Part shown: positions 1 through 64,000 of the stretch, one piece after another
Position numbering within the stretch: position 1 is the stretch's first letter
Layout of the letters: every line of letters begins with the position of its first letter
Position numbers and translations under genes: made by a program
The notes under the pieces: model-generated
Told to the model about the DNA's origin: nothing
Database searches by the model: none
What the model saw: only the letters and a program-made list of their open reading frames with translations
NCBI RefSeq assembly: GCF_900091475.1
Contig: NZ_FMIB01000002.1
Coordinates: 2,914,001-2,978,000 of the forward strand
Source: Micromonospora chersina
GTDB taxonomy: Bacteria; Actinomycetota; Actinomycetes; Mycobacteriales; Micromonosporaceae
Direction: 5' to 3'
Length of the DNA stretch: 64,000 bases

Positions 1-194
1 ACGGCCGCCTCCAGCAGCCGCCGGGTGGGGTTGTCGGGCCGCCCGTACCCGTTGGGGCTGGCCTCCGGCCCCCGCCACGGGTCCAGGTGGTAGGGCGCCG
101 CGAAGACCGGGCCGGGCAGGAAGGGCTGGCCGGGTTCCGGCGCGGGCAGCCCGGCGTGCACGCTGCGCGTGCCGTCACCCCACTCGTCGGTCAT
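1..194 (-). CDS. Cystathionine gamma-lyase/synthase family PLP enzyme (N-terminal fragment)
   Basis: Only the first 64 or so codons lie in the window; the gene runs off the left edge. The protein begins MTDEWGDGTRSVHAG and continues with PVFAAPYHL and YGRPDNPTRR. This is the N-terminal pattern of Cys/Met-metabolism PLP enzymes (cystathionine gamma-lyase or gamma-synthase), where a Tyr and Arg of the Y-x-R motif contact the cofactor phosphate of the neighbouring subunit. The catalytic lysine is outside the window, so lyase and synthase cannot be told apart. The ATG lies 7 bp downstream of the gpsA stop codon on the same strand, so it is probably co-transcribed with plsC-gpsA. Confidence 0.75.
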   Translation of the reverse strand, partial: MTDEWGDGTRSVHAGLPAPEPGQPFLPGPVFAAPYHLDPWRGPEASPNGYGRPDNPTRRLLEAA

Positions 195-201
195 CGCCAC
201 C

Positions 202-1209
202 TCACTCGTACGACTCGGGCTTCGCGGTCCGGCTCATGAGGGCGTCCACGGCGAGCCGCGGGTCCATCCCCTCGTGGCAGATCCGCTCGATCTGCTCGGT
301 GATCGGCATCTCCACACCGTGCGCCCGGGCCAGGTCACGGATGGCCAGGCAGCTCTTCACGCCCTCGGCGGTCTGCCGGGTGGCCGCCTGGGCCTGCTCC
401 AGGGTCTCCCCCCGGCCCAGGTGCTCGCCGAAGGTGCGGTTGCGGGCCAGGGGCGACGAGCAGGAGGCGACCAGGTCGCCCATGCCGGCCAGCCCGGCGA
501 AGGTGATCGGGTCGGCGCCCAGCGCCACGCCCAGCCGGGCGGTCTCGGCCAGGCCGCGGGTCATGAGCATGGCCCGGGTGTTGTCGCCGAAGCCCATGGC
601 CGTGGCGATGCCGTACGACAGCGCGATCACGTTCTTCACCGCACCGCCCAGCTCGCAGCCGATCACGTCGTCGTTGGTGTACGGCCGGAAGTACGGCGTC
701 CGGATCGACGACTGGACCAGCGCGGTCCGGCGGCTGTCGGTGCCGGCCACCACTGTCGCGGCCGGCTGCTCGGCGGCGATCTCCGGTGCCAGGTTGGGCC
801 CGGAGACGACCACCACCCGGTCGGCCGGCACCCCGGCGGTCTCCATGATCACCTGGCTCATCCGCTTCGTGGTGCCCAGCTCGATGCCCTTCATGAGGGA
901 GACCAGCGTGGCGTCGGCGTCCAGGTACGGGGTCCAGTCGGCGAGGTTGGCGCGCAGCGTCTGCGACGGCACGGACAGCACCACCACCTCGGCCCCGGCG
1001 ATCGCCTCCTCGGCGTCACCGGTCGCGGTGACCCGGTCGGGCAGCCGCACGTCGGGCAGGTAGTCCGGGTTGTGCCGCCCGGTCCGGATGGCCTCGGCCA
1101 CCGAGGCGCGCCGGGCCAGGATGGTCACGTCCCGGCCGGCGTCGGCGAGGATCTTGGCGAACGCGGTGCCCCACGAGCCCGCTCCCAGCACGGCGACGTG
1201 CCCGCTCAT
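202..1209 (-). CDS. gpsA: NAD(P)-dependent glycerol-3-phosphate dehydrogenase
   Basis: 335 aa, the usual length for GpsA. It makes sn-glycerol 3-phosphate from dihydroxyacetone phosphate for phospholipid synthesis in the cytosol. The N-terminus [18 protein letters not shown] carries the GxGxxG dinucleotide-binding loop. Downstream are [11 protein letters not shown] and the substrate-domain segment [15 protein letters not shown] with the catalytic lysine, then the conserved GLAGMGDL stretch. The start codon overlaps the plsC stop as ATGA, implying translational coupling. The pairing with plsC puts two successive steps of phosphatidic-acid synthesis in one operon. A longer upstream reading frame in this frame is an antisense artefact. 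Confidence 0.95.
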
Positions 1210-1931
1210 TCGGTCACCTCGGGCGTACGCGTCCGGGCCGGCCGCTCCCACAGCGGTGGTGGCGTGCCGCCGCGGATCTCGGCCACGAGGTCCCGGATCC
1301 GCAGCATGATCGTGTCGGTCATCTCCTCCAGGATCGCCCGGGTCGGCGTGGCGCCCGCAAACCGGCTCAGGTCGATCGGCGGCCCGGCGACAACCGTCAC
1401 CGGCGTACGCGGGCGCAGCCCGATGCGGGCGGTCCGCGGGTCGAACATCTTCTCCGGGCCCACCATGGCGACCGGGATCACCGGGGCGCCGGTGGCCAGC
1501 GCCAGCCGGGCCGCGCCGGTCTTGCCCTTCATGGGCCACAGGTCCGGCTCCCGGGTGGTGGTCCCCTCCGGGTAGATCACCACCGCGCCGCCCTCGTTGA
1601 GCGCGGCGACCAGCTTGTCCAGCGACTTGACCGCCTCGACGCTGCCGCGCTCGACCGGGATCTGCTTGCAGCGGTGCAGGATCCACCCGATCACCGGCAC
1701 CTTGAACACGCTGGCCTTGCCGAGGAACTGCGGCCAGCGCCCCGAGTCGTAGATGAAGTGCGCGGACACCAGCGGATCCGCGTGCGAGATGTGGTTGGGC
1801 ACGATGATGATGCCGCCGTCGCGGCGCAGGTGTTCCATTCCCCGCCAGGTGCGCCGCGTCCAGACGGTCAACACCGGCTTCACCAGCACCACGGCGAACC
1901 GTGGCCAGAATCCCAGCCTCCGCGGTGCCAC
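1206..1931 (-). CDS. plsC: 1-acyl-sn-glycerol-3-phosphate acyltransferase
   Basis: 241 aa starting at GTG, preceded by a GGAGG ribosome-binding site a few bases upstream. It transfers an acyl chain to lysophosphatidic acid at the membrane. The acyltransferase motif is read as NHISHAD (the HX4D catalytic pair, near residue 45). The glycerophosphate-binding motif is YPEGTTT (about residue 115), and PVIPVAMVG follows. The N-terminus is basic and hydrophobic ([17 protein letters not shown]), consistent with membrane association. It is followed immediately by gpsA with ATGA overlap. The divergent cofC start lies 112 bp away, so both promoters share this gap. Confidence 0.9.
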
Positions 1932-2042
1932 CCTGCCTCCTCGTTCCGCCCCATGCGCGCGCACGCCCCGGGACGAAATCATGCCTGCTCGCCCCCGGTC
2001 CGGCCAGTGAGGGTACCGCCGCCCGACTGGCAGGATTGTCAC

Positions 2043-2885
2043 GTGCCTGAGCCGACCTGGACCGTGGTGGTGCCGGTGAAGCGCCTCGGGGTGGCGAAGA
2101 GCCGCCTGCGCGGCGCGCTGCCCGGCGTACCGCATGAGGAGCTGGCGCTGGCCCTGGCTGCCGACACGGTCGGCGCGGTGCGGGCCTGCCCGGCGGTGGC
2201 CCGGGTGCTCGTGGTGACCGACGACCCCCGGGTGGCGGCGCAGGCCACGGCGGCCGGCGCGGAGGTCGCGCCGGACCCGGCGGCCGGGCTGAACGCGGCC
2301 TTCCGGCACGGCGCGGCCGTGGCCGGCCCGCGCGCCCCGGTGGCCGGCCTGACCGCCGACCTGCCGGCGCTGCGCCCGGCCGAGCTCGCCGCGGCGCTGC
2401 GGGCCGTCCCCTCCGCCGGGGTACGCGGCTTCGTGGCCGACGCCCCGGGCAGCGGCACGGTCCTGCTCGCCGCGCCGCCCGGGGTGCCCCTGGCGCCCCG
2501 CTTCGGCCCCGGCTCGGCGGCGGCGCACGCGGCGAGCGGGGCGCTGCCGCTGGCCGGCGGCTGGCCCACCCTGCGCCGGGACGTGGACACCGCGGCCGAC
2601 CTGGCCGCCGCCGCCCGGTTCGGCGCGGGCCCGCGCACCGCCGCGCTGCTGGCGCGGGCCGGCGACGACGTCGGGTACGGTGCTGGCATGCAGGGCACGG
2701 TGGCCACCTACGACGCGTCGACCCGCAGCGGGGTGCTGCTCCTCGACGACGGCACCGAGCTGGCCTTCCCGGCCCGCGCCTTCGACGCCTCCGGCCTGCG
2801 GCTGCTGCGGCTCGGGCAGCGGGTCCGCATCGAGCGGGACGCCGCCGGCGAGGTCGTCCGGGTGACATTGCCGACGATGGCGTGA
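2043..2885 (+). CDS. cofC: CofC/FbiD-type guanylyltransferase with in-frame C-terminal cold-shock-like domain
   Basis: 280 aa from the GTG at 2043, which sits 6 nt after a CAGGAT -10-like hexamer. Residues 1-210 match the 2-phospho-L-lactate/phosphoenolpyruvate guanylyltransferase family of coenzyme F420 synthesis. The nucleotide-binding start is [17 protein letters not shown], with [21 protein letters not shown] and [10 protein letters not shown] further on. From Met216 the frame continues without a stop into a 65-aa segment ([20 protein letters not shown]...RVRIERD) that resembles a cold-shock OB-fold. The two parts are either a fusion or two genes read in the same frame. A TACGGT hexamer lies 6 nt before Met216, so separate leaderless synthesis of the tail is possible. 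No other F420 gene is adjacent. Confidence 0.8.
2688..2885 (+). CDS. Possible internal start for a 65-aa cold-shock-like protein
   Basis: The in-frame ATG at 2688 opens a self-contained 65-residue protein ([15 protein letters not shown]...). It has the alternating hydrophobic pattern of a small OB-fold/cold-shock domain, but the RNA-binding aromatic residues of classical CspA (KWFN, GFGFI) are not conserved. TACGGT at 2676-2681 lies exactly 6 nt upstream, the spacing seen before other probable leaderless starts in this window. The alternative is that this is only the C-terminal domain of the cofC product. Confidence 0.4.
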
Positions 2886-2899
2886 CCAACCTGCCCCGA

Positions 2900-2921
2900 G
2901 TTCATTTTCCGTTCACCGTTG
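2900..2921 (+). promoter_or_regulatory. PHO box (PhoP-binding direct repeat) upstream of ppk
   Basis: Two adjacent 11-nt units are visible: GTTCATTTTCC and GTTCACCGTTG. In Streptomyces the response regulator PhoP binds tandem 11-nt repeats with a GTTCACC-like core, and ppk is one of its targets. The repeat ends 6 nt before a -10-like AATCAT (2928-2933), itself 6 nt before the GTG at 2940. This is where an activator site replacing a weak -35 would sit. Confidence 0.7.
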
Positions 2922-2939
2922 TCGGGGAATCATGAGGTG

Positions 2940-5228
2940 GTGAGCACCCCTCGCGAGCACCACGACGGTCCCCGTAACCTCGTCGACCCCGGCGCGCCCC
3001 GCAACGGCGCGTCGACCCGCGGCGCCGACGGCCGGTTCCGCCGCGTCCGCCCGCCCGAGGAGAGCGTCAGCCCCGATCCCGCGGCGGCGGCCTCCGCCGG
3101 GCTGGAGGAGGCGCTGGACCCGGTCGAAGGGCCGGGCCCGCAGGCGGAGCCGCCCGCGGCCCTGCCGCTGCCCGAGGACCGGTTCTTCAACCGGGAGCTC
3201 TCCTGGCTCGACTTCAACGCCCGGGTGCTGGCGCTGGCCGAGGACCCCCGCACCCCGTTGCTGGAGCGGGCCAAGTTCCTGGCCATCTTCGCCAGCAACC
3301 TGGACGAGTTCTACATGGTGCGGGTGGCCGGGCTGAAGCGCCGGCTCTCCGCCGGCCTGCCGGTGCGCGGCGGCGACCGGCTGCCGCTGCGGACCCAGCT
3401 GGACCTGATCACCGAGAAGACCGCCGACCTGGTCTCCCGGCACGCCGCCTGCTTCGTCGACGACGTGCTGCCGAAGCTGGCCGAGGAGGACATCCGGATC
3501 CTGCGCTGGAGCGACCTCGACGACGCCGAGCGGGAACGGCTGCGCACCTGGTTCCGGGAGCACATCTTCCCGGTGCTCACCCCGCTCGCCGTGGACCCGG
3601 CGCACCCGTTCCCGTACATCTCGGGCCGGTCGCTGAACCTGGCCGTCTCGGTGCGCGACCCGGACGGCGGCTCCGAGCTGTTCGCCCGGGTGAAGGTGCC
3701 GAACAACGTGCCCCGGTTCGTGCGGGTGGCCCGCGACCAGCCCGGGGTGCGCTTCCTGCCGGTGGAGGACCTCATCTCGGTGCATCTCGGGCAGCTCTTC
3801 TCCGGCATGCAGGTGGTCGAGTGCCACCTGTTCCGGGTGACCCGCAACGCCGAGGTGGAGGTGGACGAGGACCGCGACGAGGACCTGCTCCAGGCCCTCG
3901 AACGGGAGCTGGCCCGGCGCCGGTTCGGCCCGCCGGTGCGGCTGGAGGTGGCCGCCTCCATCTCCGACCACATGCTGGAGCTGCTCGTCCGCGAGCTGGA
4001 CATGGACGGCCACGACGTGCTCCGGGTCCGCGGCCTGCTCGACCTCTCCGCGCTCTGGCAGGTGTACGGCGAGGCCGACCGCCCGGATCTCAAGGACCCG
4101 CCGTTCGTGCCGGCCACCCACCCCCGGCTCGCCGAGGGCGAGGTGCCGCGCAGCGTCTTCGCGACCCTGCGGGACGGGGACGTGCTGGTGCACCACCCGT
4201 ACCACTCGTTCGCGACGAGCGTGCAGCGCTTCATCGAGCAGGCCGCCGCCGACCCGAACGTGCTGGCCATCAAGCAGACGCTCTACCGCACCAGCGGCGA
4301 CTCCCCCATCGTCGACGCGCTCGTCGACGCGGCTGCCGCCGGCAAGCAGGTGGTGGTGCTCGTCGAGCTGAAGGCGCGCTTCGACGAGGTGGCCAACATC
4401 GGCTGGGCGCGCACGCTGGAGCGGGCCGGCTGCCACGTGGTCTACGGCCTGGTGGGCCTGAAGACGCACTGCAAGACCGCCCTGGTGGTCCGCCAGGAGG
4501 GCAACCAGATCCGCCGCTACTGCCACATCGGCACCGGCAACTACCACCCGAAGACGGCCCGGCTCTACGAGGACTTCGGCATGCTCACCGCCGACCCGGA
4601 GATCGGCGCCGACCTCACCGACCTGTTCAACGTGCTCACCGGCTACAGCCGGCAGACCGCGTACCGGCGGCTGCTGGTGGCCCCGCAGGGCATCCGCAGC
4701 GGCCTGGTCGAGCGGATCGAGCGGGAGATCGAGCACGTCCGGCTCGGCATGCCGGGGCTCGTGCAGTTCAAGGTGAACGCGCTCGTCGACGAGGAGATCA
4801 CCGACGCGCTCTACCGGGCGTCGCGGGCCGGGGTGCACGTGGACCTGCTGATCCGGGGCATGTGCACACTGCGGCCCGGGGTGCCGGGGCTGTCGGAGAA
4901 CATCCGGGTCCGCTCGATCCTCGGCCGGTTCCTGGAGCACTCGCGCATCTTCCGGTTCGGCAACAACGGCGACGCGGAGTTCTGGATGGGCTCCGCCGAC
5001 CTGATGCACCGCAACCTGGACCGCCGGGTGGAGGCGCTCGTGCAGGTGAGCGACCCGGTGGCCCGGGCCGAGCTGGACCACGTGCTGACCGCCGCGTTCA
5101 GCCCCGACGTGGACGCCTTCGAACTGGCCGCGGACGGCAGCTGGCAGCGGCGTACCGGCAGCGACGACACGCCGCTGACCCACCTCCAGGACCTGCTGCT
5201 GCACCGGGTCGGCGGGAGGGCGGGCTGA
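2940..5228 (+). CDS. ppk: Polyphosphate kinase 1 (RNA degradosome polyphosphate kinase)
   Basis: 762 aa from GTG 2940. An in-frame TTG at 2919 lies inside the PHO box and was rejected. The enzyme reversibly transfers the ATP gamma-phosphate to polyphosphate. After about 80 poorly conserved residues, the N domain begins at [19 protein letters not shown]. The middle carries [19 protein letters not shown]. The phospholipase-D-like catalytic half has [14 protein letters not shown], then [16 protein letters not shown] with the autophosphorylated histidine, the second histidine region [17 protein letters not shown], and [20 protein letters not shown] near the end. All are intact. The next gene is a MutT1-like hydrolase 40 bp downstream, a pairing common in actinobacteria. 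Confidence 0.95.
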
Positions 5229-5268
5229 GCGGACCACGGCGCGCCGCGGGCGGGCATACGGTGAGCGG

Positions 5269-6150
5269 ATGACGGACGACGAGCCGGTGCGGATCCGGGC
5301 GGCGGGCGGGGTCGTCTGGCGCCCGGTGGCCGGCGGCGTCGAGGTCTGCCTGGTCCACCGTCCCCGCTACGGCGACTGGTCGCTGCCGAAGGGCAAGCTG
5401 GACGCCGGCGAGCACCCGCTGCGGGCCGCCGTCCGCGAGGTCGCCGAGGAGACCGACGTCCGCGCCGTGCCGCAGGTACGCCTGCCCACCGCCCGCTACC
5501 GCAGCGAGGGCCGGCCCAAGGCGGTCGACTACTGGTCGATGCGGGCCGCCGCGCAGGGCGGTTTCCAGCCGGACACCGAGGTGGACGAGGTGGCCTGGTT
5601 CCCCGCCGACCGGGCCGTACGCCAGGTCAGCTACCCGCACGACGCCGAGGTGATCGCCGCGTTCGCGGCGCTGCCGCCCGTCACCGCCACCCTGCTGCTG
5701 GTCCGGCACGCGCACGCCGGCAAGCGGGGCACCTGGACCGGCCCGGACACCGGCCGGCCGCTGGACGCCGAGGGGTGGGCCCAGGCGCAGGCCCTCGCCG
5801 CTCTGGTGGCGCTGGTCCGCCCCACCCGCCTGGTCTCCGCCTCGGCCCGGCGCTGCGTGCAGACCCTCGACCCGGCGGCCGCCCTGCTGGACCTGCCCAT
5901 CGAGGTGGTCGGCGACCTCGACGAGCCGCGGCCCGGCCAGCAGCCGGACGAGTGCGCCCTGGCCGCCGCGGCCCGGCTCAGCGCACTGGCCGCCGCCGGG
6001 GAAACGCTCGTGGTGTGCAGCCAGGGCAAGGTGATCCCGGGCGCGCTGGAACACCTGACCGGCACCGCGGAGGACTTCACCACCCCGAAGGGCGGCGGCT
6101 GGCTGCTCGCCTTCACCGGCGACCGGCTGCTCGCGGCCGACCGCCTGTAA
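5269..6150 (+). CDS. MutT1-like NUDIX hydrolase fused to a histidine phosphatase domain
   Basis: 293 aa. Residues 5-130 form a NUDIX domain whose box reads from GKLDAGEHPLRAAVREVAEE, hydrolysing nucleoside diphosphate derivatives. Residues 140-290 form a SixA/phosphoglycerate-mutase-type histidine phosphatase with LLLVRHAHAGKR (RHA/G catalytic histidine). This two-domain layout is that of mycobacterial MutT1, which acts on 8-oxo-(d)GTP and diadenosine polyphosphates. The ATG is 6 nt after TACGGT (5257-5262), so this gene may have its own leaderless promoter despite the 40-bp gap to ppk. The C-terminal SQGKVIPGALEHL has Gln where the second catalytic histidine (SHG in relatives) is expected, so phosphatase activity may be altered. 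Confidence 0.88.
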   Translation: MTDDEPVRIRAAGGVVWRPVAGGVEVCLVHRPRYGDWSLPKGKLDAGEHPLRAAVREVAEETDVRAVPQVRLPTARYRSEGRPKAVDYWSMRAAAQGGFQPDTEVDEVAWFPADRAVRQVSYPHDAEVIAAFAALPPVTATLLLVRHAHAGKRGTWTGPDTGRPLDAEGWAQAQALAALVALVRPTRLVSASARRCVQTLDPAAALLDLPIEVVGDLDEPRPGQQPDECALAAAARLSALAAAGETLVVCSQGKVIPGALEHLTGTAEDFTTPKGGGWLLAFTGDRLLAADRL

Positions 6151-6203
6151 GGAAGGGCCCCCTGTTAACGCCTGCGGTAGAGGAAGGGATCCCTCCTAAC
6201 ACC
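6151..6203. repeat. Paired 22-nt intergenic repeat between convergent genes
   Basis: Two 22-nt units (6151-6172 and 6182-6203) are separated by 9 nt and agree at 17 of 22 positions. Each begins GGAAGGG, has a G/C palindromic core (GGGCCC or AGGGATCCCT), and ends with TAAC-C. The element starts on the base after the mutT1-like stop codon and ends 10 bp before the stop of the convergent gene at 6213. It could be a dispersed intergenic repeat or a terminator for both genes. From memory, similar AAGGG-TTAAC repeats occur in other Micromonospora genomes, but this is not checked here. Confidence 0.6.
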
Positions 6204-6212
6204 ACACCGTGT

Positions 6213-8261
6213 TCAGGGCAGGGCGAGCGTTACCGCCACCGGGAGGTGGTCGCTCGCCGTGCCGCGCGGGGCCAGCGCCCCGGACGCGATGAGGCCCGCC
6301 GAGACGAGGACGTGGTCGATCTGGGTGCGCGGGTCGTCGGCCGGGCTGGTGCGCAAGGGTCGGGCCGCGGCGAGGGCGTCGACCAGGCCGGCCCGGGCGA
6401 ACTCGGCGAAGGCCGGGTCGGCGGGCTCGGTGTTCAGGTCGCCGCCGAGCACCAGCGGGCGGCCGGCCGCGTACCGGGTGGCGAAGGCGGCGACCTCGCG
6501 GGCCTGGGCCGCCGGGTCCTGCCCCGGCGGCGGTTGCAGGTGGGTGGCGACCACCGCGAGGTCCCGGCCGCCGAGGTCGAGCGTGACACCGAGCGCCTGC
6601 GCCCCGGTCGGCGCGCCGTGCGCCGCGAGGGGCCGGGTCTCGCCGGCCCGCACCGGGAAGCGGCTCAGCACCGCGTCGCCCCACACCGGATCGGCGGCGG
6701 GCGCGAAGACGTACGGCATGCGGAGCCGCCCGGCGAGCAGCGCGAGGGTGTCGTGGCCGCCGTTGAGCAGCCAGCCCCGGTCCACCTCGCTGAGCAGCAC
6801 CACGTCCGGCCGGCTGCCGTTCACCGCCCGGGCCAGCGCGTCGACGTCGAGCCGCCCGTCCAGCCCGAACCCCATCCGGATGTTGTACGCCACCACCCGT
6901 ACCGCCGCGGGAGGGGTCGCGGGCGGGTGCGGGGCCGGCGCCGGCCGGTGGATCCCGCCGCCGACGGCGGTCAGCAGCATCGCGCCGAGGACCGTCCACG
7001 CCGGCACCGGCGTGCGGAACCGGCGTGCGGCGCCCGGCGGGGCGGCCACGGCCGCGGCGGCCACGGCGAGCGCCGCCAGCACCGGCACCCAACCGTTGGG
7101 GTACCCGAGGTCGTAGGCGGCGTAGTAGGCGACCGCGCCGACCGCGAAGCCCAGCATCCCGCCGACGACGGCGAACCCGCGCCGCCCGCCACCGTCCCCG
7201 CCGCCCGTGTGCGGCCCGGCCGGCTCGCCGGAACGGGCTGCGTCGTCCGGTCCGGTCACCACGCCGGCACCTGCGCCTGCGACGGAGCCGGAGGCCGTGG
7301 CGGTTCCCGCGACCGTCGCGCGGACGAGAGCCCTCCCGGAGCGGCGGTGCGCCAGCGCCTTCCCGGGGTCGGCGACGGTGTCGACGAGGGCGAGGCAGCC
7401 ACCGAGGCCGGCGGCGCCCAGCAGGACCGCCGCCGCCAGCCAGCCGGCCCGGTCGGCGGCGAACAGCCCCGCGCCGGCCACCAGGGCCACCGGCCAGAGC
7501 AGCCGGGCCACCGGCCGGGGTGGCTGGACGAGCAGCGCCACCAGGAACAGGCCGATCGCCAACTCGGGGACCGCTGCGAGGTGGGCCGGTGGCAGTCCCA
7601 GGCCGGGCAGGTCCGCCGAGCCGTGCCAGTACGAGGCAGCGGCGTCCCACACGGCCGGCGCGAGCGCCAGCTGACCGGCCAGCAGCAGCACCGGCCCGAC
7701 CAGCAGCCAGGCGAGCCGGCCCGCCGCACCGCTGTCCCGGAGCCCGGCCGCGGGACCGGCGGCCGACTGCGCGGCGAGGAAGGCGCCGGCCAGCAGGAGG
7801 CTCACCGCCCACCCGAGCACGCCGCCCCGCCAGACGAGGTCCTCGGTGCCGAGCAGGGCGTGCCCGACGGCGGCCCCGGCCAGGCCGAACGCCAGCCCCG
7901 GCGCCGGGCGGTCGACCGTCGCGGCGGTCGCGGCGAGCCAGACCAGGCCGGCGAGCAGGCCGGCGCAGGCCAGCCAGAGCTGCACCCGGCCGCCGGGCGC
8001 GGCGGTCAGGGCGAGCCGCGTGGCGGCCAGGAGGCCGGCCGCGGCCAGGCGTGTCCGGCGCGCACCGAGCCGGCGGACCAGGACCGGTGCGGCGAGGGCG
8101 AGCACGAACCAGCCGAGGGCGAAGGCGCCGAGGAGTTCGGCCGGCGTCTCGGCCGCCTGGCCGAAGATGGTGATGATCGACGGCAGCCACACCCGCAGCA
8201 CGTCGAGCAGGACCCCGACGCCCAGGGCGAGCGCCACGGTGGGGAGGTGACGGTGGCGCAC
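6213..8261 (-). CDS. Multi-TM membrane protein with C-terminal endonuclease/exonuclease/phosphatase domain
   Basis: 682 aa from GTG, with a GAGGGGG-type ribosome-binding site upstream. Residues 1 to about 430 form many hydrophobic segments, probably 12 or so transmembrane helices. From about residue 450 an EEP (DNase I/sphingomyelinase-like) domain follows. Motifs are VVAYNIRMGFGLDG, VVLLSEVDRGW (metal-binding Glu), VVATHLQPP, VLGGDLNTEPAD (catalytic Asp/Asn) and ASDHLPV (terminal Asp-His). The active-site set looks complete. The substrate (phospholipid, phosphosugar or nucleic acid) cannot be read from sequence. A smaller protein of the same class, with fewer helices, is encoded at 25636-26628. 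Confidence 0.8.
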   Translation of the reverse strand: MRHRHLPTVALALGVGVLLDVLRVWLPSIITIFGQAAETPAELLGAFALGWFVLALAAPVLVRRLGARRTRLAAAGLLAATRLALTAAPGGRVQLWLACAGLLAGLVWLAATAATVDRPAPGLAFGLAGAAVGHALLGTEDLVWRGGVLGWAVSLLLAGAFLAAQSAAGPAAGLRDSGAAGRLAWLLVGPVLLLAGQLALAPAVWDAAASYWHGSADLPGLGLPPAHLAAVPELAIGLFLVALLVQPPRPVARLLWPVALVAGAGLFAADRAGWLAAAVLLGAAGLGGCLALVDTVADPGKALAHRRSGRALVRATVAGTATASGSVAGAGAGVVTGPDDAARSGEPAGPHTGGGDGGGRRGFAVVGGMLGFAVGAVAYYAAYDLGYPNGWVPVLAALAVAAAAVAAPPGAARRFRTPVPAWTVLGAMLLTAVGGGIHRPAPAPHPPATPPAAVRVVAYNIRMGFGLDGRLDVDALARAVNGSRPDVVLLSEVDRGWLLNGGHDTLALLAGRLRMPYVFAPAADPVWGDAVLSRFPVRAGETRPLAAHGAPTGAQALGVTLDLGGRDLAVVATHLQPPPGQDPAAQAREVAAFATRYAAGRPLVLGGDLNTEPADPAFAEFARAGLVDALAAARPLRTSPADDPRTQIDHVLVSAGLIASGALAPRGTASDHLPVAVTLALP

Positions 8262-8347
8262 GGGCGCCCCCTCTTCTCGTGACCGACGGGGGTTTCGGCA
8301 CGAGGATTCTGCGGGTCCGCGCGAGGGCCGGTCAACGCGTACCCACG

Positions 8348-8383
8348 AAAAGGGCGCCCACCGCGGACGGTGGGCGCCCTTTT
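8348..8383 (-). terminator. Strong intrinsic terminator after hup
   Basis: Perfect 16-bp inverted repeat (8348-8363 with 8368-8383) and a 4-nt loop. The arms end in four A and four T residues, giving a U-tract on either strand. It lies 11 bp beyond the hup stop codon. Confidence 0.9.
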
Positions 8384-8394
8384 CGGCCGTGCGG

Positions 8395-9021
8395 TCAGCG
8401 CCGGGTGGCCGCCTTCTTGGCCGGAGCCTTCTTCGCCGGCGCCTTCTTGGCGGCCGTGCTCTTGGCGGCCGTCGTCTTCTTGGCGGCCGTCGTCTTCTTC
8501 GCCGCGGTGGTCTTCTTGGCCGCGGTCGTCTTGGCCGCGGCCTTCTTCGCCGGCGCGGCCTTCTTGGTCGCGGCGGTCGTCTTCGTGGCCTTCGCCGCCG
8601 TGGTCTTCTTGGCGGCGCCCGCCGCCGTGGTCTTCTTCGCGGCGGTCGCCTTCGCGCCGGTCGCCTTGGCCCCGGTCGCCTTCGCGCCCGTGGTCTTCGC
8701 GGCGGCCGCGGCGGTCTTCCTGGCGGCGGCCGTGGCCTTCGGCAGCTTGCCGCTGGCCACCATCTCCTTGAAGCCCGCGCCCGCGCGGAAGGTCGGGACG
8801 GAGGTCTTCTTGACCTTCACCGCCTCGCCGGTCCGCGGGTTGCGCGCTGTTCGGGCGCCCCGGACGCGCTTTTCGAACGCTCCGAATCCGGTGATCGCCA
8901 CCTTCTCGCCCTTGGTGACCGCCGCCTGGACCTCAGCGAGAACCGCGTCGAGAGCGGCCGTCGCCGTCTTCCGGTCCCCCAGGCGAACGGCGAGCGCCTC
9001 GATGAGCTCGGCCTTGTTCAC
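8395..9021 (-). CDS. hup: HU-family nucleoid protein with lysine/alanine-rich tail
   Basis: 208 aa from GTG (start [11 protein letters not shown]) behind a GGGAGGAAG ribosome-binding site. Residues 1-90 are a complete HU/IHF DNA-binding domain, including GFGAFEKR and the DNA-arm segment [10 protein letters not shown]. The remaining 115 residues are a low-complexity tail of [10 protein letters not shown] and [13 protein letters not shown] repeats, like histone H1 and like mycobacterial HupB/HLP. The tail probably binds DNA non-specifically and compacts the nucleoid. It is monocistronic: a strong terminator follows and about 160 bp separate it from leuD. Confidence 0.95.
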
Positions 9022-9135
9022 GACTTCCTCCCGATTGTGCAACTGACTCGACGCGAGCCATTCTGCGCGCACGGTATGCCCTGTGCTGCCTGGACACAAA
9101 CATTCGGTGGAAAAAAGCCCTTGTGTCGTAACGGA

Positions 9136-9169
9136 TTCGCCCCCACCGGCCCCGGCCGGTGGGGGCGAA
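9136..9169 (-). terminator. Intrinsic terminator after leuD
   Basis: Inverted repeat of 16-nt arms (9136-9151 and 9154-9169), starting 13 bp past the leuD stop. It is G/C-rich with short A/T ends. It closes the leuCD operon before hup, which is transcribed in the same direction from its own promoter between 9022 and about 9130. Confidence 0.8.
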
Positions 9170-9182
9170 AAGCTATCTGCGG

Positions 9183-9770
9183 TCAGGCTACCGAGGGCAG
9201 GAACGACGGCCGGGACCCCTCGTAAGCGCTGATCTCGGCCTCGTGCCGGAGGGTGAGTCCAATGTCGTCCAAGCCCTCCATCAGCCGCCAACGGCTGTGG
9301 TCGTCCAGCGGGAACGCCCAGGTGGCGTCACCGGCGTGGACCTGGCGGGCGGCGAGGTCGACGGTGATCGGCGTGGTCGGCTCGGATTCCACGAGATCCC
9401 ACAGTTCTTCCACGGCTTTCAATTCCAGCTCGACCGGAAGGAGGCCTTCCTTGAGCGCGTTGCCGCGGAAGATGTCGCCGAAGCGGGGCGAGATGACGGC
9501 CCGGAAGCCCCAGTCGCGCAGCGCCCAGACGGCGTGCTCCCGGGAGGATCCGGTGCCGAACTCGGGGCCGGCGATCAGAATCGACGCACCCGAATGGGCG
9601 GGATCGTTGAGGACGAATGACGGGTCCTCCCGCCACGCGTTGAACAGTCCGTCCGCGAATCCGGTCCGGGTCACCCGCTTGAGGTACACGGCGGGGATGA
9701 TCTGGTCGGTGTCCACGTTGGATCGGCGCAGCGGCACGGCCGTGCCGGTGTGGGTGGTGAACTTGTCCAT
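9183..9770 (-). CDS. leuD: 3-isopropylmalate dehydratase small subunit
   Basis: 195 aa. With LeuC it isomerises 2-isopropylmalate to 3-isopropylmalate in leucine synthesis. Recognisable segments are [32 protein letters not shown] (the swivel-domain substrate loop) and [19 protein letters not shown]. The length is normal for the small subunit. It starts 15 bp after the leuC stop on the same strand, so the two form one operon. Confidence 0.95.
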
Positions 9771-9785
9771 CTCTCGGCTGCCCTT

Positions 9786-11228
9786 CTACAGGTCGGCGGG
9801 GGCGGCCAGCCGGCCGACCACGGCGGTGGCGGCGGCGACCGGCGGGGACACCAGGTGGGTACGCCCGCCCCGGCCCTGGCGGCCCTCGAAGTTGCGGTTG
9901 GAGGTCGAGGCGGAGCGCTCGCCCGGCTTCAGGGTGTCCGGGTTCATGCCCAGACACATGGAGCAGCCGGCGAAGCGCCACTCGGCGCCGGCGTCGGTGA
10001 ACACCTTGTCCAGCCCCTCGGCCTCGGCCGCCTCGCGGACCGCGGCCGAGCCGGGCACCACGAGCATGCGTACGCCGTCGGCGACCTGGTGGCCGCGCAG
10101 CACGTCGGCGGCGGCCCGCAGGTCCTCCAGGCGGCCGTTGGTGCAGGAGCCGACGAAGACCACGTCCACCGCCAGGTCGCGCAGCGCGGTGCCGGGGGTG
10201 AGGTCCATGTACTCCAGGGCCCGGCGGGCGGCGACCCGCTCCGGCTCGGTGACGAACTCCTCCGGGTCCGGCACGGCCGCGCCCAGCGGCACGCCCTGGC
10301 CGGGGTTGGTGCCCCAGGTCACGAACGGCGTGATCCGGCTGGCGTCCAGGGTCACCTCGGTGTCGAAGGTCGCCCCCTCGTCGGTGGGCAGCGTCCGCCA
10401 CCAGGCCACCGCCGCGTCCCAGTCGGCGCCCTGCGGCGCGTGGGACCGCCCCTTGAGGTACGCGAAGGTCGTCTCGTCCGGCGCGATCATGCCGGCCTTG
10501 GCGCCCCACTCGATGGACATGTTGGCGATCGTCATCCGGCCCTCCATGGAGAGGTTCCGGATGGCCTCGCCCCGGTACTCGACGATGTGGCCGCGCCCGC
10601 CGCCGGTGCCCACCTGGGCGATCAGGGCCAGCACCAGGTCCTTGGCGGTCACGCCCGGGGCGAGTTCACCGACGACGTTGACGGCCATGGTCTTCGGGCG
10701 GGCCTGCGGCAGCGTCTGGGTGGCCAGGACGTGCTCGACCTCACTGGTGCCGATGCCGAAGGCGAGCGCACCGAACGCGCCGTGGGTGGCGGTGTGCGAG
10801 TCGCCGCAGACGATCGTCATGCCCGGCTGGGTGAGGCCGAGCTGCGGGCCGATGACGTGCACGATGCCCTGGTTCTCGTCGCCCAGCGGGTGCAGCCGTA
10901 CGCCGAACTCGGCGCAGTTGCGGCGCAGCGTCTCGATCTGGGTGCGGGAGGTGGGGTCCGCGATCGTGAGCAGGTCGCCGCGCCGGGAGCGGAACGCCGG
11001 GTCGTCGTACCCGGTCGGGGTGTTGTGGTCCTCGGTCGCGATCGTCAGGTCGGTCCGGCGGACCCGACGGCCGGCCAGGCGCAGCCCGTCGAACGCCTGC
11101 GGGCTGGTGACCTCGTGGAGCAGGTGCAGGTCGATGAAGAGCAGGTCCGGCTCGCCGGCGGCGGAGCGGACGACGTGCGCGTCCCAGACCTTCTCGGCCA
11201 GGGTCCTCGGTTGAGTGACTCCCACCAT
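9786..11228 (-). CDS. leuC: 3-isopropylmalate dehydratase large subunit
   Basis: 480 aa, full length. Aconitase-family signature: [12 protein letters not shown] at the N-terminus, EDHNTPT, and [20 protein letters not shown]. The [4Fe-4S] ligands are in [10 protein letters not shown] and [11 protein letters not shown]. The ATG is 6 nt from a TAGGAT -10-like hexamer (11235-11240, minus strand), so the mRNA is probably leaderless. The 37-bp gap to the divergent IclR gene holds both promoters. Confidence 0.95.
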
Positions 11229-11265
11229 CTGGACATCCTAAATTCTGGGAGGTAAATTTCGGCTT
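11229..11265. promoter_or_regulatory. Divergent overlapping promoters of leuC and the IclR regulator
   Basis: Minus strand: TAGGAT (11235-11240) lies 6 nt before the leuC ATG. Plus strand: TAAATT (11253-11258) lies 7 nt before the GTG at 11266. TAAATT occurs twice on the plus strand (11239-11244 and 11253-11258), 14 nt apart, in an otherwise GC-rich region. This is a plausible operator for the divergent IclR regulator covering both -10 boxes. Confidence 0.6.
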
Positions 11266-11964
11266 GTGGGACACAGTATGAGCGGTGTCGGCGTTCTCGA
11301 CAAGGCGGTGGTCATCCTGGCCGCCTGCGTCGACGGCGCCAGCCTTGCCGAACTCGTTGAACGGACCAAGCTGCCCCGGGCCACCGCGCACCGGCTGGCA
11401 CAGGCGCTGGAGATCCACCGGATGCTGGTCCGGGACACCCAGGGCCGCTGGCGCCCCGGCCCCCGGCTCGGCGAGCTGGCCAACGCCGCACCCGACGTGC
11501 TGCTGACCGCCGCCGAGCCGCTGCTCGCCGCGCTGCGCGACGCCACCGGGGAGAGCGCTCAGCTCTACCTGCGGCGTGCCGACGAGCGGATCTGCGTGGG
11601 CGCGGCCGAGCGGGCCAGCGGCCTGCGGGACACCGTGCCGGTCGGCTCGGTGCTGCCCATGACGGCCGGTTCCGCGGCGCAGATCCTGCTGGCCTGGGAG
11701 CCGCCCGAGGCGGTCATGCCGCTGCTGCCCCGCTCGAAGTTCACCGGCCGCACCCTCGCCGAGGTGCGCCGCCGCGGCTGGGCGCAGAGCGTCGCCGAGC
11801 GGGAGGCCGGTGTGGCGAGCGTCTCGGCCCCGATCCGCGACCGCACCGGCCGGGTCATCGCCGCCATCAGCATCTCCGGCCCGATCGAGCGCCTGGGCCG
11901 CCGCCCCGGCGAACGCCACGCCATGGCCGTGGTCCGAGCCGGCCAACGCCTCTCCGGCCTGTAA
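11266..11964 (+). CDS. ndgR: IclR-family regulator divergent from leuCD (NdgR/LtbR type)
   Basis: 232 aa from GTG 11266; an ATG at 11278 would give 228 aa. The GTG was preferred because TAAATT lies 7 nt upstream. Winged helix-turn-helix at the N-terminus: SGVGVLDKAVVIL, LAELVERTKLPRATAHRLAQALE. The C-terminal effector domain has VPVGSVLPMTAGSAAQILLAW and VASVSAPIRDRTGRVIAAISISGP. In Streptomyces and Corynebacterium the regulator in this position (NdgR/LtbR) controls leuCD and other amino-acid genes. Here too the gene is divergent from leuC across 37 bp, so autoregulation and leuCD control are the natural inference. Confidence 0.85.
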   Translation: MGHSMSGVGVLDKAVVILAACVDGASLAELVERTKLPRATAHRLAQALEIHRMLVRDTQGRWRPGPRLGELANAAPDVLLTAAEPLLAALRDATGESAQLYLRRADERICVGAAERASGLRDTVPVGSVLPMTAGSAAQILLAWEPPEAVMPLLPRSKFTGRTLAEVRRRGWAQSVAEREAGVASVSAPIRDRTGRVIAAISISGPIERLGRRPGERHAMAVVRAGQRLSGL

Positions 11965-11982
11965 CCCGGCCCCCTCGCGCTG

Positions 11983-12043
11983 GTTGATCATGAAGTTGGC
12001 GGCGGTTCCGGAGATCGAAAACGCCGCCAACGTCATGATCAAC
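11983..12043. repeat. 22-bp palindromic intergenic element
   Basis: Arms 11983-12004 and 12022-12043 are inverted copies with one mismatch, separated by 17 nt. The arms start GTTGATCATGA and end GTTGGCGGCG. The element begins 19 bp after the IclR stop. There is no U-tract, so it is not a classical terminator. TTGATCATGA inside the arm makes it look like a defined repeat element rather than chance GC pairing. Confidence 0.65.
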
Positions 12044-12067
12044 GAGGCAGGGGTCGGGCCGGAACGG

Positions 12068-12105
12068 CGAACGGCCCGTCTCGCGGGTGCGAGACGGGCC
12101 GTTCG
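12068..12105 (-). terminator. Hairpin terminator after tRNA-Glu copy 1
   Basis: Perfect 17-bp stem (12068-12084 with 12089-12105) and a GGGT loop, 7 nt past the 3' end of the tRNA on the minus strand. Confidence 0.8.
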
Positions 12106-12112
12106 TGTGTGG

Positions 12113-12185
12113 TAGCCCCGACCGGATTCGAACCGGCGCTACCGCCTTGAGAGGGCGGCGTCCTGGGCCGCTAGACGACGGGGCC
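12113..12185 (-). tRNA. tRNA-Glu (CTC), copy 1
   Basis: 73 nt, minus strand. The acceptor begins GGCCCCG and closes with CGGGGCT-A (a G-U pair at position 1-72). The anticodon arm is CCGCC-CTCTCAA-GGCGG, giving anticodon CTC. The T-arm loop is TTCGAAT. CCA is not encoded. It is identical to the copy at 12341-12413. TAGACT on the minus strand at 12230-12235 is a candidate -10 for separate transcription. Confidence 0.95.
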
Positions 12186-12300
12186 AGGCACTTTTCCTGC
12201 TTCACCACCCTGACGGGCGGTGCGGCAGTAGTCTAGCGGCACCACGTCCCGCCCTCCACGAGGGGGTCGGCACGCCGGACCACACAGCTGGAAACACGAA

Positions 12301-12331
12301 ACAGCCCGCCCCACGAGGTGGGACGGGCTGT
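12301..12331 (-). terminator. Hairpin terminator after tRNA-Glu copy 2
   Basis: 14-nt arms (12301-12314 and 12318-12331) pair with one mismatch around a 3-nt loop, 9 nt past the tRNA 3' end. Confidence 0.75.
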
Positions 12332-12340
12332 CAGCGCTTG

Positions 12341-12413
12341 TAGCCCCGACCGGATTCGAACCGGCGCTACCGCCTTGAGAGGGCGGCGTCCTGGGCCGCT
12401 AGACGACGGGGCC
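12341..12413 (-). tRNA. tRNA-Glu (CTC), copy 2
   Basis: 73 nt and identical at every base to the copy at 12113-12185: anticodon CTC in loop CTCTCAA, T-loop TTCGAAT, no encoded CCA. Its candidate -10 is TAGAGT (minus strand, 12454-12459). It has its own downstream hairpin, so it appears to be an independent transcription unit. Confidence 0.95.
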
Positions 12414-12473
12414 AGAACTTCGTGCTTCCACGCCCTCGCGGGCGGGAAGCTGCACTCTATCAGAGATCATCTG

Positions 12474-12495
12474 CCGCCCCTCTCACGAGGGGCGG
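12474..12495 (-). terminator. Hairpin after tRNA-Gln
   Basis: 9-bp perfect G/C-rich stem (12474-12482 with 12487-12495), 53 nt past the 3' end of tRNA-Gln on the minus strand. It separates tRNA-Gln from the tRNA-Glu promoter region. Confidence 0.6.
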
Positions 12496-12548
12496 AGCGG
12501 AACTCCGCCAGAATCCAGCGTCCGGGATTCTCGCGAATCCGCGGCTGC

Positions 12549-12621
12549 GCTGGGGTACCAGGACTCGAACCTAGACTAACTGAACCAGAATCAGTCGGGC
12601 TGCCAATTACCCCATACCCCA
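12549..12621 (-). tRNA. tRNA-Gln (CTG)
   Basis: 73 nt, minus strand. Acceptor TGGGGTA pairs with TACCCCA and is followed by discriminator G. The anticodon arm is ACTGA-TTCTGGT-TCAGT, so the anticodon is CTG. The T-loop is TTCGAGT. It is the first gene of the Gln-Glu-Glu tRNA group. Confidence 0.93.
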
Positions 12622-12647
12622 TTGGCCCCTTGCGGCGCCGGGAATGA

Positions 12648-12676
12648 ACTTTACCCTCCCGGTGCCGGCAGGCCAA
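12648..12676 (-). promoter_or_regulatory. Promoter of tRNA-Gln
   Basis: On the minus strand, TTGGCC (12671-12676) and TAAAGT (12648-12653) are separated by exactly 17 nt. The -10 ends 26 nt upstream of the mature tRNA 5' end, a normal leader length for processing. Confidence 0.6.
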
Positions 12677-12728
12677 ATCCAACCCCCCGAAACCGCCAGT
12701 GAGCTGCGGAAACGAGGCGTCGGACGCA

Positions 12729-13532
12729 TCAGGCGACCGGGACCACCGGGTTGGTGAGCTCGCCGATCCCCTCGATCCGCACGGTGACCGTATCCCCGTC
12801 GGTGAGCGGGCTAACCCCCGCCGGAGTGCCGGTCAGCACCACGTCACCGGGGAGCAACGTCATGACGTGGGAGATGTACGACACCAGGGCCGGCACGTCG
12901 AAGACCATGTCCTTGGTCCGGCCGAGCTGGCGTACCTCCATCTCCTCCGGGTTGCGACCGACCTCACAGCGGACCTCCAGGTCGCTGACGTCCAGCCCGG
13001 TGGTGATCCACGGCCCGATCGGGCAGAACGAGTCGAAGCCCTTGGCCCGGGTCCACTGCCCGTCGGAGCGCTGGAGGTCCCGCGCCGTGACGTCGTTGGC
13101 GCAGGTGTAGCCGAAGATGGCCCGCTCGGCGGCGGCCCGGTCGGCCCGCCGCGCGCCCGGCGCGCCGATCACGACGGCCAGCTCCGCCTCGTGCTCGACC
13201 TGCTTCGAGAAGACGGGCAGCCGGATGGCGTCCCGGGGACCGATCACCGAGGTCGACGGCTTGAGGAAGAGCAACGGCTCCTTGGGCACCTCGCTGCCGT
13301 GCTCGGCGGCGTGTTCGGCGTAGTTGCGGCCGACGCAGACCACCTTGCTCGGCAGGATCGGCGAGAGCAGCCGGACGTCGGAGAGCGCCCAGCGGGCGCC
13401 GGAGAACTGGATCTGCCCGAACGGGTGGCCCTCGATCTCGGCGATGGTCAGGCCCTGCGGCCCGGCCTCCGGCTCGCCCTCGACGACCCCGAACGACATT
13501 CCCTTGGCATGAGCGAAACGAGCGATACGCAC
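12729..13532 (-). CDS. Fumarylacetoacetate hydrolase (FAH) family protein
   Basis: 267 aa from GTG, 6 nt after TAGATT (minus strand, 13539-13544). The FAH fold is clear: CVGRNYAEHAAEHG, PLLFLKPSTSVIGP, VEHEAELAVVIG (metal-binding glutamates), YTCANDVTARDLQ, and VLTGTPAGVSPL near the end. Family members cleave or hydrate 2-oxo acids (fumarylpyruvate, acylpyruvates, oxaloacetate decarboxylation). The exact substrate cannot be assigned. In actinobacteria this gene is often next to gltX and tRNA genes; here only the tRNA neighbours are present. Confidence 0.9.
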   Translation of the reverse strand: MRIARFAHAKGMSFGVVEGEPEAGPQGLTIAEIEGHPFGQIQFSGARWALSDVRLLSPILPSKVVCVGRNYAEHAAEHGSEVPKEPLLFLKPSTSVIGPRDAIRLPVFSKQVEHEAELAVVIGAPGARRADRAAAERAIFGYTCANDVTARDLQRSDGQWTRAKGFDSFCPIGPWITTGLDVSDLEVRCEVGRNPEEMEVRQLGRTKDMVFDVPALVSYISHVMTLLPGDVVLTGTPAGVSPLTDGDTVTVRIEGIGELTNPVVPVA

Positions 13533-13705
13533 CCGGCCAATCTATCCCCGACGTCCGGCCGGGCCACGCCGGACGCGGCCACGGGCTCCGCCGGGCGGGT
13601 GGCGCGCCAGGGTACGCCGGCCCGCGCCGGCCGGGGCGGGATTGGCGGCTTCGTACCCGCCCGGCGGGCCCGGGCCCATAGCTTCGGGGCCGGAGGTTCG
13701 TTCGT

Positions 13706-15139
13706 ATGCCTGCATCGAGACGACACCACAGGACCCTGGCAGTGTTCGTGAACTGCCTCGGCATCATGGCCGCCGTGCCGGCGCTGCCGCTCACCGCACC
13801 CCGGGCGGAGGCCGCGACCCCGCCACCGGCGGCTCCGGCGGCAGCACAAGCGACGCCGGCAGCGCGAGCGGCGGCTCCGCCGGCCGTGGCCGCCCGGGCC
13901 ACCCCGATTCCGACCGGGATGCCTGCGGCGCCACCGGCGATGCCGACCACCAAGCCGGCGCCGATCCAGCTGACCACCCCGCCGGTGACCGTGGCGGTGG
14001 CGGCGGCCGGCACCCCGGCGCCGGGCTACCGGATCCAGGTCCGCAACGCCGGCCCCACGCCTGTCGAGACGACCGTCCGGCAGGAGTTGCCGGCCGGGTC
14101 CCGGGCGACCGCGGTGACCGGTGGCGGCCGGGCGAACCGCCCGATCGGGTCGGCCACGGCCAACGAGGTGACCTGGCGGCTGCGACTGCCGGCGCGGAGC
14201 ACCACCACGCTGAACACCGCGCTCAGCGGGGTCGCCCAGGGCCGGGAGGTGACCGCGCCGACCTGCGCGTACGGCACCGACGGCACCCGCCCGTACGACT
14301 GCGCCACGGCGACCTGGACGGGGCCCGCGACGGTGCCGGCCGCGAAGGTGACCGCCGCCCCGGCCTGGCGCCGCCCGCCGGTGCTGCTGGCCGCGCTGGC
14401 CGCGCTCCTGGTGGTGACCGGCGGCGTGCTGTGGTGGGCGTGGCGACGCCGGCGCTCCGGCCCGCCGCGGGCCACCGGCACCCCGGCCGGCCCGACCCGG
14501 CTCGCCGCCGGTGTCCCGCCGGTCGCGGCTGGGACGGGCGGCCCGGCGGACCGTGGCACCGTCTACCCGCGCCCGGCGATGCCCGCCGTCACCGCCCGGC
14601 GCCGCCGGCCACCGATCTGGGCGGTGATCGGGGTCGCGGCCGCGGTCCTGGCGGGCGTGGTCGGCGCGGCGGCGTGGACGGCCACCCAGCGGGTCGCCGC
14701 CATGGACACCACGAAGCAGCCGACCAGCGGCGCCTGGGTGGGCAACAGCGTCACCGGCCCGCTCGGCGTCCCGCTGCGCGAGAACGCGTTCGAGTTCACC
14801 GTCTACCGGCTGGCCTGTGGCGTTGGCACCCCGCCCGCGGCGTCGTCCGGCGGGCGGCAGTGCCTGGCCACGGTCGGGGTGCGCAACGTCACGTCCGGCG
14901 AGCAGACCTGGCACGGGCAGTTGCAGCGGGCGTACCTGCCCGGGGGCAACTGGGTGGCCACCGACGAGAGCGCCACCCGCGTGGCGAACCTCGGCCGGGA
15001 TGTCTTCGCCCAGCCGGTCGCCGCCGGCTCCCGGGTGCTGCTGCCGCTCGTGTTCACCGTGCACGGCGACGACCCGCCGAGGCAGTTGGAGCTGCGCAGC
15101 GGGGTCTTCTCCGCCGGGGTGCGGGTGGACGTGCGGTGA
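13706..15139 (+). CDS. Secreted/membrane protein with two TM segments, unknown function
   Basis: 477 aa, start ATG with GGAGG 8 nt upstream and CATAGCTT as a possible -10 further up. The N-terminus is a signal peptide (TLAVFVNCLGIMAAVPALPL) followed by an Ala/Pro-rich linker. Residues about 95-210 form an extracellular beta-rich domain (VRNAGPTPVETTVRQELP) like DUF11/CARDB conserved-repeat domains. Two TM helices follow (VLLAALAALLVVTGGVLWW and WAVIGVAAAVLAGVVGAAAW). The C-terminal domain (ENAFEFTVYRLACG...RVLLPLVFTVHGDD) resembles a DUF4352/telokin-like fold. I do not recognise a function. Topology suggests both beta domains face outside with a short cytoplasmic segment between the helices. 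Confidence 0.75.
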   Translation: MPASRRHHRTLAVFVNCLGIMAAVPALPLTAPRAEAATPPPAAPAAAQATPAARAAAPPAVAARATPIPTGMPAAPPAMPTTKPAPIQLTTPPVTVAVAAAGTPAPGYRIQVRNAGPTPVETTVRQELPAGSRATAVTGGGRANRPIGSATANEVTWRLRLPARSTTTLNTALSGVAQGREVTAPTCAYGTDGTRPYDCATATWTGPATVPAAKVTAAPAWRRPPVLLAALAALLVVTGGVLWWAWRRRRSGPPRATGTPAGPTRLAAGVPPVAAGTGGPADRGTVYPRPAMPAVTARRRRPPIWAVIGVAAAVLAGVVGAAAWTATQRVAAMDTTKQPTSGAWVGNSVTGPLGVPLRENAFEFTVYRLACGVGTPPAASSGGRQCLATVGVRNVTSGEQTWHGQLQRAYLPGGNWVATDESATRVANLGRDVFAQPVAAGSRVLLPLVFTVHGDDPPRQLELRSGVFSAGVRVDVR

Positions 15140-15173
15140 CCGGGGGCGGGGCGGCGGTCGTACCCTGGGGTCC

Positions 15174-16064
15174 GTGACCGCCGCCCTCGCCCCCGCCGCC
15201 GTGCTCGACGCGGCCGACTGGCAGGCCCGGCGTCGCGCCCACGAGGAGCGGGTGGACGCCTGGCTGGGGCCGCACCTGGCCCGCCGCCGGTCCGGGGTGC
15301 GGCACCCCGTCGAGGACTTCCTCTTCACCTACTACTCGCACCGCCCGGCGCAGCTGCGGCGCTGGCACCCCGGCGCCGGGGTGGTGCTGCGCGACGCCGA
15401 CCCGGCCGGGTTCGGCCGGGACTACCGCGCCACCGCCGCCGGGGTCACCCTTGACACCGAGGGGGTACGCGCGCGGCGCGCCGAGTCGATCGCCTGGATC
15501 CGCGCGCTGCTGGCGGCGACCGCCGGCCGCCCGGCCCACCTCGGCTGCTTCGGCATGCACGAGTGGGCGATGGTCTACCGGCAGACCCAGGACGAGGTGC
15601 GGCACAACGCCTGGCCGCTGCGGCTCAGCCCGGCGGAGACCGCGGCGGTGGTCGAGGAGCGGGGCGTGCGGTGCAGCCACTTCGACGCGTTCCGGTTCTT
15701 CACGGCGCCGGCCCGGCCGCTCAACGTGCTCACCCCGACGCGGGAGAGCCAGCACGCGCTGGAGCAGCCGGGCTGTCTGCACGCCAACATGGATCTCTAC
15801 AAGTGGGCCTGCAAGCTCTCGCCCCTGGTCGCCTCGGAACTCGTGGCCGACTGCTTCGAGCTGGCGAAGGAGGTCCGGACCCTGGACATGCGGGCGTCGC
15901 CGTACGACCTCTCCGAGCTGGGCTACCCGCCCGTCAGGGTCGAGACCGTCGAGGGCAGGCACGAGTACGTGCGCGCCCAGCGGTCGTTCGCCGAACGTGC
16001 CGCACCCTTGCGTGCGCGCCTGATCGCGGAGTGCGATCGGATCCTTCCCGCCGCGAACGGGTGA
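15174..16064 (+). CDS. Actinobacterial protein annotated as 3-methyladenine DNA glycosylase; function uncertain
   Basis: 296 aa from GTG 15174, which lies 7 nt after TACCCT (15161-15166). Conserved-looking blocks are HPVEDFLFTYYSHRPAQLRRWHPG, GCFGMHEWAMVYR, RCSHFDAFRFF and GCLHANMDLYKWA. Proteins of this type in actinobacteria are, to my recollection, often labelled 3-methyladenine DNA glycosylase. I see no helix-hairpin-helix or AAG/AlkA signature, so I treat the label as unproven. The many His, Cys and Asp residues in short motifs suggest a metal site. The preceding gene ends 34 bp upstream. Confidence 0.6.
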   Translation: MTAALAPAAVLDAADWQARRRAHEERVDAWLGPHLARRRSGVRHPVEDFLFTYYSHRPAQLRRWHPGAGVVLRDADPAGFGRDYRATAAGVTLDTEGVRARRAESIAWIRALLAATAGRPAHLGCFGMHEWAMVYRQTQDEVRHNAWPLRLSPAETAAVVEERGVRCSHFDAFRFFTAPARPLNVLTPTRESQHALEQPGCLHANMDLYKWACKLSPLVASELVADCFELAKEVRTLDMRASPYDLSELGYPPVRVETVEGRHEYVRAQRSFAERAAPLRARLIAECDRILPAANG

Positions 16065-16101
16065 GCCCGCACCCTCCCTCGCAGGCTCTACGCTTCGGCG
16101 C

Positions 16102-16566
16102 ATGACGAGCGAGAGGCCCTGGGTACGCGGCGAACTGCCCTGGATTCGTTCGGGTCCGCTCTTCCGGGTGCACCAGGATTCGGCCCCGGCACTCACCAAG
16201 TTCCTCGACCGCTGGTCGTACCGCAGGGTCGAACTGGACGGGCGGCGGATGACGTCACGTGCGGACGCGCACACAGAACTACGCCGGGCGTTCGGCTTCC
16301 CGGGCTACTACGGCAGGAACTGGGACGCCTTCAACGACTGTTTCGGGGACTACGTCCTGGAGAACAACGGGGCCCTCATCGCCGTCGTCTGGACCGGCAT
16401 CGAGGCGGCCGCGAAGGCTGCCCCGGCGACGACCGCCGAGGTCGGCTGGGCCCTCCTGCAGGCAGCCGGTGGACAGATGCACTCGCCTGCTGAGGGGGAC
16501 AACTCAGCCGTGTCCCTGGACGTGTTCGCGATCGGCTCAGGTCCGGACTTCGACCGCGCCGGTTGA
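16102..16566 (+). CDS. Barstar-family protein (orphan ribonuclease inhibitor)
   Basis: 154 aa, ATG 7 nt after TACGCT (16089-16094). The central region VELDGRRMTSRADAHTELRR followed by GFPGYYGRNWDAFNDCFGDY is the barstar core: the YYGxNWDAFxDC helix inserts into the active site of barnase-type RNases. An N-terminal extension of about 45 residues (PWIRSGPLFRVHQDSAP) is longer than in classical barstar (about 90 aa). No barnase/ribonuclease gene is adjacent: the neighbours are the putative glycosylase and a convergent GNAT gene. It may therefore be an immunity protein without a local toxin. Confidence 0.85.
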   Translation: MTSERPWVRGELPWIRSGPLFRVHQDSAPALTKFLDRWSYRRVELDGRRMTSRADAHTELRRAFGFPGYYGRNWDAFNDCFGDYVLENNGALIAVVWTGIEAAAKAAPATTAEVGWALLQAAGGQMHSPAEGDNSAVSLDVFAIGSGPDFDRAG

Positions 16567-16644
16567 GCAGGTGCCCGCGCGGCCGGCGGCGCGGTGGAGA
16601 CGAGGGCGAACCCGACCGCGAGGGCGGGCAGGAGGGCGGCGACC

Positions 16645-17220
16645 TCAGCCGGCCGGGTGGCCCCGGTGCGCGGCCCACTCGTCGGCGAGGATCGACATGA
16701 CGGTGGCGTCCACCCAGCCGTCGCCGTCGCGGAGGACCTGCCGCAGCGTGCCCTCGGCCACGAAGCCGACCTTCTCGTAGGCCCGGCGGGCGCGCGGGTT
16801 GAAGGCGAACACCTCCAGCCCGATCCGGTGCAGGCCGAGCTGCTCGAAGCCGTACCCGACCACGAGCCGGACCGCCTCGGTGCCGAGCCCCCGGTCCCGC
16901 CCGGCGGGGCCGATCAGGGTGCGGAAGTTGCAGCTGTCGTTGTGCCTGTCCCACTCGTTGAGCACCACCTCGCCGACGCAGGCCCCGGTCGCCCGGTCCA
17001 CGACGGCCAGGTCGAGCCGGTCCGGCTGGCTGTTGCGGGTGCCGTACCAGGCGCGCAGCCGCGCCGGTTCCAGCCCCTCCCCGGGCGGGCTGCCGGTGAG
17101 CCGGGCCACCTCCGGGTCGGCCAGGATCGCCTCGAAGGCCGCGAGGTCGTCGTCGACGAACGGACGCAGCAGGACCCGGTCGCCGGTGAGGGTGGGCTTG
17201 ACGGAGAAGTCGCTCGGCAC
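16645..17220 (-). CDS. GNAT-family N-acetyltransferase (RimJ/RimL-like)
   Basis: 191 aa from GTG 17220, placed 7 nt after CAGAAT (minus strand, 17228-17233); an in-frame GTG 21 nt further upstream is possible. Starts with TLTGDRVLLRPFVDDDLAAF, then CVGEVVLNEWD. The acetyl-CoA-binding segment GPAGRDRGLGTEAVRLVVGY contains the R/Q-x-x-G-x-G/A loop. The end is GLHRIGLEVFAFNPRARRAYEKVGF. This matches the RimJ/RimL group, which acetylates protein N-termini, amino acids or antibiotics. The substrate cannot be assigned. It is divergent from the double-LtrA gene across 118 bp. Confidence 0.88.
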   Translation of the reverse strand: MPSDFSVKPTLTGDRVLLRPFVDDDLAAFEAILADPEVARLTGSPPGEGLEPARLRAWYGTRNSQPDRLDLAVVDRATGACVGEVVLNEWDRHNDSCNFRTLIGPAGRDRGLGTEAVRLVVGYGFEQLGLHRIGLEVFAFNPRARRAYEKVGFVAEGTLRQVLRDGDGWVDATVMSILADEWAAHRGHPAG

Positions 17221-17338
17221 CCGGCGAATTCTGGGTGACGGCACGCGGGCCCTCAAACAGTTTTCCGGCGCCTGCCGCTCCAGGGGTGTTTGGAACGGAT
17301 CCCCGGTCGGCGCCCGGCCCGGTTGGCACAGTGAGGTG

Positions 17339-19768
17339 GTGGGCGGCCTCGGTCGGATCCAGCTGGCCGGCGACGCGGGCGACGTCAGCCGGCTGGAGCT
17401 GTTCCTCGACCTGATCTTCGTCTTCGCGTTCCTCAACGTCACCGGGGTGACCGCCGAGCAGCTCAACCTGTCCGGGCTGCCCCGGGGCCTGCTGCTGCTC
17501 GTGCTGCTCTGGTGGTGCTGGGCGCCGTTCGCCTGGCTGGGCAGCACCGTCCGGTTGGACCGCGGGGTCATGCCGGTGGTGATGTTCGGGCTCAGCGCCA
17601 CCCTGTTCGTGATGGGCCTGACGGTGCGGGAGGCGTTCCAGGACCGGCCGGGCGGCCTGTCCGGCCCGCTGGTCTTCGCCGTCGGCTACCTGCTCGTACG
17701 CGGCACCACGCTGACCGTCACCGTGGTGGCCGCCGCCGGAGAGGTGCGTCCCCGCCGGCTGCTGCGGCGGGCGTCGCCGCCCCCGTTGGCCGGCGCACTG
17801 TTCCTGCTCGCCGCCGCGCTGGTCCCGGCCCGGGTGCCGGACGAGGTGGGTCGCGAGTGGATCCGCTTCGCGCTGGTGGGCTGCGCGATCGTCGCCGAGT
17901 ACGGCGGGGCCATGCTGCTCGGCGCGGACCTGTGGCGGATCGGCTCGATCCCGTACTGGGCGGAGCGGCACGGACTGATCATCCTGATCGGGTTCGGCGA
18001 GACGATCATCTCGGTGGGGCTGAGCCAGGGGGTGGCCACGGCCCAGCCGCTGACCCCGGAGGTGCTGGTCGGTGCGCTGCTCGGGGTGGCGCTGGCCGGC
18101 GCGCTGTGGTGGACGTACTTCGACCTGGCCCGGTTCGCGGCCGAGCAGGCGCTGGAGCGGGTCGCCGGCACCCGGCGCGCGCTGCTCGGCCGGGACGCGT
18201 ACAGCTTCCTGCACCTGCCGATGATGACCGGGCTCATCCTGGTGGCGCTCGGCCTCAAGAAGGTGCTCGGTGAGCTGCAGGTGGGCAGCGACAAGCCGAC
18301 CCCGCTGCTCACCCTGCTCGTGCTCCACGGCGGGGTGCTGCTCTACCTGTCGGCGCTGGTGCTGTTCGAGGTGCGGACGCTGCGCATCCTGGGCCGCTCC
18401 CCCGTGCTCGGGATTGTGCTGGTGGCCGGGCTGGCGCCGCTCGCTCCGCACCTGCCGGTGCTGGCCGAGCTGGCCCTGCTGGCCGCCGCGGTGGGCGCGA
18501 CAGCGCTGGCCGACCTGACCGTGTTCCGGCGCCGGCACCGCCGGTTGCACGCGCAGATCGGGCCGGCCCAGGAGCACGCCGGGGTCACCCCGAAGGAGCT
18601 CTTCTTCGACCTGGTCTTCGTCTACGCGTTCCTCCAGGTGGCCGCCCTGATGGCCGACGACCCGACGTGGCCGGGCCTGGCGCGCGGGCTGCTGGTGCTC
18701 GCCGTGCTCTGGCAGGGCTGGTGCGCGTACGCCTGGCTGGCGGCCGAGGTCCGCGCGGAGAACGCGGTGGTCCGCCTGGTCATGGTGCTGGTGGTGGCGC
18801 TCACCGCGATGATCACGCTGGCCAGCCCGCAGGCGCTCGACGACTCGCGCGGCGGCCTGCCCGGGCCGCTGGTCTTCGTCGCCTGCTACGCGGCCATCCG
18901 GCTGCTGCACCTGGCCTCGTTCGGGCTGGTGGCGTGGCAGGACCCAGGCTGGCGGACACCGCCGGTGCGGGCCGCCACGCCGACCCTTGTCGCGCTCGGC
19001 CTCATGCTGGTCGCCGCGCTGCTGCCGCTGCCCGTCGGCGACGTCCGCCAGTTCTCCCCGCCGCGGGTCGCGCTGTGGGTGCTCGCCATCGCTGTCGACG
19101 TGCTCGGCAACGCCCGGGTGGGCGTGCGCCACCTCAGCGTGCGTTCGGCCGAGCACTGGGCCGACCGGCACAGCCTGATCATCATCATCGGGCTGGGCGA
19201 GGCGGTGATCTCGATGGGCACCGCGGTGGTCTACACGCCGGTCTCGGCCCGGATCGTGGTGGCCGCGTTCCTGGGCACCGCCCTGCTGGCCGCCCTGTGG
19301 TGGACCTACTTCGGCTGGGACAGCACCGAGGGGGAACGGGCGCTGGCCGCGGCCGACCTCCGGACCCGGACCCGGCTGGCCCGCGACGCGTACACCTGGT
19401 TGCACCTGCCGATGGTGGCCGGGATCGTGCTGGTCTCGCTCGGCCTGCGCAAGACCATGTCGGTGCTGGGCAGCCGGGGTTTCTTCGAGCTCGGGCCGCC
19501 GCCGTACCCGCTGGCGCACGCCGCGCTCTTCGGCGGGGTGCTGCTCTACCTGTTGGGGGTCCAGGCGTTCCGGTGGCGGACGACCGGGCGCGGGCGACCG
19601 GCCCGCCAGGCGCTGACCCTGGTCGTGGCGGCGCTGCTGCCGCTGACGGCCGGCCTGTCGGCGCTGCTCGCGCTGGCGCTGCTGGCCGCGGCCTGCCTGG
19701 CCCTCACCGCGTTCGAGGTGCTCCGCGACCACGAGCGGGCGGCCACCGGGCCGGTGCCGTCGCGCTGA
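17339..19768 (+). CDS. Tandem double LtrA-domain membrane protein
   Basis: 809 aa from GTG 17339, 6 nt after CACAGT (17327-17332); GTG 17336 is an alternative. Two complete copies of the low-temperature-requirement A (LtrA) membrane domain occur in one chain. Copy 1 begins RLELFLDLIFVFAF near residue 19 and has RHGLIILIGFGETIISVG. Copy 2 begins PKELFFDLVFVYAF near residue 419 and has RHSLIIIIGLGEAVISMG. Each repeat also has LWWTYF and a DAY-LHLPMM/V motif. LtrA proteins are about 390 aa with some 12 predicted helices. This one is about twice that, probably over 20 helices. LtrA function is poorly defined (cold growth in Listeria). Confidence 0.88.
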   Translation: MGGLGRIQLAGDAGDVSRLELFLDLIFVFAFLNVTGVTAEQLNLSGLPRGLLLLVLLWWCWAPFAWLGSTVRLDRGVMPVVMFGLSATLFVMGLTVREAFQDRPGGLSGPLVFAVGYLLVRGTTLTVTVVAAAGEVRPRRLLRRASPPPLAGALFLLAAALVPARVPDEVGREWIRFALVGCAIVAEYGGAMLLGADLWRIGSIPYWAERHGLIILIGFGETIISVGLSQGVATAQPLTPEVLVGALLGVALAGALWWTYFDLARFAAEQALERVAGTRRALLGRDAYSFLHLPMMTGLILVALGLKKVLGELQVGSDKPTPLLTLLVLHGGVLLYLSALVLFEVRTLRILGRSPVLGIVLVAGLAPLAPHLPVLAELALLAAAVGATALADLTVFRRRHRRLHAQIGPAQEHAGVTPKELFFDLVFVYAFLQVAALMADDPTWPGLARGLLVLAVLWQGWCAYAWLAAEVRAENAVVRLVMVLVVALTAMITLASPQALDDSRGGLPGPLVFVACYAAIRLLHLASFGLVAWQDPGWRTPPVRAATPTLVALGLMLVAALLPLPVGDVRQFSPPRVALWVLAIAVDVLGNARVGVRHLSVRSAEHWADRHSLIIIIGLGEAVISMGTAVVYTPVSARIVVAAFLGTALLAALWWTYFGWDSTEGERALAAADLRTRTRLARDAYTWLHLPMVAGIVLVSLGLRKTMSVLGSRGFFELGPPPYPLAHAALFGGVLLYLLGVQAFRWRTTGRGRPARQALTLVVAALLPLTAGLSALLALALLAAACLALTAFEVLRDHERAATGPVPSR

Positions 19769-19775
19769 CCCGCGG

Positions 19776-20201
19776 TCAGTCCCCGTCCACCCGGCGGTCG
19801 CGCTTGCGCTGGGACTGCCGCTTCTTCTCGGCCAGCCGGCGCTCCTTGGCGGCGCGGGACGGGCGGGTGGGGCGGCGCGGCTTCGGCGGCGGCGCGACCG
19901 CCTCGCGCAGCAGGGCGGCCATCCGCTCGCGGGCCGCCTCGCGGTTGGCCAACTGCGCCCGGTGCTCGCTGGCCGCCACTGTCAGCACCCCGTCGACCAG
20001 CCGGCCGGCGAGCCGGTCCAGGGCGCGGGCGCGCAGCGTCTCGGGCACGCTCGGCGACCCGGCCAGGTCGAAGCTCAGCTCCACCCGCGAGTCGGTCGTG
20101 TTCACCCCCTGGCCACCCGGGCCGGACGAGCGGGAGAAGCGTTCCCGCAGCTCGGCGTCGGGCAGCACGAGCCGGTCGGTCACCCGCAGTCCGTCGTCCA
20201 C
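19776..20201 (-). CDS. arfB: ArfB-type peptidyl-tRNA hydrolase (ribosome rescue)
   Basis: 141 aa from GTG, 6 nt after TAGCCT (minus strand, 20208-20213), which overlaps the stop codon of the upstream small membrane gene. It contains the release-factor motif RSSGPGGQGVNTTDSRVEL, with GGQ catalysing peptidyl-tRNA hydrolysis. It ends in the long basic tail (RRLAEKKRQSQRKRDRR) that enters the empty mRNA channel of stalled ribosomes. Length and tail match ArfB/YaeJ rather than RF1/RF2. It is convergent with the LtrA gene, 7 bp apart. Confidence 0.93.
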   Translation of the reverse strand: MDDGLRVTDRLVLPDAELRERFSRSSGPGGQGVNTTDSRVELSFDLAGSPSVPETLRARALDRLAGRLVDGVLTVAASEHRAQLANREAARERMAALLREAVAPPPKPRRPTRPSRAAKERRLAEKKRQSQRKRDRRVDGD

Positions 20202-20210
20202 GCCCCGAGG

Positions 20211-20519
20211 CTAACGCCCGGCGCGGTGGCCCGGGGTGGCGGTCACGGTCGGGGTCGGGGTGGGGCCGGGGCCCGCGCGGTCGTGGTCCGACCCGGACGC
20301 CGCGTACGCCGCCGCCCCGAACAGCAGCAGCGCGATCACGCCGATCTTGGTGATCACCGCACGGGTCGCCATCCAGGCGGTGCGCCGGGCGCCCGGGACG
20401 GTGGTCCGGATGGTCTTGTAGTCCTTCCAACCCCGCTGCGCGCGGGCGTACGACGCGCCGACACCGGCGCCGATGACCAGGCCCACCAGGAGGAGGGCCG
20501 CGATGACAGCTTGCTCCAC
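20211..20519 (-). CDS. Small two-TM membrane protein, unknown function
   Basis: 102 aa from GTG, 7 nt after GATACT (minus strand, 20527-20532). Helix 1 is VIAALLLVGLVIGAGVGASYA. A basic cytoplasmic loop (RAQRGWKDYKTIRTTVPGARR) separates it from helix 2 (ITKIGVIALLLFGAAAYAASG). The tail is Pro/Thr-rich (PGPTPTPTVTATP) and presumably extracellular. Coding support comes from clear hydrophobic segments and the well-placed promoter-like hexamer. No family recognised. It precedes arfB on the same strand. Confidence 0.65.
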   Translation of the reverse strand: MEQAVIAALLLVGLVIGAGVGASYARAQRGWKDYKTIRTTVPGARRTAWMATRAVITKIGVIALLLFGAAAYAASGSDHDRAGPGPTPTPTVTATPGHRAGR

Positions 20520-20645
20520 CTCCGCCAGTATCCATACTCAGCGTAATATTTCCATGGCCCGATGGTCCCAGGCCGGATATCCGACACTTCTGACCTTCCG
20601 GCCGGACGTTCGGCACGCCGGCGCAGGTCAGGACCGCGGGACCGG

Positions 20646-21506
20646 TCAGCCGCCCCGCCCGATGATGGTGTCCGCGGTCTGCTGGACCTGGTCGATCGGG
20701 ATGGCGAACCCGATGCCGATCGAGCCGTTGCCGTCGATGGTGGCGATGGCCGTGTTCACCCCGACCACCTCACCCCGCGCGTTGACCAGGGGCCCGCCCG
20801 AGTTGCCCGGGTTGATGGAGGCGTCGGTCTGCACCGCGGTGTGCCGGCCGTTGCCGATGCGGACCTGCCGGTTGAGCGCGCTGACGATACCGGCGGTGAC
20901 GGTGCCGGCCAGGCCGAGCGGCGAGCCGACCGCGAGCACCGGCTCGCCCACCCGGGTGGAGTTCGGCTTGGCCAGCGGCAGCGCCGACAGCCGGGCCGCC
21001 GCCGGGACCTTCAGCACCGCCAGGTCGCTGCCGGGCTCCCGCCCCACCACCTCGGCGGTGAACCGGCGCCCGTCGGACGTCTCCACCGTCACCGGTCCGG
21101 AACCGCCCTTGGCCAGGATGTGGTCGTTGGTGACGATGTGCTGCTCGTTGTCGATGGCGAAGCCGGAGCCGGAGGCCGAGGCGCCGGATGCCCCGCCCAC
21201 CATGACCGAGACCACCCCGGGGACGGTCTTCTCGGCGGCGGTGACCAGTTCCGCCGGCACCGGCGCGGCGGAGGCCGCCGCCGGGCCGGGGGCGTCCCGG
21301 TCGGCCGCCCACGTGCCGGCCGCCGCCCCCGAGACGGTGGAGAGGGCCACCACCGCCGCCGCGCTCAGCAGCCGGCCGCGCCAGCTCCGCCGTGCCGCCT
21401 CCCGCTCGGACCCGGGTACGTCCCAGCGCCCGCGTCCGTCCGGGTCCAGCTCCGGCGAGACGAACCACGGGCCGCGCGGCTCGCCGAGTCCGGTCTGCAC
21501 TGCCAT
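20646..21506 (-). CDS. Membrane-anchored trypsin-like serine protease (HtrA/DegP type) without PDZ domain
   Basis: 286 aa from ATG with GAGGAG upstream. A cytoplasmic N-terminus of about 50 residues precedes one TM helix (LLSAAAVVALSTVSGAAAG). The S1C protease domain then shows the catalytic triad: His in IVTNDHILAKGG (about residue 125), Asp in GSDLAVLKV (about 157) and Ser in INPGNSGGPLV (about 235). The protein ends right after the protease fold, at DQVQQTADTIIGRGG, where a PDZ domain would begin in HtrA/PepD. It is the last gene of the moxR-DUF58-VWA group, 47 bp after the VWA stop, suggesting a role in envelope stress or protein quality control. Confidence 0.88.
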   Translation of the reverse strand: MAVQTGLGEPRGPWFVSPELDPDGRGRWDVPGSEREAARRSWRGRLLSAAAVVALSTVSGAAAGTWAADRDAPGPAAASAAPVPAELVTAAEKTVPGVVSVMVGGASGASASGSGFAIDNEQHIVTNDHILAKGGSGPVTVETSDGRRFTAEVVGREPGSDLAVLKVPAAARLSALPLAKPNSTRVGEPVLAVGSPLGLAGTVTAGIVSALNRQVRIGNGRHTAVQTDASINPGNSGGPLVNARGEVVGVNTAIATIDGNGSIGIGFAIPIDQVQQTADTIIGRGG

Positions 21507-21553
21507 ACCTGAACTCCTCACGTCTCGTGCGTCGTCCGGTCGTGGTGCGCGGG

Positions 21554-22513
21554 TCAGGGCAGCCGGGAGAACCACCGCAGCGAACCGGCGGCGGCTCCCA
21601 TGGCGAAGACCAGCCCGAGGCCGATGAAGCGGGCCGAGATGTCCTGCCGTTCCTTGCGGTAGCCCACCGACGTGCCGATGTCCTCGTAGACGGCACGCAG
21701 CTCCTCGCTGGTGGACGCCTCGTGGAAGCCGCCGCCGGTCTCGTCGGCGACCGCCTTGAGGGTCTGCCCGTCGACCGGCACCTGGATCGCCCGCCCGCCC
21801 CGGTCCACCGAGCCGGACGGCGTGCCGAACGAGATGGTGTGCACCGGCACCTTGGCCGCCACGGCCTGGCCGGCCGCCTCCATGGGGTCCATCCCGGAGG
21901 TGTTCGCGCCGTCGGAGAGGACGATGATGCGCGCGGGCGGCGGGTCCTTCGCCGCCTTCGCGTCGAGGCTCTTCACCGCTCCCAGGGAGGTGCTGATCGC
22001 CTCCCCGATGGCCGTGCCCTGCACCCCGGTGATGCCTTCGGCGAGCCGCTCGATCCCCTCGTGCAGGGCGTCCCGGTCGGTGCTCGGCGGCACCAGCACC
22101 GCCGCGCTGCCGGCGAACGCCACGAGACCCACGTTGAACTCGTCCGGGAGCCCGTCGACGAACCGGCGGGCGGCCTCCTTGGCGGCGGTCAGCCGGTCCG
22201 GGTCGACGTCGCCGGCCAGCATCGAGGTGGAGACGTCCACGGCCACCATCACTGTGGCCCGCTCCCGGGGCACCCGCACCTCGGCGTTGGGCCGGGCGAA
22301 GCCGACCACCAGCAGCGCGAGCATGGCGAGGAAGAGGCCCGCCGGCACGTGGCGGCGCCAGGCAGGCCGCTGCGGGGCGACCCGGTCCAGCAGCCGCAGG
22401 TTGGTGAAGCGGACCGCGTAGCGGCTCTGCCGGCGCTGTATGACGACATAGCCGACGACAAGCGCGGCGACGCCGAGCAGGAGCCAGAGGCGGGCGGGTG
22501 ACTGCCAGGTCAC
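21554..22513 (-). CDS. VWA-domain membrane protein (BatA-like)
   Basis: 319 aa from GTG, which overlaps the DUF58 stop codon as GTGA. Two N-terminal TM helices (LWLLLGVAALVVGYVVIQ and LFLAMLALLVVGFA) flank a cytoplasmic loop. A von Willebrand factor A domain follows with an intact MIDAS start (AVDVSTSMLAGD), TAIGEAISTS and VLSDGANTSG. A C-terminal TM helix is FIGLGLVFAMGAAAG. In MoxR-linked operons such proteins are thought to act with the AAA+ ATPase as a metal-dependent chaperone or insertion system. The gene order moxR-DUF58-VWA is the standard one. Confidence 0.9.
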   Translation of the reverse strand: MTWQSPARLWLLLGVAALVVGYVVIQRRQSRYAVRFTNLRLLDRVAPQRPAWRRHVPAGLFLAMLALLVVGFARPNAEVRVPRERATVMVAVDVSTSMLAGDVDPDRLTAAKEAARRFVDGLPDEFNVGLVAFAGSAAVLVPPSTDRDALHEGIERLAEGITGVQGTAIGEAISTSLGAVKSLDAKAAKDPPPARIIVLSDGANTSGMDPMEAAGQAVAAKVPVHTISFGTPSGSVDRGGRAIQVPVDGQTLKAVADETGGGFHEASTSEELRAVYEDIGTSVGYRKERQDISARFIGLGLVFAMGAAAGSLRWFSRLP

Positions 22514-23502
22514 GCCGCACCTCCCCGGGCCGCGGCGGGCGCGGCGGCCAGCCGGCGCTGGGCGTGCACGTGCCGGACGATGTCCGCGCTCCAGTCCCGG
22601 TCGGTACGCAACGCCAGGTGGGTCGCCCCGGACCGGCGCAGCGCGTGCCGGACCTGGTCGCGCTGGGCCGCGGCGGCCTGCGCGAACCGCTCGCGCAGGC
22701 CCGGGTCCCCGGTCCACACCTCGCGGTGGCGGCCGGTCTCCGGGTCGACAAGGGTGACCAGCCCGACGTCGGGCAGTTCCAGCTCGCGCGGGTCGGTGAC
22801 CTCGACGGCGAGCACCTGGTGCCGGACGGCCAGCCGGCGCACCACGGTCTCCCAGGCCGGGGTGGCGTCGGGGTCGTCGGGCAGCCCGTCGAGGAAGTCG
22901 GAGACGACCACCACCAGCCCGCGCCGGGTGGCCACCCGGTGCAGCCCGTCCAGCCCGTCGGCCAGGGTCGGCGGGGGCGCGTGCCGGTGCCCGTCGGTGC
23001 GCGGCGCGCCCAGCAACGCGCGAAGCAGCCCGAGCAGGTGGGTACGCCCGCCCCGGGCCGGGAACCGGCGGACGCCCTCCGGGGTGAGCACCTGGCCGCC
23101 GAGGCGGTTGCCGACGCCGGCGGTCAGGAAGCCGATCGCCGCCACGGCGGCCACCGCCAGTTCCCGTTTGTCCAGGGTGGCCGTGCCGTACTCCATGCTG
23201 GGGCTGGCGTCGACAAGCAGCCACGTGGTCAGCTCGCGGTCCGCGTCGACCTCGCGCACGTGCGGGACGGTGGTCCGGGCGGTGACGGCCCAGTCCATCC
23301 GGCGTACCTCGTCCTCGCCGGGGCGGTACTCCCGGCTTCCGGCCGCCTCGCTGCCCGGCCCGGGCAGCAGGCCGCGGTACTGGCCGTGCAGCAGGCCGTC
23401 GAGCCGCCGGGTGACGGTCAGTTCCAGCCGGCGCAGTCGCTGGTCGGGGGCGAGGTCGGCCAGCCCGGGCTCGGGCAGGACGGGCGCGTCCCGGCGCCTC
23501 AT
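22510..23502 (-). CDS. DUF58 domain protein (MoxR-associated)
   Basis: 330 aa. The DUF58 signature is visible at GSEAAGSREYRPGEDEVRRM-D, followed by TWLLVDASPSMEYG, a VWA-like metal-site motif. Further on is GLVVVVSDFLDG. There is no obvious signal peptide or TM helix, so it is probably cytoplasmic. The start overlaps the moxR stop (ATGA) and its own stop overlaps the VWA start (GTGA). The three genes are therefore translationally coupled and the products likely form one complex. Confidence 0.92.
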   Translation of the reverse strand: MRRRDAPVLPEPGLADLAPDQRLRRLELTVTRRLDGLLHGQYRGLLPGPGSEAAGSREYRPGEDEVRRMDWAVTARTTVPHVREVDADRELTTWLLVDASPSMEYGTATLDKRELAVAAVAAIGFLTAGVGNRLGGQVLTPEGVRRFPARGGRTHLLGLLRALLGAPRTDGHRHAPPPTLADGLDGLHRVATRRGLVVVVSDFLDGLPDDPDATPAWETVVRRLAVRHQVLAVEVTDPRELELPDVGLVTLVDPETGRHREVWTGDPGLRERFAQAAAAQRDQVRHALRRSGATHLALRTDRDWSADIVRHVHAQRRLAAAPAAARGGAA

Positions 23503-24548
23503 GCCGCCGCCAGGTCGGGCGCCGCCTCCGGGTGCCCGGTGACCACCCGGGGTGGCGGCACCGCCTCGACCAGCCGGCGGACCAGCGTCTCGGCGGAGAT
23601 CCCGTCGGCCACCGCGTCGAAGGAGAGCACCAGCCGGTGCGCCAGTACGTCCACCGCCAGGTCCCGGATGTCCTCGGGGAGGACGTGGTCCCGGCCGTGG
23701 ATCAGCGCCTGCGCCCGGGCCGCCGCCACCAGGCCGAGGGTGGCCCGCGGGCTCGCACCGTACGCCAGCAGCGGCGCGATCTCGGACAGCCCGAACCGCC
23801 CCGGGTCCCGGGTGGCGAGGATGAGCCGGACCACGTACTCGGCGAGCGCGTGGTGGACGAAGATGTCGGCGGCGCGGCGCTGGAGCGCGCGCAGCCGGGA
23901 CGGGTCGAGCACCGGTCGCGCGGTGGGCCGCTCGGTGCTCATCCGGTAGAGGATGGCCAGCTCGTCGGCGTCGCTCGGGTAGCCGACGACGATCTTCATG
24001 AGGAAGCGGTCGCGCTGCGCCTCGGGGAGCTGGTAGACCCCCTCCGACTCGATCGGGTTCTGGGTGGCCAGCACGAGGAACGGATCGGGGACGGGCCAGC
24101 TCCGGCCGCCGATGGAGACCTGCCGCTCGGCCATCGCCTCCAGCAGCGCCGACTGCACCTTGGCCGGGGCCCGGTTGATCTCGTCGGCGAGCACCAGGTT
24201 CGCCATGATCGGGCCCAGCTCCACGTCGAACGCCTCGCTGGAGGCCCGGTAGATGCGGGTGCCGACGATGTCGGAGGGAACCAGGTCGGGGGTGAACTGG
24301 ATCCGGGAGAAGGTGCCGCCGACCACCGTGGCGAGGGTCTGCGCCGCGAGGGTCTTGGCCACCCCCGGCACGCCCTCCAGCAGGCAGTGGCCGTCGGCGA
24401 TCAGGGCGGTGAGCAGGCGGTCGACGAGGCGATCCTGCCCCACGATCACGCGTTTGACCTCGAAGAGGGTCTGTTCCAGCTCGACGCCGCTCGCGTCGGC
24501 ATCGACCGGGCTGGGCACGCTGGCCAGGGTGTCCGAGATGTCCGTCAC
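23499..24548 (-). CDS. MoxR-family AAA+ ATPase
   Basis: 349 aa from GTG (VTDISDTLASVPS). Walker A is EGVPGVAKTLAAQTLA, Walker B LVLADEINRAPAKVQ, sensor 1 LVLATQNPIESEGVYQLPEAQ. The arginine-rich segment QRDRFLMKI follows. This is the MoxR/RavA-type ATPase that drives maturation or metal insertion of partner proteins via VWA-domain cofactors, here encoded directly downstream. A longer N-terminal reading frame exists, but the GTG has a GGGAAG ribosome-binding site and the protein then matches family length. Confidence 0.94.
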   Translation of the reverse strand: MTDISDTLASVPSPVDADASGVELEQTLFEVKRVIVGQDRLVDRLLTALIADGHCLLEGVPGVAKTLAAQTLATVVGGTFSRIQFTPDLVPSDIVGTRIYRASSEAFDVELGPIMANLVLADEINRAPAKVQSALLEAMAERQVSIGGRSWPVPDPFLVLATQNPIESEGVYQLPEAQRDRFLMKIVVGYPSDADELAILYRMSTERPTARPVLDPSRLRALQRRAADIFVHHALAEYVVRLILATRDPGRFGLSEIAPLLAYGASPRATLGLVAAARAQALIHGRDHVLPEDIRDLAVDVLAHRLVLSFDAVADGISAETLVRRLVEAVPPPRVVTGHPEAAPDLAAA

Positions 24549-24698
24549 GGTGCTTGCTTCCCGTGCCGACGTACGGACAAACGTCGGATTATCGGCCCCT
24601 CGGCGTCCCTTTCCGCCCCGGATCGGGACGACTCCCCCGGCCGGTCGGCAACGGCGCGAGCGGGCCCCGGGCACCCCAGGCCCACCCGAAGCGGGCCG

Positions 24699-24727
24699 GC
24701 CGGCCCCCGCGTGGCGCGGGGGCCGGC
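24699..24727 (-). terminator. Hairpin terminator after the secreted-protein gene
   Basis: Perfect 13-bp G/C stem (24699-24711 with 24715-24727) and a 3-nt loop, 14 bp past the stop codon at 24742. No U-tract. Confidence 0.65.
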
Positions 24728-24741
24728 GTGGCGGCCCGCCG

Positions 24742-25281
24742 TCAGTTGGCGATGACCAGGTGGAACGGCCGGTCGGCGTACCCGCCGGAGGAACTGCGGG
24801 TCTGGACGAAGACGGCGTTCGGGGTCAGGTAGCGGGGCGCCACCGAGACCTCGCCGCCCGGCGGGACGTTCGCCGGGTCGTTGGTGCCGATTGTCGCGTG
24901 CAGCGACTTGAGGTGGATGTCGTAGTCGAGCGTCACCTGGTACTGCCCGGCGAACTGGCCCGGCACCGACGGCGAGAACTTCTTGGCGCTCACGACGTTC
25001 GCCGAGTGCTGGAGCAGGGTCCCGTTGGCACTCACCACCGCCCAGGCGACCAGGCCGGGGGTGGGCGCGGCGAGGGTGGCGTTCAGTGCCGCCTTCGCCG
25101 CCCGGCTCTCGGCGGCGGTCACCGGAGGCTGGTGGCCGGGCTGCCGAGCGCCGGGCTGCCCGGCCTCGGCCGCGGTCTTCGCCGCCGGGTTGGCGGCTGC
25201 CGCGATACCCCCGCCGGCCAGGGTGAGGGACAGCGCGGCGAGGGCCACCACCGTCGCCTTGCGCTTGAGGAATGTGGCCAT
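24742..25281 (-). CDS. Secreted protein of unknown function
   Basis: 179 aa from ATG, with AGGGAGA upstream. The N-terminus is a clear Sec signal peptide (MATFLKRKATVVALAALSL, then LAGGGIAAAANP with a likely cut after AAA). After a Pro/Gln-rich linker, residues 60-179 are rich in Val, Thr and Ser with beta character (QYQVTLDYDIHLKSLHATIG, PNAVFVQTRSSSGG) and no Cys. I do not recognise the family. Its roughly 220-nt leader is unusually structured for this window, suggesting post-transcriptional control. Confidence 0.7.
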   Translation of the reverse strand: MATFLKRKATVVALAALSLTLAGGGIAAAANPAAKTAAEAGQPGARQPGHQPPVTAAESRAAKAALNATLAAPTPGLVAWAVVSANGTLLQHSANVVSAKKFSPSVPGQFAGQYQVTLDYDIHLKSLHATIGTNDPANVPPGGEVSVAPRYLTPNAVFVQTRSSSGGYADRPFHLVIAN

Positions 25282-25296
25282 GACAGATCTCCCTTG

Positions 25297-25312
25297 TGTG
25301 ACCGTGGTGACA
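25297..25312. promoter_or_regulatory. CRP-like palindrome in the leader of the secreted-protein gene
   Basis: TGTGACCGTGGTGACA has two 7-nt half-sites in inverted orientation with one mismatch. It resembles the CRP consensus TGTGA-N6-TCACA. It lies 16 nt upstream of the ATG at 25281, just before the ribosome-binding site, so binding there would repress rather than activate. The call rests only on sequence shape. Confidence 0.3.
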
Positions 25313-25357
25313 CGGCCGACCCGCGTGCGGTGCGGGACGGCTGAATTCGGCACGCGA

Positions 25358-25434
25358 AGCCAGGTGCGGAAAATTGCGGGCCATCGGGGGACCCACGTCG
25401 TCAGCGCACCGTGAATGTCGAGCTACACCTGGCT
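25358..25434 (-). ncRNA. Candidate structured leader RNA closed by a long-range stem
   Basis: AGCCAGGTG at 25426-25434 (minus strand) can pair with CACCTGGCT at 25358-25366, plus one flanking G-U pair. This closes a domain with about 59 nt inside, in the 5' region of the secreted-protein mRNA. The gap 25282-25635 (354 bp) otherwise contains a TAGGTT-like -10 (minus strand, near 25480), the palindrome CCACGTGG, and the promoter of the divergent EEP gene. I could not match it to a known riboswitch class. Confidence 0.35.
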
Positions 25435-25635
25435 CTGAACTGGGCTTACTACGGAGAGTCGCGACGCCTCGACCACGTGGAACCTAACACCGCAAAATGC
25501 GGAGGGTCAATGGTTCACATTTACGACGCGCCATTCGAAATGCGCTTTCGACAATTGTGAGAGGCGAGGGTCCGGCCATTCACGAAATGAACGCGGGTAC
25601 ACCGCCGCGGGCGGCCGGCCGGTAGCGTGACGGCC

Positions 25636-26628
25636 GTGATCACGACGAGTGGGCCGGGACCGGCCGGCACCCGGGTCCGCCGGTTCGCCACGATCGCCTG
25701 CTGGCTGGCGGTCGCGCCCGTGGCCGCCTGGGCGGTGCTCCGGCTGGCCGGGCTGGAACGGGGGCCGCTGGTGCAGGCGGTCGCCTTCACGCCGTACGTC
25801 GCCGCCGCCGCGCCGGCCGCTGTGGCGCTGGCGCTCGCCCTCCGGCGCCGCGCGCCCGCGATGGTCGCGGCGCTCGCCGCCCTGGCCCTGCTCGGCGCGG
25901 TGGCGCCGCGCGTCGTCCGCGACGACCGGCCCGCGGTCGACGGGCCCGTGCTCCGGCTGCTCACCGCCAACCTGCTCAAGGGCGGCGCCGACCCGGCGCG
26001 GCTGGTCGAGCTGGTACGCACTCACCGGGTGGACGTGCTGGCCGTGCAGGAGTTCACCCCGCAGGCCGCGGCCGAGCTGGACCGGCTCGGGCTGGCGACC
26101 CTGCTGCCCTACCGGATGCTGAACCCCGAGGTCGGCACCACCGGCTCCGGCCTGTACGCGCGCCACCCGCTCAGCGGCACCGGCTACCGGCGCAACCAGG
26201 GCTTCTTCTTCAGCCAGGCGTACGGGACGGTGGCGGTGCCGGGCGCGCCGCCGCTGCGGGTGGAGTCGGCGCACCCGGCCGCCCCGTACGCCGTCGAGGT
26301 GGTGCCGGACTGGTGGACCGACCTGCGGGCCCAGCCGCCGGCCACCCCGCAGGGCGGGTTGAGCGTCCTGGCCGGCGACTTCAACGCCACCCTCGACCAC
26401 GCGCCGCTGCGCGACCTGATCGACACCGGCTACGTCGACGCCGCCGCCGCGGCCGGCGCCGGGCTCTCCGGCACCTGGGGCCCGTACGACGGCGACCCCA
26501 TCCCGCCGGTCACCATCGACCACGTGCTTGTCGACCGGCGCATCGCGGTCCGCGGCGTCGACGTGTACGCCGTGCCGGGCAGCGACCACCGCGCCGTGCT
26601 GGCCGAGCTGCGGCTGCCCGCCGGGTGA
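25636..26628 (+). CDS. Membrane-anchored endonuclease/exonuclease/phosphatase family protein
   Basis: 330 aa from GTG 25636, 7 nt after TAGCGT (25623-25628); a GTG at 25627 overlaps that hexamer and was rejected. Three N-terminal TM helices fall within residues 15-95. From about residue 105 the EEP fold begins: LRLLTANLLKGGADP, VDVLAVQEFTPQA (metal-binding Glu), RVESAHPAAP, VLAGDFNATLDH (catalytic Asp/Asn), TIDHVLVDRR and GSDHRAVLAEL (Asp-His pair). All active-site motifs are present. This three-helix architecture is common in actinobacteria, but the substrate is not known to me. Confidence 0.85.
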   Translation: MITTSGPGPAGTRVRRFATIACWLAVAPVAAWAVLRLAGLERGPLVQAVAFTPYVAAAAPAAVALALALRRRAPAMVAALAALALLGAVAPRVVRDDRPAVDGPVLRLLTANLLKGGADPARLVELVRTHRVDVLAVQEFTPQAAAELDRLGLATLLPYRMLNPEVGTTGSGLYARHPLSGTGYRRNQGFFFSQAYGTVAVPGAPPLRVESAHPAAPYAVEVVPDWWTDLRAQPPATPQGGLSVLAGDFNATLDHAPLRDLIDTGYVDAAAAAGAGLSGTWGPYDGDPIPPVTIDHVLVDRRIAVRGVDVYAVPGSDHRAVLAELRLPAG

Positions 26629-26635
26629 GCCGGCG

Positions 26636-28216
26636 TCAGACCCGCGCCCGGTCCAGGCCGTAGGTGAGGGCGTCGACCAGGGCGTGCCAGCTGGCCTCGA
26701 CCACGTTGGGGTGGACGCCGACAGTGGTCCAGTCGCGGCCGGCCCCGGCGGTCTCCACGAGCACCCGGGTCACCGCGCCGGTGCCGTGGCTGCCCTCCAG
26801 GATGCGGACCTTGTAGTCGGCCAGCTCGAACTCGCGCAGCTCCGGGTAGTGCCGGGCGAGCGCCACCCGCAGCGCCTCGTCGAGGGCGTTGACCGGGCCG
26901 TTCCCCTCGGCGGTGGCGATGACGCGCTCGCCGCGTACCCGGATCTTGACGGTGGCCTCGGAGACCACCGCGCCGTCCTCGCGGTGCTCGACAAGCACCC
27001 GGTAGGACTCCAGCGCGAACGGCCGGGCCGGCGCGGCGTCCGGCAGCTCGGAGCGGACCAGCAGCTCGAACGAGGCGTCGGCGGCCTCGAACGACCAGCC
27101 GCCGGCCTCCAGCTCCTTGACCCTGTTGGTGACCCGGGACAGGGCGTCCGGATGGCCGGCCAGGTCCAGGCCCAGCTCGCGGCTCTTGAGCTCGACGCTG
27201 GCCCGGCCGGCCATCTCGGTCACCAGGATCCGCATGTCGTTGCCCACCACCGAGGGATCCACGTGGTTGTAGAGCAACGGGTCGACCTTGATCGCGCTCG
27301 CGTGCAGCCCCGCCTTGTGGGCGAAGGCGGCGGCCCCGACGTAGGCCTGGTGGGTGTCGGGGGCGATGTTGGCGATCTCGGCGATGGCGTGCGAGACCCG
27401 CACCATCTGTTCCAGGCAGCCCTCCGGTAGGACGGGCATGCCGAGCTTGAGTTGGAGGTTGGCCACGATCGCGAACAGGTCGGCGTTGCCGGGGCGCTCG
27501 CCGTACCCGTTGGCGGTGCCCTGGACGTGCCGGACGCCGGCCTCGACCGCGGCGATCGTGTTGGCCACCGCGCAGGCGGTGTCGTTCTGGGCGTGCATGC
27601 CGAGCCGTTCGGGGGCGATCCCGGTGCGGGCGGCGAGGTCGGTGATCGCGGCGGTGACCTGGGAGGGCAGCATCCCGCCGTTGGTGTCGCAGAGGACGAA
27701 CCGTTCGGCGCCGGCGGCCAGCGCGGTCTCCGCCACCGCGGCGGTGTACGCCGGGTCGTACCGGTGACCGTCGTAGAAGTGCTCGCCGTCGACGAAGACC
27801 CGCCGCCCCTGCGCCACCAGGTACGCGACCGTGTCCCGGATCATCGCCAGGTTCTCGTCGGCGGTGGTGCGCAGCGCCCGCTCGACGTGCCGCAGGTCCG
27901 CCTTGGCGACGAGCGCCACGGCCGGGGTGCCCGCGTCCAGCAGCCCGCGCACCTGCGGGTCGTCCTCGACCGCGACGCCGGCCTTGCGGGTGGCCCCGAA
28001 GGCGACCAGGACCGCGTGCCGCAGTTCCAGTTCGGTGCGGGCCCGGCGGAAGAACTCGGTGTCCTTGGGCACCGCGCCCGGCCAGCCGCCCTCGATGAAG
28101 CCGACCCCGAGGTCGTCGAGGAGGCGGGCCACCGCCAGCTTGTCGACCACCGAGTAGCTGAGCCCCTCGCGCTGGGCGCCGTCGCGCAGCGTCGTGTCGT
28201 ACACCTGGAAGGTCAT
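26636..28216 (-). CDS. cimA: Citramalate synthase
   Basis: 526 aa from ATG with GAGGAA upstream. It condenses pyruvate with acetyl-CoA to (R)-citramalate, the threonine-independent entry to isoleucine synthesis. The N-terminal TIM barrel reads YDTTLRDGAQREGLSYSV, GFIEGGWPGAVPKD, CDTNGGMLPSQV and the metal-binding HAQNDTACAVANT. The linker has HKAGLHASAIKVD. The C-terminal LeuA-dimer regulatory domain covers about 400-526. TLRDGAQREG and the overall length fit the CimA branch rather than LeuA. An attenuator-like leader lies between 28251 and 28343. The EEP gene ends 7 bp away, convergent. Confidence 0.93.
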   Translation of the reverse strand: MTFQVYDTTLRDGAQREGLSYSVVDKLAVARLLDDLGVGFIEGGWPGAVPKDTEFFRRARTELELRHAVLVAFGATRKAGVAVEDDPQVRGLLDAGTPAVALVAKADLRHVERALRTTADENLAMIRDTVAYLVAQGRRVFVDGEHFYDGHRYDPAYTAAVAETALAAGAERFVLCDTNGGMLPSQVTAAITDLAARTGIAPERLGMHAQNDTACAVANTIAAVEAGVRHVQGTANGYGERPGNADLFAIVANLQLKLGMPVLPEGCLEQMVRVSHAIAEIANIAPDTHQAYVGAAAFAHKAGLHASAIKVDPLLYNHVDPSVVGNDMRILVTEMAGRASVELKSRELGLDLAGHPDALSRVTNRVKELEAGGWSFEAADASFELLVRSELPDAAPARPFALESYRVLVEHREDGAVVSEATVKIRVRGERVIATAEGNGPVNALDEALRVALARHYPELREFELADYKVRILEGSHGTGAVTRVLVETAGAGRDWTTVGVHPNVVEASWHALVDALTYGLDRARV

Positions 28217-28250
28217 GGGAGTTCCTCTTCTCGAACCTGGGGGGAGCAAC

Positions 28251-28280
28251 AAAAAGACCCCCCGCGGATGCGGGAGGTCT
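28251..28280 (-). terminator. Intrinsic terminator inside the cimA leader (attenuator)
   Basis: On the minus strand an 11-bp stem (28270-28280 with 28255-28265, one G-U pair) and a 4-nt loop are followed by a U-tract (AAAAA on the plus strand at 28251-28255, one base of which is in the stem). It lies 35 nt upstream of the cimA start, after the leader peptide and hairpin 1, so reading through it is required for cimA expression. Confidence 0.85.
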
Positions 28281-28311
28281 GCGCGCTCGGCGAGAGGGAA
28301 GGCCGGCGCGC
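28281..28311 (-). promoter_or_regulatory. Hairpin 1 of the cimA attenuator
   Basis: Arms 28302-28311 (GCGCGCCGGC on the minus strand) and 28281-28291 pair over 10 bp with one bulged A. The outermost base is the last base of the leader-peptide stop codon, and the terminator stem begins on the next base (28280). A ribosome at the stop codon would melt this hairpin, while one stalled at the Val-Leu-Ile-Ile codons would not. Confidence 0.7.
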
Positions 28312-28343
28312 TAGCTGCCAATAATGAGGACGGAGCTGGTCAC
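28311..28343 (-). CDS. cimA leader peptide (Val-Leu-Ile-Ile)
   Basis: A 10-residue ORF reads MTSSVLIIGS and ends TAG. Four consecutive branched-chain residues are encoded by GTC CTC ATT ATT. ATT looks rare here, since Ile in the neighbouring genes is nearly always ATC. The GTG start is 7 nt after CAGAGT (minus strand, 28351-28356), so the transcript probably begins at or next to the start codon. Its position before a hairpin and a terminator is that of a ribosome-mediated attenuator sensing charged tRNA-Ile/Val/Leu. Confidence 0.8.
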   Translation of the reverse strand: MTSSVLIIGS

Positions 28344-28524
28344 GGCTCGTACTCTGCCACCCCGCACCGGTTTTGGGAGGCGAAATCCACATCGCGGGAC
28401 GGGCCCGTGATCGGGTTAACACGGCGCCCGCCCGGCGTCCGGCGGGAACCGGCCTGGGGAAGCATCTGGAACAGATCAAGTTACCGGCCTGGCGTCGTCG
28501 CCCGGCCGCCGTCAAGGAGGACCC

Positions 28525-29085
28525 GTGCTCACTGTCGGTGACCGCTTCCCCGAGTACGAACTCACCGCCTGCGTCTCCCTCGACGCCGACAAGGCGTTCG
28601 AGACGATCAACCACAAGACCTACGAGGGCAAGTGGCGCGTCGTCTTCTTCTGGCCGAAGGACTTCACCTTCATCTGCCCGACCGAGATCGCCGAGTTCGG
28701 CCGCCTCAACGGCGAGTTCGCCGACCGGGACGCCCAGGTCCTCGGCGTCTCCGTGGACAACGAGTTCGTCCACTACGCCTGGCGCAAGGACCACCCGGAC
28801 CTGCGCGAGCTGCCCTTCCCGATGCTCAGCGACATCAAGCGCGAGCTGACCGCCGACTGCGGCGTGCTCGGTGAGGACGGCGTCGCCCAGCGGGCCACCT
28901 TCATCGTCGACCCGGACAACGAGATCCAGTTCGCCATGGTGACCGCCGGTTCGGTCGGCCGGAACGTCTCCGAGGTGCTGCGGGTGCTCGACGCCCTCCA
29001 GACCGACGAGCTCTGCCCGTGCAACTGGAACAAGGGCGGCGCCACCCTGGACGCCAACGCGCTGCTCGCCGGCGCCGGGGCCTGA
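28525..29085 (+). CDS. ahpC: Alkyl hydroperoxide reductase peroxiredoxin subunit
   Basis: 186 aa from GTG behind AAGGAGG. A typical 2-Cys peroxiredoxin: the peroxidatic Cys is in FTFICPTEIAEF (about residue 51) and the resolving Cys in DELCPCNWNKGG (about 166). It reduces H2O2, organic peroxides and peroxynitrite in the cytosol. ahpD begins 2 bp after its stop. No oxyR or furA gene is adjacent. The 181-bp gap to the cimA leader (28344-28524) must contain the promoter, but I see no clear OxyR site. Confidence 0.95.
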   Translation: MLTVGDRFPEYELTACVSLDADKAFETINHKTYEGKWRVVFFWPKDFTFICPTEIAEFGRLNGEFADRDAQVLGVSVDNEFVHYAWRKDHPDLRELPFPMLSDIKRELTADCGVLGEDGVAQRATFIVDPDNEIQFAMVTAGSVGRNVSEVLRVLDALQTDELCPCNWNKGGATLDANALLAGAGA

Positions 29086-29087
29086 GC

Positions 29088-29618
29088 ATGGGTCTGGACG
29101 CGGTCAAGGCGGCCCTGCCGGAGTACGCCAAGGACATCCGGCTCAACCTCGGCTCCACCATCACCACCTCGACCCTGAAGCCGGAGCAGGCCTGGGGCAC
29201 CGCCCTGGCCTGCGCGGTGGCGGCCCGCAACCCGGTGGTGCTGCGGGAGATCGCCGGCGAGGCGGCCGGTCATCTCACGCCCGAGGCCGTCGAGGCGGCC
29301 AAGGGCGCGGCCACCATCATGGCCATGAACAACGTCTACTACCGGGCCAAGCACCTCATCGGCGACGAGCAGTACGCCTCGCTGCCGGCCCGGCTGCGGA
29401 TGCAGATCATCGCCCGGCCCGGCGTGGAGAAGGTCGACTTCGAGCTGTGGTCCCTCGCCGTATCGGCGATCACCGGCTGCGGCGTCTGCCTGGAGTCGCA
29501 CGAGAAGACCCTGCGCGCCGCCGGGTTCAGCCGCGACCAGGTGCACGAGGCGCTGCGCATCGCGTCCGTCGTGCACGCCGCCGCGGTGGCCCTGGACGCG
29601 GAGGCCGCACTGGCCTGA
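29088..29618 (+). CDS. ahpD: Alkyl hydroperoxidase AhpD
   Basis: 176 aa, starting MGLDAVKAALPEYAKDIRLN. The active site is SAITGCGVCLESHEK, the Cys-x-x-Cys with the nearby His of AhpD, which links AhpC to lipoylated dihydrolipoamide acyltransferase as electron source. Length matches mycobacterial AhpD (177 aa). It overlaps no gene and starts 2 bp after ahpC, so the two are co-translated from one mRNA. Confidence 0.95.
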   Translation: MGLDAVKAALPEYAKDIRLNLGSTITTSTLKPEQAWGTALACAVAARNPVVLREIAGEAAGHLTPEAVEAAKGAATIMAMNNVYYRAKHLIGDEQYASLPARLRMQIIARPGVEKVDFELWSLAVSAITGCGVCLESHEKTLRAAGFSRDQVHEALRIASVVHAAAVALDAEAALA

Positions 29619-29706
29619 ACCGGTTGGTGTATCGATCTTCGCATCCGGGTATGAACGGGTCCGACAGGCACATCCCCCAGAAGTCGAGAAAGGGAGTGTT
29701 GACGCC

Positions 29707-30165
29707 ATGGAGCGGCTCGACCCTCGAACGACCCACGGGACGCCGGATCCGCTGACCCAGGGTGGTCAGGGCGCCTTCGCGGGCGGCGCGCCCGCCGGGC
29801 GTTTCGATCCGTGGAGCTACCGGGACGACGCCGGGGTGACCGGTGTGGACCTGGTCGGCTACAAGGTGGAGGCGACTGACGGTTCGATCGGCAAGGTGGA
29901 CCGGGCCAGCCACGAGGTGAACTCCAGTTTCCTCGTGGTGGACACCGGTCCGTGGATCTTCGGCAAGAAGGTCATGCTGCCGGCCGGCACCGTCAACCAC
30001 GTCGACCACGACGAGCGGAAGGTCTACGTCGACCGGAGCAAGGACCAGATCAAGGCCGCGCCCGAGTACGACGAGACCACCGACACGGACCCGGCGTACC
30101 GGGACAAGCTCGGCGGCTACTACGACGACACGTACTCGTCGATCCCGCCGGGCACGGCCCGGTAA
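29707..30165 (+). CDS. PRC-barrel domain protein
   Basis: 152 aa with a GAAAGGGAG ribosome-binding site. Residues 45-115 form the PRC-barrel (GVDLVGYKVEATDGSIGKVD...SSFLVVDTGPWIFGKKVMLP) followed by charged segments (DHDERKVYVDRSKDQIKAAP) and an acidic Tyr-rich tail. PRC-barrel proteins occur in RNA processing, photosynthetic reaction centres and as general stress proteins. Small stand-alone forms like this one are usually considered stress-related in actinobacteria. No partner gene is evident. Confidence 0.85.
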   Translation: MERLDPRTTHGTPDPLTQGGQGAFAGGAPAGRFDPWSYRDDAGVTGVDLVGYKVEATDGSIGKVDRASHEVNSSFLVVDTGPWIFGKKVMLPAGTVNHVDHDERKVYVDRSKDQIKAAPEYDETTDTDPAYRDKLGGYYDDTYSSIPPGTAR

Positions 30166-30184
30166 CGGAGACACCTGCAACCAG

Positions 30185-30218
30185 CGGCCGGCGGGGCACA
30201 TCGTGGCCCCGCCGGCCG
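30185..30218 (+). terminator. Hairpin terminator after the PRC-barrel gene
   Basis: Perfect 13-bp stem (30185-30197 with 30206-30218) and an 8-nt loop, 20 bp past the stop codon. It is followed at once by TTACCGT, the -10 of the next gene. Confidence 0.75.
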
Positions 30219-30232
30219 TTACCGTGTCAGCT

Positions 30233-30961
30233 GTGGACGCCCTGGAGACCCCCTTCCCCGCGCTGTTCAACTTCCGCGACGTCGGCGGCTACCGCAGCCG
30301 GGACGGGCGCACCGTCCGGCACCGCCGGCTCTACCGCTCCGACTCGCTGCACCGCATCGACGAGACCGACCAGGCCGCGTTCACCGCGCTCGGCATCCGC
30401 ACCGTCATCGACCTGCGCCGCCCCACCGAGGTGGCGCGGGACGGCCGGGTGCCCGCCTACGACGGGCTCACCTACCGGCACATCCACCCGGAGCACGAGG
30501 ACTGGGCCGAGCGGCGGTACGAGCCCGGCAGCGACCTGGCCCGCTACCTCGCCGACCGGTACGCCGACCTGGCCCGCACCGGCACCGCCGGGCTGGCCGA
30601 GGCGGTCGGCCTGATCGCCGACAGCGCCAACGCGCCCGTGGTGGTGCACTGCGTCGCCGGCAAGGACCGCACCGGGATCGTCTGCGGCCTCACCCTCGCC
30701 GTGCTCGGCGTGCCCGACGAGGACATCGCCGCCGACTACGCGCTCAGCACCGCCGCGTCCGAGCGGTTCAGCGCCTGGGTCCGGGCCACCGTGCCGGGCG
30801 CCGAGGAGCCACCGCCGCCGTTCCTCGCCTCCCCCGCCGAGGCGATGATGCTCTTCCTCACCGAGCTGCGTGAGGGCTACGGCTCGCCCGAGGGCTACCT
30901 CCGCCACGCCGGCGTGACCGACGACCAGCTCGGCGCCCTCCGGGCCCACCTCCTCGACTGA
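30233..30961 (+). CDS. Tyrosine-protein phosphatase (PtpB-like)
   Basis: 242 aa from GTG 30233, 7 nt after TACCGT (30220-30225). Starts with FNFRDVGGYRSRDGRTVRH, the NFRDLGG-type motif, and has LYRSDSLHRIDE and IDLRRPTEV. The active-site P-loop is VVHCVAGKDRTGIVCG (HCX5R). This is the dual-specificity/lipid phosphatase family of Mycobacterium tuberculosis PtpB. The aspartate after the catalytic Cys loop (KDRTG) is as in PtpB. Likely cytoplasmic or secreted without a signal peptide; substrate unknown. Confidence 0.9.
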   Translation: MDALETPFPALFNFRDVGGYRSRDGRTVRHRRLYRSDSLHRIDETDQAAFTALGIRTVIDLRRPTEVARDGRVPAYDGLTYRHIHPEHEDWAERRYEPGSDLARYLADRYADLARTGTAGLAEAVGLIADSANAPVVVHCVAGKDRTGIVCGLTLAVLGVPDEDIAADYALSTAASERFSAWVRATVPGAEEPPPPFLASPAEAMMLFLTELREGYGSPEGYLRHAGVTDDQLGALRAHLLD

Positions 30962-30978
30962 CCGCCGCCGCGGGACGC

Positions 30979-31014
30979 GCACGGCCGGCGCCGTCGAGGA
31001 CGGGCCGGCCGTGC
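30979..31014. terminator. Bidirectional hairpin between convergent phosphatase and ilvE genes
   Basis: Perfect 11-bp stem (30979-30989 with 31004-31014) and a 14-nt loop in the 67-bp gap between two converging stop codons. Confidence 0.65.
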
Positions 31015-31028
31015 GGGACGAGCGGGGA

Positions 31029-32126
31029 TCAGAGGACGCGGGTGACCCAGCCGTGCCGGTCCTCGGCGCGGCCGCGCTGGATGTCGACAAGCTTCTGGCG
31101 CAGCGCCATGGTGGAGCGGCCCGGCTCGCCGCCGCCGATCAGGAACTCCCCGTCCGGGAAGCGCACCCCGCCGATCGGGGTGATCACCGCGGCGGTGCCG
31201 CAGGCGAACACCTCGCGCAGCCGGCCGCTGGCCGCGTCGGCCTGCCAGTCGGCGAAGCTGACCGGGCGCTCCTGCACCTTGTGCCCCGACTCGGCGGCCA
31301 GGGTGAGGATCGCGTCGCGGGTGATGCCCGGCAGGATGGTGCCGGTCAGCGGCGGGGTGACCAGGGTGTCGTCGTCGTAGACGAAGAAGACGTTCATGCC
31401 GCCCAGCTCGTCGACGAAGCGCCGCTCCACCGCGTCCAGGAAGACCACCTGGTCGCAGCCGGCCTCGATGGCCTCGGCCTGGGCGGCGAGCGACGCGGCG
31501 TAGTTGCCGCCGCACTTGGCCGCGCCGGTGCCGCCGGGCGCCGCCCGGGTGTAGTCCGGCGAGACCCAGACCGTCACCGGCTTGACCCCACCCGAGAAGT
31601 ACGCCCCGGCCGGCGAGGCGATCACGCAGTAGAGGTATTCGTTGGCCGGGCGGACGCCGAGGAAGACCTCGCTGGCGAACATGAACGGACGCAGGTAGAG
31701 GCTGGCGTCCTCATGCTCCGGGATCCAGTCCTGGTCGATCTCGACGAGCCGGCGCAGCGACTCGACGAACGTCTCCGCCGGCAGCTCCGGCATGGCCAGC
31801 CGGTGGGCGGAGGCGACGAAGCGGGCGGCGTTGGCCTCCGGGCGGAACATGGTCACCGACCCGTCGCCGGTCCGGTACGCCTTCAGCCCCTCGAAGATCT
31901 CCTGCGCGTAGTGCAGGACCGCGGCGGCCGGGTCCATGGGGATCGGCGCGCGTGCCTCCACCCGGGCGTCGTACCAGCCCTTGCCCTCGGCGTACCGGAT
32001 GGTCACCATGTGGTCGGTGAACACCCGGCCGAAGCCCGGGTTCGCCAGCAGGGCGGCCCGGTCGGCGGCGGATACGGGCGCGGGATTCGGACGGATCTCG
32101 AAATCGAGCTTGTCACCACCGCTCAT
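31029..32126 (-). CDS. ilvE: Branched-chain amino-acid aminotransferase
   Basis: 365 aa from ATG 32126 behind GGGAGG; a longer frame upstream lacks a good ribosome-binding site. It performs the last step of Leu, Ile and Val synthesis using glutamate and PLP. Markers are VLHYAQEIFEGLKAYR, YLRPFMFAS, the PLP lysine in GAAKCGGNYAASLAAQ (about residue 204), VVFLDAVERRFVDELGGMN and CGTAAVITPIG. This is the class IV fold, BCAT type II. The promoter probably has -10 TAAGTT at 32190-32195, with an SOS-box-like palindrome next to it. Confidence 0.95.
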   Translation of the reverse strand: MSGGDKLDFEIRPNPAPVSAADRAALLANPGFGRVFTDHMVTIRYAEGKGWYDARVEARAPIPMDPAAAVLHYAQEIFEGLKAYRTGDGSVTMFRPEANAARFVASAHRLAMPELPAETFVESLRRLVEIDQDWIPEHEDASLYLRPFMFASEVFLGVRPANEYLYCVIASPAGAYFSGGVKPVTVWVSPDYTRAAPGGTGAAKCGGNYAASLAAQAEAIEAGCDQVVFLDAVERRFVDELGGMNVFFVYDDDTLVTPPLTGTILPGITRDAILTLAAESGHKVQERPVSFADWQADAASGRLREVFACGTAAVITPIGGVRFPDGEFLIGGGEPGRSTMALRQKLVDIQRGRAEDRHGWVTRVL

Positions 32127-32199
32127 CGCGCTGACCTCCCTGCGGGTCCACGGCATGCGGAATCGCACGCCGACGTCACTGGTGCCAGAAACTTACCCC

Positions 32200-32211
32200 G
32201 AACGGTCGTTC
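32200..32211. promoter_or_regulatory. GAAC-N4-GTTC palindrome at the ilvE promoter (LexA-box-like)
   Basis: GAACGGTCGTTC is a perfect GAACnnnnGTTC palindrome, the core of actinobacterial and Bacillus LexA boxes. It sits 5 nt upstream of TAAGTT (minus strand, 32190-32195), in the spacer of the probable ilvE promoter. The inner four bases fit the mycobacterial consensus RNRY only partly. Confidence 0.35.
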
Positions 32212-32332
32212 AGCGGATAGCTCCGCCCCGGCACATCGCGCGCTCCGGACGGGCGGCCCGCACGGGCCGGGACTCGAACGGGCCCGGGTACGGGTCTGGC
32301 GGCCCGCATCCGGGCCGAGGGTGACGGCCCGG

Positions 32333-33364
32333 TCAGGCTACGGCGTACCCGGCGAGCCGGTCGCCGACCTCCTCGGTGCGCAGCGGCGCGCCCGGCGTAC
32401 GCCCGGCGAGCTCGGTGCCCACCGCGGCGGTGACCCGCGCGGCGGCGTCGGCGTGGCCGAGCTGGTCGAGCAGCAGCGCGGCGGAGAGCACCGCGGCCAC
32501 CGGGTCGGCGGCGCCCTTACCGGCGATGTCCGGCGCGGAGCCGTGCACCGGCTCGAACATCGACGGGTAGCGCCCCTCCGGGTTGATGCAGCCGCTGGCC
32601 GCCAGCCCGATGCCACCGGTCACCGCGGCCGCGATGTCGGTGAGGATGTCGCCGAAGAGGTTGTCGGTGACCACCACGTCGTACCGCGACGGGTTTGTCA
32701 CCAGGAACATCGCGGCGGCGTCGACGTGCTGGTACTCGGTGGTCACGTCGGGGTGCTCGGCGGCGACGGCCGCGAAGGCGCGCGCCCACAGCGAGCCGGC
32801 GTGGGTGAGCACGTTCGTCTTGTGCACGAGGGTGACCTTGCGCCGCTCCCGGCGGCGGGCCCGGGCGAACGCGTCGCGGATCACCCGCTCGACGCCGTGC
32901 CGGGTGTTCAGGCTCTCCTCGGTGGCCACCTCGGCCGGGGTGTCCCGGTGCAGCGAGCCGCCGGCGCCCGCGTAGAGGCCCTCGGTGCCCTCGCGGACCA
33001 CCACGAGGTCGACCTCGCCGGGCTTCACGGCGGCCAGCGGGCCGGTCACGCCGGGCCAGAGCCGGGAGGGGCGGAGGTTGACGTACTGGTCGAAGGCGAA
33101 CCGAAGCTTGAGCAGCAGGCCGCGCTCCAGCACGCCCGGCGGCACGGTGGGGTCGCCGACCGCGCCGAGCAGGATGGCGTCGTGGCCGGCCAGCTCGTCG
33201 AGGACCGAGTCGGGCAGCACCTCGCCGGTGCGGTGGTAGCGGGCCGCGCCCAGGTCGTACTCCGTGGCCTCGACGCCGGGGAGCACCGCGTCGATGACCT
33301 TGCGGGCCTGCGCGACCACCTCGGGTCCGATGCCGTCCCCGGCCACCACCGCAATGCGTGCCAC
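32333..33364 (-). CDS. leuB: 3-isopropylmalate dehydrogenase
   Basis: 343 aa from GTG 33364 ([17 protein letters not shown]) with GAGGGAG upstream. It oxidatively decarboxylates 3-isopropylmalate with NAD. Substrate and metal residues are visible in [24 protein letters not shown], the catalytic Lys in [23 protein letters not shown] and [15 protein letters not shown]. It is the usual actinobacterial LeuB length. It lies upstream of ilvE on the same strand with a 206-bp gap that holds an ilvE promoter, so the two are separate units. The downstream end has only a weak 7-bp hairpin (32300-32317). Confidence 0.95.
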
Positions 33365-33516
33365 CTGGCGCTCCCTCACCTCGTCGTTCTGCGCAACCGT
33401 ACGTCGCCGTCCCGGCTCCCGGTACGCGTCTTCCAGCATTCGGGACGCCCCGATGCACAGGAGTCTCCCAGGTGGCATTCATGGTGCGGTCATGTCCGCT
33501 GCCTAGGGTCGGTGTC

Positions 33517-34392
33517 ATGCGGATCGAGGAGCAGCGGCGGGCCCGCTGGACGGACGAGCAGCCCCGCAACCGGTGGATCGACCAGTCCGCCTTCCGCCAC
33601 CGCCGTCCCGACCTCCGCCTCGGCACCCGCAGCCACAAGCTGGAGCGGGCCGGCGGCGCCACCGGGGACCGGATCAGCGTCCGGCACACCGTCCGCACCT
33701 CCACCGCGGAATACTCGCTGCTGCTCAACGCCCCCGAGTGGCTGGGCCGCCGGGGCGTCGGGGAGGCGCTCCGGGACGCGGTCGCCGAGCTGCGCGCCAT
33801 CGACCTGACCTACGGGCCGAACCAGCCCGACAGCCTGGTGTCGAAGCTGCGCCGGGGCGAGATCGCCCCCGAGTCGTACCCGCCGCTGGCCGACCTGGTG
33901 GACCGCTGCACCGCGATGCGGGCGGCCACCGACGGATGGTTCGACGCCTGGGCGGTGCCGGGCGGCTTCGACCCGGGCGGCCTGCTCGGCGGCTGGGCGG
34001 TGGAGCGGGCCGCGGCCCGGCTGCGCGCCGCCGGGGTGCACGACTACGCCGTGCTGGCCGGCGCGGACCTGACCGTCCGCGGCCACGCCGCGCACGGCGG
34101 CCCGTGGCGGGTCGCGGTGCACCACCCGACCGACGCGAAGCGGGCGCCGCTGGTGCTGGAGATGACCGCCGGCGCCGTGGGCACCTCCGGGGTGACCGGG
34201 CGGCGGGGGCACGTGGTGGACCCGCACACCGGTGAGCCCGCCGACCAGCTGGTCGCCGCCACGGTGGTGGGCCCGGACCTCGCGGTGGCCGACGCCTACG
34301 CCACCGCCCTGTACGCCGCGGGCCCGGCCGGACTGGCCTGGTTCCGCAACGGCTCGGACTACCGGGCGCTCTTCGCCCACCGCCGGCACTGA
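33517..34392 (+). CDS. FAD:protein FMN transferase (ApbE-like)
   Basis: 291 aa, ATG 7 nt after TAGGGT (33504-33509). The ApbE core is present: LTYGPNQPDSLVSKLRRGE, DPGGLLGGWAVERAAARLRA, HDYAVLAGADLTVRG, AVGTSGVTGRRGHVVDPHTG and VADAYATALYAAG. The DA-T-A segment supplies Mg2+/FAD ligands. ApbE attaches FMN covalently to Thr/Ser of target flavoproteins. There is no lipoprotein signal peptide, so this version would act in the cytoplasm. No obvious flavoprotein target gene is adjacent. The first 45 residues are Arg-rich and not conserved in the family. Confidence 0.85.
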   Translation: MRIEEQRRARWTDEQPRNRWIDQSAFRHRRPDLRLGTRSHKLERAGGATGDRISVRHTVRTSTAEYSLLLNAPEWLGRRGVGEALRDAVAELRAIDLTYGPNQPDSLVSKLRRGEIAPESYPPLADLVDRCTAMRAATDGWFDAWAVPGGFDPGGLLGGWAVERAAARLRAAGVHDYAVLAGADLTVRGHAAHGGPWRVAVHHPTDAKRAPLVLEMTAGAVGTSGVTGRRGHVVDPHTGEPADQLVAATVVGPDLAVADAYATALYAAGPAGLAWFRNGSDYRALFAHRRH

Positions 34393-34720
34393 CCGCGCCG
34401 TCCCGCCTTCGCATCCGGGACGTGAACCGCGATCGGCCCCCACGGTCTCGGCAACGACCGTGGGGGCCGGTCAGCGACGAGTGCGCGTGGCTCGCGCAAT
34501 CGAGGGGTGCGGGCCGGTGGGCCGGACGGCCGACCGCGCCACCCGAAGACGGGCCGGTGCGTCGACTCAGCCAGTGACCGCACGGGTACGCTAGCGAATC
34601 GACGCAACTCGACGCAAGAGTCTCCACAGCGGACCGTCCGGCGTCCTGTCGGTAATCGGCGGGTTGCCCTGCGGCGGGGCAGGGGTGACGGCGCGGACCG
34701 GGGATGGCACGCTGTCCGCC
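34393..34720. other. 328-bp intergenic stretch
   Basis: It contains the apbE-like terminator (34431-34472) and a tandem 10-bp repeat TCGACGCAA(C/G) at 34599-34618. The -10-like CACGCT of the next gene is at 34708-34713. No additional gene is supported. Confidence 0.5.
34431..34472 (+). terminator. Terminator after the apbE-like gene
   Basis: 17-nt arms (34431-34447 and 34456-34472) pair with one mismatch around an 8-nt loop, 38 bp past the stop. No U-tract. Confidence 0.7.
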
Positions 34721-35077
34721 GTGAGTTTCGATCTGAGCGTGTGGGCCCTGCCGGCCGGGGCCACGCCCGACGACGTGCGGGCGGCGGTGCAGCGGTGCCG
34801 CGAGGGGCGGCACGGTGAGCGCTACCCCGACCCGCGGGTGGTCGCCTTCTACCGGGCCGTCACGGCCACCTACCCCGACCGTCCGGCGGCCCCGGGCACG
34901 CCCTGGGAGGTCGCCCCGCTGCACGCGGCCGGCGACCACGTGGAGATGAACCTCTTCCCCACCTGCCCGGACCAGGTGCTGCTGGACATCGAACGGCTCG
35001 CCGGCGAGCACGACCTCATGCTCTTCGACGCCCAGGACGGCTCGGTCTACCCGCCACCGGCACGCGTCACGTCCTGA
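34721..35077 (+). CDS. Conserved hypothetical protein, 118 aa
   Basis: 118 aa from GTG 34721, 7 nt after CACGCT. Begins MSFDLSVWALPAGATPDDVR, with AAVQRCREGRHGERYPDPRV, PWEVAPLHAAGDHVEMNLF and VLLDIERLAGEHDLMLFDAQ. It is soluble with mixed alpha/beta character, lacking Cys clusters, signal peptide or TM helix. Small proteins of this type occur as isolated genes in actinobacteria and may relate to immunity or antitoxin-like proteins, but I cannot name a function. A hairpin separates it from the convergent serA. Confidence 0.7.
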   Translation: MSFDLSVWALPAGATPDDVRAAVQRCREGRHGERYPDPRVVAFYRAVTATYPDRPAAPGTPWEVAPLHAAGDHVEMNLFPTCPDQVLLDIERLAGEHDLMLFDAQDGSVYPPPARVTS

Positions 35078-35093
35078 ACCAGGGATACGACGA

Positions 35094-35119
35094 GGGGCCC
35101 GGCCGTCCGGCCGAGCCCC
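35094..35119. terminator. Bidirectional hairpin between the hypothetical gene and serA
   Basis: 12-nt arms (35094-35105 and 35108-35119) with one mismatch, G/C-rich, between converging stop codons at 35077 and 35137. Confidence 0.7.
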
Positions 35120-35136
35120 CATCCGTCGTGGTCGGA

Positions 35137-36735
35137 CTACTCGTCGCGCAGGTCCGCCGCGCTGGCCGCGACCGCGCCGATCGAGTCGGCCGCCGAGGTG
35201 AGCAGGTCCGCGCCGAGCGCCTGGTCCACGGTGAGCGTCATCAGCGTCTCGCCACCGGCCTCGCGGCGCGCCACCTGCATGGCGGCGATGTTCACGCCGG
35301 CCTCGCCGAGCAGCGTGCCGACGGTGCCGACGACACCCGGCCGGTCGGCGTAGCGCAGGAAGACCAGGATGCCCTCGGCGCCGATCTCCACGTCGAAACC
35401 GTCCACCTCGGTCAGCTTGAGCACGTCCCGGGTGCCGGTGTGCGCGACAGTGCCGGAGACGCTTACCGTCCGGCCGTCCGGCAGCGCACCGCGGACCGTC
35501 ACCAGGTTCGGGTGGTCGACGGTCTCGGCCTGGGTGGCGAGGGTGACCTCGACGCCCCGCTCGGCGGCCAGGTGCGGCGCGTTGACGTAGGTGACCTGCT
35601 CCTCCACCACCGAGCTGAACAGGCCCTTGGTGGCGGCCAGCTTGAGCACCGACACGTCGTTGGTGACGATCTCGCCGCGCACCTCGACGGTGACGCTGGC
35701 GGCCACCCCGCCGGCCACCGCCGTGAAGGCCCGGCCCAGCTTCTCCGCCAGCGGCAGCAGCGGCCGCACGTCCTCGGCGACCACGCCGCCGGCCTGCACG
35801 TTCACCGCGTCCGGCACGAACTCGCCCTGGAGCGCCAGCTTGACGCTCTTCGCCACGGCCAGACCGGCCTTGTCCTGCGCCTCGTTGGTGGAGGCGCCCA
35901 GGTGCGGCGTCGCCACCACGTTGTCGAAGGCGAACAGCGGCGAGGAGGTGCAGGGCTCCTTCGCGTAGACGTCGACGCCCGCGCCGGCGACCCGGCCCTC
36001 GGCGATCGCGTTGGCGAGCGCCTGCTCGTCGACCAGCCCACCACGGGCGGCGTTGACGATCCGGACGCCCGGCTTGACGATCGCCAGCTCCTTCTCGCCG
36101 ATCAGGCCCAGCGTCTCCGGCGTCTTGGGCAGGTGGATCGAGATGAAGTCGCTCTCCCGGAGCAGCTCCTCCAGGCCCACCAGCCGCACCCCGAGCTGCG
36201 CGGCGCGGGCCGGCTGGATGTACGGGTCGTACGCGATCAGGCGGGTGCCGAAGGCGGCGATGCGCTGCGCGAAGAGCACGCCGATGCGACCGAGGCCGAC
36301 CACGCCGACGGTCTTGCCCTGGATCTCCACGCCGGTGTACTTCGACCGCTTCCACTCTCCCGCCTTGAGCGCGGCGCTGGCGCTGGCGGTGTTGCGGGCC
36401 ACGGCGAGCAGCAGCGCGAGGGCCTGCTCGGCGGCGGAGACGATGTTGGAGGTGGGAGCGTTGACGACCATGACGCCCCGCGCCGTGGCGGCGGGCACCT
36501 CGACGTTGTCCAGCCCGACGCCGGCCCGGGCGACCACCTTCAGCCGCGGCGCGGCGGCGATCGCCTCGGCGTCGATCTGGGTGGCGCTACGTACGATCAC
36601 CGCGTCGGCCTCGGAGAGCGCGGAGAGCAGGGCCGGACGGTCGGTGCCGTCCACGTGACGCACGTCGAAGTCGTGCGCGAGCACCTCGATGGCGGCGGGA
36701 GCGAGTTCTTCGGCGATCAGTACGACAGGATTCAT
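35137..36735 (-). CDS. serA: D-3-phosphoglycerate dehydrogenase
   Basis: 532 aa from ATG behind GAGGACC. First step of serine synthesis. The substrate domain begins NPVVLIAEELAP. The NAD domain has VGVVGLGRIGVLFAQR. Catalytic residues lie in VNAARGGLVDEQAL (Arg), AKEPCTSSPLF (Glu) and ATPHLGASTNEAQ (His). The C-terminal 200 residues are the long actinobacterial type with an allosteric-substrate-binding domain plus an ACT domain (FLRYADRPGVVGTVGTLLGE) that usually binds serine. It is transcribed alone from the 275-bp gap 36736-37010, in which TACCAT (minus strand, 36854-36859) is a weak -10 candidate. Confidence 0.95.
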   Translation of the reverse strand: MNPVVLIAEELAPAAIEVLAHDFDVRHVDGTDRPALLSALSEADAVIVRSATQIDAEAIAAAPRLKVVARAGVGLDNVEVPAATARGVMVVNAPTSNIVSAAEQALALLLAVARNTASASAALKAGEWKRSKYTGVEIQGKTVGVVGLGRIGVLFAQRIAAFGTRLIAYDPYIQPARAAQLGVRLVGLEELLRESDFISIHLPKTPETLGLIGEKELAIVKPGVRIVNAARGGLVDEQALANAIAEGRVAGAGVDVYAKEPCTSSPLFAFDNVVATPHLGASTNEAQDKAGLAVAKSVKLALQGEFVPDAVNVQAGGVVAEDVRPLLPLAEKLGRAFTAVAGGVAASVTVEVRGEIVTNDVSVLKLAATKGLFSSVVEEQVTYVNAPHLAAERGVEVTLATQAETVDHPNLVTVRGALPDGRTVSVSGTVAHTGTRDVLKLTEVDGFDVEIGAEGILVFLRYADRPGVVGTVGTLLGEAGVNIAAMQVARREAGGETLMTLTVDQALGADLLTSAADSIGAVAASAADLRDE

Positions 36736-37010
36736 CGGTCCTCGTAGACGCTCGGATTCTTGGTCGGCCGGGGGCGTCGGGACGCCTCGCTGCGCCCTGC
36801 GCCGGTCCGTGCCGTGGCCGTCGGGTGCCGGCTGAAGCGGCACCTCACCAAGGATGGTAGGGGTCGGCCCGCCCTCCGGGTCGCGGACCGCGGGGTGAGC
36901 GCCCTCACACAGGCTCGTCGCACGCCGGTCATCCCCCGTTCACCGGACGCGGCGGCTGGCGGAGCACGCGTACAACGGAACCCAGCACCCGCACGGGGAG
37001 GGAGCCGCTG

Positions 37011-38795
37011 ATGTCGCTCGTGGTCCGGATCGCGCTGCTGCGGCCGCTGGCCCGGCTCGGCCCCCACCGGTGGGGGCCGCGGCTGGCCGAGGCGTTGGTC
37101 ACCCGGTCCCACCAGATGAGCGGGCTGCCGGGTTCGACCGGCCGGCGCACGGCGGCGGCGGAGGAGGCGGTGGCCCTCTGCCGGCGGCTGGCCGCCGAGC
37201 GGCCGGACCAGCACCGGGTCACGCTGGCCCGGGCCCTGGTGGCCCGGGCCGCCGCTCCCGACACCGCCCCCGCCACCGAGGCGATCGACCAGCTCCAGGA
37301 GGCCATCGGGTACGTCGAGGACGCCGACGACAGGCCCGCGCTGGTGGTGCTCGCCTCCGCGCGGGGACTCCTCGCGCTGAACCTTCACCTGTGCGGGGAG
37401 GTACGCGAAGCGCTCACGCTGGCGCTGCGGGCACGGGCGACCTGGGACGCCTGCGGGCGGTTGCGGCGGCCGGAGCGGATGCGGCTGGCCCGGACCCTGC
37501 TGGTGATCGGCGACTGCCACGAGGCGCTGGGCCGGAGGGAGGAGGCGAACACCGCCCGACGGCAGGCGCTGGAACTGCACCGCGCCCTTTCCGCTGTCCG
37601 CCGGTCCCAGTGGCTCACCGTCGGCGTGACGGCCGCGACGGACCTCGCCCAGGGCCTGACGGTCACCGGTCCGGCGCGGGAAGCCCTCGCCCTGATCGAG
37701 GAGTCCCGCGCCGACGTGGAGATCTGGAGCCGGTTCCAGCCCCGGCAGGGGCGACCGCTGCTGGCCCGGGCCATGCTGATCGAGGCGGAGTGTCGGGCCC
37801 AGCTGGGCGATCCGGAGGTGGCCGTGCGGATCGCGGAGCAGGCCGTCGACCGCCAGCGGGCGATGCTGGCGGCGGAGATGCCGGGATCCCGCGCCGCGCT
37901 GGCCCACGGGCTGCTCGTGCTCGGCAACCTGGCGGCACGGGCGGGCCGGGAGGGCGAGGCGGTCGCGCACCTGACGGAGGCGACGACGCTCGCCCGGAAC
38001 CGCCACGACGATGTGCTGGCCCGAGCCCTGTTCGAGCTTGTCGACCTGCGGGTCGCGGCCGGGGACCGGGCGGCTGTCGAAGAACTCCTGGCCGAGGCCG
38101 TCCCGCTCTGCCGGAAGCACGCCGGGCGGCTTCCGGAGGTCTGGCGCTCCCGGCTGGCCCGCGCCCTGCTGATGCGCTGCGGGCTGACCGTCTTCGAGCT
38201 GCCGGCCACCGCGGGTAGCCGCGGGACGGCGGCACGGGACGGGACGTCGCCGGTGGACGGACCGGACGGGGGCGCGCCGGCGGGCGAGGGCGCGATCGGG
38301 CGCGGGAACGGGCTGGCGGCCGGGCGGGAGGCGGTCGAGCTGGCCCGGTCGCTGGCCGGCGCGGACCCGGCGTACCGGGAGTTGCTCGGGCGGTGCCTGT
38401 TCACGCTGGCCCGGGCGGTGCACCTGGCCGGCGACCCGCGCGGGTCGGGCGTTCTGCTCCGCGAGTGCGTGGCGGTCCGCCGGGAGCTGTTCTCCGCCGA
38501 CCCGGTGGAGTTCCGGCTGGGCCTGGCCGATGCGCTGTGCGACCTGGGCAACCGGATGCACGCCGTCGACCGGCTCGACGAGGCGGTCGGGATCTACCGG
38601 GAGTGCCTCGACCTGCTGCGGGCCGACCCGGAGCGGATCGACCAGGCGGAACTCCTCACGCCGCTGCGCAACCTCGGACGCACGCTGTGGCGCCTCGACC
38701 GGAAGGACGAGGCGGCGCGGATCTGGGACGAGATCGTGGCCGTCGAGGAATTTGTCGACACGGCCCGTTCCGGTCCCTCGCCGCGGCGCGAATGA
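37011..38795 (+). CDS. Tetratricopeptide-repeat protein, unknown role
   Basis: 594 aa with a GGGAGGGAG ribosome-binding site. Almost entirely alpha-helical with Ala/Leu/Arg-rich repeats of roughly 34-40 residues. Examples are LLVIGDCHEALGRREEANTA, LVLGNLAARAGREGEAVAHL and DLGNRMHAVDRLDEAVGIYR. These are the clearest TPR units, with the G-x8-A pattern. An acidic, Gly-rich unstructured segment interrupts the repeats at about residues 405-440 and may separate two TPR superhelices. No enzymatic or DNA-binding domain is seen. TPR proteins scaffold protein complexes; the partner is not indicated by the neighbours serA and ilvC. Confidence 0.85.
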   Translation: MSLVVRIALLRPLARLGPHRWGPRLAEALVTRSHQMSGLPGSTGRRTAAAEEAVALCRRLAAERPDQHRVTLARALVARAAAPDTAPATEAIDQLQEAIGYVEDADDRPALVVLASARGLLALNLHLCGEVREALTLALRARATWDACGRLRRPERMRLARTLLVIGDCHEALGRREEANTARRQALELHRALSAVRRSQWLTVGVTAATDLAQGLTVTGPAREALALIEESRADVEIWSRFQPRQGRPLLARAMLIEAECRAQLGDPEVAVRIAEQAVDRQRAMLAAEMPGSRAALAHGLLVLGNLAARAGREGEAVAHLTEATTLARNRHDDVLARALFELVDLRVAAGDRAAVEELLAEAVPLCRKHAGRLPEVWRSRLARALLMRCGLTVFELPATAGSRGTAARDGTSPVDGPDGGAPAGEGAIGRGNGLAAGREAVELARSLAGADPAYRELLGRCLFTLARAVHLAGDPRGSGVLLRECVAVRRELFSADPVEFRLGLADALCDLGNRMHAVDRLDEAVGIYRECLDLLRADPERIDQAELLTPLRNLGRTLWRLDRKDEAARIWDEIVAVEEFVDTARSGPSPRRE

Positions 38796-38796
38796 C

Positions 38797-38844
38797 GGCG
38801 GCCCGCGGCCCGACGCCGGGGAGAGCGTCGGGTCGCGGGCCGCC
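38797..38844. terminator. Bidirectional terminator between the TPR gene and ilvC
   Basis: 20-nt arms (38797-38816 and 38825-38844) pair with a single mismatch around an 8-nt loop. The stem starts 2 nt after the TPR stop codon and ends 22 bp before the ilvC stop. Confidence 0.8.
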
Positions 38845-38865
38845 GCGGAGCTGCCCGACCCGTGG

Positions 38866-40452
<1,587 letters not shown>

Positions 40453-40453
<1 letters not shown>

Positions 40454-42339
40454 CAGAGCTCGTCCTCGTCGAAGGCGGGGCGGACGCCCCGGGCGAACAT
40501 GATCTCGTCGTTGCTGGTGCCGGCGGCGACCATCGGCCACACCATGGCGTCCTTGCCGACCACGAAGTCGATGACCACCGGGGCGTCGGTGATCGCCATG
40601 GCCGCCTCGATGGTCTTGTCCACGTCGGCGGCGTTCTCGCAGCGCAGGCCGACGCAGCCGAGCGCCTCGGCGAGCTTCACGAAGTCCGGGATGCGGTGCT
40701 TGTGGGTGCCCAGCTCCGTGTTGGAGTAGCGCTCCCCGTAGAACAGGGTCTGCCACTGCCGGACCATGCCCAGGTTGCCGTTGTTGATGACGGCGACCTT
40801 GATGGGGATGCCCTCCAGGGCGCAGGTGGCCAGCTCCTGGTTGGTCATCTGGAAGCAGCCGTCACCGTCCACCGCCCAGACCGTCGTGTCCGGCTTGCCG
40901 ACCTTGGCGCCCATCGCCGCCGGGACGGCGTAGCCCATGGTGCCGAGGCCGCCGGAGTTCAGCCAGGTGTACGGCTTCTCGTACGAGATGAACTGGCTGG
41001 CCCACATCTGGTGCTGCCCGACCCCCGCCACGTAGACGGTGTCCGGGCCGGCGATCTCGCCCAGCCGCTTGATCACGTACTGCGGGGAGAGCGTGCCGTC
41101 GGCCGGCTCCTCGTAACCCAGCGGGTAGCGCGCGCGCAGGTCGTCGAGCTGGTTCCACCAGTCGGCGAGGTCGGCGGCCGGCCGGGCCGCCTGCTCGGCG
41201 GTGACGGCCGCGATCAGCTCGTCGATGACGTGCCGGGCGTCGCCCACGATCGGGACGTCGGCGTGCCGGTTCTTGCCGATCTCGGCCGGGTCGATGTCGG
41301 CGTGCACCACTGTGGCGTCCGGCGCGAACGAGTCCAGCTTGCCGGTGACCCGGTCGTCGAAGCGGGCGCCCAGCGCCACGATCAGGTCGGACTTCTGGAG
41401 GCCGTAGACCGCCGCGACGGTGCCGTGCATGCCGGGCATGCCCAGGTGCTGCCGGTGCGAGTCGGGGAACGCGCCGAGCGCCATGAGGGTGGTGACCACC
41501 GGGATGCCGGTCAGCTCGGCCAGCCGGCGCAGCCCCTCGGTGGCGCCGGCCTTCAGCACGCCGCCGCCGACGTAGAGCACCGGGCGGCGGGCGCCGGTCA
41601 TCAGCCGGGCCGCCTCGCGGATCTGCTTGCCGTGCGGGTGCAGGGTGGGCCGGTAGCCGGGCAGGTCCAGGGTGGGCGGCCAGGTGAAGGTGGTCGGCGC
41701 CTGGAGGACGTCCTTGGGGATGTCGACCAGGACCGGGCCGGGCCGACCGGTCGAGGCCAGGTGGAACGCCTCGGCGAGCACCTGCGGGATCTCCTCGGCC
41801 GTCTGCACCAGGAAGTTGTGCTTGGTGATCGGCAGGGTGATGCCCTGGATGTCCGCCTCCTGGAAGGCGTCAGTGCCGATCGACGGGCGGGCCACCTGGC
41901 CGGTGATCGCCACCATGGGCACCGAGTCCATGTACGCGTCGGCGATCGGCGTCACCAGGTTCGTCGCGCCCGGGCCGGAGGTGGCGATGCAGACGCCGAC
42001 CTTGCCGGTGGCCTGGGCGTAGCCGGTGGCCGCGTGCCCGGCGCCCTGCTCGTGGCGGACCAGGATGTGCCGCACCGTCGAGTCGTAGAGCGGGTCGTAC
42101 GCCGGCAGGATCGCACCGCCCGGGATGCCGAAGACGACGTCGACGCCGAGCGCCTCGAGCGACCGCACCAGCGATCCGGCACCGGAGACCGGCGCCGGGT
42201 CCGGCTGCCGTACGGCCGGCGAGGCCGGGGTGGCTCCGGTGCGGGGGGCGGGGGCGTGGTCGGCGTCGCCGGCCGGCTCGGTGGCCGGGCGGGCTCGCCG
42301 GACGGAGTGGGCGAGGGTCTCTGGCGTGGGTCTCGTCAT
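40453..42339 (-). CDS. ilvB: Acetolactate synthase large subunit
   Basis: 628 aa from ATG 42339. Thiamine-diphosphate enzyme that makes acetolactate and acetohydroxybutyrate. After an Ala/Pro-rich N-terminal extension of about 50 residues, the core runs through [32 protein letters not shown] (catalytic Glu), [18 protein letters not shown] and LDLPGYRPT. The TPP-binding motif [17 protein letters not shown] is followed by VINNGNLGM. It heads the ilvBNC operon. An attenuator leader occupies 42421-42515. The 140-nt leader and the promoter overlap the 3' end of the upstream GGDEF-EAL gene. Confidence 0.96.
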
Positions 42340-42420
42340 GGCGGTTCAGGCCTTCGGCTGGAGTGTGTGATGCGCTTCTCAGGATGGGACGCGGGCGTCC
42401 CGGCGATGGTCCGACGGCAA

Positions 42421-42452
42421 CAAAAACGGCCCACGTGCAGATGCACGGGGCC
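42421..42452 (-). terminator. Intrinsic terminator in the ilvB leader (attenuator)
   Basis: On the minus strand GGCCCCGTGCA pairs with TGCACGTGGGCC (one bulged T), followed by GTTTTTG. It lies right after hairpin 1 and 81 nt upstream of the ilvB start. Confidence 0.85.
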
Positions 42453-42480
42453 AGCGCACTCTCGTTCGGGAGAGTGCGCT
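42453..42480 (-). promoter_or_regulatory. Hairpin 1 of the ilvB attenuator
   Basis: Perfect 11-bp stem (42470-42480 with 42453-42463) and a 6-nt loop. Its first base is the last base of the leader-peptide stop codon, and the terminator begins on the next base after it. This is the same arrangement as at cimA. Confidence 0.8.
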
Positions 42481-42515
42481 CAGGTAAGTACTCGCAGCGA
42501 CCGGTTCGACGACAT
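42480..42515 (-). CDS. ilvB leader peptide (Leu-Arg-Val-Leu-Thr)
   Basis: An 11-residue ORF, MSSNRSLRVLT, ends in TGA. The sensing codons are CTG CGA GTA CTT; GTA and CTT look rare in this GC-rich genome. The ATG is 7 nt after the -10 hexamer CAGGCT, so the transcript is expected to start at or next to the leader ATG. Position and composition are those of ilvB leader peptides of other actinobacteria. Confidence 0.82.
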   Translation of the reverse strand: MSSNRSLRVLT

Positions 42516-42519
42516 GCGG

Positions 42520-44970
42520 TCAAGCCTGACGCATCTCACGCGATGAGTCAACTGATCCCACATTTTGGTTCACGGACGTGGGCGTGTCGGCGCCCGACAC
42601 CCCCTCCGCGCCCGGCGCGACCTGCGAAGATCCCTCATTCGAGGTGCGCGGCGCGGGAATCTGGGCGGGTGGATTCGACCGCAGCCGGGGCAGCAGCGGC
42701 GACGGCCCGGTACGCACCGGCGCGGCCGGTGGGGCGGGCGGCACGGAGGTCGGGCGGTTGCCGGGCGAGGTGGCCGCCTCGAGCATCGCCTCCAGGTGCT
42801 CGGCGGGCACGCCCCAGCCGAAGGCCGCGCCCTGCCCGAAGCGGCAACCGGCGGCCACCACGGCGGCCAGTTCGGCGGGGGTGGTGACGCCCTCGGCGAT
42901 CACCTCCAGGCCGAGCTGGTGCCCGAGGCGCATGACGATGTCGACCATCGGGGCGAACGCCGGACCGTCCCGGCCGACCGGCCGGACCGGCTCGTGCTCC
43001 GCGACCAGGCTGTGGTCGATCTTGAGAATGTCGATCGGGAGGCGGCGGAGCTGCCCCAGCGAGGAGTAGCCGGCGCCGAAGTCGTCCAGCGCGATCCGCA
43101 CCCCGGTGAGGCGCAGCGCGGTGAGCCGCCGGATCAGCTCGTCCAGGTCGGTGGCGACGGCGTGCTCGGTGACCTCCAGCACCAGCCGCTGCGGCGGCAC
43201 ATGGTGGGCGCGCAGCGCGTCGGCGACCTGGACCACGTACTCCGGGGCGTGCAGCTCCCGGGGCGAGACGTTTACCGACACCCAGACGTCGTGCCCGTCG
43301 GCCAGCCAGCGGGAGAGCTGGTAGCACGCCTGGTGCAGCACCCAGGCGCCCAGCTTGGAGATCATCCCGCACTCCTCGGCCAGCGGGATGAACTCGTCGG
43401 GCCGGACGTTGCCCAGCTCCGGGTGGTGCCAGCGGAGCAGCGCCTCGGCCCCGACCGGGCGGACCGAGGGCAGCGAGGCCACCGGCTGGAAGGCAAGCCG
43501 CAGCTCGTCGCGCTCGATCGCGCCGCGCAGCTCGTGCTCCAGCATGGTGCGCCGGCGCAGCAGCTGGTCGTAGGTGGCGTCGTAGCGCTCGATCCGGTTC
43601 TTGCCGCGCTGCTTGGCGTAGCGCAGCGCCAGGTCGGCGTTGCGCAGCAGCAGCTCGACGTCGGTCTCGCCGTAGGCGCCGGCCACCCCGATGCTGACCG
43701 AGAGGAAGACCGGCCCGTCGGCCTCCTCGTAGGGGCGACCGAGCACCCCGAGCAGCCGCTCGGCGACCGGCCCCGGGTCGGACGTGCCGTGCATGAGCAC
43801 GGCGAACTCGTCGCCGCCGAACCGGGCGGCCAGGTCGCCCGGGCGCAGGTTGCCGCGCAGCCGCCGGCCCACCTCGGCGAGCACCGCGTCGCCCACGTCG
43901 TGGCCGCGCATGTCGTTGACGTTCTTGAAGCCGTCCAGGTCCAGCCCGAGCAGCACGCAGGGGACGCCGGCCTCGGCGCAGCGGTGCAGCGCGCCCAGCA
44001 GGCCGCGCCGGTTGGCCAGACCGGTGAGGGGGTCGGTGTGCGCCAGCTCGCGGAAGTGCGCCTCCCGCTCGGCCAGCCGGCCGGCGTAGCCGCGGACGTC
44101 GTTGAGGGCCAGGTACTGTCGCGCCACCAGGGCGAAGCCCTCGAAGCTGCCCGCCGCGATGCCGAACACGTCGAACCGGCCGCCCTGCACGAGGTGGTAC
44201 ATGGCGGAGGCGGCCATCGCGAACATCGGCACGAAGGCGTACTCGCCGTCGCGGCCGATCAGGTCGACGTCGACCCGCGGCAGGTCGACGCGGTGCGCGG
44301 CCAGGGCGGTGGCCAGCAGGCCGGCGGCGATCACCGCGGCGCCCGCGAACGCCAGGCCCGCACCGGCCTGGCAGAGCCCGGCCGACAGGCCCAGGCCGCC
44401 GCACGTCACCCCGGTCGCGCCGGCGCCGAGCAGGACGAGGCGGCCGCGCGGCGGCGCCGCCCGCAACACCATGATCACGGTCAGCCCGGCGGTCAGCGCC
44501 GCGCTCACCGTGGCCAGCAGGATGGGCAGGCAGGCGACAGGCGTCGCGGCGCCGAGCAGCCGGGTCGGCGGGCTGAACAGCGCCCAGCCGACGAACCAGA
44601 GCGCCCCGGCCATGATCAGGCCGTCCAGCAGCAGCCGGGCGGTGGCCGCCCGGGTCGCGGCGGTGCCGGGCAGCCGGAGCAGGGCGACGCCGAGGCCGAG
44701 CCCGGCGAGCGTGGTGCCGAAGGAGACGAGGGTGGCCCAGCCGGTGCGCTGCCCCTGCCGGTGCGCCCAGTGGTCACCGGCGGCAAGCGTGCCGGCCAGC
44801 CCGAGGAGCAGGCTGAGCAGGGCGACCCCGGCGGCGACCGCGAGCAGCACGTGGGCCTGCCGGTGCGGCCCGCCCCGGCGGCGCGCCGACGCGGCGAGCA
44901 GGGCGGCGGCACCGGCCGCGGCGAGCCCGCTCAGCACCGCGACGGTGACCATGCCCGGGGACGACTGCAC
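42520..44970 (-). CDS. Membrane GGDEF-EAL protein (cyclic-di-GMP turnover), motifs intact
   Basis: 816 aa from GTG 44970, 7 nt after CACAGT (minus strand, 44978-44983); ATG 44952 is an alternative. About 8 hydrophobic segments fill residues 5-280. The diguanylate cyclase domain (about 300-455) has [14 protein letters not shown] and an intact [10 protein letters not shown] signature (about residue 382). The phosphodiesterase domain (about 470-720) keeps [49 protein letters not shown] and [12 protein letters not shown]. The last 90 residues are Pro/Ser-rich and disordered, and their codons contain the ilvB promoter. Bifunctional c-di-GMP enzyme, or one activity regulating the other. Confidence 0.93.
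42523..42551 (-). promoter_or_regulatory. ilvBNC promoter, inside the end of the GGDEF-EAL gene
   Basis: TTGACT (42546-42551) and CAGGCT (42523-42528) are separated by exactly 17 nt on the minus strand, and CAGGCT is 7 nt from the leader ATG. The entire promoter lies within the last ten codons of the upstream gene (stop at 42520-42522). Confidence 0.8.
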
Positions 44971-45081
44971 GACCTCAACTGTGCCGGATCGGCGCCCCCC
45001 GTGGGGAACCGGGTGTGCAACTGTTGGGACACGGCGCGCGTGCCCGGGGGCCGCCGGGCCGGCGGTGTCAGACTGGTAGGC

Positions 45082-46929
45082 ATGCCTGAGCTGCGGTCGA
45101 GGACCTCCACCCACGGTCGGACGATGGCCGGCGCCCGGGCCCTCTGGCGGGCCACCGGGATGACCGACGACGACTTCGGCAAGCCGATCGTCGCCATCGC
45201 GAACAGTTTCACCCAGTTCGTCCCGGGCCACGTACACCTCAAGGACCTCGGCGGCCTGGTCGCCGACGCGGTGGCCGAGGCCGGCGGGGTCGGCCGGGAG
45301 TTCAACACCATCGCGGTGGACGACGGCATCGCCATGGGCCACGGCGGCATGCTCTACTCGCTGCCCAGCCGCGAGCTGATCGCCGACGCGGTGGAGTACA
45401 TGGTCAACGCGCACTGCGCGGACGTCCTGGTCTGCATCTCCAACTGCGACAAGATCACCCCGGGCATGCTGCTGGCCGCGCTGCGGCTCAACATCCCGAC
45501 CGTCTTCGTCTCCGGCGGCCCCATGGAGGCCGGCAAGACGGTGGCGATCGAGGGCGTCGTCCACTCCAAGATCGACCTGATCGACGCCATGATCGCCTCC
45601 TCGAACGAGGCGGTCACCGACGACCAGCTCGGCGAGATCGAGCGCTCCGCCTGCCCGACCTGCGGCTCCTGCTCCGGCATGTTCACCGCCAACTCGATGA
45701 ACTGCCTCACCGAGGCGATCGGCCTGGCGCTGCCCGGCAACGGCTCGACGCTGGCCACCCACGCCGCCCGCCGGTCGCTCTTCGTCGAGGCCGGCCGCAC
45801 CGCCGTCGAGCTGGCCCGGCGCTGGTACGACGGCGACGACGCCTCAGTGCTGCCCCGGTCGATCGCCACCCGGGCCGCCTTCGAGAACGCCGTCGCGCTG
45901 GACGTGGCCATGGGCGGCTCGACAAACACCGTGCTGCACCTGCTCGCCGCCGCCCGCGAGGCCGAACTGGACTTCGGGGTTGCCGACATCGACGCCATCT
46001 CCCGGCGGGTGCCCTGCCTGGCGAAGGTCGCGCCGAACTCGCCGCAGTACCACATGGAGGACGTGCACCGGGCCGGCGGCATCCCGGCCATCCTCGGCGA
46101 GCTGGACCGCGCCGGCCTGCTCCACCGGGACGTGCACGCGGTGCACTCCCCCTCGCTCCAGCAGTGGCTCGCCGACTGGGACGTGCGCGGCGGCTCCCCC
46201 ACCCCGGAGGCGGTCGAGCTGTTCCACGCCGCTCCGGGCGGGGTGCGCACCACCGAGCCGTTCTCCACCACCAACCGCTGGTCGTCCCTGGACACCGACG
46301 CGGCCGGCGGCTGCGTCCGGGACCGCGAGCACGCGTACAGCGCGGACGGCGGGCTCGCCATCCTGCACGGCAACCTGGCGCCGGACGGCTGCGTGGTGAA
46401 GACCGCCGGGGTGCCCGAGGAGTGCCTGACCTTCCGCGGTCCGGCCAAGGTCTACGAGTCGCAGGACGACGCGGTGGCGGCGATCCTGGCCAAGCAGGTC
46501 GTCGCCGGGGACGTCGTGGTGATCCGCTACGAGGGCCCGAAGGGCGGCCCCGGCATGCAGGAGATGCTCTACCCCACCTCGTTCCTCAAGGGGCGCGGGC
46601 TGGGCCGCTCCTGCGCGCTGCTCACCGACGGCCGGTTCTCCGGCGGCACCTCCGGCCTGTCCATCGGGCACGTCTCCCCCGAGGCGGCCTCGGGCGGGCT
46701 CATCGCGCTGGTCCGGGAGGGCGACGAGATCGTCATCGACATCCCGGCCCGGTCGATCCGGCTCGACGTGCCCGACGACGTGCTCCAGGCGCGCCGGGTG
46801 GCCGAGGAGAAGCGCGACCGCCCGTACACCCCGACCGACCGGGTGCGGCCGGTGTCGGCGGCGCTGCGCGCGTACGCCTCGATGGCCACCTCGGCCAGCG
46901 ACGGCGCGTACCGGCGGGTCCCGGAGTAA
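45082..46929 (+). CDS. ilvD: Dihydroxy-acid dehydratase
   Basis: 615 aa from ATG, 7 nt after CAGACT (45069-45074). Third common step of Val/Ile synthesis. Iron-sulfur and metal motifs are [13 protein letters not shown] and [19 protein letters not shown]. The substrate region has [16 protein letters not shown], and the C-terminus has [19 protein letters not shown] with the catalytic Ser. Divergent from the GGDEF-EAL gene across 111 bp. It is not part of ilvBNC; no attenuator-like leader is possible, because the start follows the -10 directly. Confidence 0.96.
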
Positions 46930-46942
46930 CCGCCCCCGGCGG

Positions 46943-48664
46943 TCAGCCGGCCAGCGCGATGGCGCGGGCGTGGCGGATGGCGGCGGGGGTGTCCGGGAAG
47001 ATCAGCCCCTCCCGGCGCAGCTCGGCCGCCACGCCCAGCGTGCTGAGCACCTGGTCGTGACCCGGCGTGATGCCGGAGAGCAGCACGGTGATGCCCCGTG
47101 CGCGCAGCCGGTCGACGGCGTCGCCGAGCACCTGCGCGCCGGTGGCGTCGACGGTGGACACCCGGGACATCCGCAGGATGACCACGCGGACGTCGGCCAC
47201 CTCGGCCAGCTCCAGCAGGAACGTGTGCGCGGCGGCGAAGAAGAGCGGCCCGTCCAGCCGGTACGCCACGATGTGCTCGGCCAGCAGCGCGTGCTCCTCG
47301 GCGCTGTGCTCGCCGGGGTCGAGGGGGACCTGTTCCAGCCGGGCGCTGCGGGCCACCGCGCGCAGCGCGAGCACGACGGCCACGGCCAGCCCGACCGCCA
47401 CGGCGGTGACGAGGTCCCACATCACGGTGACCGCGAAGGTGAGCACCAGCACCACGGCGTCGGCCCGGGTGGCCCGGAGCAGCGCCCGCAGCGACCCGGC
47501 CTCGACCATCCGTACGGTCGTGGCGAGCAGGACGCCGGCCAGCGCGGCGAGGGGGATGCGGCCGACGAGCGGGGCGGCGGCCAGCACGATGGCGGCGAGG
47601 GCGACGGCGTGGGTGAGCGCGGCGAGCTTCGACGACGCGCCGGCCCGCACGTTCACGGCGGTGCGGGCGATGGCGGCGGTGGCCGGGATGCCGCCGAACA
47701 CCGGGGCGGCCAGGTTGGCCAGGCCCTGCCCGAAGAGTTCCCGGTCCGGGTCGTGCCGCTCCCCGACGGTCATCCCGTCCGCCACGGTGGCCGAGAGCAG
47801 GCTCTCCAGGGCGGCGAGCGCGGCCACCGCGAGCGCGCTGGGCAGCAGGACGCCGATCGCGCCGGGGTCGAGGAAGTCCAGCGACGGGGCGGGCAGCCCC
47901 TGCGGCAGGGCGCCGATGCGGACCAGGTCGACCGGGGCCAGTTCGGCGAGGAGCGTGGCGGCGGCCACCCCGAGCAGGGAGAACGGCAGGCCGGGCCGCC
48001 AGCGGGCGCCGAGCAGCATGAGCGCGGCCACCCCGAGCGCGACGGCGACGGCCACCGGCCGGGGGTGGGCGGCGAACCGCACCACCGCGTCGGCGGCCAC
48101 CGCCCAGACCTTCTCGCCGTGGGCGTCGGTGACGCCGAGGGCCGCCGGCACCTGTTGCAGGGCGATGACCACGGCGATGCCGGCCGTGAAGCCCTCGATG
48201 ACGGGGGTGGGCAGGTAGCGGACGTAGCGGCCGAGGCGCGCCAGGGCGAGGGCGAGCAGGATCAGGCCGGCCAGCGCGCCGACCATGAGCACGCCCCGGG
48301 CGCCGAAGCGCTGCACCACCGGCACGAGCACCACGGTCATGGCGCCGGTGGGGCCGGAGACCTGGAGGTTGGAGCCGCCGAAGATCGCCGCGACGGCCCC
48401 GGCGACCACGGCGGTGACCAGCCCGGCCTGCGCGCCGAGCCCGGAGGTGACGCCGAAGGCGAGCGCGAGGGGCAGCGCCACCACGGCCACGGTGAGCCCG
48501 GCGAGCAGGTCGCGGCGGGGCGAGCGGCGTACCGCCGCCCAGTCGGACCGGCCCGGCAGCAGCCCGGACAGCCGGGTCCCGAGCAGCCGGCCGGCCCGCC
48601 GCGGGCCGCCGGGAAGGCCGGGCCGGGACGGGGCGTCGACGGCGGAGGGGGCCGCCGCGTTCAC
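46943..48664 (-). CDS. SulP-family anion transporter with STAS domain
   Basis: 573 aa from GTG, overlapping the arsR stop as GTGA. The N-terminal 400 residues form the SulP membrane domain: LLAGLTVAVVALPLALAFGV, SGPTGAMTVVLVPV, VIEGFTAGIAVVIALQQ, and the conserved GGIPATAAIARTAVNVRAGA. A C-terminal STAS domain (about 430-560) contains VVILRMSRVSTVDATGAQVL. Family members carry sulfate, bicarbonate or other anions. The anion is not decidable here, and no sulfate-assimilation or carbonic anhydrase gene is nearby. It is co-transcribed with an ArsR-type regulator. Confidence 0.92.
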   Translation of the reverse strand: MNAAAPSAVDAPSRPGLPGGPRRAGRLLGTRLSGLLPGRSDWAAVRRSPRRDLLAGLTVAVVALPLALAFGVTSGLGAQAGLVTAVVAGAVAAIFGGSNLQVSGPTGAMTVVLVPVVQRFGARGVLMVGALAGLILLALALARLGRYVRYLPTPVIEGFTAGIAVVIALQQVPAALGVTDAHGEKVWAVAADAVVRFAAHPRPVAVAVALGVAALMLLGARWRPGLPFSLLGVAAATLLAELAPVDLVRIGALPQGLPAPSLDFLDPGAIGVLLPSALAVAALAALESLLSATVADGMTVGERHDPDRELFGQGLANLAAPVFGGIPATAAIARTAVNVRAGASSKLAALTHAVALAAIVLAAAPLVGRIPLAALAGVLLATTVRMVEAGSLRALLRATRADAVVLVLTFAVTVMWDLVTAVAVGLAVAVVLALRAVARSARLEQVPLDPGEHSAEEHALLAEHIVAYRLDGPLFFAAAHTFLLELAEVADVRVVILRMSRVSTVDATGAQVLGDAVDRLRARGITVLLSGITPGHDQVLSTLGVAAELRREGLIFPDTPAAIRHARAIALAG

Positions 48665-48999
48665 CGCTGCCCGTCCCCGGCGCGCAGCTCGTCGAGGAGG
48701 GCGTCCCGGTCGGTGAGGACCGCGCCGAGGATCCGTCGGCCGGCGGCGAGCAGGTCGGCGACGTCGGGGGTGCTGAGCGAGTACACGACCAGCGGGCCGT
48801 CCCGGTGCGAGGTGACCATGCCGGCCCGGCGCAGGACGGCGAGCTGCTGGGAGAGGTTGGACGGCTCGACGTCGATGGCGGCGAGCAGGTCGCGGACGGG
48901 CTTGGGCCCGTCCTGGAGCAGTTCGAGCACCCGGATCCGGACCGGGTGCCCGAGGGTGCGGAACAGCTCCGCCTTCGCCTGGTACAGCGGCACCGACAT
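48661..48999 (-). CDS. ArsR-family winged-helix regulator
   Basis: 112 aa behind GGGGAGGAG. ArsR fold: AELFRTLGHPVRIRVLELLQ, PVRDLLAAIDVEPSNLSQQL (recognition helix), AVLRRAGMVTSHRDGPLVVY. No cysteine is present anywhere in the protein, so it is not a Cys-based metal sensor of the ArsR/CadC type. It may sense another signal or use His/Asp. The gene overlaps sulP (GTGA), so it presumably controls that transporter. A candidate operator lies 22 bp upstream of its start. Confidence 0.92.
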   Translation of the reverse strand: MSVPLYQAKAELFRTLGHPVRIRVLELLQDGPKPVRDLLAAIDVEPSNLSQQLAVLRRAGMVTSHRDGPLVVYSLSTPDVADLLAAGRRILGAVLTDRDALLDELRAGDGQR

Positions 49000-49021
49000 G
49001 AGAACTCCTCCCCGAGAACCC

Positions 49022-49051
49022 TGAAGACTTTAGCACTTGCGAAAATCTTCA
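49022..49051. promoter_or_regulatory. Candidate ArsR operator
   Basis: TGAAGACTTT (49022-49031) and AAAATCTTCA (49042-49051) form an inverted repeat with one mismatch and a 10-nt spacer. This is an AT-rich island in GC-rich surroundings. It lies just upstream of arsR where the promoter is expected. Confidence 0.55.
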
Positions 49052-49117
49052 ACTCAACTGCGAGATCTTGGCGAGCTGCCGTCGACCACGAGCGGCAACT
49101 CGCCACGATCCAAGCGG

Positions 49118-51565
49118 CTACCGGGTGAGGTCGTTGACGCAGCGGAGGACCGGGCGGGCGGTGAGCGACGCCGGGTCGAGCGGGGACTCGGCGTGCACCG
49201 TGAAGGTGGCCGACTCCCCCGGCAGCAGGGTGACCAGCGCCCGGTCGACCTGCGCGGCCGGGTCGAGCCGGTCCGGGAAGATCGTCAGGTCGCGCAGCAC
49301 GGTCCGGGCGGTCACCCGCACCCGCTGGCCGCCACCCGCGGGCTCGACCGTCGCGGACAGCTCCGCGGCCGGCCACTCGACCTCCCGGTCGGTCGCGAAG
49401 AACCACAGCGCCCGCTCCGCGGTCTCGCCGGCCTCCGCGACCAGCAGCTCCCGCCGGGCCTCGTCCGGCCGCACCAGCTCCGCCGGCAGCGCCAGCACCA
49501 CCGAGGAGTACGCGGGGACGTCGAGGTCCACCGAGGTCTTCGCCCTCGGCTCCCCGGTGAGCGTGAGCCGGGTGACAGTGGCCGGCGCGCGCCACGCCTC
49601 GCGGGTCTCGTTCACGGCCACCAACGCCAGCCCGCCGTCCCGCGGCTGCACGGTGAGCAGCCGGTCGGCGTACGCCCGGCGCAGCGCGTACCACAGGGGT
49701 TTGCGCCGGCCGTCGCCGTCGACCGCCGCCCACGAGGTGACCGGCCAGCAGTCGTTGAGCTGCCAGACGATGGTGCCCATGCAGACCGGCCGGTGCGAGC
49801 GGAAGTGCTCGACGCCGAGCTGGATGGCCCGGGCCTGGTTGAGCTGGGTGAGGTAGTGCCAGTCGTCGAAGTCGGCGGCCGCCGGCAGGTGGGCGTCCAG
49901 CCCCCGTTGGAGTTTCCGGTCGCCGTCGGCCGCCTTCTGGTGGTGGGCCATGCCGGGCGAGTCGTGGGCGAGCGGCTCGTCGGAGAGGGCCCGGCGCAGC
50001 GTCGCGTACGCCGGGGGCGCCTGGTAGCCGAACTCGGCGACGAAGCGGGGCACGTACTCCCGGTACTTCGTGTAGTCGTCGGTGTTCCACACGTCCCAGA
50101 TGTGCGTGGTGCCGTGCGCCGGGTCGTTCGGGTACACGTCCTCGCTGCCCGACCAGGGGCTGCCCGGCCAGTACGGCCGGGTCGGGTCCAGCTCGGCCAC
50201 GATCGCGGGCAGCAGCTCCAGGTAGTAGCCGCGCCCCCAGGTGCGGCCGGCCAGGGGCTCCTGCCAGTCCCAGTCGTGCCAACCCCAGATGTTCTCGTTG
50301 TTGCCGGTCCACAGCACCAGCGAGGGGTGGCTGGCGAGCCGGGTGACCTGCTCCCGCGCCTCCGCCTCGACCTCCGTGCGGAACGGCTCCTCCTCCGGGT
50401 ACGCGGCGCACGCGAAGAGGAAATCCTGCTGCACCAGGAGCCCGAGCTCGTCCGCCAGCTCGTAGAAGTCCTCCGACTCGTACCGGCCGCCGCCCCAGAC
50501 CCGCAGCAGGTTGACGTTCGCGCCGACGGCCTGCGCGAAGCGCTCGGCTAGGCGGGCCCGGGTGACCCGGTTCGGGAAGGCGTCGTCGGGGATCCAGTTG
50601 ACGCCCCTGACGAAGACCGGCACCCCGTTGACGTGCAGGGTGAACGCGGAGCCGTGCGCGTCGGGGGCGGTGTCCAGGCGCACCGAGCGGAAGCCGATCC
50701 GGCGGGACCAGCCGTCCAGCGCCCGGCCGTCGGCGGCGCACAGGGTCACGTCGAGGTCGTGCAGGGGCTGGTCGCCGTACCCCACGGGCCACCAGAGCGC
50801 CGGGTCGCGGACGGTGACTGTCGCCACGGCGTGACGCTCCCCCGCCGGGACGGCGACCTCGACGGCGACGCCCGCGACGGTGGCGCGCACGGTGAGCGGG
50901 TCGTCGCCCGCCCGCTCGACCTCGACGTGCAGGTCCACCCGGCCGACGCCGTCCTCCACCGTGACCAGCGGCCGGACGGTCGCGAGCCGGGCGGTGGACC
51001 AGGCGTGCAGCCCGATCTCCTGCCAGATGCCGGCCGTGACCACTGTCGGTCCCCAGTCCCAGCCGAAGTTGCAGGCGGTCTTGCGGATGAAGTGGAAGGG
51101 CTCCGGGTACGCGTTGGGCCGGTCGCCGAGCCGGTCCCGGTGCGCCTCCGCGTAGCGGTACGCCGAGCCGAACCGCACGGTGAGGGTGTTGGCGCCTCGC
51201 CGCAGCAGGGGGCCGGCGGGGAAGCGGTAGCCGCGGTGCTGGTTCTGGGTGCGGCCGACCTCGGTGCCGTTGAGGGTGACCGTGGCGACCGTGTCCAGGC
51301 CGGCGCAGACCAGGTCGACCCGCTCGTCGCCGCCCCGCCGCCAGTCGAAGGTGGTCTCGTAGACCCAGTCGGTCCGGCCGATCCAGTGCAGGCCGTTCTC
51401 GTTGTCGTCGAGGTACGGGTCGGGGATGAGGCCGGCCGCCAGCAGGTCGGTGTGCACCTCTCCGGGTACGGTCGCCGGCACCGCCCGGCCGGCGACCTCC
51501 GGCGGCACCTGCGGGCCGGGCACGGCCCGCAGCACCCAACCCTCGTGCAGCGTCTGACGGCTCAC
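49118..51565 (-). CDS. Glycoside hydrolase family 2 beta-mannosidase
   Basis: 815 aa from GTG, overlapping the permease stop as GTGA. GH2 modular layout: N-terminal jelly-roll sugar-binding domain (CAGLDTVATVTLNGTEVGR), immunoglobulin-like domain, then the TIM barrel. The acid/base Glu is in VLWTGNNENIWGW (about residue 420) and the nucleophile in FVAEFGYQAPP (about 508). GTIVWQLNDCWP is typical of bacterial/mammalian beta-mannosidases. The start METHLHEGWVLRAV-like region (here SRQTLHEGWVL) lacks a signal peptide, so it hydrolyses imported manno-oligosaccharides in the cytoplasm. Last gene of the ABC transporter operon. Confidence 0.92.
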   Translation of the reverse strand: MSRQTLHEGWVLRAVPGPQVPPEVAGRAVPATVPGEVHTDLLAAGLIPDPYLDDNENGLHWIGRTDWVYETTFDWRRGGDERVDLVCAGLDTVATVTLNGTEVGRTQNQHRGYRFPAGPLLRRGANTLTVRFGSAYRYAEAHRDRLGDRPNAYPEPFHFIRKTACNFGWDWGPTVVTAGIWQEIGLHAWSTARLATVRPLVTVEDGVGRVDLHVEVERAGDDPLTVRATVAGVAVEVAVPAGERHAVATVTVRDPALWWPVGYGDQPLHDLDVTLCAADGRALDGWSRRIGFRSVRLDTAPDAHGSAFTLHVNGVPVFVRGVNWIPDDAFPNRVTRARLAERFAQAVGANVNLLRVWGGGRYESEDFYELADELGLLVQQDFLFACAAYPEEEPFRTEVEAEAREQVTRLASHPSLVLWTGNNENIWGWHDWDWQEPLAGRTWGRGYYLELLPAIVAELDPTRPYWPGSPWSGSEDVYPNDPAHGTTHIWDVWNTDDYTKYREYVPRFVAEFGYQAPPAYATLRRALSDEPLAHDSPGMAHHQKAADGDRKLQRGLDAHLPAAADFDDWHYLTQLNQARAIQLGVEHFRSHRPVCMGTIVWQLNDCWPVTSWAAVDGDGRRKPLWYALRRAYADRLLTVQPRDGGLALVAVNETREAWRAPATVTRLTLTGEPRAKTSVDLDVPAYSSVVLALPAELVRPDEARRELLVAEAGETAERALWFFATDREVEWPAAELSATVEPAGGGQRVRVTARTVLRDLTIFPDRLDPAAQVDRALVTLLPGESATFTVHAESPLDPASLTARPVLRCVNDLTR

Positions 51566-52443
51566 GACTTCACCGCGCCTTCCATGATTCCCCGGACGAT
51601 CTGACGTCCACCGATGAACAGCATGACCAGCAGGGGGACGGTGGCGATGAACGCGCCGGCCAGCACCCGCCGGTAGATCACGTAGTTTCCGCTGGCCAGG
51701 TCGGACACCGCCACCATCGAGGTGGGGAAGTCGGTGCCGCTCAGCGTGATGAGCGGCCACTGGAAGTCGTTCCAGGTGGCCACGAAGGTGAGCAGCCCGA
51801 GCACGGCCAGGGCCGGGCGGATCGCCGGCAGCACGATGCTGGCGTACACCCGCATGGTGGTGGCGCCGTCCATCCGTGCCGACTCGACCAGCTCGTCGGG
51901 GACGGTGTTGACGATGAACTGCCGCATGTAGAACACGCCGAACGCGGTCACCAGCCCGGGGGCGATCACCGCGAGCAGGGTGCCGTTCCAGCCGAGCTTG
52001 CCCATCACGATGTAGAGCGCCACGATGCCGAGCTGGTTGGGCACGGTCAGGGTGAGCACCACGAAGAGCATCAGCGCGTTGCTGCCCCGGAAGCGCAGCT
52101 TGGCGAAGGCGAACCCGGCGAGCGAGCAGAAGAACAGCACCGACGCGGTCACCACGCTGGCCACGATGACGCTGTTGACGAGCGAGGCGGCGAAGTAGAC
52201 GTCCTGGAGGGAGAAGACCTCGTCGACGTTTGTCATGAACCGGCTGCCCGGGACGATCGCCGGCGGCAGCTTCGCGAGGGCCTCGTCGTCGCTTGTCGCG
52301 ATGACGAACATCCAGTAGAGCGGGAACGCCGCGAACAGCATGGTCAGCGCGAGGAACAGGTAGGTCCAGAGGCCGGCCGGAGTGTCCTGCGGGGCCCGGG
52401 ACATCAGCCGCGGCCTGCGGCGCGCGGGTGCGACGCTTGTCAT
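51562..52443 (-). CDS. ABC sugar transporter permease (MalG/LacG type)
   Basis: 293 aa from ATG, overlapping the preceding permease stop (ATGA). Six TM helices starting LWTYLFLALTMLFAAFPLYW. The EAA loop that docks the ATPase reads VPDELVESARMDGATTMRVY...IVLPAIRPALA. Carbohydrate-uptake family CUT1. It works with the partner permease and the lipoprotein. No ATPase gene is in the operon, so a shared MsiK-type ATPase encoded elsewhere is expected, as is common in actinobacteria. Confidence 0.94.
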   Translation of the reverse strand: MTSVAPARRRPRLMSRAPQDTPAGLWTYLFLALTMLFAAFPLYWMFVIATSDDEALAKLPPAIVPGSRFMTNVDEVFSLQDVYFAASLVNSVIVASVVTASVLFFCSLAGFAFAKLRFRGSNALMLFVVLTLTVPNQLGIVALYIVMGKLGWNGTLLAVIAPGLVTAFGVFYMRQFIVNTVPDELVESARMDGATTMRVYASIVLPAIRPALAVLGLLTFVATWNDFQWPLITLSGTDFPTSMVAVSDLASGNYVIYRRVLAGAFIATVPLLVMLFIGGRQIVRGIMEGAVKS

Positions 52444-53453
52444 TTGCGCCCTCCGGACAGGCGGTTCGTCACCACGTAGTTGACGCCGGCGACGATCAGG
52501 ATGATCAGGAAGAGGGCCCAGGACATGGCCGCGGCGTAGCCGAGGTTCAGGTCCTTCCAGCCGACCTTGTAGATGAGCTGGGCGATGGTCTGCCACTCGC
52601 CGTTCGGCCCGCCCGTGGCGGCCTGGGCGTTCGGGTCGAAGAGCATCGGCTCGGTGAAGAGCTGGAGGCCGCCGATGGTGGAGAGGATGACGGTGAAGAG
52701 CACCACCGGCTGGATCATCGGCACGGTGATCCGCCAGAGCTGCTTCCACGGCCCGGCGCCGTCGATGGCCGCCGCCTCGTAGACGTCGCGCGGGATGGAC
52801 TGCATGGCGGCCAGGTAGAGCAGCGCGTTGTAGCCGATCCACTTCCAGTTGACCATCGTGGCGATGGCGATCCAGGAGTGCAGCTTGTCGGCCCGCCAGT
52901 CGATCGGGTCGTCGGGCCCGCCGAGGCCGAACAGGCCGAGGACCCAGTTGGCCATGCCGAAGTCGCGGGAGAAGAAGACGCTGAACACCATTGTCGAGGC
53001 GACGATCGGGGTCACGTACGGCAGCAGCACCCCGACCCGCCACCAGGTCTGCGCGCGCAGCCTGCGGTTGAGCAGCGAGGCGACCACGAGCGCGAGCAGC
53101 AGTTGGGGCACCGAGGAGAGCAGGAAGATGCCGAAGGTGTTGTAGAGGGCGTTCCAGAAGTCCTCGTCGCCGACGAGCCGGCTGAAGTTCTCGACGCCCG
53201 CCCAGTAGGGCAGCGTCGGGTCGTCGAGCCGGTAGTTGCGCAGCGACACCACGGCGTTGAAGAGCAGCGGGAATAGCCCGAACACGATGAAGAGCAGGAA
53301 GAACGGCGCGATCATGAGGTACGGCATGTAGCGCATGTCGAAGCGGTACAGCCGGTTGCGCCAGGTCAGCCGCCGGTCGCCGCCCCCGGAGCTGCCGCGC
53401 TCCGGCGCGGCTCGGCGGCTCGGCGACGCGGGCGCGGCACGGGTGGTGGACAT
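52440..53453 (-). CDS. ABC sugar transporter permease (MalF/LacF type)
   Basis: 337 aa from ATG with GGAGTG upstream. Cytoplasmic, Arg-rich N-terminus of about 55 residues, then PYLMIAPFFLLFIVFGLFPL and five more helices. The EAA loop is IPRDVYEAAAIDGAGPWKQL...ITVPMIQPVV. CUT1 family, partner of the 51562 permease. It is separated from the solute-binding gene by a hairpin-forming 82-bp gap. Confidence 0.94.
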   Translation of the reverse strand: MSTTRAAPASPSRRAAPERGSSGGGDRRLTWRNRLYRFDMRYMPYLMIAPFFLLFIVFGLFPLLFNAVVSLRNYRLDDPTLPYWAGVENFSRLVGDEDFWNALYNTFGIFLLSSVPQLLLALVVASLLNRRLRAQTWWRVGVLLPYVTPIVASTMVFSVFFSRDFGMANWVLGLFGLGGPDDPIDWRADKLHSWIAIATMVNWKWIGYNALLYLAAMQSIPRDVYEAAAIDGAGPWKQLWRITVPMIQPVVLFTVILSTIGGLQLFTEPMLFDPNAQAATGGPNGEWQTIAQLIYKVGWKDLNLGYAAAMSWALFLIILIVAGVNYVVTNRLSGGRK

Positions 53454-53492
53454 CGGATCACTCCAGGGCCGAGGTGGGTGAGGAGATCGGGC

Positions 53493-53526
53493 GGTGACGG
53501 GGCCGGCCGCGGCCCGCCCCGTCACC
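53493..53526 (-). repeat. Hairpin between the solute-binding protein and permease genes
   Basis: Perfect 11-bp stem (53516-53526 with 53493-53503), 12-nt loop, starting 9 bp past the binding-protein stop. No U-tract. Its place inside the operon suggests partial termination or 3' protection of the binding-protein mRNA, which is usually needed in excess over permeases. Confidence 0.5.
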
Positions 53527-53535
53527 GGTGTCCGG

Positions 53536-54819
53536 TCAGGACCTGGCGGCCTTGTCGGCCTCCTTGACCGCCTCGCCCCAGGCGGCGTCCGGCTTCAGGC
53601 TCTTGTTCTCGACCCGCCGGATCACGTTCTCCACCGCGACCCGGGTGGGGCCGTTCTTCCTGCCCAGGTACTGCGGGGTGAGGCCCTGCGCCATCTTGGG
53701 GAAGATCTGGCCGACCGGCGCGTTGTTGAAGAACGGGTTCTTGAAGTCGGCGATCGCCGGGTCGGCGTAGAGCGCCGGCTGCGAGGGCAGGTTGCCGACC
53801 TTCTTGAAGATCTCGATCTGCTGCTCCGGCGCGACCAGCCACTCCAGCAGCTTGTACGCCTCGTCGACGTGCTTGCCCTGCTTGGGGATGGTCAGGAACG
53901 AGCCGCCCCAGTTGCCGCCGCCACCGGGCACCGCAGCGATGTCCCACCTGCCCTGGGTGCCGGGGGCGGTGTCCTTGATGTGGCCGAGCATCCACGCCGG
54001 GCAGGCGAGCACGGCGAACGCGCCGCTCGTGAAGCCCTTGTCCCAGTCGGCCTGGAAGCTGACCAGGTTGGCCGAGAGCCCGGCCTGGACGGCCTTGACG
54101 GTGTAGTCGAAGGCGACCTTCGGGCCGCCGTCCATCTGGAGCTGTTCCTGGTCGGTGTAGAAGCCGACCTGCTGCTGGCCGAGGATCGGGTTGAACAGGT
54201 TCGTGCCGGCGTCGATGAACTTCTTGTTGGTCTTGGCGGTGTACTGCCGGCCGACCTCGATGAACCTGTCCCAGTCGGGCCACAGCGCGGAGACCTGGTC
54301 GCGCTCGGTGGGCAGGCCGGCGGCCTTGAACAGGTCGGTCCGGTAGCACATGGCCAGGCCGCCGACGTCGGTGCCGAGGCCGATCTGGGTCCTGCCGTCG
54401 GCGGAGAGCGACTGCTTCCACTTCCAGGGCAGGTACTTGCTCTCGTACGAGCCGGCGCCCTTGTCCAGCAGGTTGACGAACTTGTCGGCCTGGCTGCGGA
54501 ACTGGACCATGAAGCCCTCGTCGATCGCCGCGATGTCCGGCGCGCCGTTGCCGGCGACGAGCTTCTTCTGCAGGTCCTCGTGCTGGGCGTTGTACTCGCC
54601 CGAGTTCAGCTGGATCTTGATGTTCGGGTGGTCGGCCTCGTACCTGGCCTTGAGGTCCTGGAGGCCGAAGTCGCCCCAGAAATTGATCTTCAGGGTGATC
54701 TGACCGTCGGCCGCGTCGGAGCCGCCGGTGGTGCTCCTGCCGCTGCAGGCGGCGACCATGACCAGGCTGACGGCACTCACGGCCGCCGCCCGGGCCCAGT
54801 GCGTCCAGGACCGTTTCAT
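53536..54819 (-). CDS. Extracellular sugar-binding lipoprotein (ABC transporter)
   Basis: 427 aa from ATG behind GGAGGA. Signal peptide with lipobox (SLVMVAACSG: lipidated Cys near residue 25). The mature protein is a family 1 solute-binding protein: ITLKINFWGDFGLQDLKARY, EDLQKKLVAGNGAPDIAAID, GGNWGGSFLTIPKQGKHVDE and GEAVKEADKAARS. Located outside the membrane, it delivers the sugar to the two permeases. The presence of beta-mannosidase suggests beta-mannosides, or another oligosaccharide with beta-mannose. First gene of the operon. Confidence 0.94.
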   Translation of the reverse strand: MKRSWTHWARAAAVSAVSLVMVAACSGRSTTGGSDAADGQITLKINFWGDFGLQDLKARYEADHPNIKIQLNSGEYNAQHEDLQKKLVAGNGAPDIAAIDEGFMVQFRSQADKFVNLLDKGAGSYESKYLPWKWKQSLSADGRTQIGLGTDVGGLAMCYRTDLFKAAGLPTERDQVSALWPDWDRFIEVGRQYTAKTNKKFIDAGTNLFNPILGQQQVGFYTDQEQLQMDGGPKVAFDYTVKAVQAGLSANLVSFQADWDKGFTSGAFAVLACPAWMLGHIKDTAPGTQGRWDIAAVPGGGGNWGGSFLTIPKQGKHVDEAYKLLEWLVAPEQQIEIFKKVGNLPSQPALYADPAIADFKNPFFNNAPVGQIFPKMAQGLTPQYLGRKNGPTRVAVENVIRRVENKSLKPDAAWGEAVKEADKAARS

Positions 54820-54838
54820 GTCATCCTCCGCGCCAAAA

Positions 54839-54852
54839 TGGGAACGCTCCCG
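54839..54852. promoter_or_regulatory. LacI-family operator before the sugar-uptake operon
   Basis: TGGGAACGCTCCCG agrees with the CebR-type palindrome TGGGAGCGCTCCCA of Streptomyces at 12 of 14 positions. It lies 19 nt upstream of the binding-protein ATG and downstream of the promoter, so the repressor would act as a roadblock. The divergent LacI regulator is the obvious ligand. Confidence 0.7.
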
Positions 54853-54890
54853 ACATCGAGAGACGTTGACTGAACCGGATAAGTGAGCAC

Positions 54891-54919
54891 ACCGTACGAG
54901 GGACACCCTGGACTGTCAA
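54891..54919 (-). promoter_or_regulatory. Promoter of the sugar-uptake operon
   Basis: TTGACA (54914-54919) and TACGGT (54891-54896) with an exact 17-nt spacer on the minus strand: a near-consensus housekeeping promoter. It predicts an mRNA leader of about 65 nt containing the operator. The 305-bp gap 54820-55124 otherwise holds the LacI promoter region; I see no further gene there. Confidence 0.75.
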
Positions 54920-55124
54920 CGGCCGGTTAACACGAGGGGAGGACGGGGGAGGGTGGGTCTGGCCGTACGCTTAACCGCGCAAGTGACAGGCCGCCCGGAT
55001 CCGTTCCGGGTCGCGCCGTGCCGACGGCGCGGCAGCCCCCTTGCAGTAGCGTGACAGCCGCCGGTCACCCGCCGGTTTGTCGAAGGTGGCCCCGCGCGGG
55101 CCGGACGAGTGGAGGAGCGCGCCC

Positions 55125-56144
55125 GTGAAGCGGCCGACAATCGCCGACGTCGCCCGGCGGGCCGGGGTCTCCAAGGGCGCGGTGTCGTACGCGCTGAACG
55201 GGCAGCCCGGCGTGTCCGAGGCGACCCGCCAGCGGATCCTGGCGATCGCCGCCGAGATCGGGTTCAGCCCGAGCAGCGCGGCCCGGGCGCTCTCCGGCGC
55301 CACCGCCAAGGCGGTCGGCCTGGCCCTGTGCCGGCCCGCCCGGATACTGGGCATCGAGCCCTTCTTCATGGAGCTGATCAGCGGCGTGGAGGCCGAGCTG
55401 TCGGCCCGCTCGTACGCGCTGACCCTCCAGGTGGTGGCCGACCAGGAGGCCGAGATCGCGGTCTACCGCCGCTGGTGGGCGGAGCGCCGGGTCGACGGCG
55501 TGTTCGTCTGCGACCTGCGCACCGACGACCGGCGGGTGCCGGCACTGGAGGAGCTGCAACTGCCCGCCGTCGTGATCGGCGGGCCGGGCCACACCGGCAG
55601 CCTGGCCAGCGTCTGGTCCGACGACGCGGCGGCCCTGGTCGAGACCGTGGAGTACCTGGTCGCGCTGGGGCACCGGCGGATCGCCCGGGTCGGCGGCCTG
55701 CCCTCGCTGCTGCACACCGAGATCCGCACCGACGCGTTCACCGGGGTGTGCCGCCGGCTCGGGCTGGACGAGGCCACCACGGTCTGGTCCGACTACACGG
55801 GCGAGGAGGGGGCGCGGGCCACCCGCCGCCTGCTCAGCTCCGCCGGCCGGCCCACCGCGGTGATCTACGACAACGACGTGATGGCGATCGCCGGGCTCTC
55901 GGTGGCCCAGGAGATGGGGCTGAGCGTGCCCGGCGACCTGTCCATCGTGGCCTGGGACGACTCCCCGCTCTGCCAGCTCGTGCACCCGCCGTTGACGGCG
56001 CTGGGCCGGGACATCCCCGCGTACGGGGCGCACGCCGCGCGGCAGCTCCTCGCCGTGATCGCGGGCGAGCCGGTCACCGGCCTCCAGGACGAGACCGCGC
56101 ACCTCACCCCGCGCGGCAGCACTGCTCCCCCGCGCCCTCGGTGA
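55125..56144 (+). CDS. LacI-family transcriptional regulator
   Basis: 339 aa from GTG 55125 with GGAGGAG upstream; a longer frame from 55077 lacks one. The DNA-binding head is TIADVARRAGVSKGAVSYAL with the hinge SPSSAARALSG. The periplasmic-binding-like effector domain has VDGVFVCDL, AIYDNDVMAIAGL-type (here PTAVIYDNDVMAIAG) and LSIVAWDDSPLCQL. Divergent from the sugar-binding/permease/mannosidase operon, so it most likely represses that operon at 54839-54852 and is released by the imported sugar. Confidence 0.93.
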   Translation: MKRPTIADVARRAGVSKGAVSYALNGQPGVSEATRQRILAIAAEIGFSPSSAARALSGATAKAVGLALCRPARILGIEPFFMELISGVEAELSARSYALTLQVVADQEAEIAVYRRWWAERRVDGVFVCDLRTDDRRVPALEELQLPAVVIGGPGHTGSLASVWSDDAAALVETVEYLVALGHRRIARVGGLPSLLHTEIRTDAFTGVCRRLGLDEATTVWSDYTGEEGARATRRLLSSAGRPTAVIYDNDVMAIAGLSVAQEMGLSVPGDLSIVAWDDSPLCQLVHPPLTALGRDIPAYGAHAARQLLAVIAGEPVTGLQDETAHLTPRGSTAPPRPR

Positions 56145-56175
56145 ACCGGTTCAGCGATCACGCAGAACGACCAGG

Positions 56176-58584
56176 TCAGCGCGGCGTCGACGGGAACTCC
56201 TCGAACCACGCCTCCACCCGCTCGGCGGGAGCCGGGCGGGCCAGCGCGAAGCCCTGCCCGTAGTGGCAGCCGGCCCGGCGCGCCCCGGCCACCTGGGCGT
56301 CGGACTCCAGGCCCTCGACCACCACCTCCAGGCCGAGCCGGTCACCGAGGTTGGCCACCACGTCGATCAGCGGGCGCTGCCCGTCGGCGCCCGGCCCGAC
56401 CAGGTGCGGGCCCACCTTGAGCAGGTCGATCGGGAGCCGGCGGAGCTGGGCCAGCGAGGCGTGCTCGGCGCGGAAGTCGTCAAGCGCGGTGCGGATGCCG
56501 AGCGAGCGGAGCCCGGCGAGCCGGGCCACCACTGTGGACAGCTCGGCGGCCACCGCCGGCTCGGCCACCTCCACGACCAGGCGCTCCGGCGGCACGTCGT
56601 ACGCCGCCAGCGCGGTCGCGGTGCGGGCCACGAAGTCGGGCGCGGCCAGCTCCTTGGGAGTGACGTTTACCGCCATCCACAGCGCGCGACCCCCCTCCGA
56701 CCAGTCCGCGAGCTGACGGCAGGCCCGGTCCAGCACCCACCGCCCGAGCTCGCCGAGCAGGTCGAGGTCGGCCGCGACGGGCAGCAGCTCGTCCGGCAGC
56801 ACCGTGCCCAGCGCGGGGCTTCGCCAGCGCAGCAGCGCCTCGGTGCCCACCGGCAGCCGGTCGGCCAGCGCCAGCACCGGCTGGTAGACCAGGTCCAGCT
56901 CGCCCCGGGCCACCGCGCCCGGCAGCTCCCGCTCCAGGTCCAGCCGGCGGACCAGCTGCTCCTCCAGGTAGGCGTCGTACCACTCGACCCGGTCCCGGCC
57001 GAGCTGCACGGCGCGCCGCCGGGCCAGGTCGGCCTGGCGCAGCACGTCCTCCGGCTCGCCGCCGGTGGTCTCGGCGAGCCCCACGCTGGCCCGGATCCGG
57101 CTCGCCCCGCCGGGCCGCGGGCACGGCTCGGCGAGCGCGACAAGCAGCCGGGTGCCCAGCGCGTACGCGAGCACGGGCCCCACGTCGGTGAGCACGGCGA
57201 ACTCGGTGTCGGTGAGCCGGGCCACGACGTCGTGCGGGCCGGCACCGGCCCGGAGCCGGCGGGCGACCTCGGCCAGCACCGGCGCGTCCAGCACGGCCGT
57301 CTCGTCGGCGCCGTGCAGGTCGACCACGAGCAGCGCGCCGCCGGCGCGCCGGTCCAGGGCGCGGACCAGCCCGGCCCGGTCGACCGGCGCGGTGCCGGCG
57401 GACGGGCGGTCGTCGCCGACCAGGTGCCGCAGCCGCGCCTCGCTGGCGGCCAGCCGCTCGGCCCGGCGCCGCTGGTCGGCCGCGGCGAGCACCTCCCGGA
57501 CCACCATGGGCGGGATGACGGACAGCCCCAGGGCGATCGCCGGGGCGGTGAACTCTCCCACCGTCCACAGGTGGTGACCGGCGGCCAGCGCCGCGATGCC
57601 GGCCGGCGCCGTGAGCCCGGGCCAGGCGGCGGGGGTCACACCGGCGCGCGGCCGCTCCCCGGCCGCCGTACGCCGGGCGCCGGCCGCGGTGACCAGCGCG
57701 CCGGCCAGCAGCGGCGGCGCGACGGCCAGCACGGCCCGGTCCGGGGCGGCGTAGGCGAGCAGCACCACGAGCAGGGCCAGCCCACCCAGCGTGGCCGCCG
57801 CGCCGGCGTGGCAGCGGGCGGCGCCCGGCCGCCGGCGCCGCTCGGCGAGCGCGGCGACCAGCAGCGCGGCCAGCGCCACGGCGCCGCCGACGCTGGCGGC
57901 CCGCGCGGCCGGGGGCACGGGGCCGGGCGGCAGCAGCACCCAGCCGGCGAAGACCAGGCTCACGCCGAGGCCGGCCACGTCCACGCCGCGGCGCAGCCGA
58001 TCCCGGGCGGACAGCCGGGAGCGGCCGGGCAGCCGGAGCAGGGCCACGGCGTACAGCGGGGCGGTCACCGCCAGGCCGGCCAGCGCGACCGGCAGCCGGT
58101 GCGCGGGCTCGCTCAGCGGCAGCACCGCGACGGTGAGCCCGGCGGCCAGCACGGCGACGTCGAGGATCCCGGCGACCCGGCGGGACAGCGCCACCCGGCG
58201 GGCCCGCCGGCCGGTCGGCCGGCCGGCGGCCGGGTCGGCCGGGTCCGGCGACGGAATTCGGCCGGGCCGCTGCCCGGACGGCGTGGACGGCGAGGGCGGG
58301 TCGGACGCCGTCAGCGGCGTGGACGGCGCGGCGGACAGCCCGGGCGGGTCGGGCGGGGTCAGCGGCGTGGGCGGGTCGGGCGGCGCGGGCGGGGCGCCGG
58401 CCAGCCAGGCGAGGCGGACGCAGGCCAGGGCGCAGCCACCGGCGACGGCGAGCGCCACGGCGGCCGGGCCGGGAACCAGGCCGGCGGCGCCGGCCAGGAC
58501 GAACAGCGCGCCGGCGAGCGACACGGCGAGGTCGGGCAGCGGGGGCCGGCTGCGGGGGCCGGCGGCGGGGTGGGTGACGGGCAC
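56176..58584 (-). CDS. Membrane GGDEF-EAL paralogue with degenerate catalytic motifs
   Basis: 802 aa from GTG. Same layout as the 42520-44970 protein, with roughly ten hydrophobic segments up to residue 370, but with a long Pro-rich insert (residues 63-120). In the GGDEF domain the signature is RLTDTEFAVL (about residue 453), so the GGDEF site is lost. The EAL domain keeps GTEALLRWR, NVTPKELAAP and VVVEGLES. However, loop 6 reads DDFRAEHASL and the following KID motif reads LLKVGPHLV, missing the metal-binding Asp. It is probably catalytically inactive, serving as a c-di-GMP or protein-binding receptor. Convergent with the LacI gene. Confidence 0.88.
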   Translation of the reverse strand: MPVTHPAAGPRSRPPLPDLAVSLAGALFVLAGAAGLVPGPAAVALAVAGGCALACVRLAWLAGAPPAPPDPPTPLTPPDPPGLSAAPSTPLTASDPPSPSTPSGQRPGRIPSPDPADPAAGRPTGRRARRVALSRRVAGILDVAVLAAGLTVAVLPLSEPAHRLPVALAGLAVTAPLYAVALLRLPGRSRLSARDRLRRGVDVAGLGVSLVFAGWVLLPPGPVPPAARAASVGGAVALAALLVAALAERRRRPGAARCHAGAAATLGGLALLVVLLAYAAPDRAVLAVAPPLLAGALVTAAGARRTAAGERPRAGVTPAAWPGLTAPAGIAALAAGHHLWTVGEFTAPAIALGLSVIPPMVVREVLAAADQRRRAERLAASEARLRHLVGDDRPSAGTAPVDRAGLVRALDRRAGGALLVVDLHGADETAVLDAPVLAEVARRLRAGAGPHDVVARLTDTEFAVLTDVGPVLAYALGTRLLVALAEPCPRPGGASRIRASVGLAETTGGEPEDVLRQADLARRRAVQLGRDRVEWYDAYLEEQLVRRLDLERELPGAVARGELDLVYQPVLALADRLPVGTEALLRWRSPALGTVLPDELLPVAADLDLLGELGRWVLDRACRQLADWSEGGRALWMAVNVTPKELAAPDFVARTATALAAYDVPPERLVVEVAEPAVAAELSTVVARLAGLRSLGIRTALDDFRAEHASLAQLRRLPIDLLKVGPHLVGPGADGQRPLIDVVANLGDRLGLEVVVEGLESDAQVAGARRAGCHYGQGFALARPAPAERVEAWFEEFPSTPR

Positions 58585-58832
58585 GGCGGTCGCCTTCGTG
58601 AGGGGGCACGGGGCGGTGCGGTTGCGGTACGACGTGCGGGGTCAGCGGGCAGGGCGGGTCGGCTCTCGGGCACGACCGGCACCGGACGGGGACCGGCGCG
58701 GCCACGCCCATAAACGATCCCGGACACCCTGGGTTACGCGACACAGCACGTGACGCCCGTCACACCAATGCGCCGGACCACGCGACGCCGCCCGCCCGGA
58801 TCGCGCCCGCTCCCGGGTGGGATCATCGTGGG

Positions 58833-59210
58833 GTGAGCCGCGCCGACACCGTCCGTTTCCGCTACAACCAGGCGATCCTGGTCGCCGCGATCGTCGCGTT
58901 CATCGGCGCGCTGCCGCTGGCCACCGCGCGCTGGTGGCTGCTCTGGGTGCTGCTGATCCCGCTCGCGCTCGGCGTCTGGGCGTGGCGGGCCGGCACCGAC
59001 GCGGACCCCGGCGAGCTGCGGTTGCGGGCCCTCGTGGGGCAGCGGCGGGTGCCCTGGACGCGGGTCGCCGAGCTCACGGCCGACGCACGCGGCCGGGCGG
59101 TCGCCCGGCTCGACGACGGCGAGACGCTGGTGCTCCCCGCGGTACGCGCCGCCGACCTGCCCCGGCTGATCTCCGCCACCGGGCAGGAGCTGCCGGAGTC
59201 CGCGGGCTGA
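58833..59210 (+). CDS. Small two-TM PH-domain-like protein
   Basis: 125 aa from GTG, 6 nt after GATCAT (58821-58826). Two closely spaced hydrophobic helices (ILVAAIVAFIGALPL and WWLLWVLLIPLALGVWAW) precede a short beta domain (LRLRALVGQRRVPWTRVAEL, GRAVARLDDGETLVLPAVRA). This is the arrangement of bacterial PH (bPH2-type) membrane proteins in actinobacteria. Function unknown. It is divergent from the GGDEF-EAL paralogue and convergent with the dehydrogenase gene. Confidence 0.8.
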   Translation: MSRADTVRFRYNQAILVAAIVAFIGALPLATARWWLLWVLLIPLALGVWAWRAGTDADPGELRLRALVGQRRVPWTRVAELTADARGRAVARLDDGETLVLPAVRAADLPRLISATGQELPESAG

Positions 59211-59214
59211 GCCC

Positions 59215-60141
59215 TCAGTAGCCGTCCACCACCCGGTTCACCAGCGGCTCCCCGGCCGCGAACCGGCGCACCTGCTCCCCCACCAGCCGGTACGCCCGCG
59301 GCAGCAGGCCGCGGACCGAGCCCGCGACGTGCGGGGTGAGCAGGACGTTCGGCAGGTCCCAGAGGGGATGGTCGGCGGGCAGCGGCTCCGGATCGGTCAC
59401 GTCCAGCGCGGCCCGCAGCCGCCCCGACGCCAGCTCGGCGACCAGCGCCGAGGTCCGGGCCACCGGCCCCCGGGCGGCGTTGACCAGGAGCGCGCCGTCG
59501 CGCATGGCGGCGAGGAACTTCTCGTCGACCAGGCCCCGGGTCTGCTCCGTCAACGGCACCAGCAGCACCACGACGTCCGCCTCGGGCAGCAGGGCGGGCA
59601 GCTCATCCACCCCGTGCACCTCCTCGGCCGGGCGTGGCGTCCGGGCGACCAGGGTGAAGCTCACCTCGAAGGGGGCCAGCCGGGCCCGGACGGCCGCGCC
59701 GATCGAGCCGGCGCCGACGATCAGCACCCGCTTGCCGGCCAGCTCGTCGGTCGGGGCCACCTCGTCGTACGCCCACTCGCGGCGGCCCTGGGCGCGCGCC
59801 AGCGGGCCGAAGCCGCGCAGCGCGGACAGGATCGCGGCGACCACCCACTCGGCGGTCGCCGAGTCGTGCACGCCCCGGGCGTCGCAGAGCGTCACGCCGT
59901 CGGGAACCCGCCCCACCCAGGCGTCCGCCCCGGCGGAGAGGAGCTGCACCACCGCGAGGTCGGGCAGCTCGGCGAGGAGAGCGCCGGCGTCCGGGCCGGC
60001 CAGGAAGGGCGGCACCCAGAACCGCACGTCGGACGGGGACGACGGCAACCGGGCGGGGTCCGTCAGCAGTTCCACGGTGACGCCCGCGGGCAGGTCGCCG
60101 AGGAGGCTCCGGCCGGCCGGGTGCGGGATCCATACCTTCAC
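59215..60141 (-). CDS. D-isomer-specific 2-hydroxyacid dehydrogenase
   Basis: 308 aa from GTG (VVKVWIPHPAG-type start), 8 nt after TATCGT. NAD(P)-binding loop KRVLIVGAGSIGAAVRARL. The catalytic Arg is in LVNAARGPVARTSALV, and Glu/His in LDVTDPEPLPADHPL and LLTPHVAGSV. Related to phosphoglycerate/glyoxylate reductases, but it lacks any regulatory domain. Substrate is not determined. Terminal segment AGEPLVNRVVDGY. Confidence 0.9.
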   Translation of the reverse strand: MKVWIPHPAGRSLLGDLPAGVTVELLTDPARLPSSPSDVRFWVPPFLAGPDAGALLAELPDLAVVQLLSAGADAWVGRVPDGVTLCDARGVHDSATAEWVVAAILSALRGFGPLARAQGRREWAYDEVAPTDELAGKRVLIVGAGSIGAAVRARLAPFEVSFTLVARTPRPAEEVHGVDELPALLPEADVVVLLVPLTEQTRGLVDEKFLAAMRDGALLVNAARGPVARTSALVAELASGRLRAALDVTDPEPLPADHPLWDLPNVLLTPHVAGSVRGLLPRAYRLVGEQVRRFAAGEPLVNRVVDGY

Positions 60142-60208
60142 GACCGCCGACGATAGTCGTACGCGGCGCCGCGGGCGGCCGGGCCGTGATGACCGCCGCT
60201 CGGCGGGG

Positions 60209-60235
60209 TTGACGGTCGGCCGCGCGAGGTATAAC
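60209..60235 (+). promoter_or_regulatory. Promoter of the GAF-SpoIIE gene
   Basis: TTGACG (60209-60214) and TATAAC (60230-60235) with a 15-nt spacer; TATAAC is the most consensus-like -10 noticed in the window. It predicts an mRNA leader of about 42 nt. Confidence 0.55.
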
Positions 60236-60283
60236 CGAGTGCGGAACGCCGACCGGCGCTCCGCATGTCGAAGACGGGTGGTC

Positions 60284-62089
60284 ATGAGCGAGGACGGCGT
60301 CGGACGTGCGGTCGTGCCGATCCCGGCGCTGGCCGACCCCGAGCGGCTGCGTTCCCTCGCCGAGACCCGGCTCGGCTCGGCGCCCGACGAGGCGTTCGAC
60401 AGGTTCGCGCGGCTGGTCGGCGACCTGCTCGACGTGCCGGTCGCGCTGGTCTCCCTGGTCACCGCCGACCGCCAGTTCTTCCCCGGGGCCACCGGGCTGC
60501 CCGAGCCGTGGGCCGGGCGGCGGGAAACCCCGCTGAGCCACTCGTTCTGCCAGCACGTGGTCGACGTCGAGGTGCCGATGGTGCTGCCCGACGCCCGCCT
60601 CTACCCCCGCGTACGCCGCAACCTGGCCATCGAGGACCTCGGGGTGGTCGCGTACGCCGGGATGCCGCTGACCGACCTGGACGGCCGCGTGCTCGGCTCG
60701 CTCTGCGCCATCGACAGCAAGCCGCGGGCCTGGACGGGCGAGCAGCTGCGCACCCTCGCCGACCTGGCCGCCGCCTGCTCCTCGGAGTTGCGGCTGCGGA
60801 TCGCCGTGGAGGGGGCCGAGCAGGCCCGCCGCCGCGCCGAGGAGGCGCACGACCGGCTCGCCATGCTGGCCGGGCTGAGCGAGCTGCTGGGCGGCACGCT
60901 CGACATGGCCACGGCGGTGGACCGGCTCGGGCAGGCCATGGTCCCGCTGCTCGCCGACTGGTGCCTGATCACCCTGGTCGACCCGGCGGGCCGGCCGCGG
61001 ACCGTCTCGGGAATGCACCGGGACCCGGCCCTGGCGGCCGACCTGGACCGCTTCACCGGGCTGCTGAGCACCGGCCTCGGCCCGGACTCGATCATCCGGT
61101 CGGTGCTGCGCACCGGACGGCCCGTCATGCGGGGCACCGCCGCCCTGGCCGACGTGGAGCAGGGCACCACCCGGCCGGAACTGGCGCCCCTGGCCGACCG
61201 GCTGGGCTTCGGCTCGCACCTCACCGTGCCGATCACCGCGGCCCCGGACCGGGTCGTCGGCGCCGTCACGCTTGTCAACGGCCCGTCCCGGCGCGCGTTC
61301 GACGAGAGCGACCTGCGCACGGCGCTGGACATCGGCCACCGCGCGGGCCAGGCCGTGGGCAACAGCCGGCTCTACGGCGAGCAGCGGCACGTCGCCGAGG
61401 TGCTCCAGCACAGCATGCTGCCCACCCTGCCCGTGGTGCCCGGCGTCGAGCTGGCCGCGCGCTACCTGCCGGCGGCCGACCGGGTCGAGGTGGGCGGCGA
61501 CTGGTACGACGCCTTCGTCCAGCCCGACGGCGAGCTGATCGCCGCGATCGGTGACGTGGCCGGGCACGACATCGAGGCGGCGGCGACCATGGGGCAGCTG
61601 CGCAACCTGGTCCGCGGCGACGCGTACGGGCGGGACGACCGGGTCGACGAGCTCATGACCCACCTCGACCGGGCCATCCAGGGGCTGCCCGTGCCGACCG
61701 TGGCCTCCGCCGTTCTGGCCCGGGTCCGCCCGGCCGCGCCCGGGCTCCGGCTCTCCTGGTGCAACGCGGGGCACCCGCCGCCGCTGCTGCTTCCCACCGA
61801 AGGGCCGGTGCAGGTGCTGGACGGGACGCGGGGACCGCTGCTCGGCCTGGCCCGCCCGCCCCGACGCACGCGCCGGGAGCTGACCCTCGCCCCGGGCGAC
61901 ACCCTGCTGCTGCACACCGACGGGCTGATCGAGCGCCGGGACCGGCCGATCGACGAGGGGCAGGCCGCCCTGGTCGAGCAGCTCGCCGACGGCGTGTCAC
62001 TCCCCCTACCGGTCCTCTGCGACCGGCTGGTCGCCGCCGCCCACCGGCGGGAGGACGACGTCGCCCTGCTCGCCCTGCGCGCCCGCTGA
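60284..62089 (+). CDS. Double-GAF sensor with SpoIIE/PP2C phosphatase domain
   Basis: 601 aa. GAF 1 at about 35-180 (LVGDLLDVPVALVSLVTADR, LSHSFCQHVV, AGMPLTDLDGRVLGSLCAID). GAF 2 at about 215-365 (GSHLTVPITAAPDRVVGAVT). A PP2C-type SpoIIE domain at about 375-600 has HSMLPTLPVVPGVELAARYL, VEVGGDWYDAF, AAIGDVAGHDIEAAATM, SWCNAGHPPPLLL, LLLHTDGLIERR and REDDVALLALR. The Asp residues for Mn/Mg binding are intact. Such proteins dephosphorylate anti-sigma-factor antagonists in stress partner-switching. No anti-sigma or antagonist gene is adjacent. The ribosome-binding site is weak (GGGTGG). Confidence 0.92.
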   Translation: MSEDGVGRAVVPIPALADPERLRSLAETRLGSAPDEAFDRFARLVGDLLDVPVALVSLVTADRQFFPGATGLPEPWAGRRETPLSHSFCQHVVDVEVPMVLPDARLYPRVRRNLAIEDLGVVAYAGMPLTDLDGRVLGSLCAIDSKPRAWTGEQLRTLADLAAACSSELRLRIAVEGAEQARRRAEEAHDRLAMLAGLSELLGGTLDMATAVDRLGQAMVPLLADWCLITLVDPAGRPRTVSGMHRDPALAADLDRFTGLLSTGLGPDSIIRSVLRTGRPVMRGTAALADVEQGTTRPELAPLADRLGFGSHLTVPITAAPDRVVGAVTLVNGPSRRAFDESDLRTALDIGHRAGQAVGNSRLYGEQRHVAEVLQHSMLPTLPVVPGVELAARYLPAADRVEVGGDWYDAFVQPDGELIAAIGDVAGHDIEAAATMGQLRNLVRGDAYGRDDRVDELMTHLDRAIQGLPVPTVASAVLARVRPAAPGLRLSWCNAGHPPPLLLPTEGPVQVLDGTRGPLLGLARPPRRTRRELTLAPGDTLLLHTDGLIERRDRPIDEGQAALVEQLADGVSLPLPVLCDRLVAAAHRREDDVALLALRAR

Positions 62090-62146
62090 GCCCCGGAGGC
62101 GGTTCGTCGAGCCCGGTTCGCCACCCGGCCCGGCTAGGCTGGCCAG

Positions 62147-63322
62147 GTGAGGTCGCGTCCCCCGTACCCCCGCACCGGCCGCCTGCGGGCGGCGCTGGCG
62201 GCGTCCTGCGCGACGCTGCTGCTGGGCACCGCCGGCTGCGCCTTCGGCGACCCGGATCCCGACCCGGCCGGCGAGCCGCCCAACCTCCCGTCGCCGTCCA
62301 CCTCGGCCAGCCCCGGGGGCGCCGGCCAGCAGGTGGTCGCCACGGTGCTGGCGAAGGGGCTGGCGGTGCCCTGGGGCATCGCCTTCCTCCCCGACGGCGG
62401 CGCGCTGGTCACCGAGCGGGACAGCGGGCGGATCCTCCAGGTCGGCCCGGAGTCCGGGCCGGAGGGGATGACCGTCCGGGTGGTGCAGACGGTGCCGGAC
62501 GTGGCCGCCGCCGGCGAGGGGGGCCTGCTCGGCATCGCGGTCTCCCCGGCGTACGCCCGGGACCGCACGGTCTTCGTCTACTACACGAGCGCCGCGGACA
62601 ACCGGGTCGCGAAGCTGGAGCTGGGCCGGCCGCCGACGCCGATCCTCACGGGCATCCCGAAGGCCGGCAACCACAACGGCGGCGGGCTGGGCTTCGGCCC
62701 CGACGGCTTCCTCTACGCCAGCACCGGCGACGCCGGGCGCACCGCGAACGCGCAGGACCCGAAGAGCCTCGGCGGCAAGATCCTGCGGATCACCCGGGAC
62801 GGCAAGCCCGCACCGGGCAACCCGACCGCCGGCTCGCCGGTCTGGTCCACCGGGCACCGCAACGTGCAGGGCTTCGCCTGGACGCCGGACAAGAAGATGT
62901 TCGCCGTGGAGTTCGGCCAGAACACCTGGGACGAGATCAACCAGATCAACAAGGGCGGCAACTACGGCTGGCCGCAGGTCGAGGGGCGCGGCGACGACAA
63001 GCGCTACGTCAACCCGATCGTGCAGTGGCGCACCGGCGACGCCTCCTGCTCCGGCCTGGCGGCCGTGGAGCGGCTGCTGGTCACGGCCTGCCTGCGCGGG
63101 CAGCGGCTCTGGCTGGTCGGGCTGGCCGGCAACGGCACCGTGCTCGGCCAGCCGCGCGAACTGTTCACCGGCCGGTACGGCCGGCTGCGGGCCGCCGCCG
63201 TGGCACCGGACGGGTCGGTCTGGGTGAGCACCTCCAACCGGGACGGGCGGGGCAAACCGGCCGGCGACGACGACCGGATCCTGCGGCTGGTCTTCGCCGA
63301 CGGCGGCGCCGGACGAAGCTGA
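62147..63322 (+). CDS. PQQ-dependent sugar dehydrogenase-like lipoprotein
   Basis: 391 aa from GTG, 6 nt after TAGGCT (62135-62140). Signal peptide with lipobox ([10 protein letters not shown]), then a Pro/Ser-rich linker. The six-bladed beta-propeller of the glucose/sorbosone dehydrogenase family follows: [77 protein letters not shown] and [11 protein letters not shown]. Extracellular and membrane-anchored. Actinobacterial homologues such as Rv1057-like or Glp-type are not all active PQQ enzymes, so the substrate is open. Confidence 0.88.
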
Positions 63323-63376
63323 TCCGCATCCGGCGGGTTTGCCAAGATCCTTCTACGGGCAGGTCAGAATCTCAGC

Positions 63377-64000
63377 ATGGACGGCCAGGAGAACGAGCAG
63401 CACGGCGCCGCGGACGAGGCGGCCCCGGAGGACGCCCGCGCCCGCCGACAATGGCGGCCGCGCAACGCCCTGCGCCGGCTCGGCGTGGTGCTGGCCCTCC
63501 TCGTGGTCACCCTGGCCGGCGTGGTGGCCGGCACCTACGCCGGCGGGCACGTGGGCACCGACATCGGGCCGTTCCGCGCCCAGCTCAACCTCAGCCCGTC
63601 GCTGAGCGGCGGCACCACCGTCGACATCCCGCCGCTGGGCGCGCTGCTGCTGGACAGCCACGACGGGCCGGCGTACCTGACCGTCGAGCTGGGCGCGCTC
63701 GACCAGCGGCGCACCGAGGCGCTCATCGACGATCCGGCGAGCATCAGCCGGGCCAGCCAGTCGGCGGTCGAGGACGTCCGGGCCGGCGTGATGCGGCTCG
63801 GCCTGAAGACGGTCGGCTCGGCGGTGCTGGCCACCCTGCTGCTGGCCGGGCTGGTCTTCCGCGACGCGCGCCGGACGGCCTGGGCCGGCGGGCTGGCGCT
63901 GGCGGTCACCGCCGGCAGCCTCGGCCTGGCCGCCGCCACCATCCGGCCGCAGGCGATCGAGGAGCCACGCTACGAGGGGCTGCTGGTCAACGCGCCGGCC
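63377..64000 (+). CDS. Membrane protein, C-terminus cut by window edge (probable membrane metallophosphoesterase)
   Basis: 208 residues visible, reading off the right edge. ATG 6 nt after CAGAAT (63365-63370). An acidic, Arg-rich N-terminus precedes TM helix 1 (LGVVLALLVVTLAGVVAGTYAGG). An extracellular beta domain follows (LNLSPSLSGGTTVDIPPLGA, YLTVELGALDQRRTEAL), then two more helices (VGSAVLATLLLAGLVF and WAGGLALAVTAGSLGLAAATI). The last visible residues are EEPRYEGLLVNAPA. From memory this N-terminal architecture precedes a metallophosphoesterase domain in actinobacterial proteins, but that domain is outside the window, so the function is only a guess. Confidence 0.65.
   Translation, partial: MDGQENEQHGAADEAAPEDARARRQWRPRNALRRLGVVLALLVVTLAGVVAGTYAGGHVGTDIGPFRAQLNLSPSLSGGTTVDIPPLGALLLDSHDGPAYLTVELGALDQRRTEALIDDPASISRASQSAVEDVRAGVMRLGLKTVGSAVLATLLLAGLVFRDARRTAWAGGLALAVTAGSLGLAAATIRPQAIEEPRYEGLLVNAPA

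Follow-up and report, generated by a model that had tools for sequence, protein, structure and literature searches.

The cimA locus and the parts of its leader RNA

The window analysed here is the whole 64,000-nt stretch of Micromonospora chersina DNA. Within it the citramalate synthase gene cimA lies on the minus strand at 26636–28216 (526 aa) and is identified by a TIGR00977 match of 607.7 bits against a cut-off of 450. Citramalate synthase opens a threonine-independent route to isoleucine. Among the matches listed in our scan for the exact terminator pattern of this locus, the closest cimA from a named genome is that of M. fulviviridis (99% identity, 489 residues). The neighbour of cimA is a divergent peroxiredoxin gene on the plus strand (28525–29085).

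Reading along the minus strand towards cimA, a CAGAGT hexamer (28356–28351) is followed after a 7-nt spacer by a leader ORF of 10 codons (28311–28343, minus strand), conserved in the family, which starts with GTG and encodes MTSSVLIIGS. Its codons are GTG ACC AGC TCC GTC CTC ATT ATT GGC AGC TAG (28343–28311), and the ATT ATT pair at 28325–28320 (minus strand) supplies the candidate control codons. The last G of the stop codon is also the first base of a 10-bp hairpin with one bulge, hereafter hairpin A (GCGCGCCGGC / GCCGAGCGCGC; 28281–28311, minus strand), which is supported by folds, by its presence across the family and by compensatory changes in its basal stem. A single A separates it from the adjoining intrinsic terminator hairpin T (28255–28280, minus strand), recovered both by folding and by a terminator scan. 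The stem of T comprises 11 pairs (28279–28256, or 28280–28255 counting an A-U pair) and leads into the U-tract TTTTTGTTG (28247–28255, minus strand), and the ATG of cimA, at 28216, lies 30 nt past the end of the U-tract at 28247. A sequence-only reading of this DNA had already proposed such an arrangement, with a 10-codon ORF 7 nt after CAGAGT, a stop codon at the base of a 10-bp hairpin (A) and an intrinsic terminator with a U-tract before a gene that it called cimA, and every one of these elements was confirmed. In the terminator scan, T is the sole terminator-like site in 28180–28540, where shuffled sequences give a mean of 0.3, and the leader folds at −47.4 kcal/mol compared with −31.95 ± 3.28 for shuffles (z = −4.71).

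CAGAGT reads best as part of a putative extended −10 promoter element of the form TGG-CANNNT (TGG-CAGAGT, 28351–28359, minus strand), given its sequence and the conservation of a box at this place, 7 nt before the leader start codon. The cimA leader transcript would then be leaderless and start at the GTG itself. A sigma-70 promoter scan requiring a −35 box found nothing. Micromonospora and some of its relatives also share a conserved ATGTGGATT...CTCCCA block (28374–28392 of the window, minus strand), which lies some 18–36 nt before the −10 box and is possibly a regulator site or a −35 site. Since the peroxiredoxin gene is divergent, T is not the terminator of an upstream gene, and only a promoter serving cimA can feed it.

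None of the families in Rfam 15, T-box, leader and riboswitch families included, matches the leader at its gathering score. The best sub-threshold matches reach 19.8 bits (gathering score 58.8) and 17.2 bits (gathering score 50), and the same scan over the 64-kb window returned three tRNAs only. A T-box, a riboswitch or another catalogued RNA was accordingly rejected as the identity of the leader.

Conservation and distribution of the leader

We found cimA in all 121 genomes of the genus and in 247 of 250 genomes of the family (Micromonosporaceae), from which 139 usable cimA upstream regions were assembled (30 + 79 + 30 loci, the window's own included). L087 was dropped, as the stretch taken for it contains no cimA start. 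All 139 carry the leader ORF, hairpin A and T, with hairpin A read by eye in L088, L099 and L138, where the automatic folds are artefacts of more than 60 nt, and with the terminators of L054, L058, L081 and L082, which the automatic fold filter missed, added by hand. The leader ORF starts with GTG at 134 loci and with ATG at 5, the start codon being uncertain at L121, L123 and L128 (the last excluded from alignment A1). At 123 of the 139 loci exactly 7 nt separate a [CT]ANNNT box from the start codon of the leader, and because of this fixed distance of a −10-like box we set aside a promoter farther upstream whose G-rich RNA might pair with T. The sequence-only reading had also named transcription beginning beyond the terminator as grounds for refutation; the position of the box speaks indirectly against such a start.

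What the leader peptide conserves is its isoleucine pair. The sequence-only reading had described a Val-Leu-Ile-Ile run and named the lack of such conservation in related genomes as grounds for refutation. The short ORF is present throughout the family set, and the Ile-Ile half of the run is kept in the peptides of 130 of the 139 leaders (9 are without it); the Val-Leu half drifts, the residues before Ile-Ile being VL, AL, VQ, VS, AR or HP. Chance is ruled out by this conservation as the source of the Ile pair. The dicodon is ATTATT in 103 family leaders, ATCATT in 15 and ATTATC in 9, with a further 12 leaders that have another dicodon or none assigned. ATT fills 245 of 278 control positions versus 1 of 83 Ile codons in six genes of the window; the rarity of ATT suggested by the sequence-only reading is thus borne out. 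A set of 30 close cimA genes, among them that of the window, likewise has no ATT at any of its 462 Ile codons. At the level of the class, two or more consecutive Ile codons occur in 65 of 76 cimA leaders and a single Ile codon at that place in the other 11, with 91 ATT versus 77 ATC in the leaders and 33 ATT among the 990 Ile codons of their cimA genes. Judging from these codons, the leader most likely senses isoleucine in particular and not the branched-chain residues as a group, and a slowly read ATT codon may sharpen the response.

The spacing of the parts is also held. In 123 of the 139 family leaders 8 nt lie between the end of the Ile dicodon and stem A, and the gap between A and T is 1 nt in 134 of the 139 and in 72 of 80 class-level rows. 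Family stop codons begin 2 nt before stem A in 125 of 139 leaders and lie at or beyond its first base in the other 14, three of these owing to artefact folds. Among the 80 class rows, 54 stop codons begin 2–4 nt before stem A, 25 lie 10–16 nt inside it and 1 is unplaced. We observed loss or displacement of the stop codon beside stem A at L262, L303, L330, L334, L137–L140 and loci of family f15 such as L177. In these leaders the ORF enters hairpin A and ends inside it, and the spacing from Ile to the stem is about unchanged.

Both hairpins vary in a compensatory manner. In the basal stem of A, a change in one strand is matched in the other (GGCGTTC/GAACGCC in L139, CGCAC/GTGCG in L104 and L110), T shows AACC/GGTT in L130, and in alignment A1, built from 39 family leaders, compensatory changes affect 8 of 15 consensus pairs. 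In the 80 class-level rows, which were fitted to the model and are therefore biased towards the modelled structure, 62 cells are changed on both sides versus 7.4 ± 6.4 in shuffles, and the covariation score is 0.234 versus 0.149 in shuffles and at most 0.115 in slid structures. One of the five covariation measures, the number of further pair types in these rows, shows no excess (14 versus 14.0 in shuffles). Four of the five A pairs are invariant in alignment A2, so the covariation evidence for A rests on the family set.

A covariance model built from alignment A1, that is, from the leaders alone (R1), matched 196 of 298 genomes of the order and 214 of 345 genomes of the class. The family to which the window belongs accounts for 54 of the 196 order-level genomes. 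We fetched 40 order-level hits (all from outside the family) and 40 class-level hits, hand-picked to spread over families. All 40 at the order level lie just upstream of a cimA homologue (63–73% identity), and those at the class level precede cimA in 36 cases, ilvB in 2 (L231, L251) and a small protein in 2 (L236, L237). In each of the 76 cimA cases the RNA and the gene share a strand, and the distance from the RNA hit to the start of the cimA match is 21–230 nt in 75 of them (413 nt in L196, where the match begins at residue 136). TIGR00977 marks cimA in 275 of the 345 class genomes, and R1 matches 210 of these 275 versus 4 of the 70 others. The 65 cimA-bearing class genomes without an R1 match count against reading the leader as an attenuator, and so do the 9 family leaders that lack Ile-Ile and the 11 class cimA leaders with a single Ile codon. 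Named genomes hold the exact terminator pattern at at least 80 loci; among the matches listed, 78 precede cimA, and in the remaining 2 of 80 the sequence ends before any gene is visible. Genera with the leader include Micromonospora, Actinoplanes, Pseudonocardia, Amycolatopsis, Lentzea, Kitasatospora, Streptomyces, Jiangella and Kineosporia. Presence of the ORF and terminator throughout the family set, and of the element across the order and the class, supports the earlier description of the region as an attenuator-like leader on cimA.

Two further observations concern this survey. L236 (1501–1597, minus strand) and L237 (1501–1595, minus strand) are second leader copies, encoding MFTPRIII and MFALVIIM, in genomes that also have a cimA leader; the small protein encoded after them has a sub-threshold ACT-domain match and may be a regulatory subunit of the isoleucine pathway. 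Family f8 has neither cimA nor an R1 match in the 20 f8 genomes listed for the class sample, its exceptions being an order-level match in G500 (E = 1.1e-5) and a borderline match in G376 (E = 0.0098) to the second covariance model described below.

Ribosome position, folding and termination

Attenuators of the E. coli trp, his and ilv type combine an upstream ORF rich in the product amino acid with a terminator between that ORF and the gene, and the cimA leader is like them in both respects: it has a run of product-residue codons and a terminator between the ORF and cimA. The two differ in that the E. coli systems have an antiterminator helix and a stalled ribosome that covers the first stem, whereas in the cimA leader a stalled ribosome would leave A folded. 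Our search for an antiterminator sharing a strand with T combined folds of the window leader with a ribosome at seven positions, masking folds of the 136 usable rows of the 139 family rows (L088, L099 and L138 out), duplex energies over 127 distinct leaders, and direct extension of stem A into T. No alternative helix was clearly supported in the seven-position folds, the ten strand-pair duplexes or the extension of A, in keeping with the remark in the sequence-only reading that an antiterminator pairing is not obvious by eye.

In the masking folds, the basal stem of A forms in 136 of 136 leaders when the ribosome is placed on the first Ile codon, in 124 of 136 at the second and in 0 of 136 at the stop codon. 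T forms in 136 of 136 at every ribosome position tried, and it is present throughout in the minimum free energy structure of the window leader. Folding with a ribosome footprint, which the sequence-only reading had put forward as a check, thus changes A and leaves T in every fold. Extension of stem A takes 0 nt of T in 137 of 139 leaders and 1 nt in 2.

The duplex energies compare strands from the same leader (own) with crossed and shuffled strands for ten strand pairs, two of which are positive controls. Both controls stand out within sequences (T5:T3, −19.38 versus −18.40 crossed; A5:A3, −18.98 versus −17.09 crossed). The classical 2:3 helix, A3:T5, is weaker than shuffled (−2.74 versus −5.35), and a classical 2:3 antiterminator is unsupported apart from a weak excess between the ORF and the T3 arm (−11.65 own versus −11.43 ± 0.10 crossed and −10.32 ± 0.19 with shuffled ORFs). 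Pairing of the A loop with T3 (−8.79 own) is stronger than shuffled (−8.46 ± 0.17) and weaker than crossed (−9.03). As no antiterminator helix is supported, the textbook attenuation mechanism is not carried over unchanged. It is quite improbable, in our judgement, that the leader is nevertheless a textbook attenuator whose base-paired antiterminator escaped these searches because it is short, pseudoknotted or dependent on a trans factor. Known relatives are described in such terms, with a pairing of the A loop to the shoulder of T proposed for Corynebacterium ilvB-II in the available text of PMC10272879, and the slight advantages of ORF:T3 over crossed and shuffled strands and of A loop:T3 over shuffled strands point the same way. 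Against this, only the real A and T pairings stand out clearly, the A loop pairs with T3 less well within than between sequences, and T persists in the minimum free energy structure wherever the ribosome is placed.

A and T coexist freely in the folds, so any exclusion between them is not thermodynamic, and since the position of the ribosome toggles A and not T, A must affect T other than through shared bases. One quantity that does change with A is the distance from ribosome to terminator. Assuming a ribosome covering 15–16 nt from the P-site, the distance from the A-site of a ribosome stalled at Ile to T is 7–17 nt with A folded, and the distance from the stop codon to T is 20–61 nt with A open. 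Across the 211 leaders compared (135 of the 139 family leaders and 76 class leaders), these ranges stay apart.

Comparison and folding establish the parts of the leader, their conservation, their fixed spacings and a ribosome that toggles A and not T. On these grounds the attenuator itself appears well supported, and from the control codons we infer a response to isoleucine. We think it likely that the cimA leader is a ribosome-controlled transcription attenuator in which A serves as a collapsible spacer and which would turn cimA on when charged tRNA-Ile is scarce. Transcription would start at the leader GTG, and a ribosome would translate the 10-codon ORF behind RNA polymerase. With isoleucine plentiful, the ribosome would reach the stop codon and cover the 5′ strand of A, which would stay open; about 33 nt of slack RNA would then lie between the stop codon and T, T would close and transcription would stop. 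With isoleucine short, the ribosome would presumably wait at ATT-ATT with its leading edge at the foot of A, allowing A to fold and thereby shrinking the distance from the ribosomal A-site to T to about 12–15 nt. At that distance the ribosome would keep the base of T from closing, and the polymerase would read on into cimA.

The last of these steps, in which folded A and a stalled ribosome together hold T open, is put forward tentatively and may well prove otherwise. For E. coli in vivo, the available text of PMC4824070 reports that termination fell from about 90% to below 10% when a stop codon 28 bp ahead of a terminator was shifted to 5 bp ahead of it, and deduces that 10–15 free nt are necessary between the A-site and the hairpin, a limit that derives from E. 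coli and another terminator. The stalled distances of 7–17 nt lie at or around this limit and not clearly below it, so that the fit with the spacer model is suggestive and not proof.

A possible though rather unlikely alternative for this step is that A alone is the antiterminator, folded A excluding the adjacent T through hindrance in the exit channel or strand migration, with the ribosome serving only to open A at the stop codon. The 1-nt gap between A and T in most family and class rows speaks for it, and so do two published models. For C. glutamicum ilvBNC, a three-hairpin attenuator, the available text of PMC11857589 places antiterminator and terminator bases next to each other with an overlap of three nucleotides; this system and Corynebacterium ilvB-II (PMC10272879) resemble the cimA leader in having a branched-chain upstream ORF and an antiterminator-type hairpin beside the terminator. 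For M. tuberculosis ilvB1, the model proposed in PMC13236596, as far as its available text goes, likewise has a ribosome at the stop codon mask an upstream antiterminator hairpin that a stalled ribosome permits to form; it differs from the cimA leader in that two mutually exclusive structures are described, in its 166-nt leader and in its gene, ilvB1. Antiterminator and terminator share a trinucleotide in C. glutamicum ilvBNC, whereas stem A takes no T nucleotide in 137 of the 139 family leaders and one in the other 2; the cimA leader thus lacks the overlap on which the C. glutamicum model depends. Nor has a mechanism resting on A alone any need of the strict spacing from the Ile codons to A.

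Leaders of the same type at other genes and known attenuators

A second covariance model (R2) was trained on the 80 class rows, which include 2 ilvB leaders, and was run over the 64-kb window. It recovered the cimA leader (94.5 bits, E = 8.4e-30), a second match at 42510–42420 on the minus strand (29.7 bits, E = 1.1e-7) and a third that is the complement of T (14.7 bits). The second match lies upstream of ilvB, the gene for the acetolactate synthase large subunit (40498–42186, bounds of the family match, minus strand; TIGR00118, 774.2 bits, above cut-off). There, 7 nt after CAGGCT, a leader ORF running from ATG to TGA (42480–42515, minus strand) encodes MSSNRSLRVLT; a hairpin A′ begins in its stop codon (42453–42480, minus strand), and a terminator hairpin adjoins A′ (42428–42452, minus strand) and is followed by GTTTTTG, both hairpins being placed by reading the sequence and by the R2 alignment. 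Judged by its sequence, this ilvB leader belongs to one type with the cimA leader, sharing its three parts, their order and their spacing.

Across the phylum, R2 matched 87 of 246 genomes. Twenty hits, hand-picked to include second hits, precede ilvB (14), cimA (2), leuA (1), leuB (1), leuS (1) and an isocitrate lyase gene (1). The control residues track the downstream gene, with Ile runs at cimA, mixtures of Val, Leu and Ile at ilvB, and LLL at leuA and leuS, as in the LLL codons of L393 before leuS. One of the hits upstream of ilvB, L392, encodes exactly the IlvL peptide of S. lividans, MRTRILVLGKRVG, which is reported in the available text of PMC8079986 to be transcribed leaderless.

The tracking of control residues bears on another reading of the locus, a constitutive early terminator that does no more than fix the basal level of cimA or give rise to a small RNA, its Ile codons being incidental and isoleucine having no effect. 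The exchange of putative regulatory codons in the S. coelicolor ilvB leader, which left regulation unchanged according to earlier work cited in the available text of PMC1262725, would suit such a reading and weighs against the preferred one. We regard it as very improbable, because control residues change with the downstream gene, the rare ATT-ATT pair is held at a fixed distance from A while nearby codons drift, and stop codons are sited so that a ribosome there covers A.

The ribosome-controlled attenuator preferred here has several known relatives in actinobacteria. The Streptomyces ilvB leader (ilvL; S. lividans, PMC8079986, available text) shares a short leaderless branched-chain upstream ORF, hairpins and an intrinsic terminator, and differs in its gene and in a mixture of Ile, Leu and Val where the cimA leader has Ile-Ile. 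The Streptomyces leuS attenuators (Seliverstov et al. 2005, PMC1262725; LeuL2 in S. lividans, PMC8079986; available text of both) also join a leader peptide to a terminator, and differ in responding to leucine, in serving a tRNA synthetase gene and in having predicted antiterminator hairpins (PMC1262725). Unlike the actinobacterial leuA LEU element, in which, by the available text of PMC1262725, a leucine codon run pairs with the Shine-Dalgarno box in a pseudoknot, the cimA leader has Ile-Ile and no leucine run and ends in a U-tract terminator. Seliverstov et al. 2005 predict RNA elements for trp, trpS, cys, ilvB, leuS, leuA and ileS, and cimA is absent from those in the available text (PMC1262725); the reannotation of S. 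lividans lists eight leader peptides and makes no mention of cimA or citramalate in its main text, so far as available (PMC8079986). Among the matches listed in the literature searched, we found no report of a cimA attenuator or leader peptide and no description of the control of cimA in actinobacteria, in keeping with the sequence-only reading, which pointed to no described case for actinobacterial cimA. Relative to known ribosome-mediated attenuation, the cimA leader is new in its gene, in its wide distribution, and in that the defining antiterminator was tested for and not found.

We raise, as a doubtful generalisation, that these leaders represent a common actinobacterial attenuator design without an antiterminator: a leaderless upstream ORF, a stem that follows the control codons at roughly the distance of one ribosome footprint, and an abutting terminator. 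The first hairpin would act as a collapsible spacer turning the position of the ribosome into a distance between ribosome and terminator, and a change of control codons would adapt the design to different genes across the phylum, with Ile codons for cimA, a Val/Leu/Ile set for ilvB and Leu codons for leuA and leuS, and to leuB as well. Such a design, lacking an antiterminator altogether, is a possible reason why classical attenuation did not fit the experiments reported for S. coelicolor ilvB. If the spacer model is true, it would constitute another way of coupling translation to intrinsic termination, in an RNA that accompanies cimA in 210 of the 275 cimA-bearing genomes of the class sample and yet is absent from Rfam. 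The cimA leader would further supply industrial actinomycetes with a ready-made switch that responds to isoleucine.

Two of the phylum-level loci stand somewhat apart. At L391 (about 1501–1593, minus strand), the R2 hit upstream of isocitrate lyase (38.7 bits) is without a clear leader peptide. At L390 (about 201–292, plus strand), from another class, an RNA resembling these leaders and apparently encoding Ile-Ile-Ile lies ahead of leuB, after which comes an ilvE-like frame.
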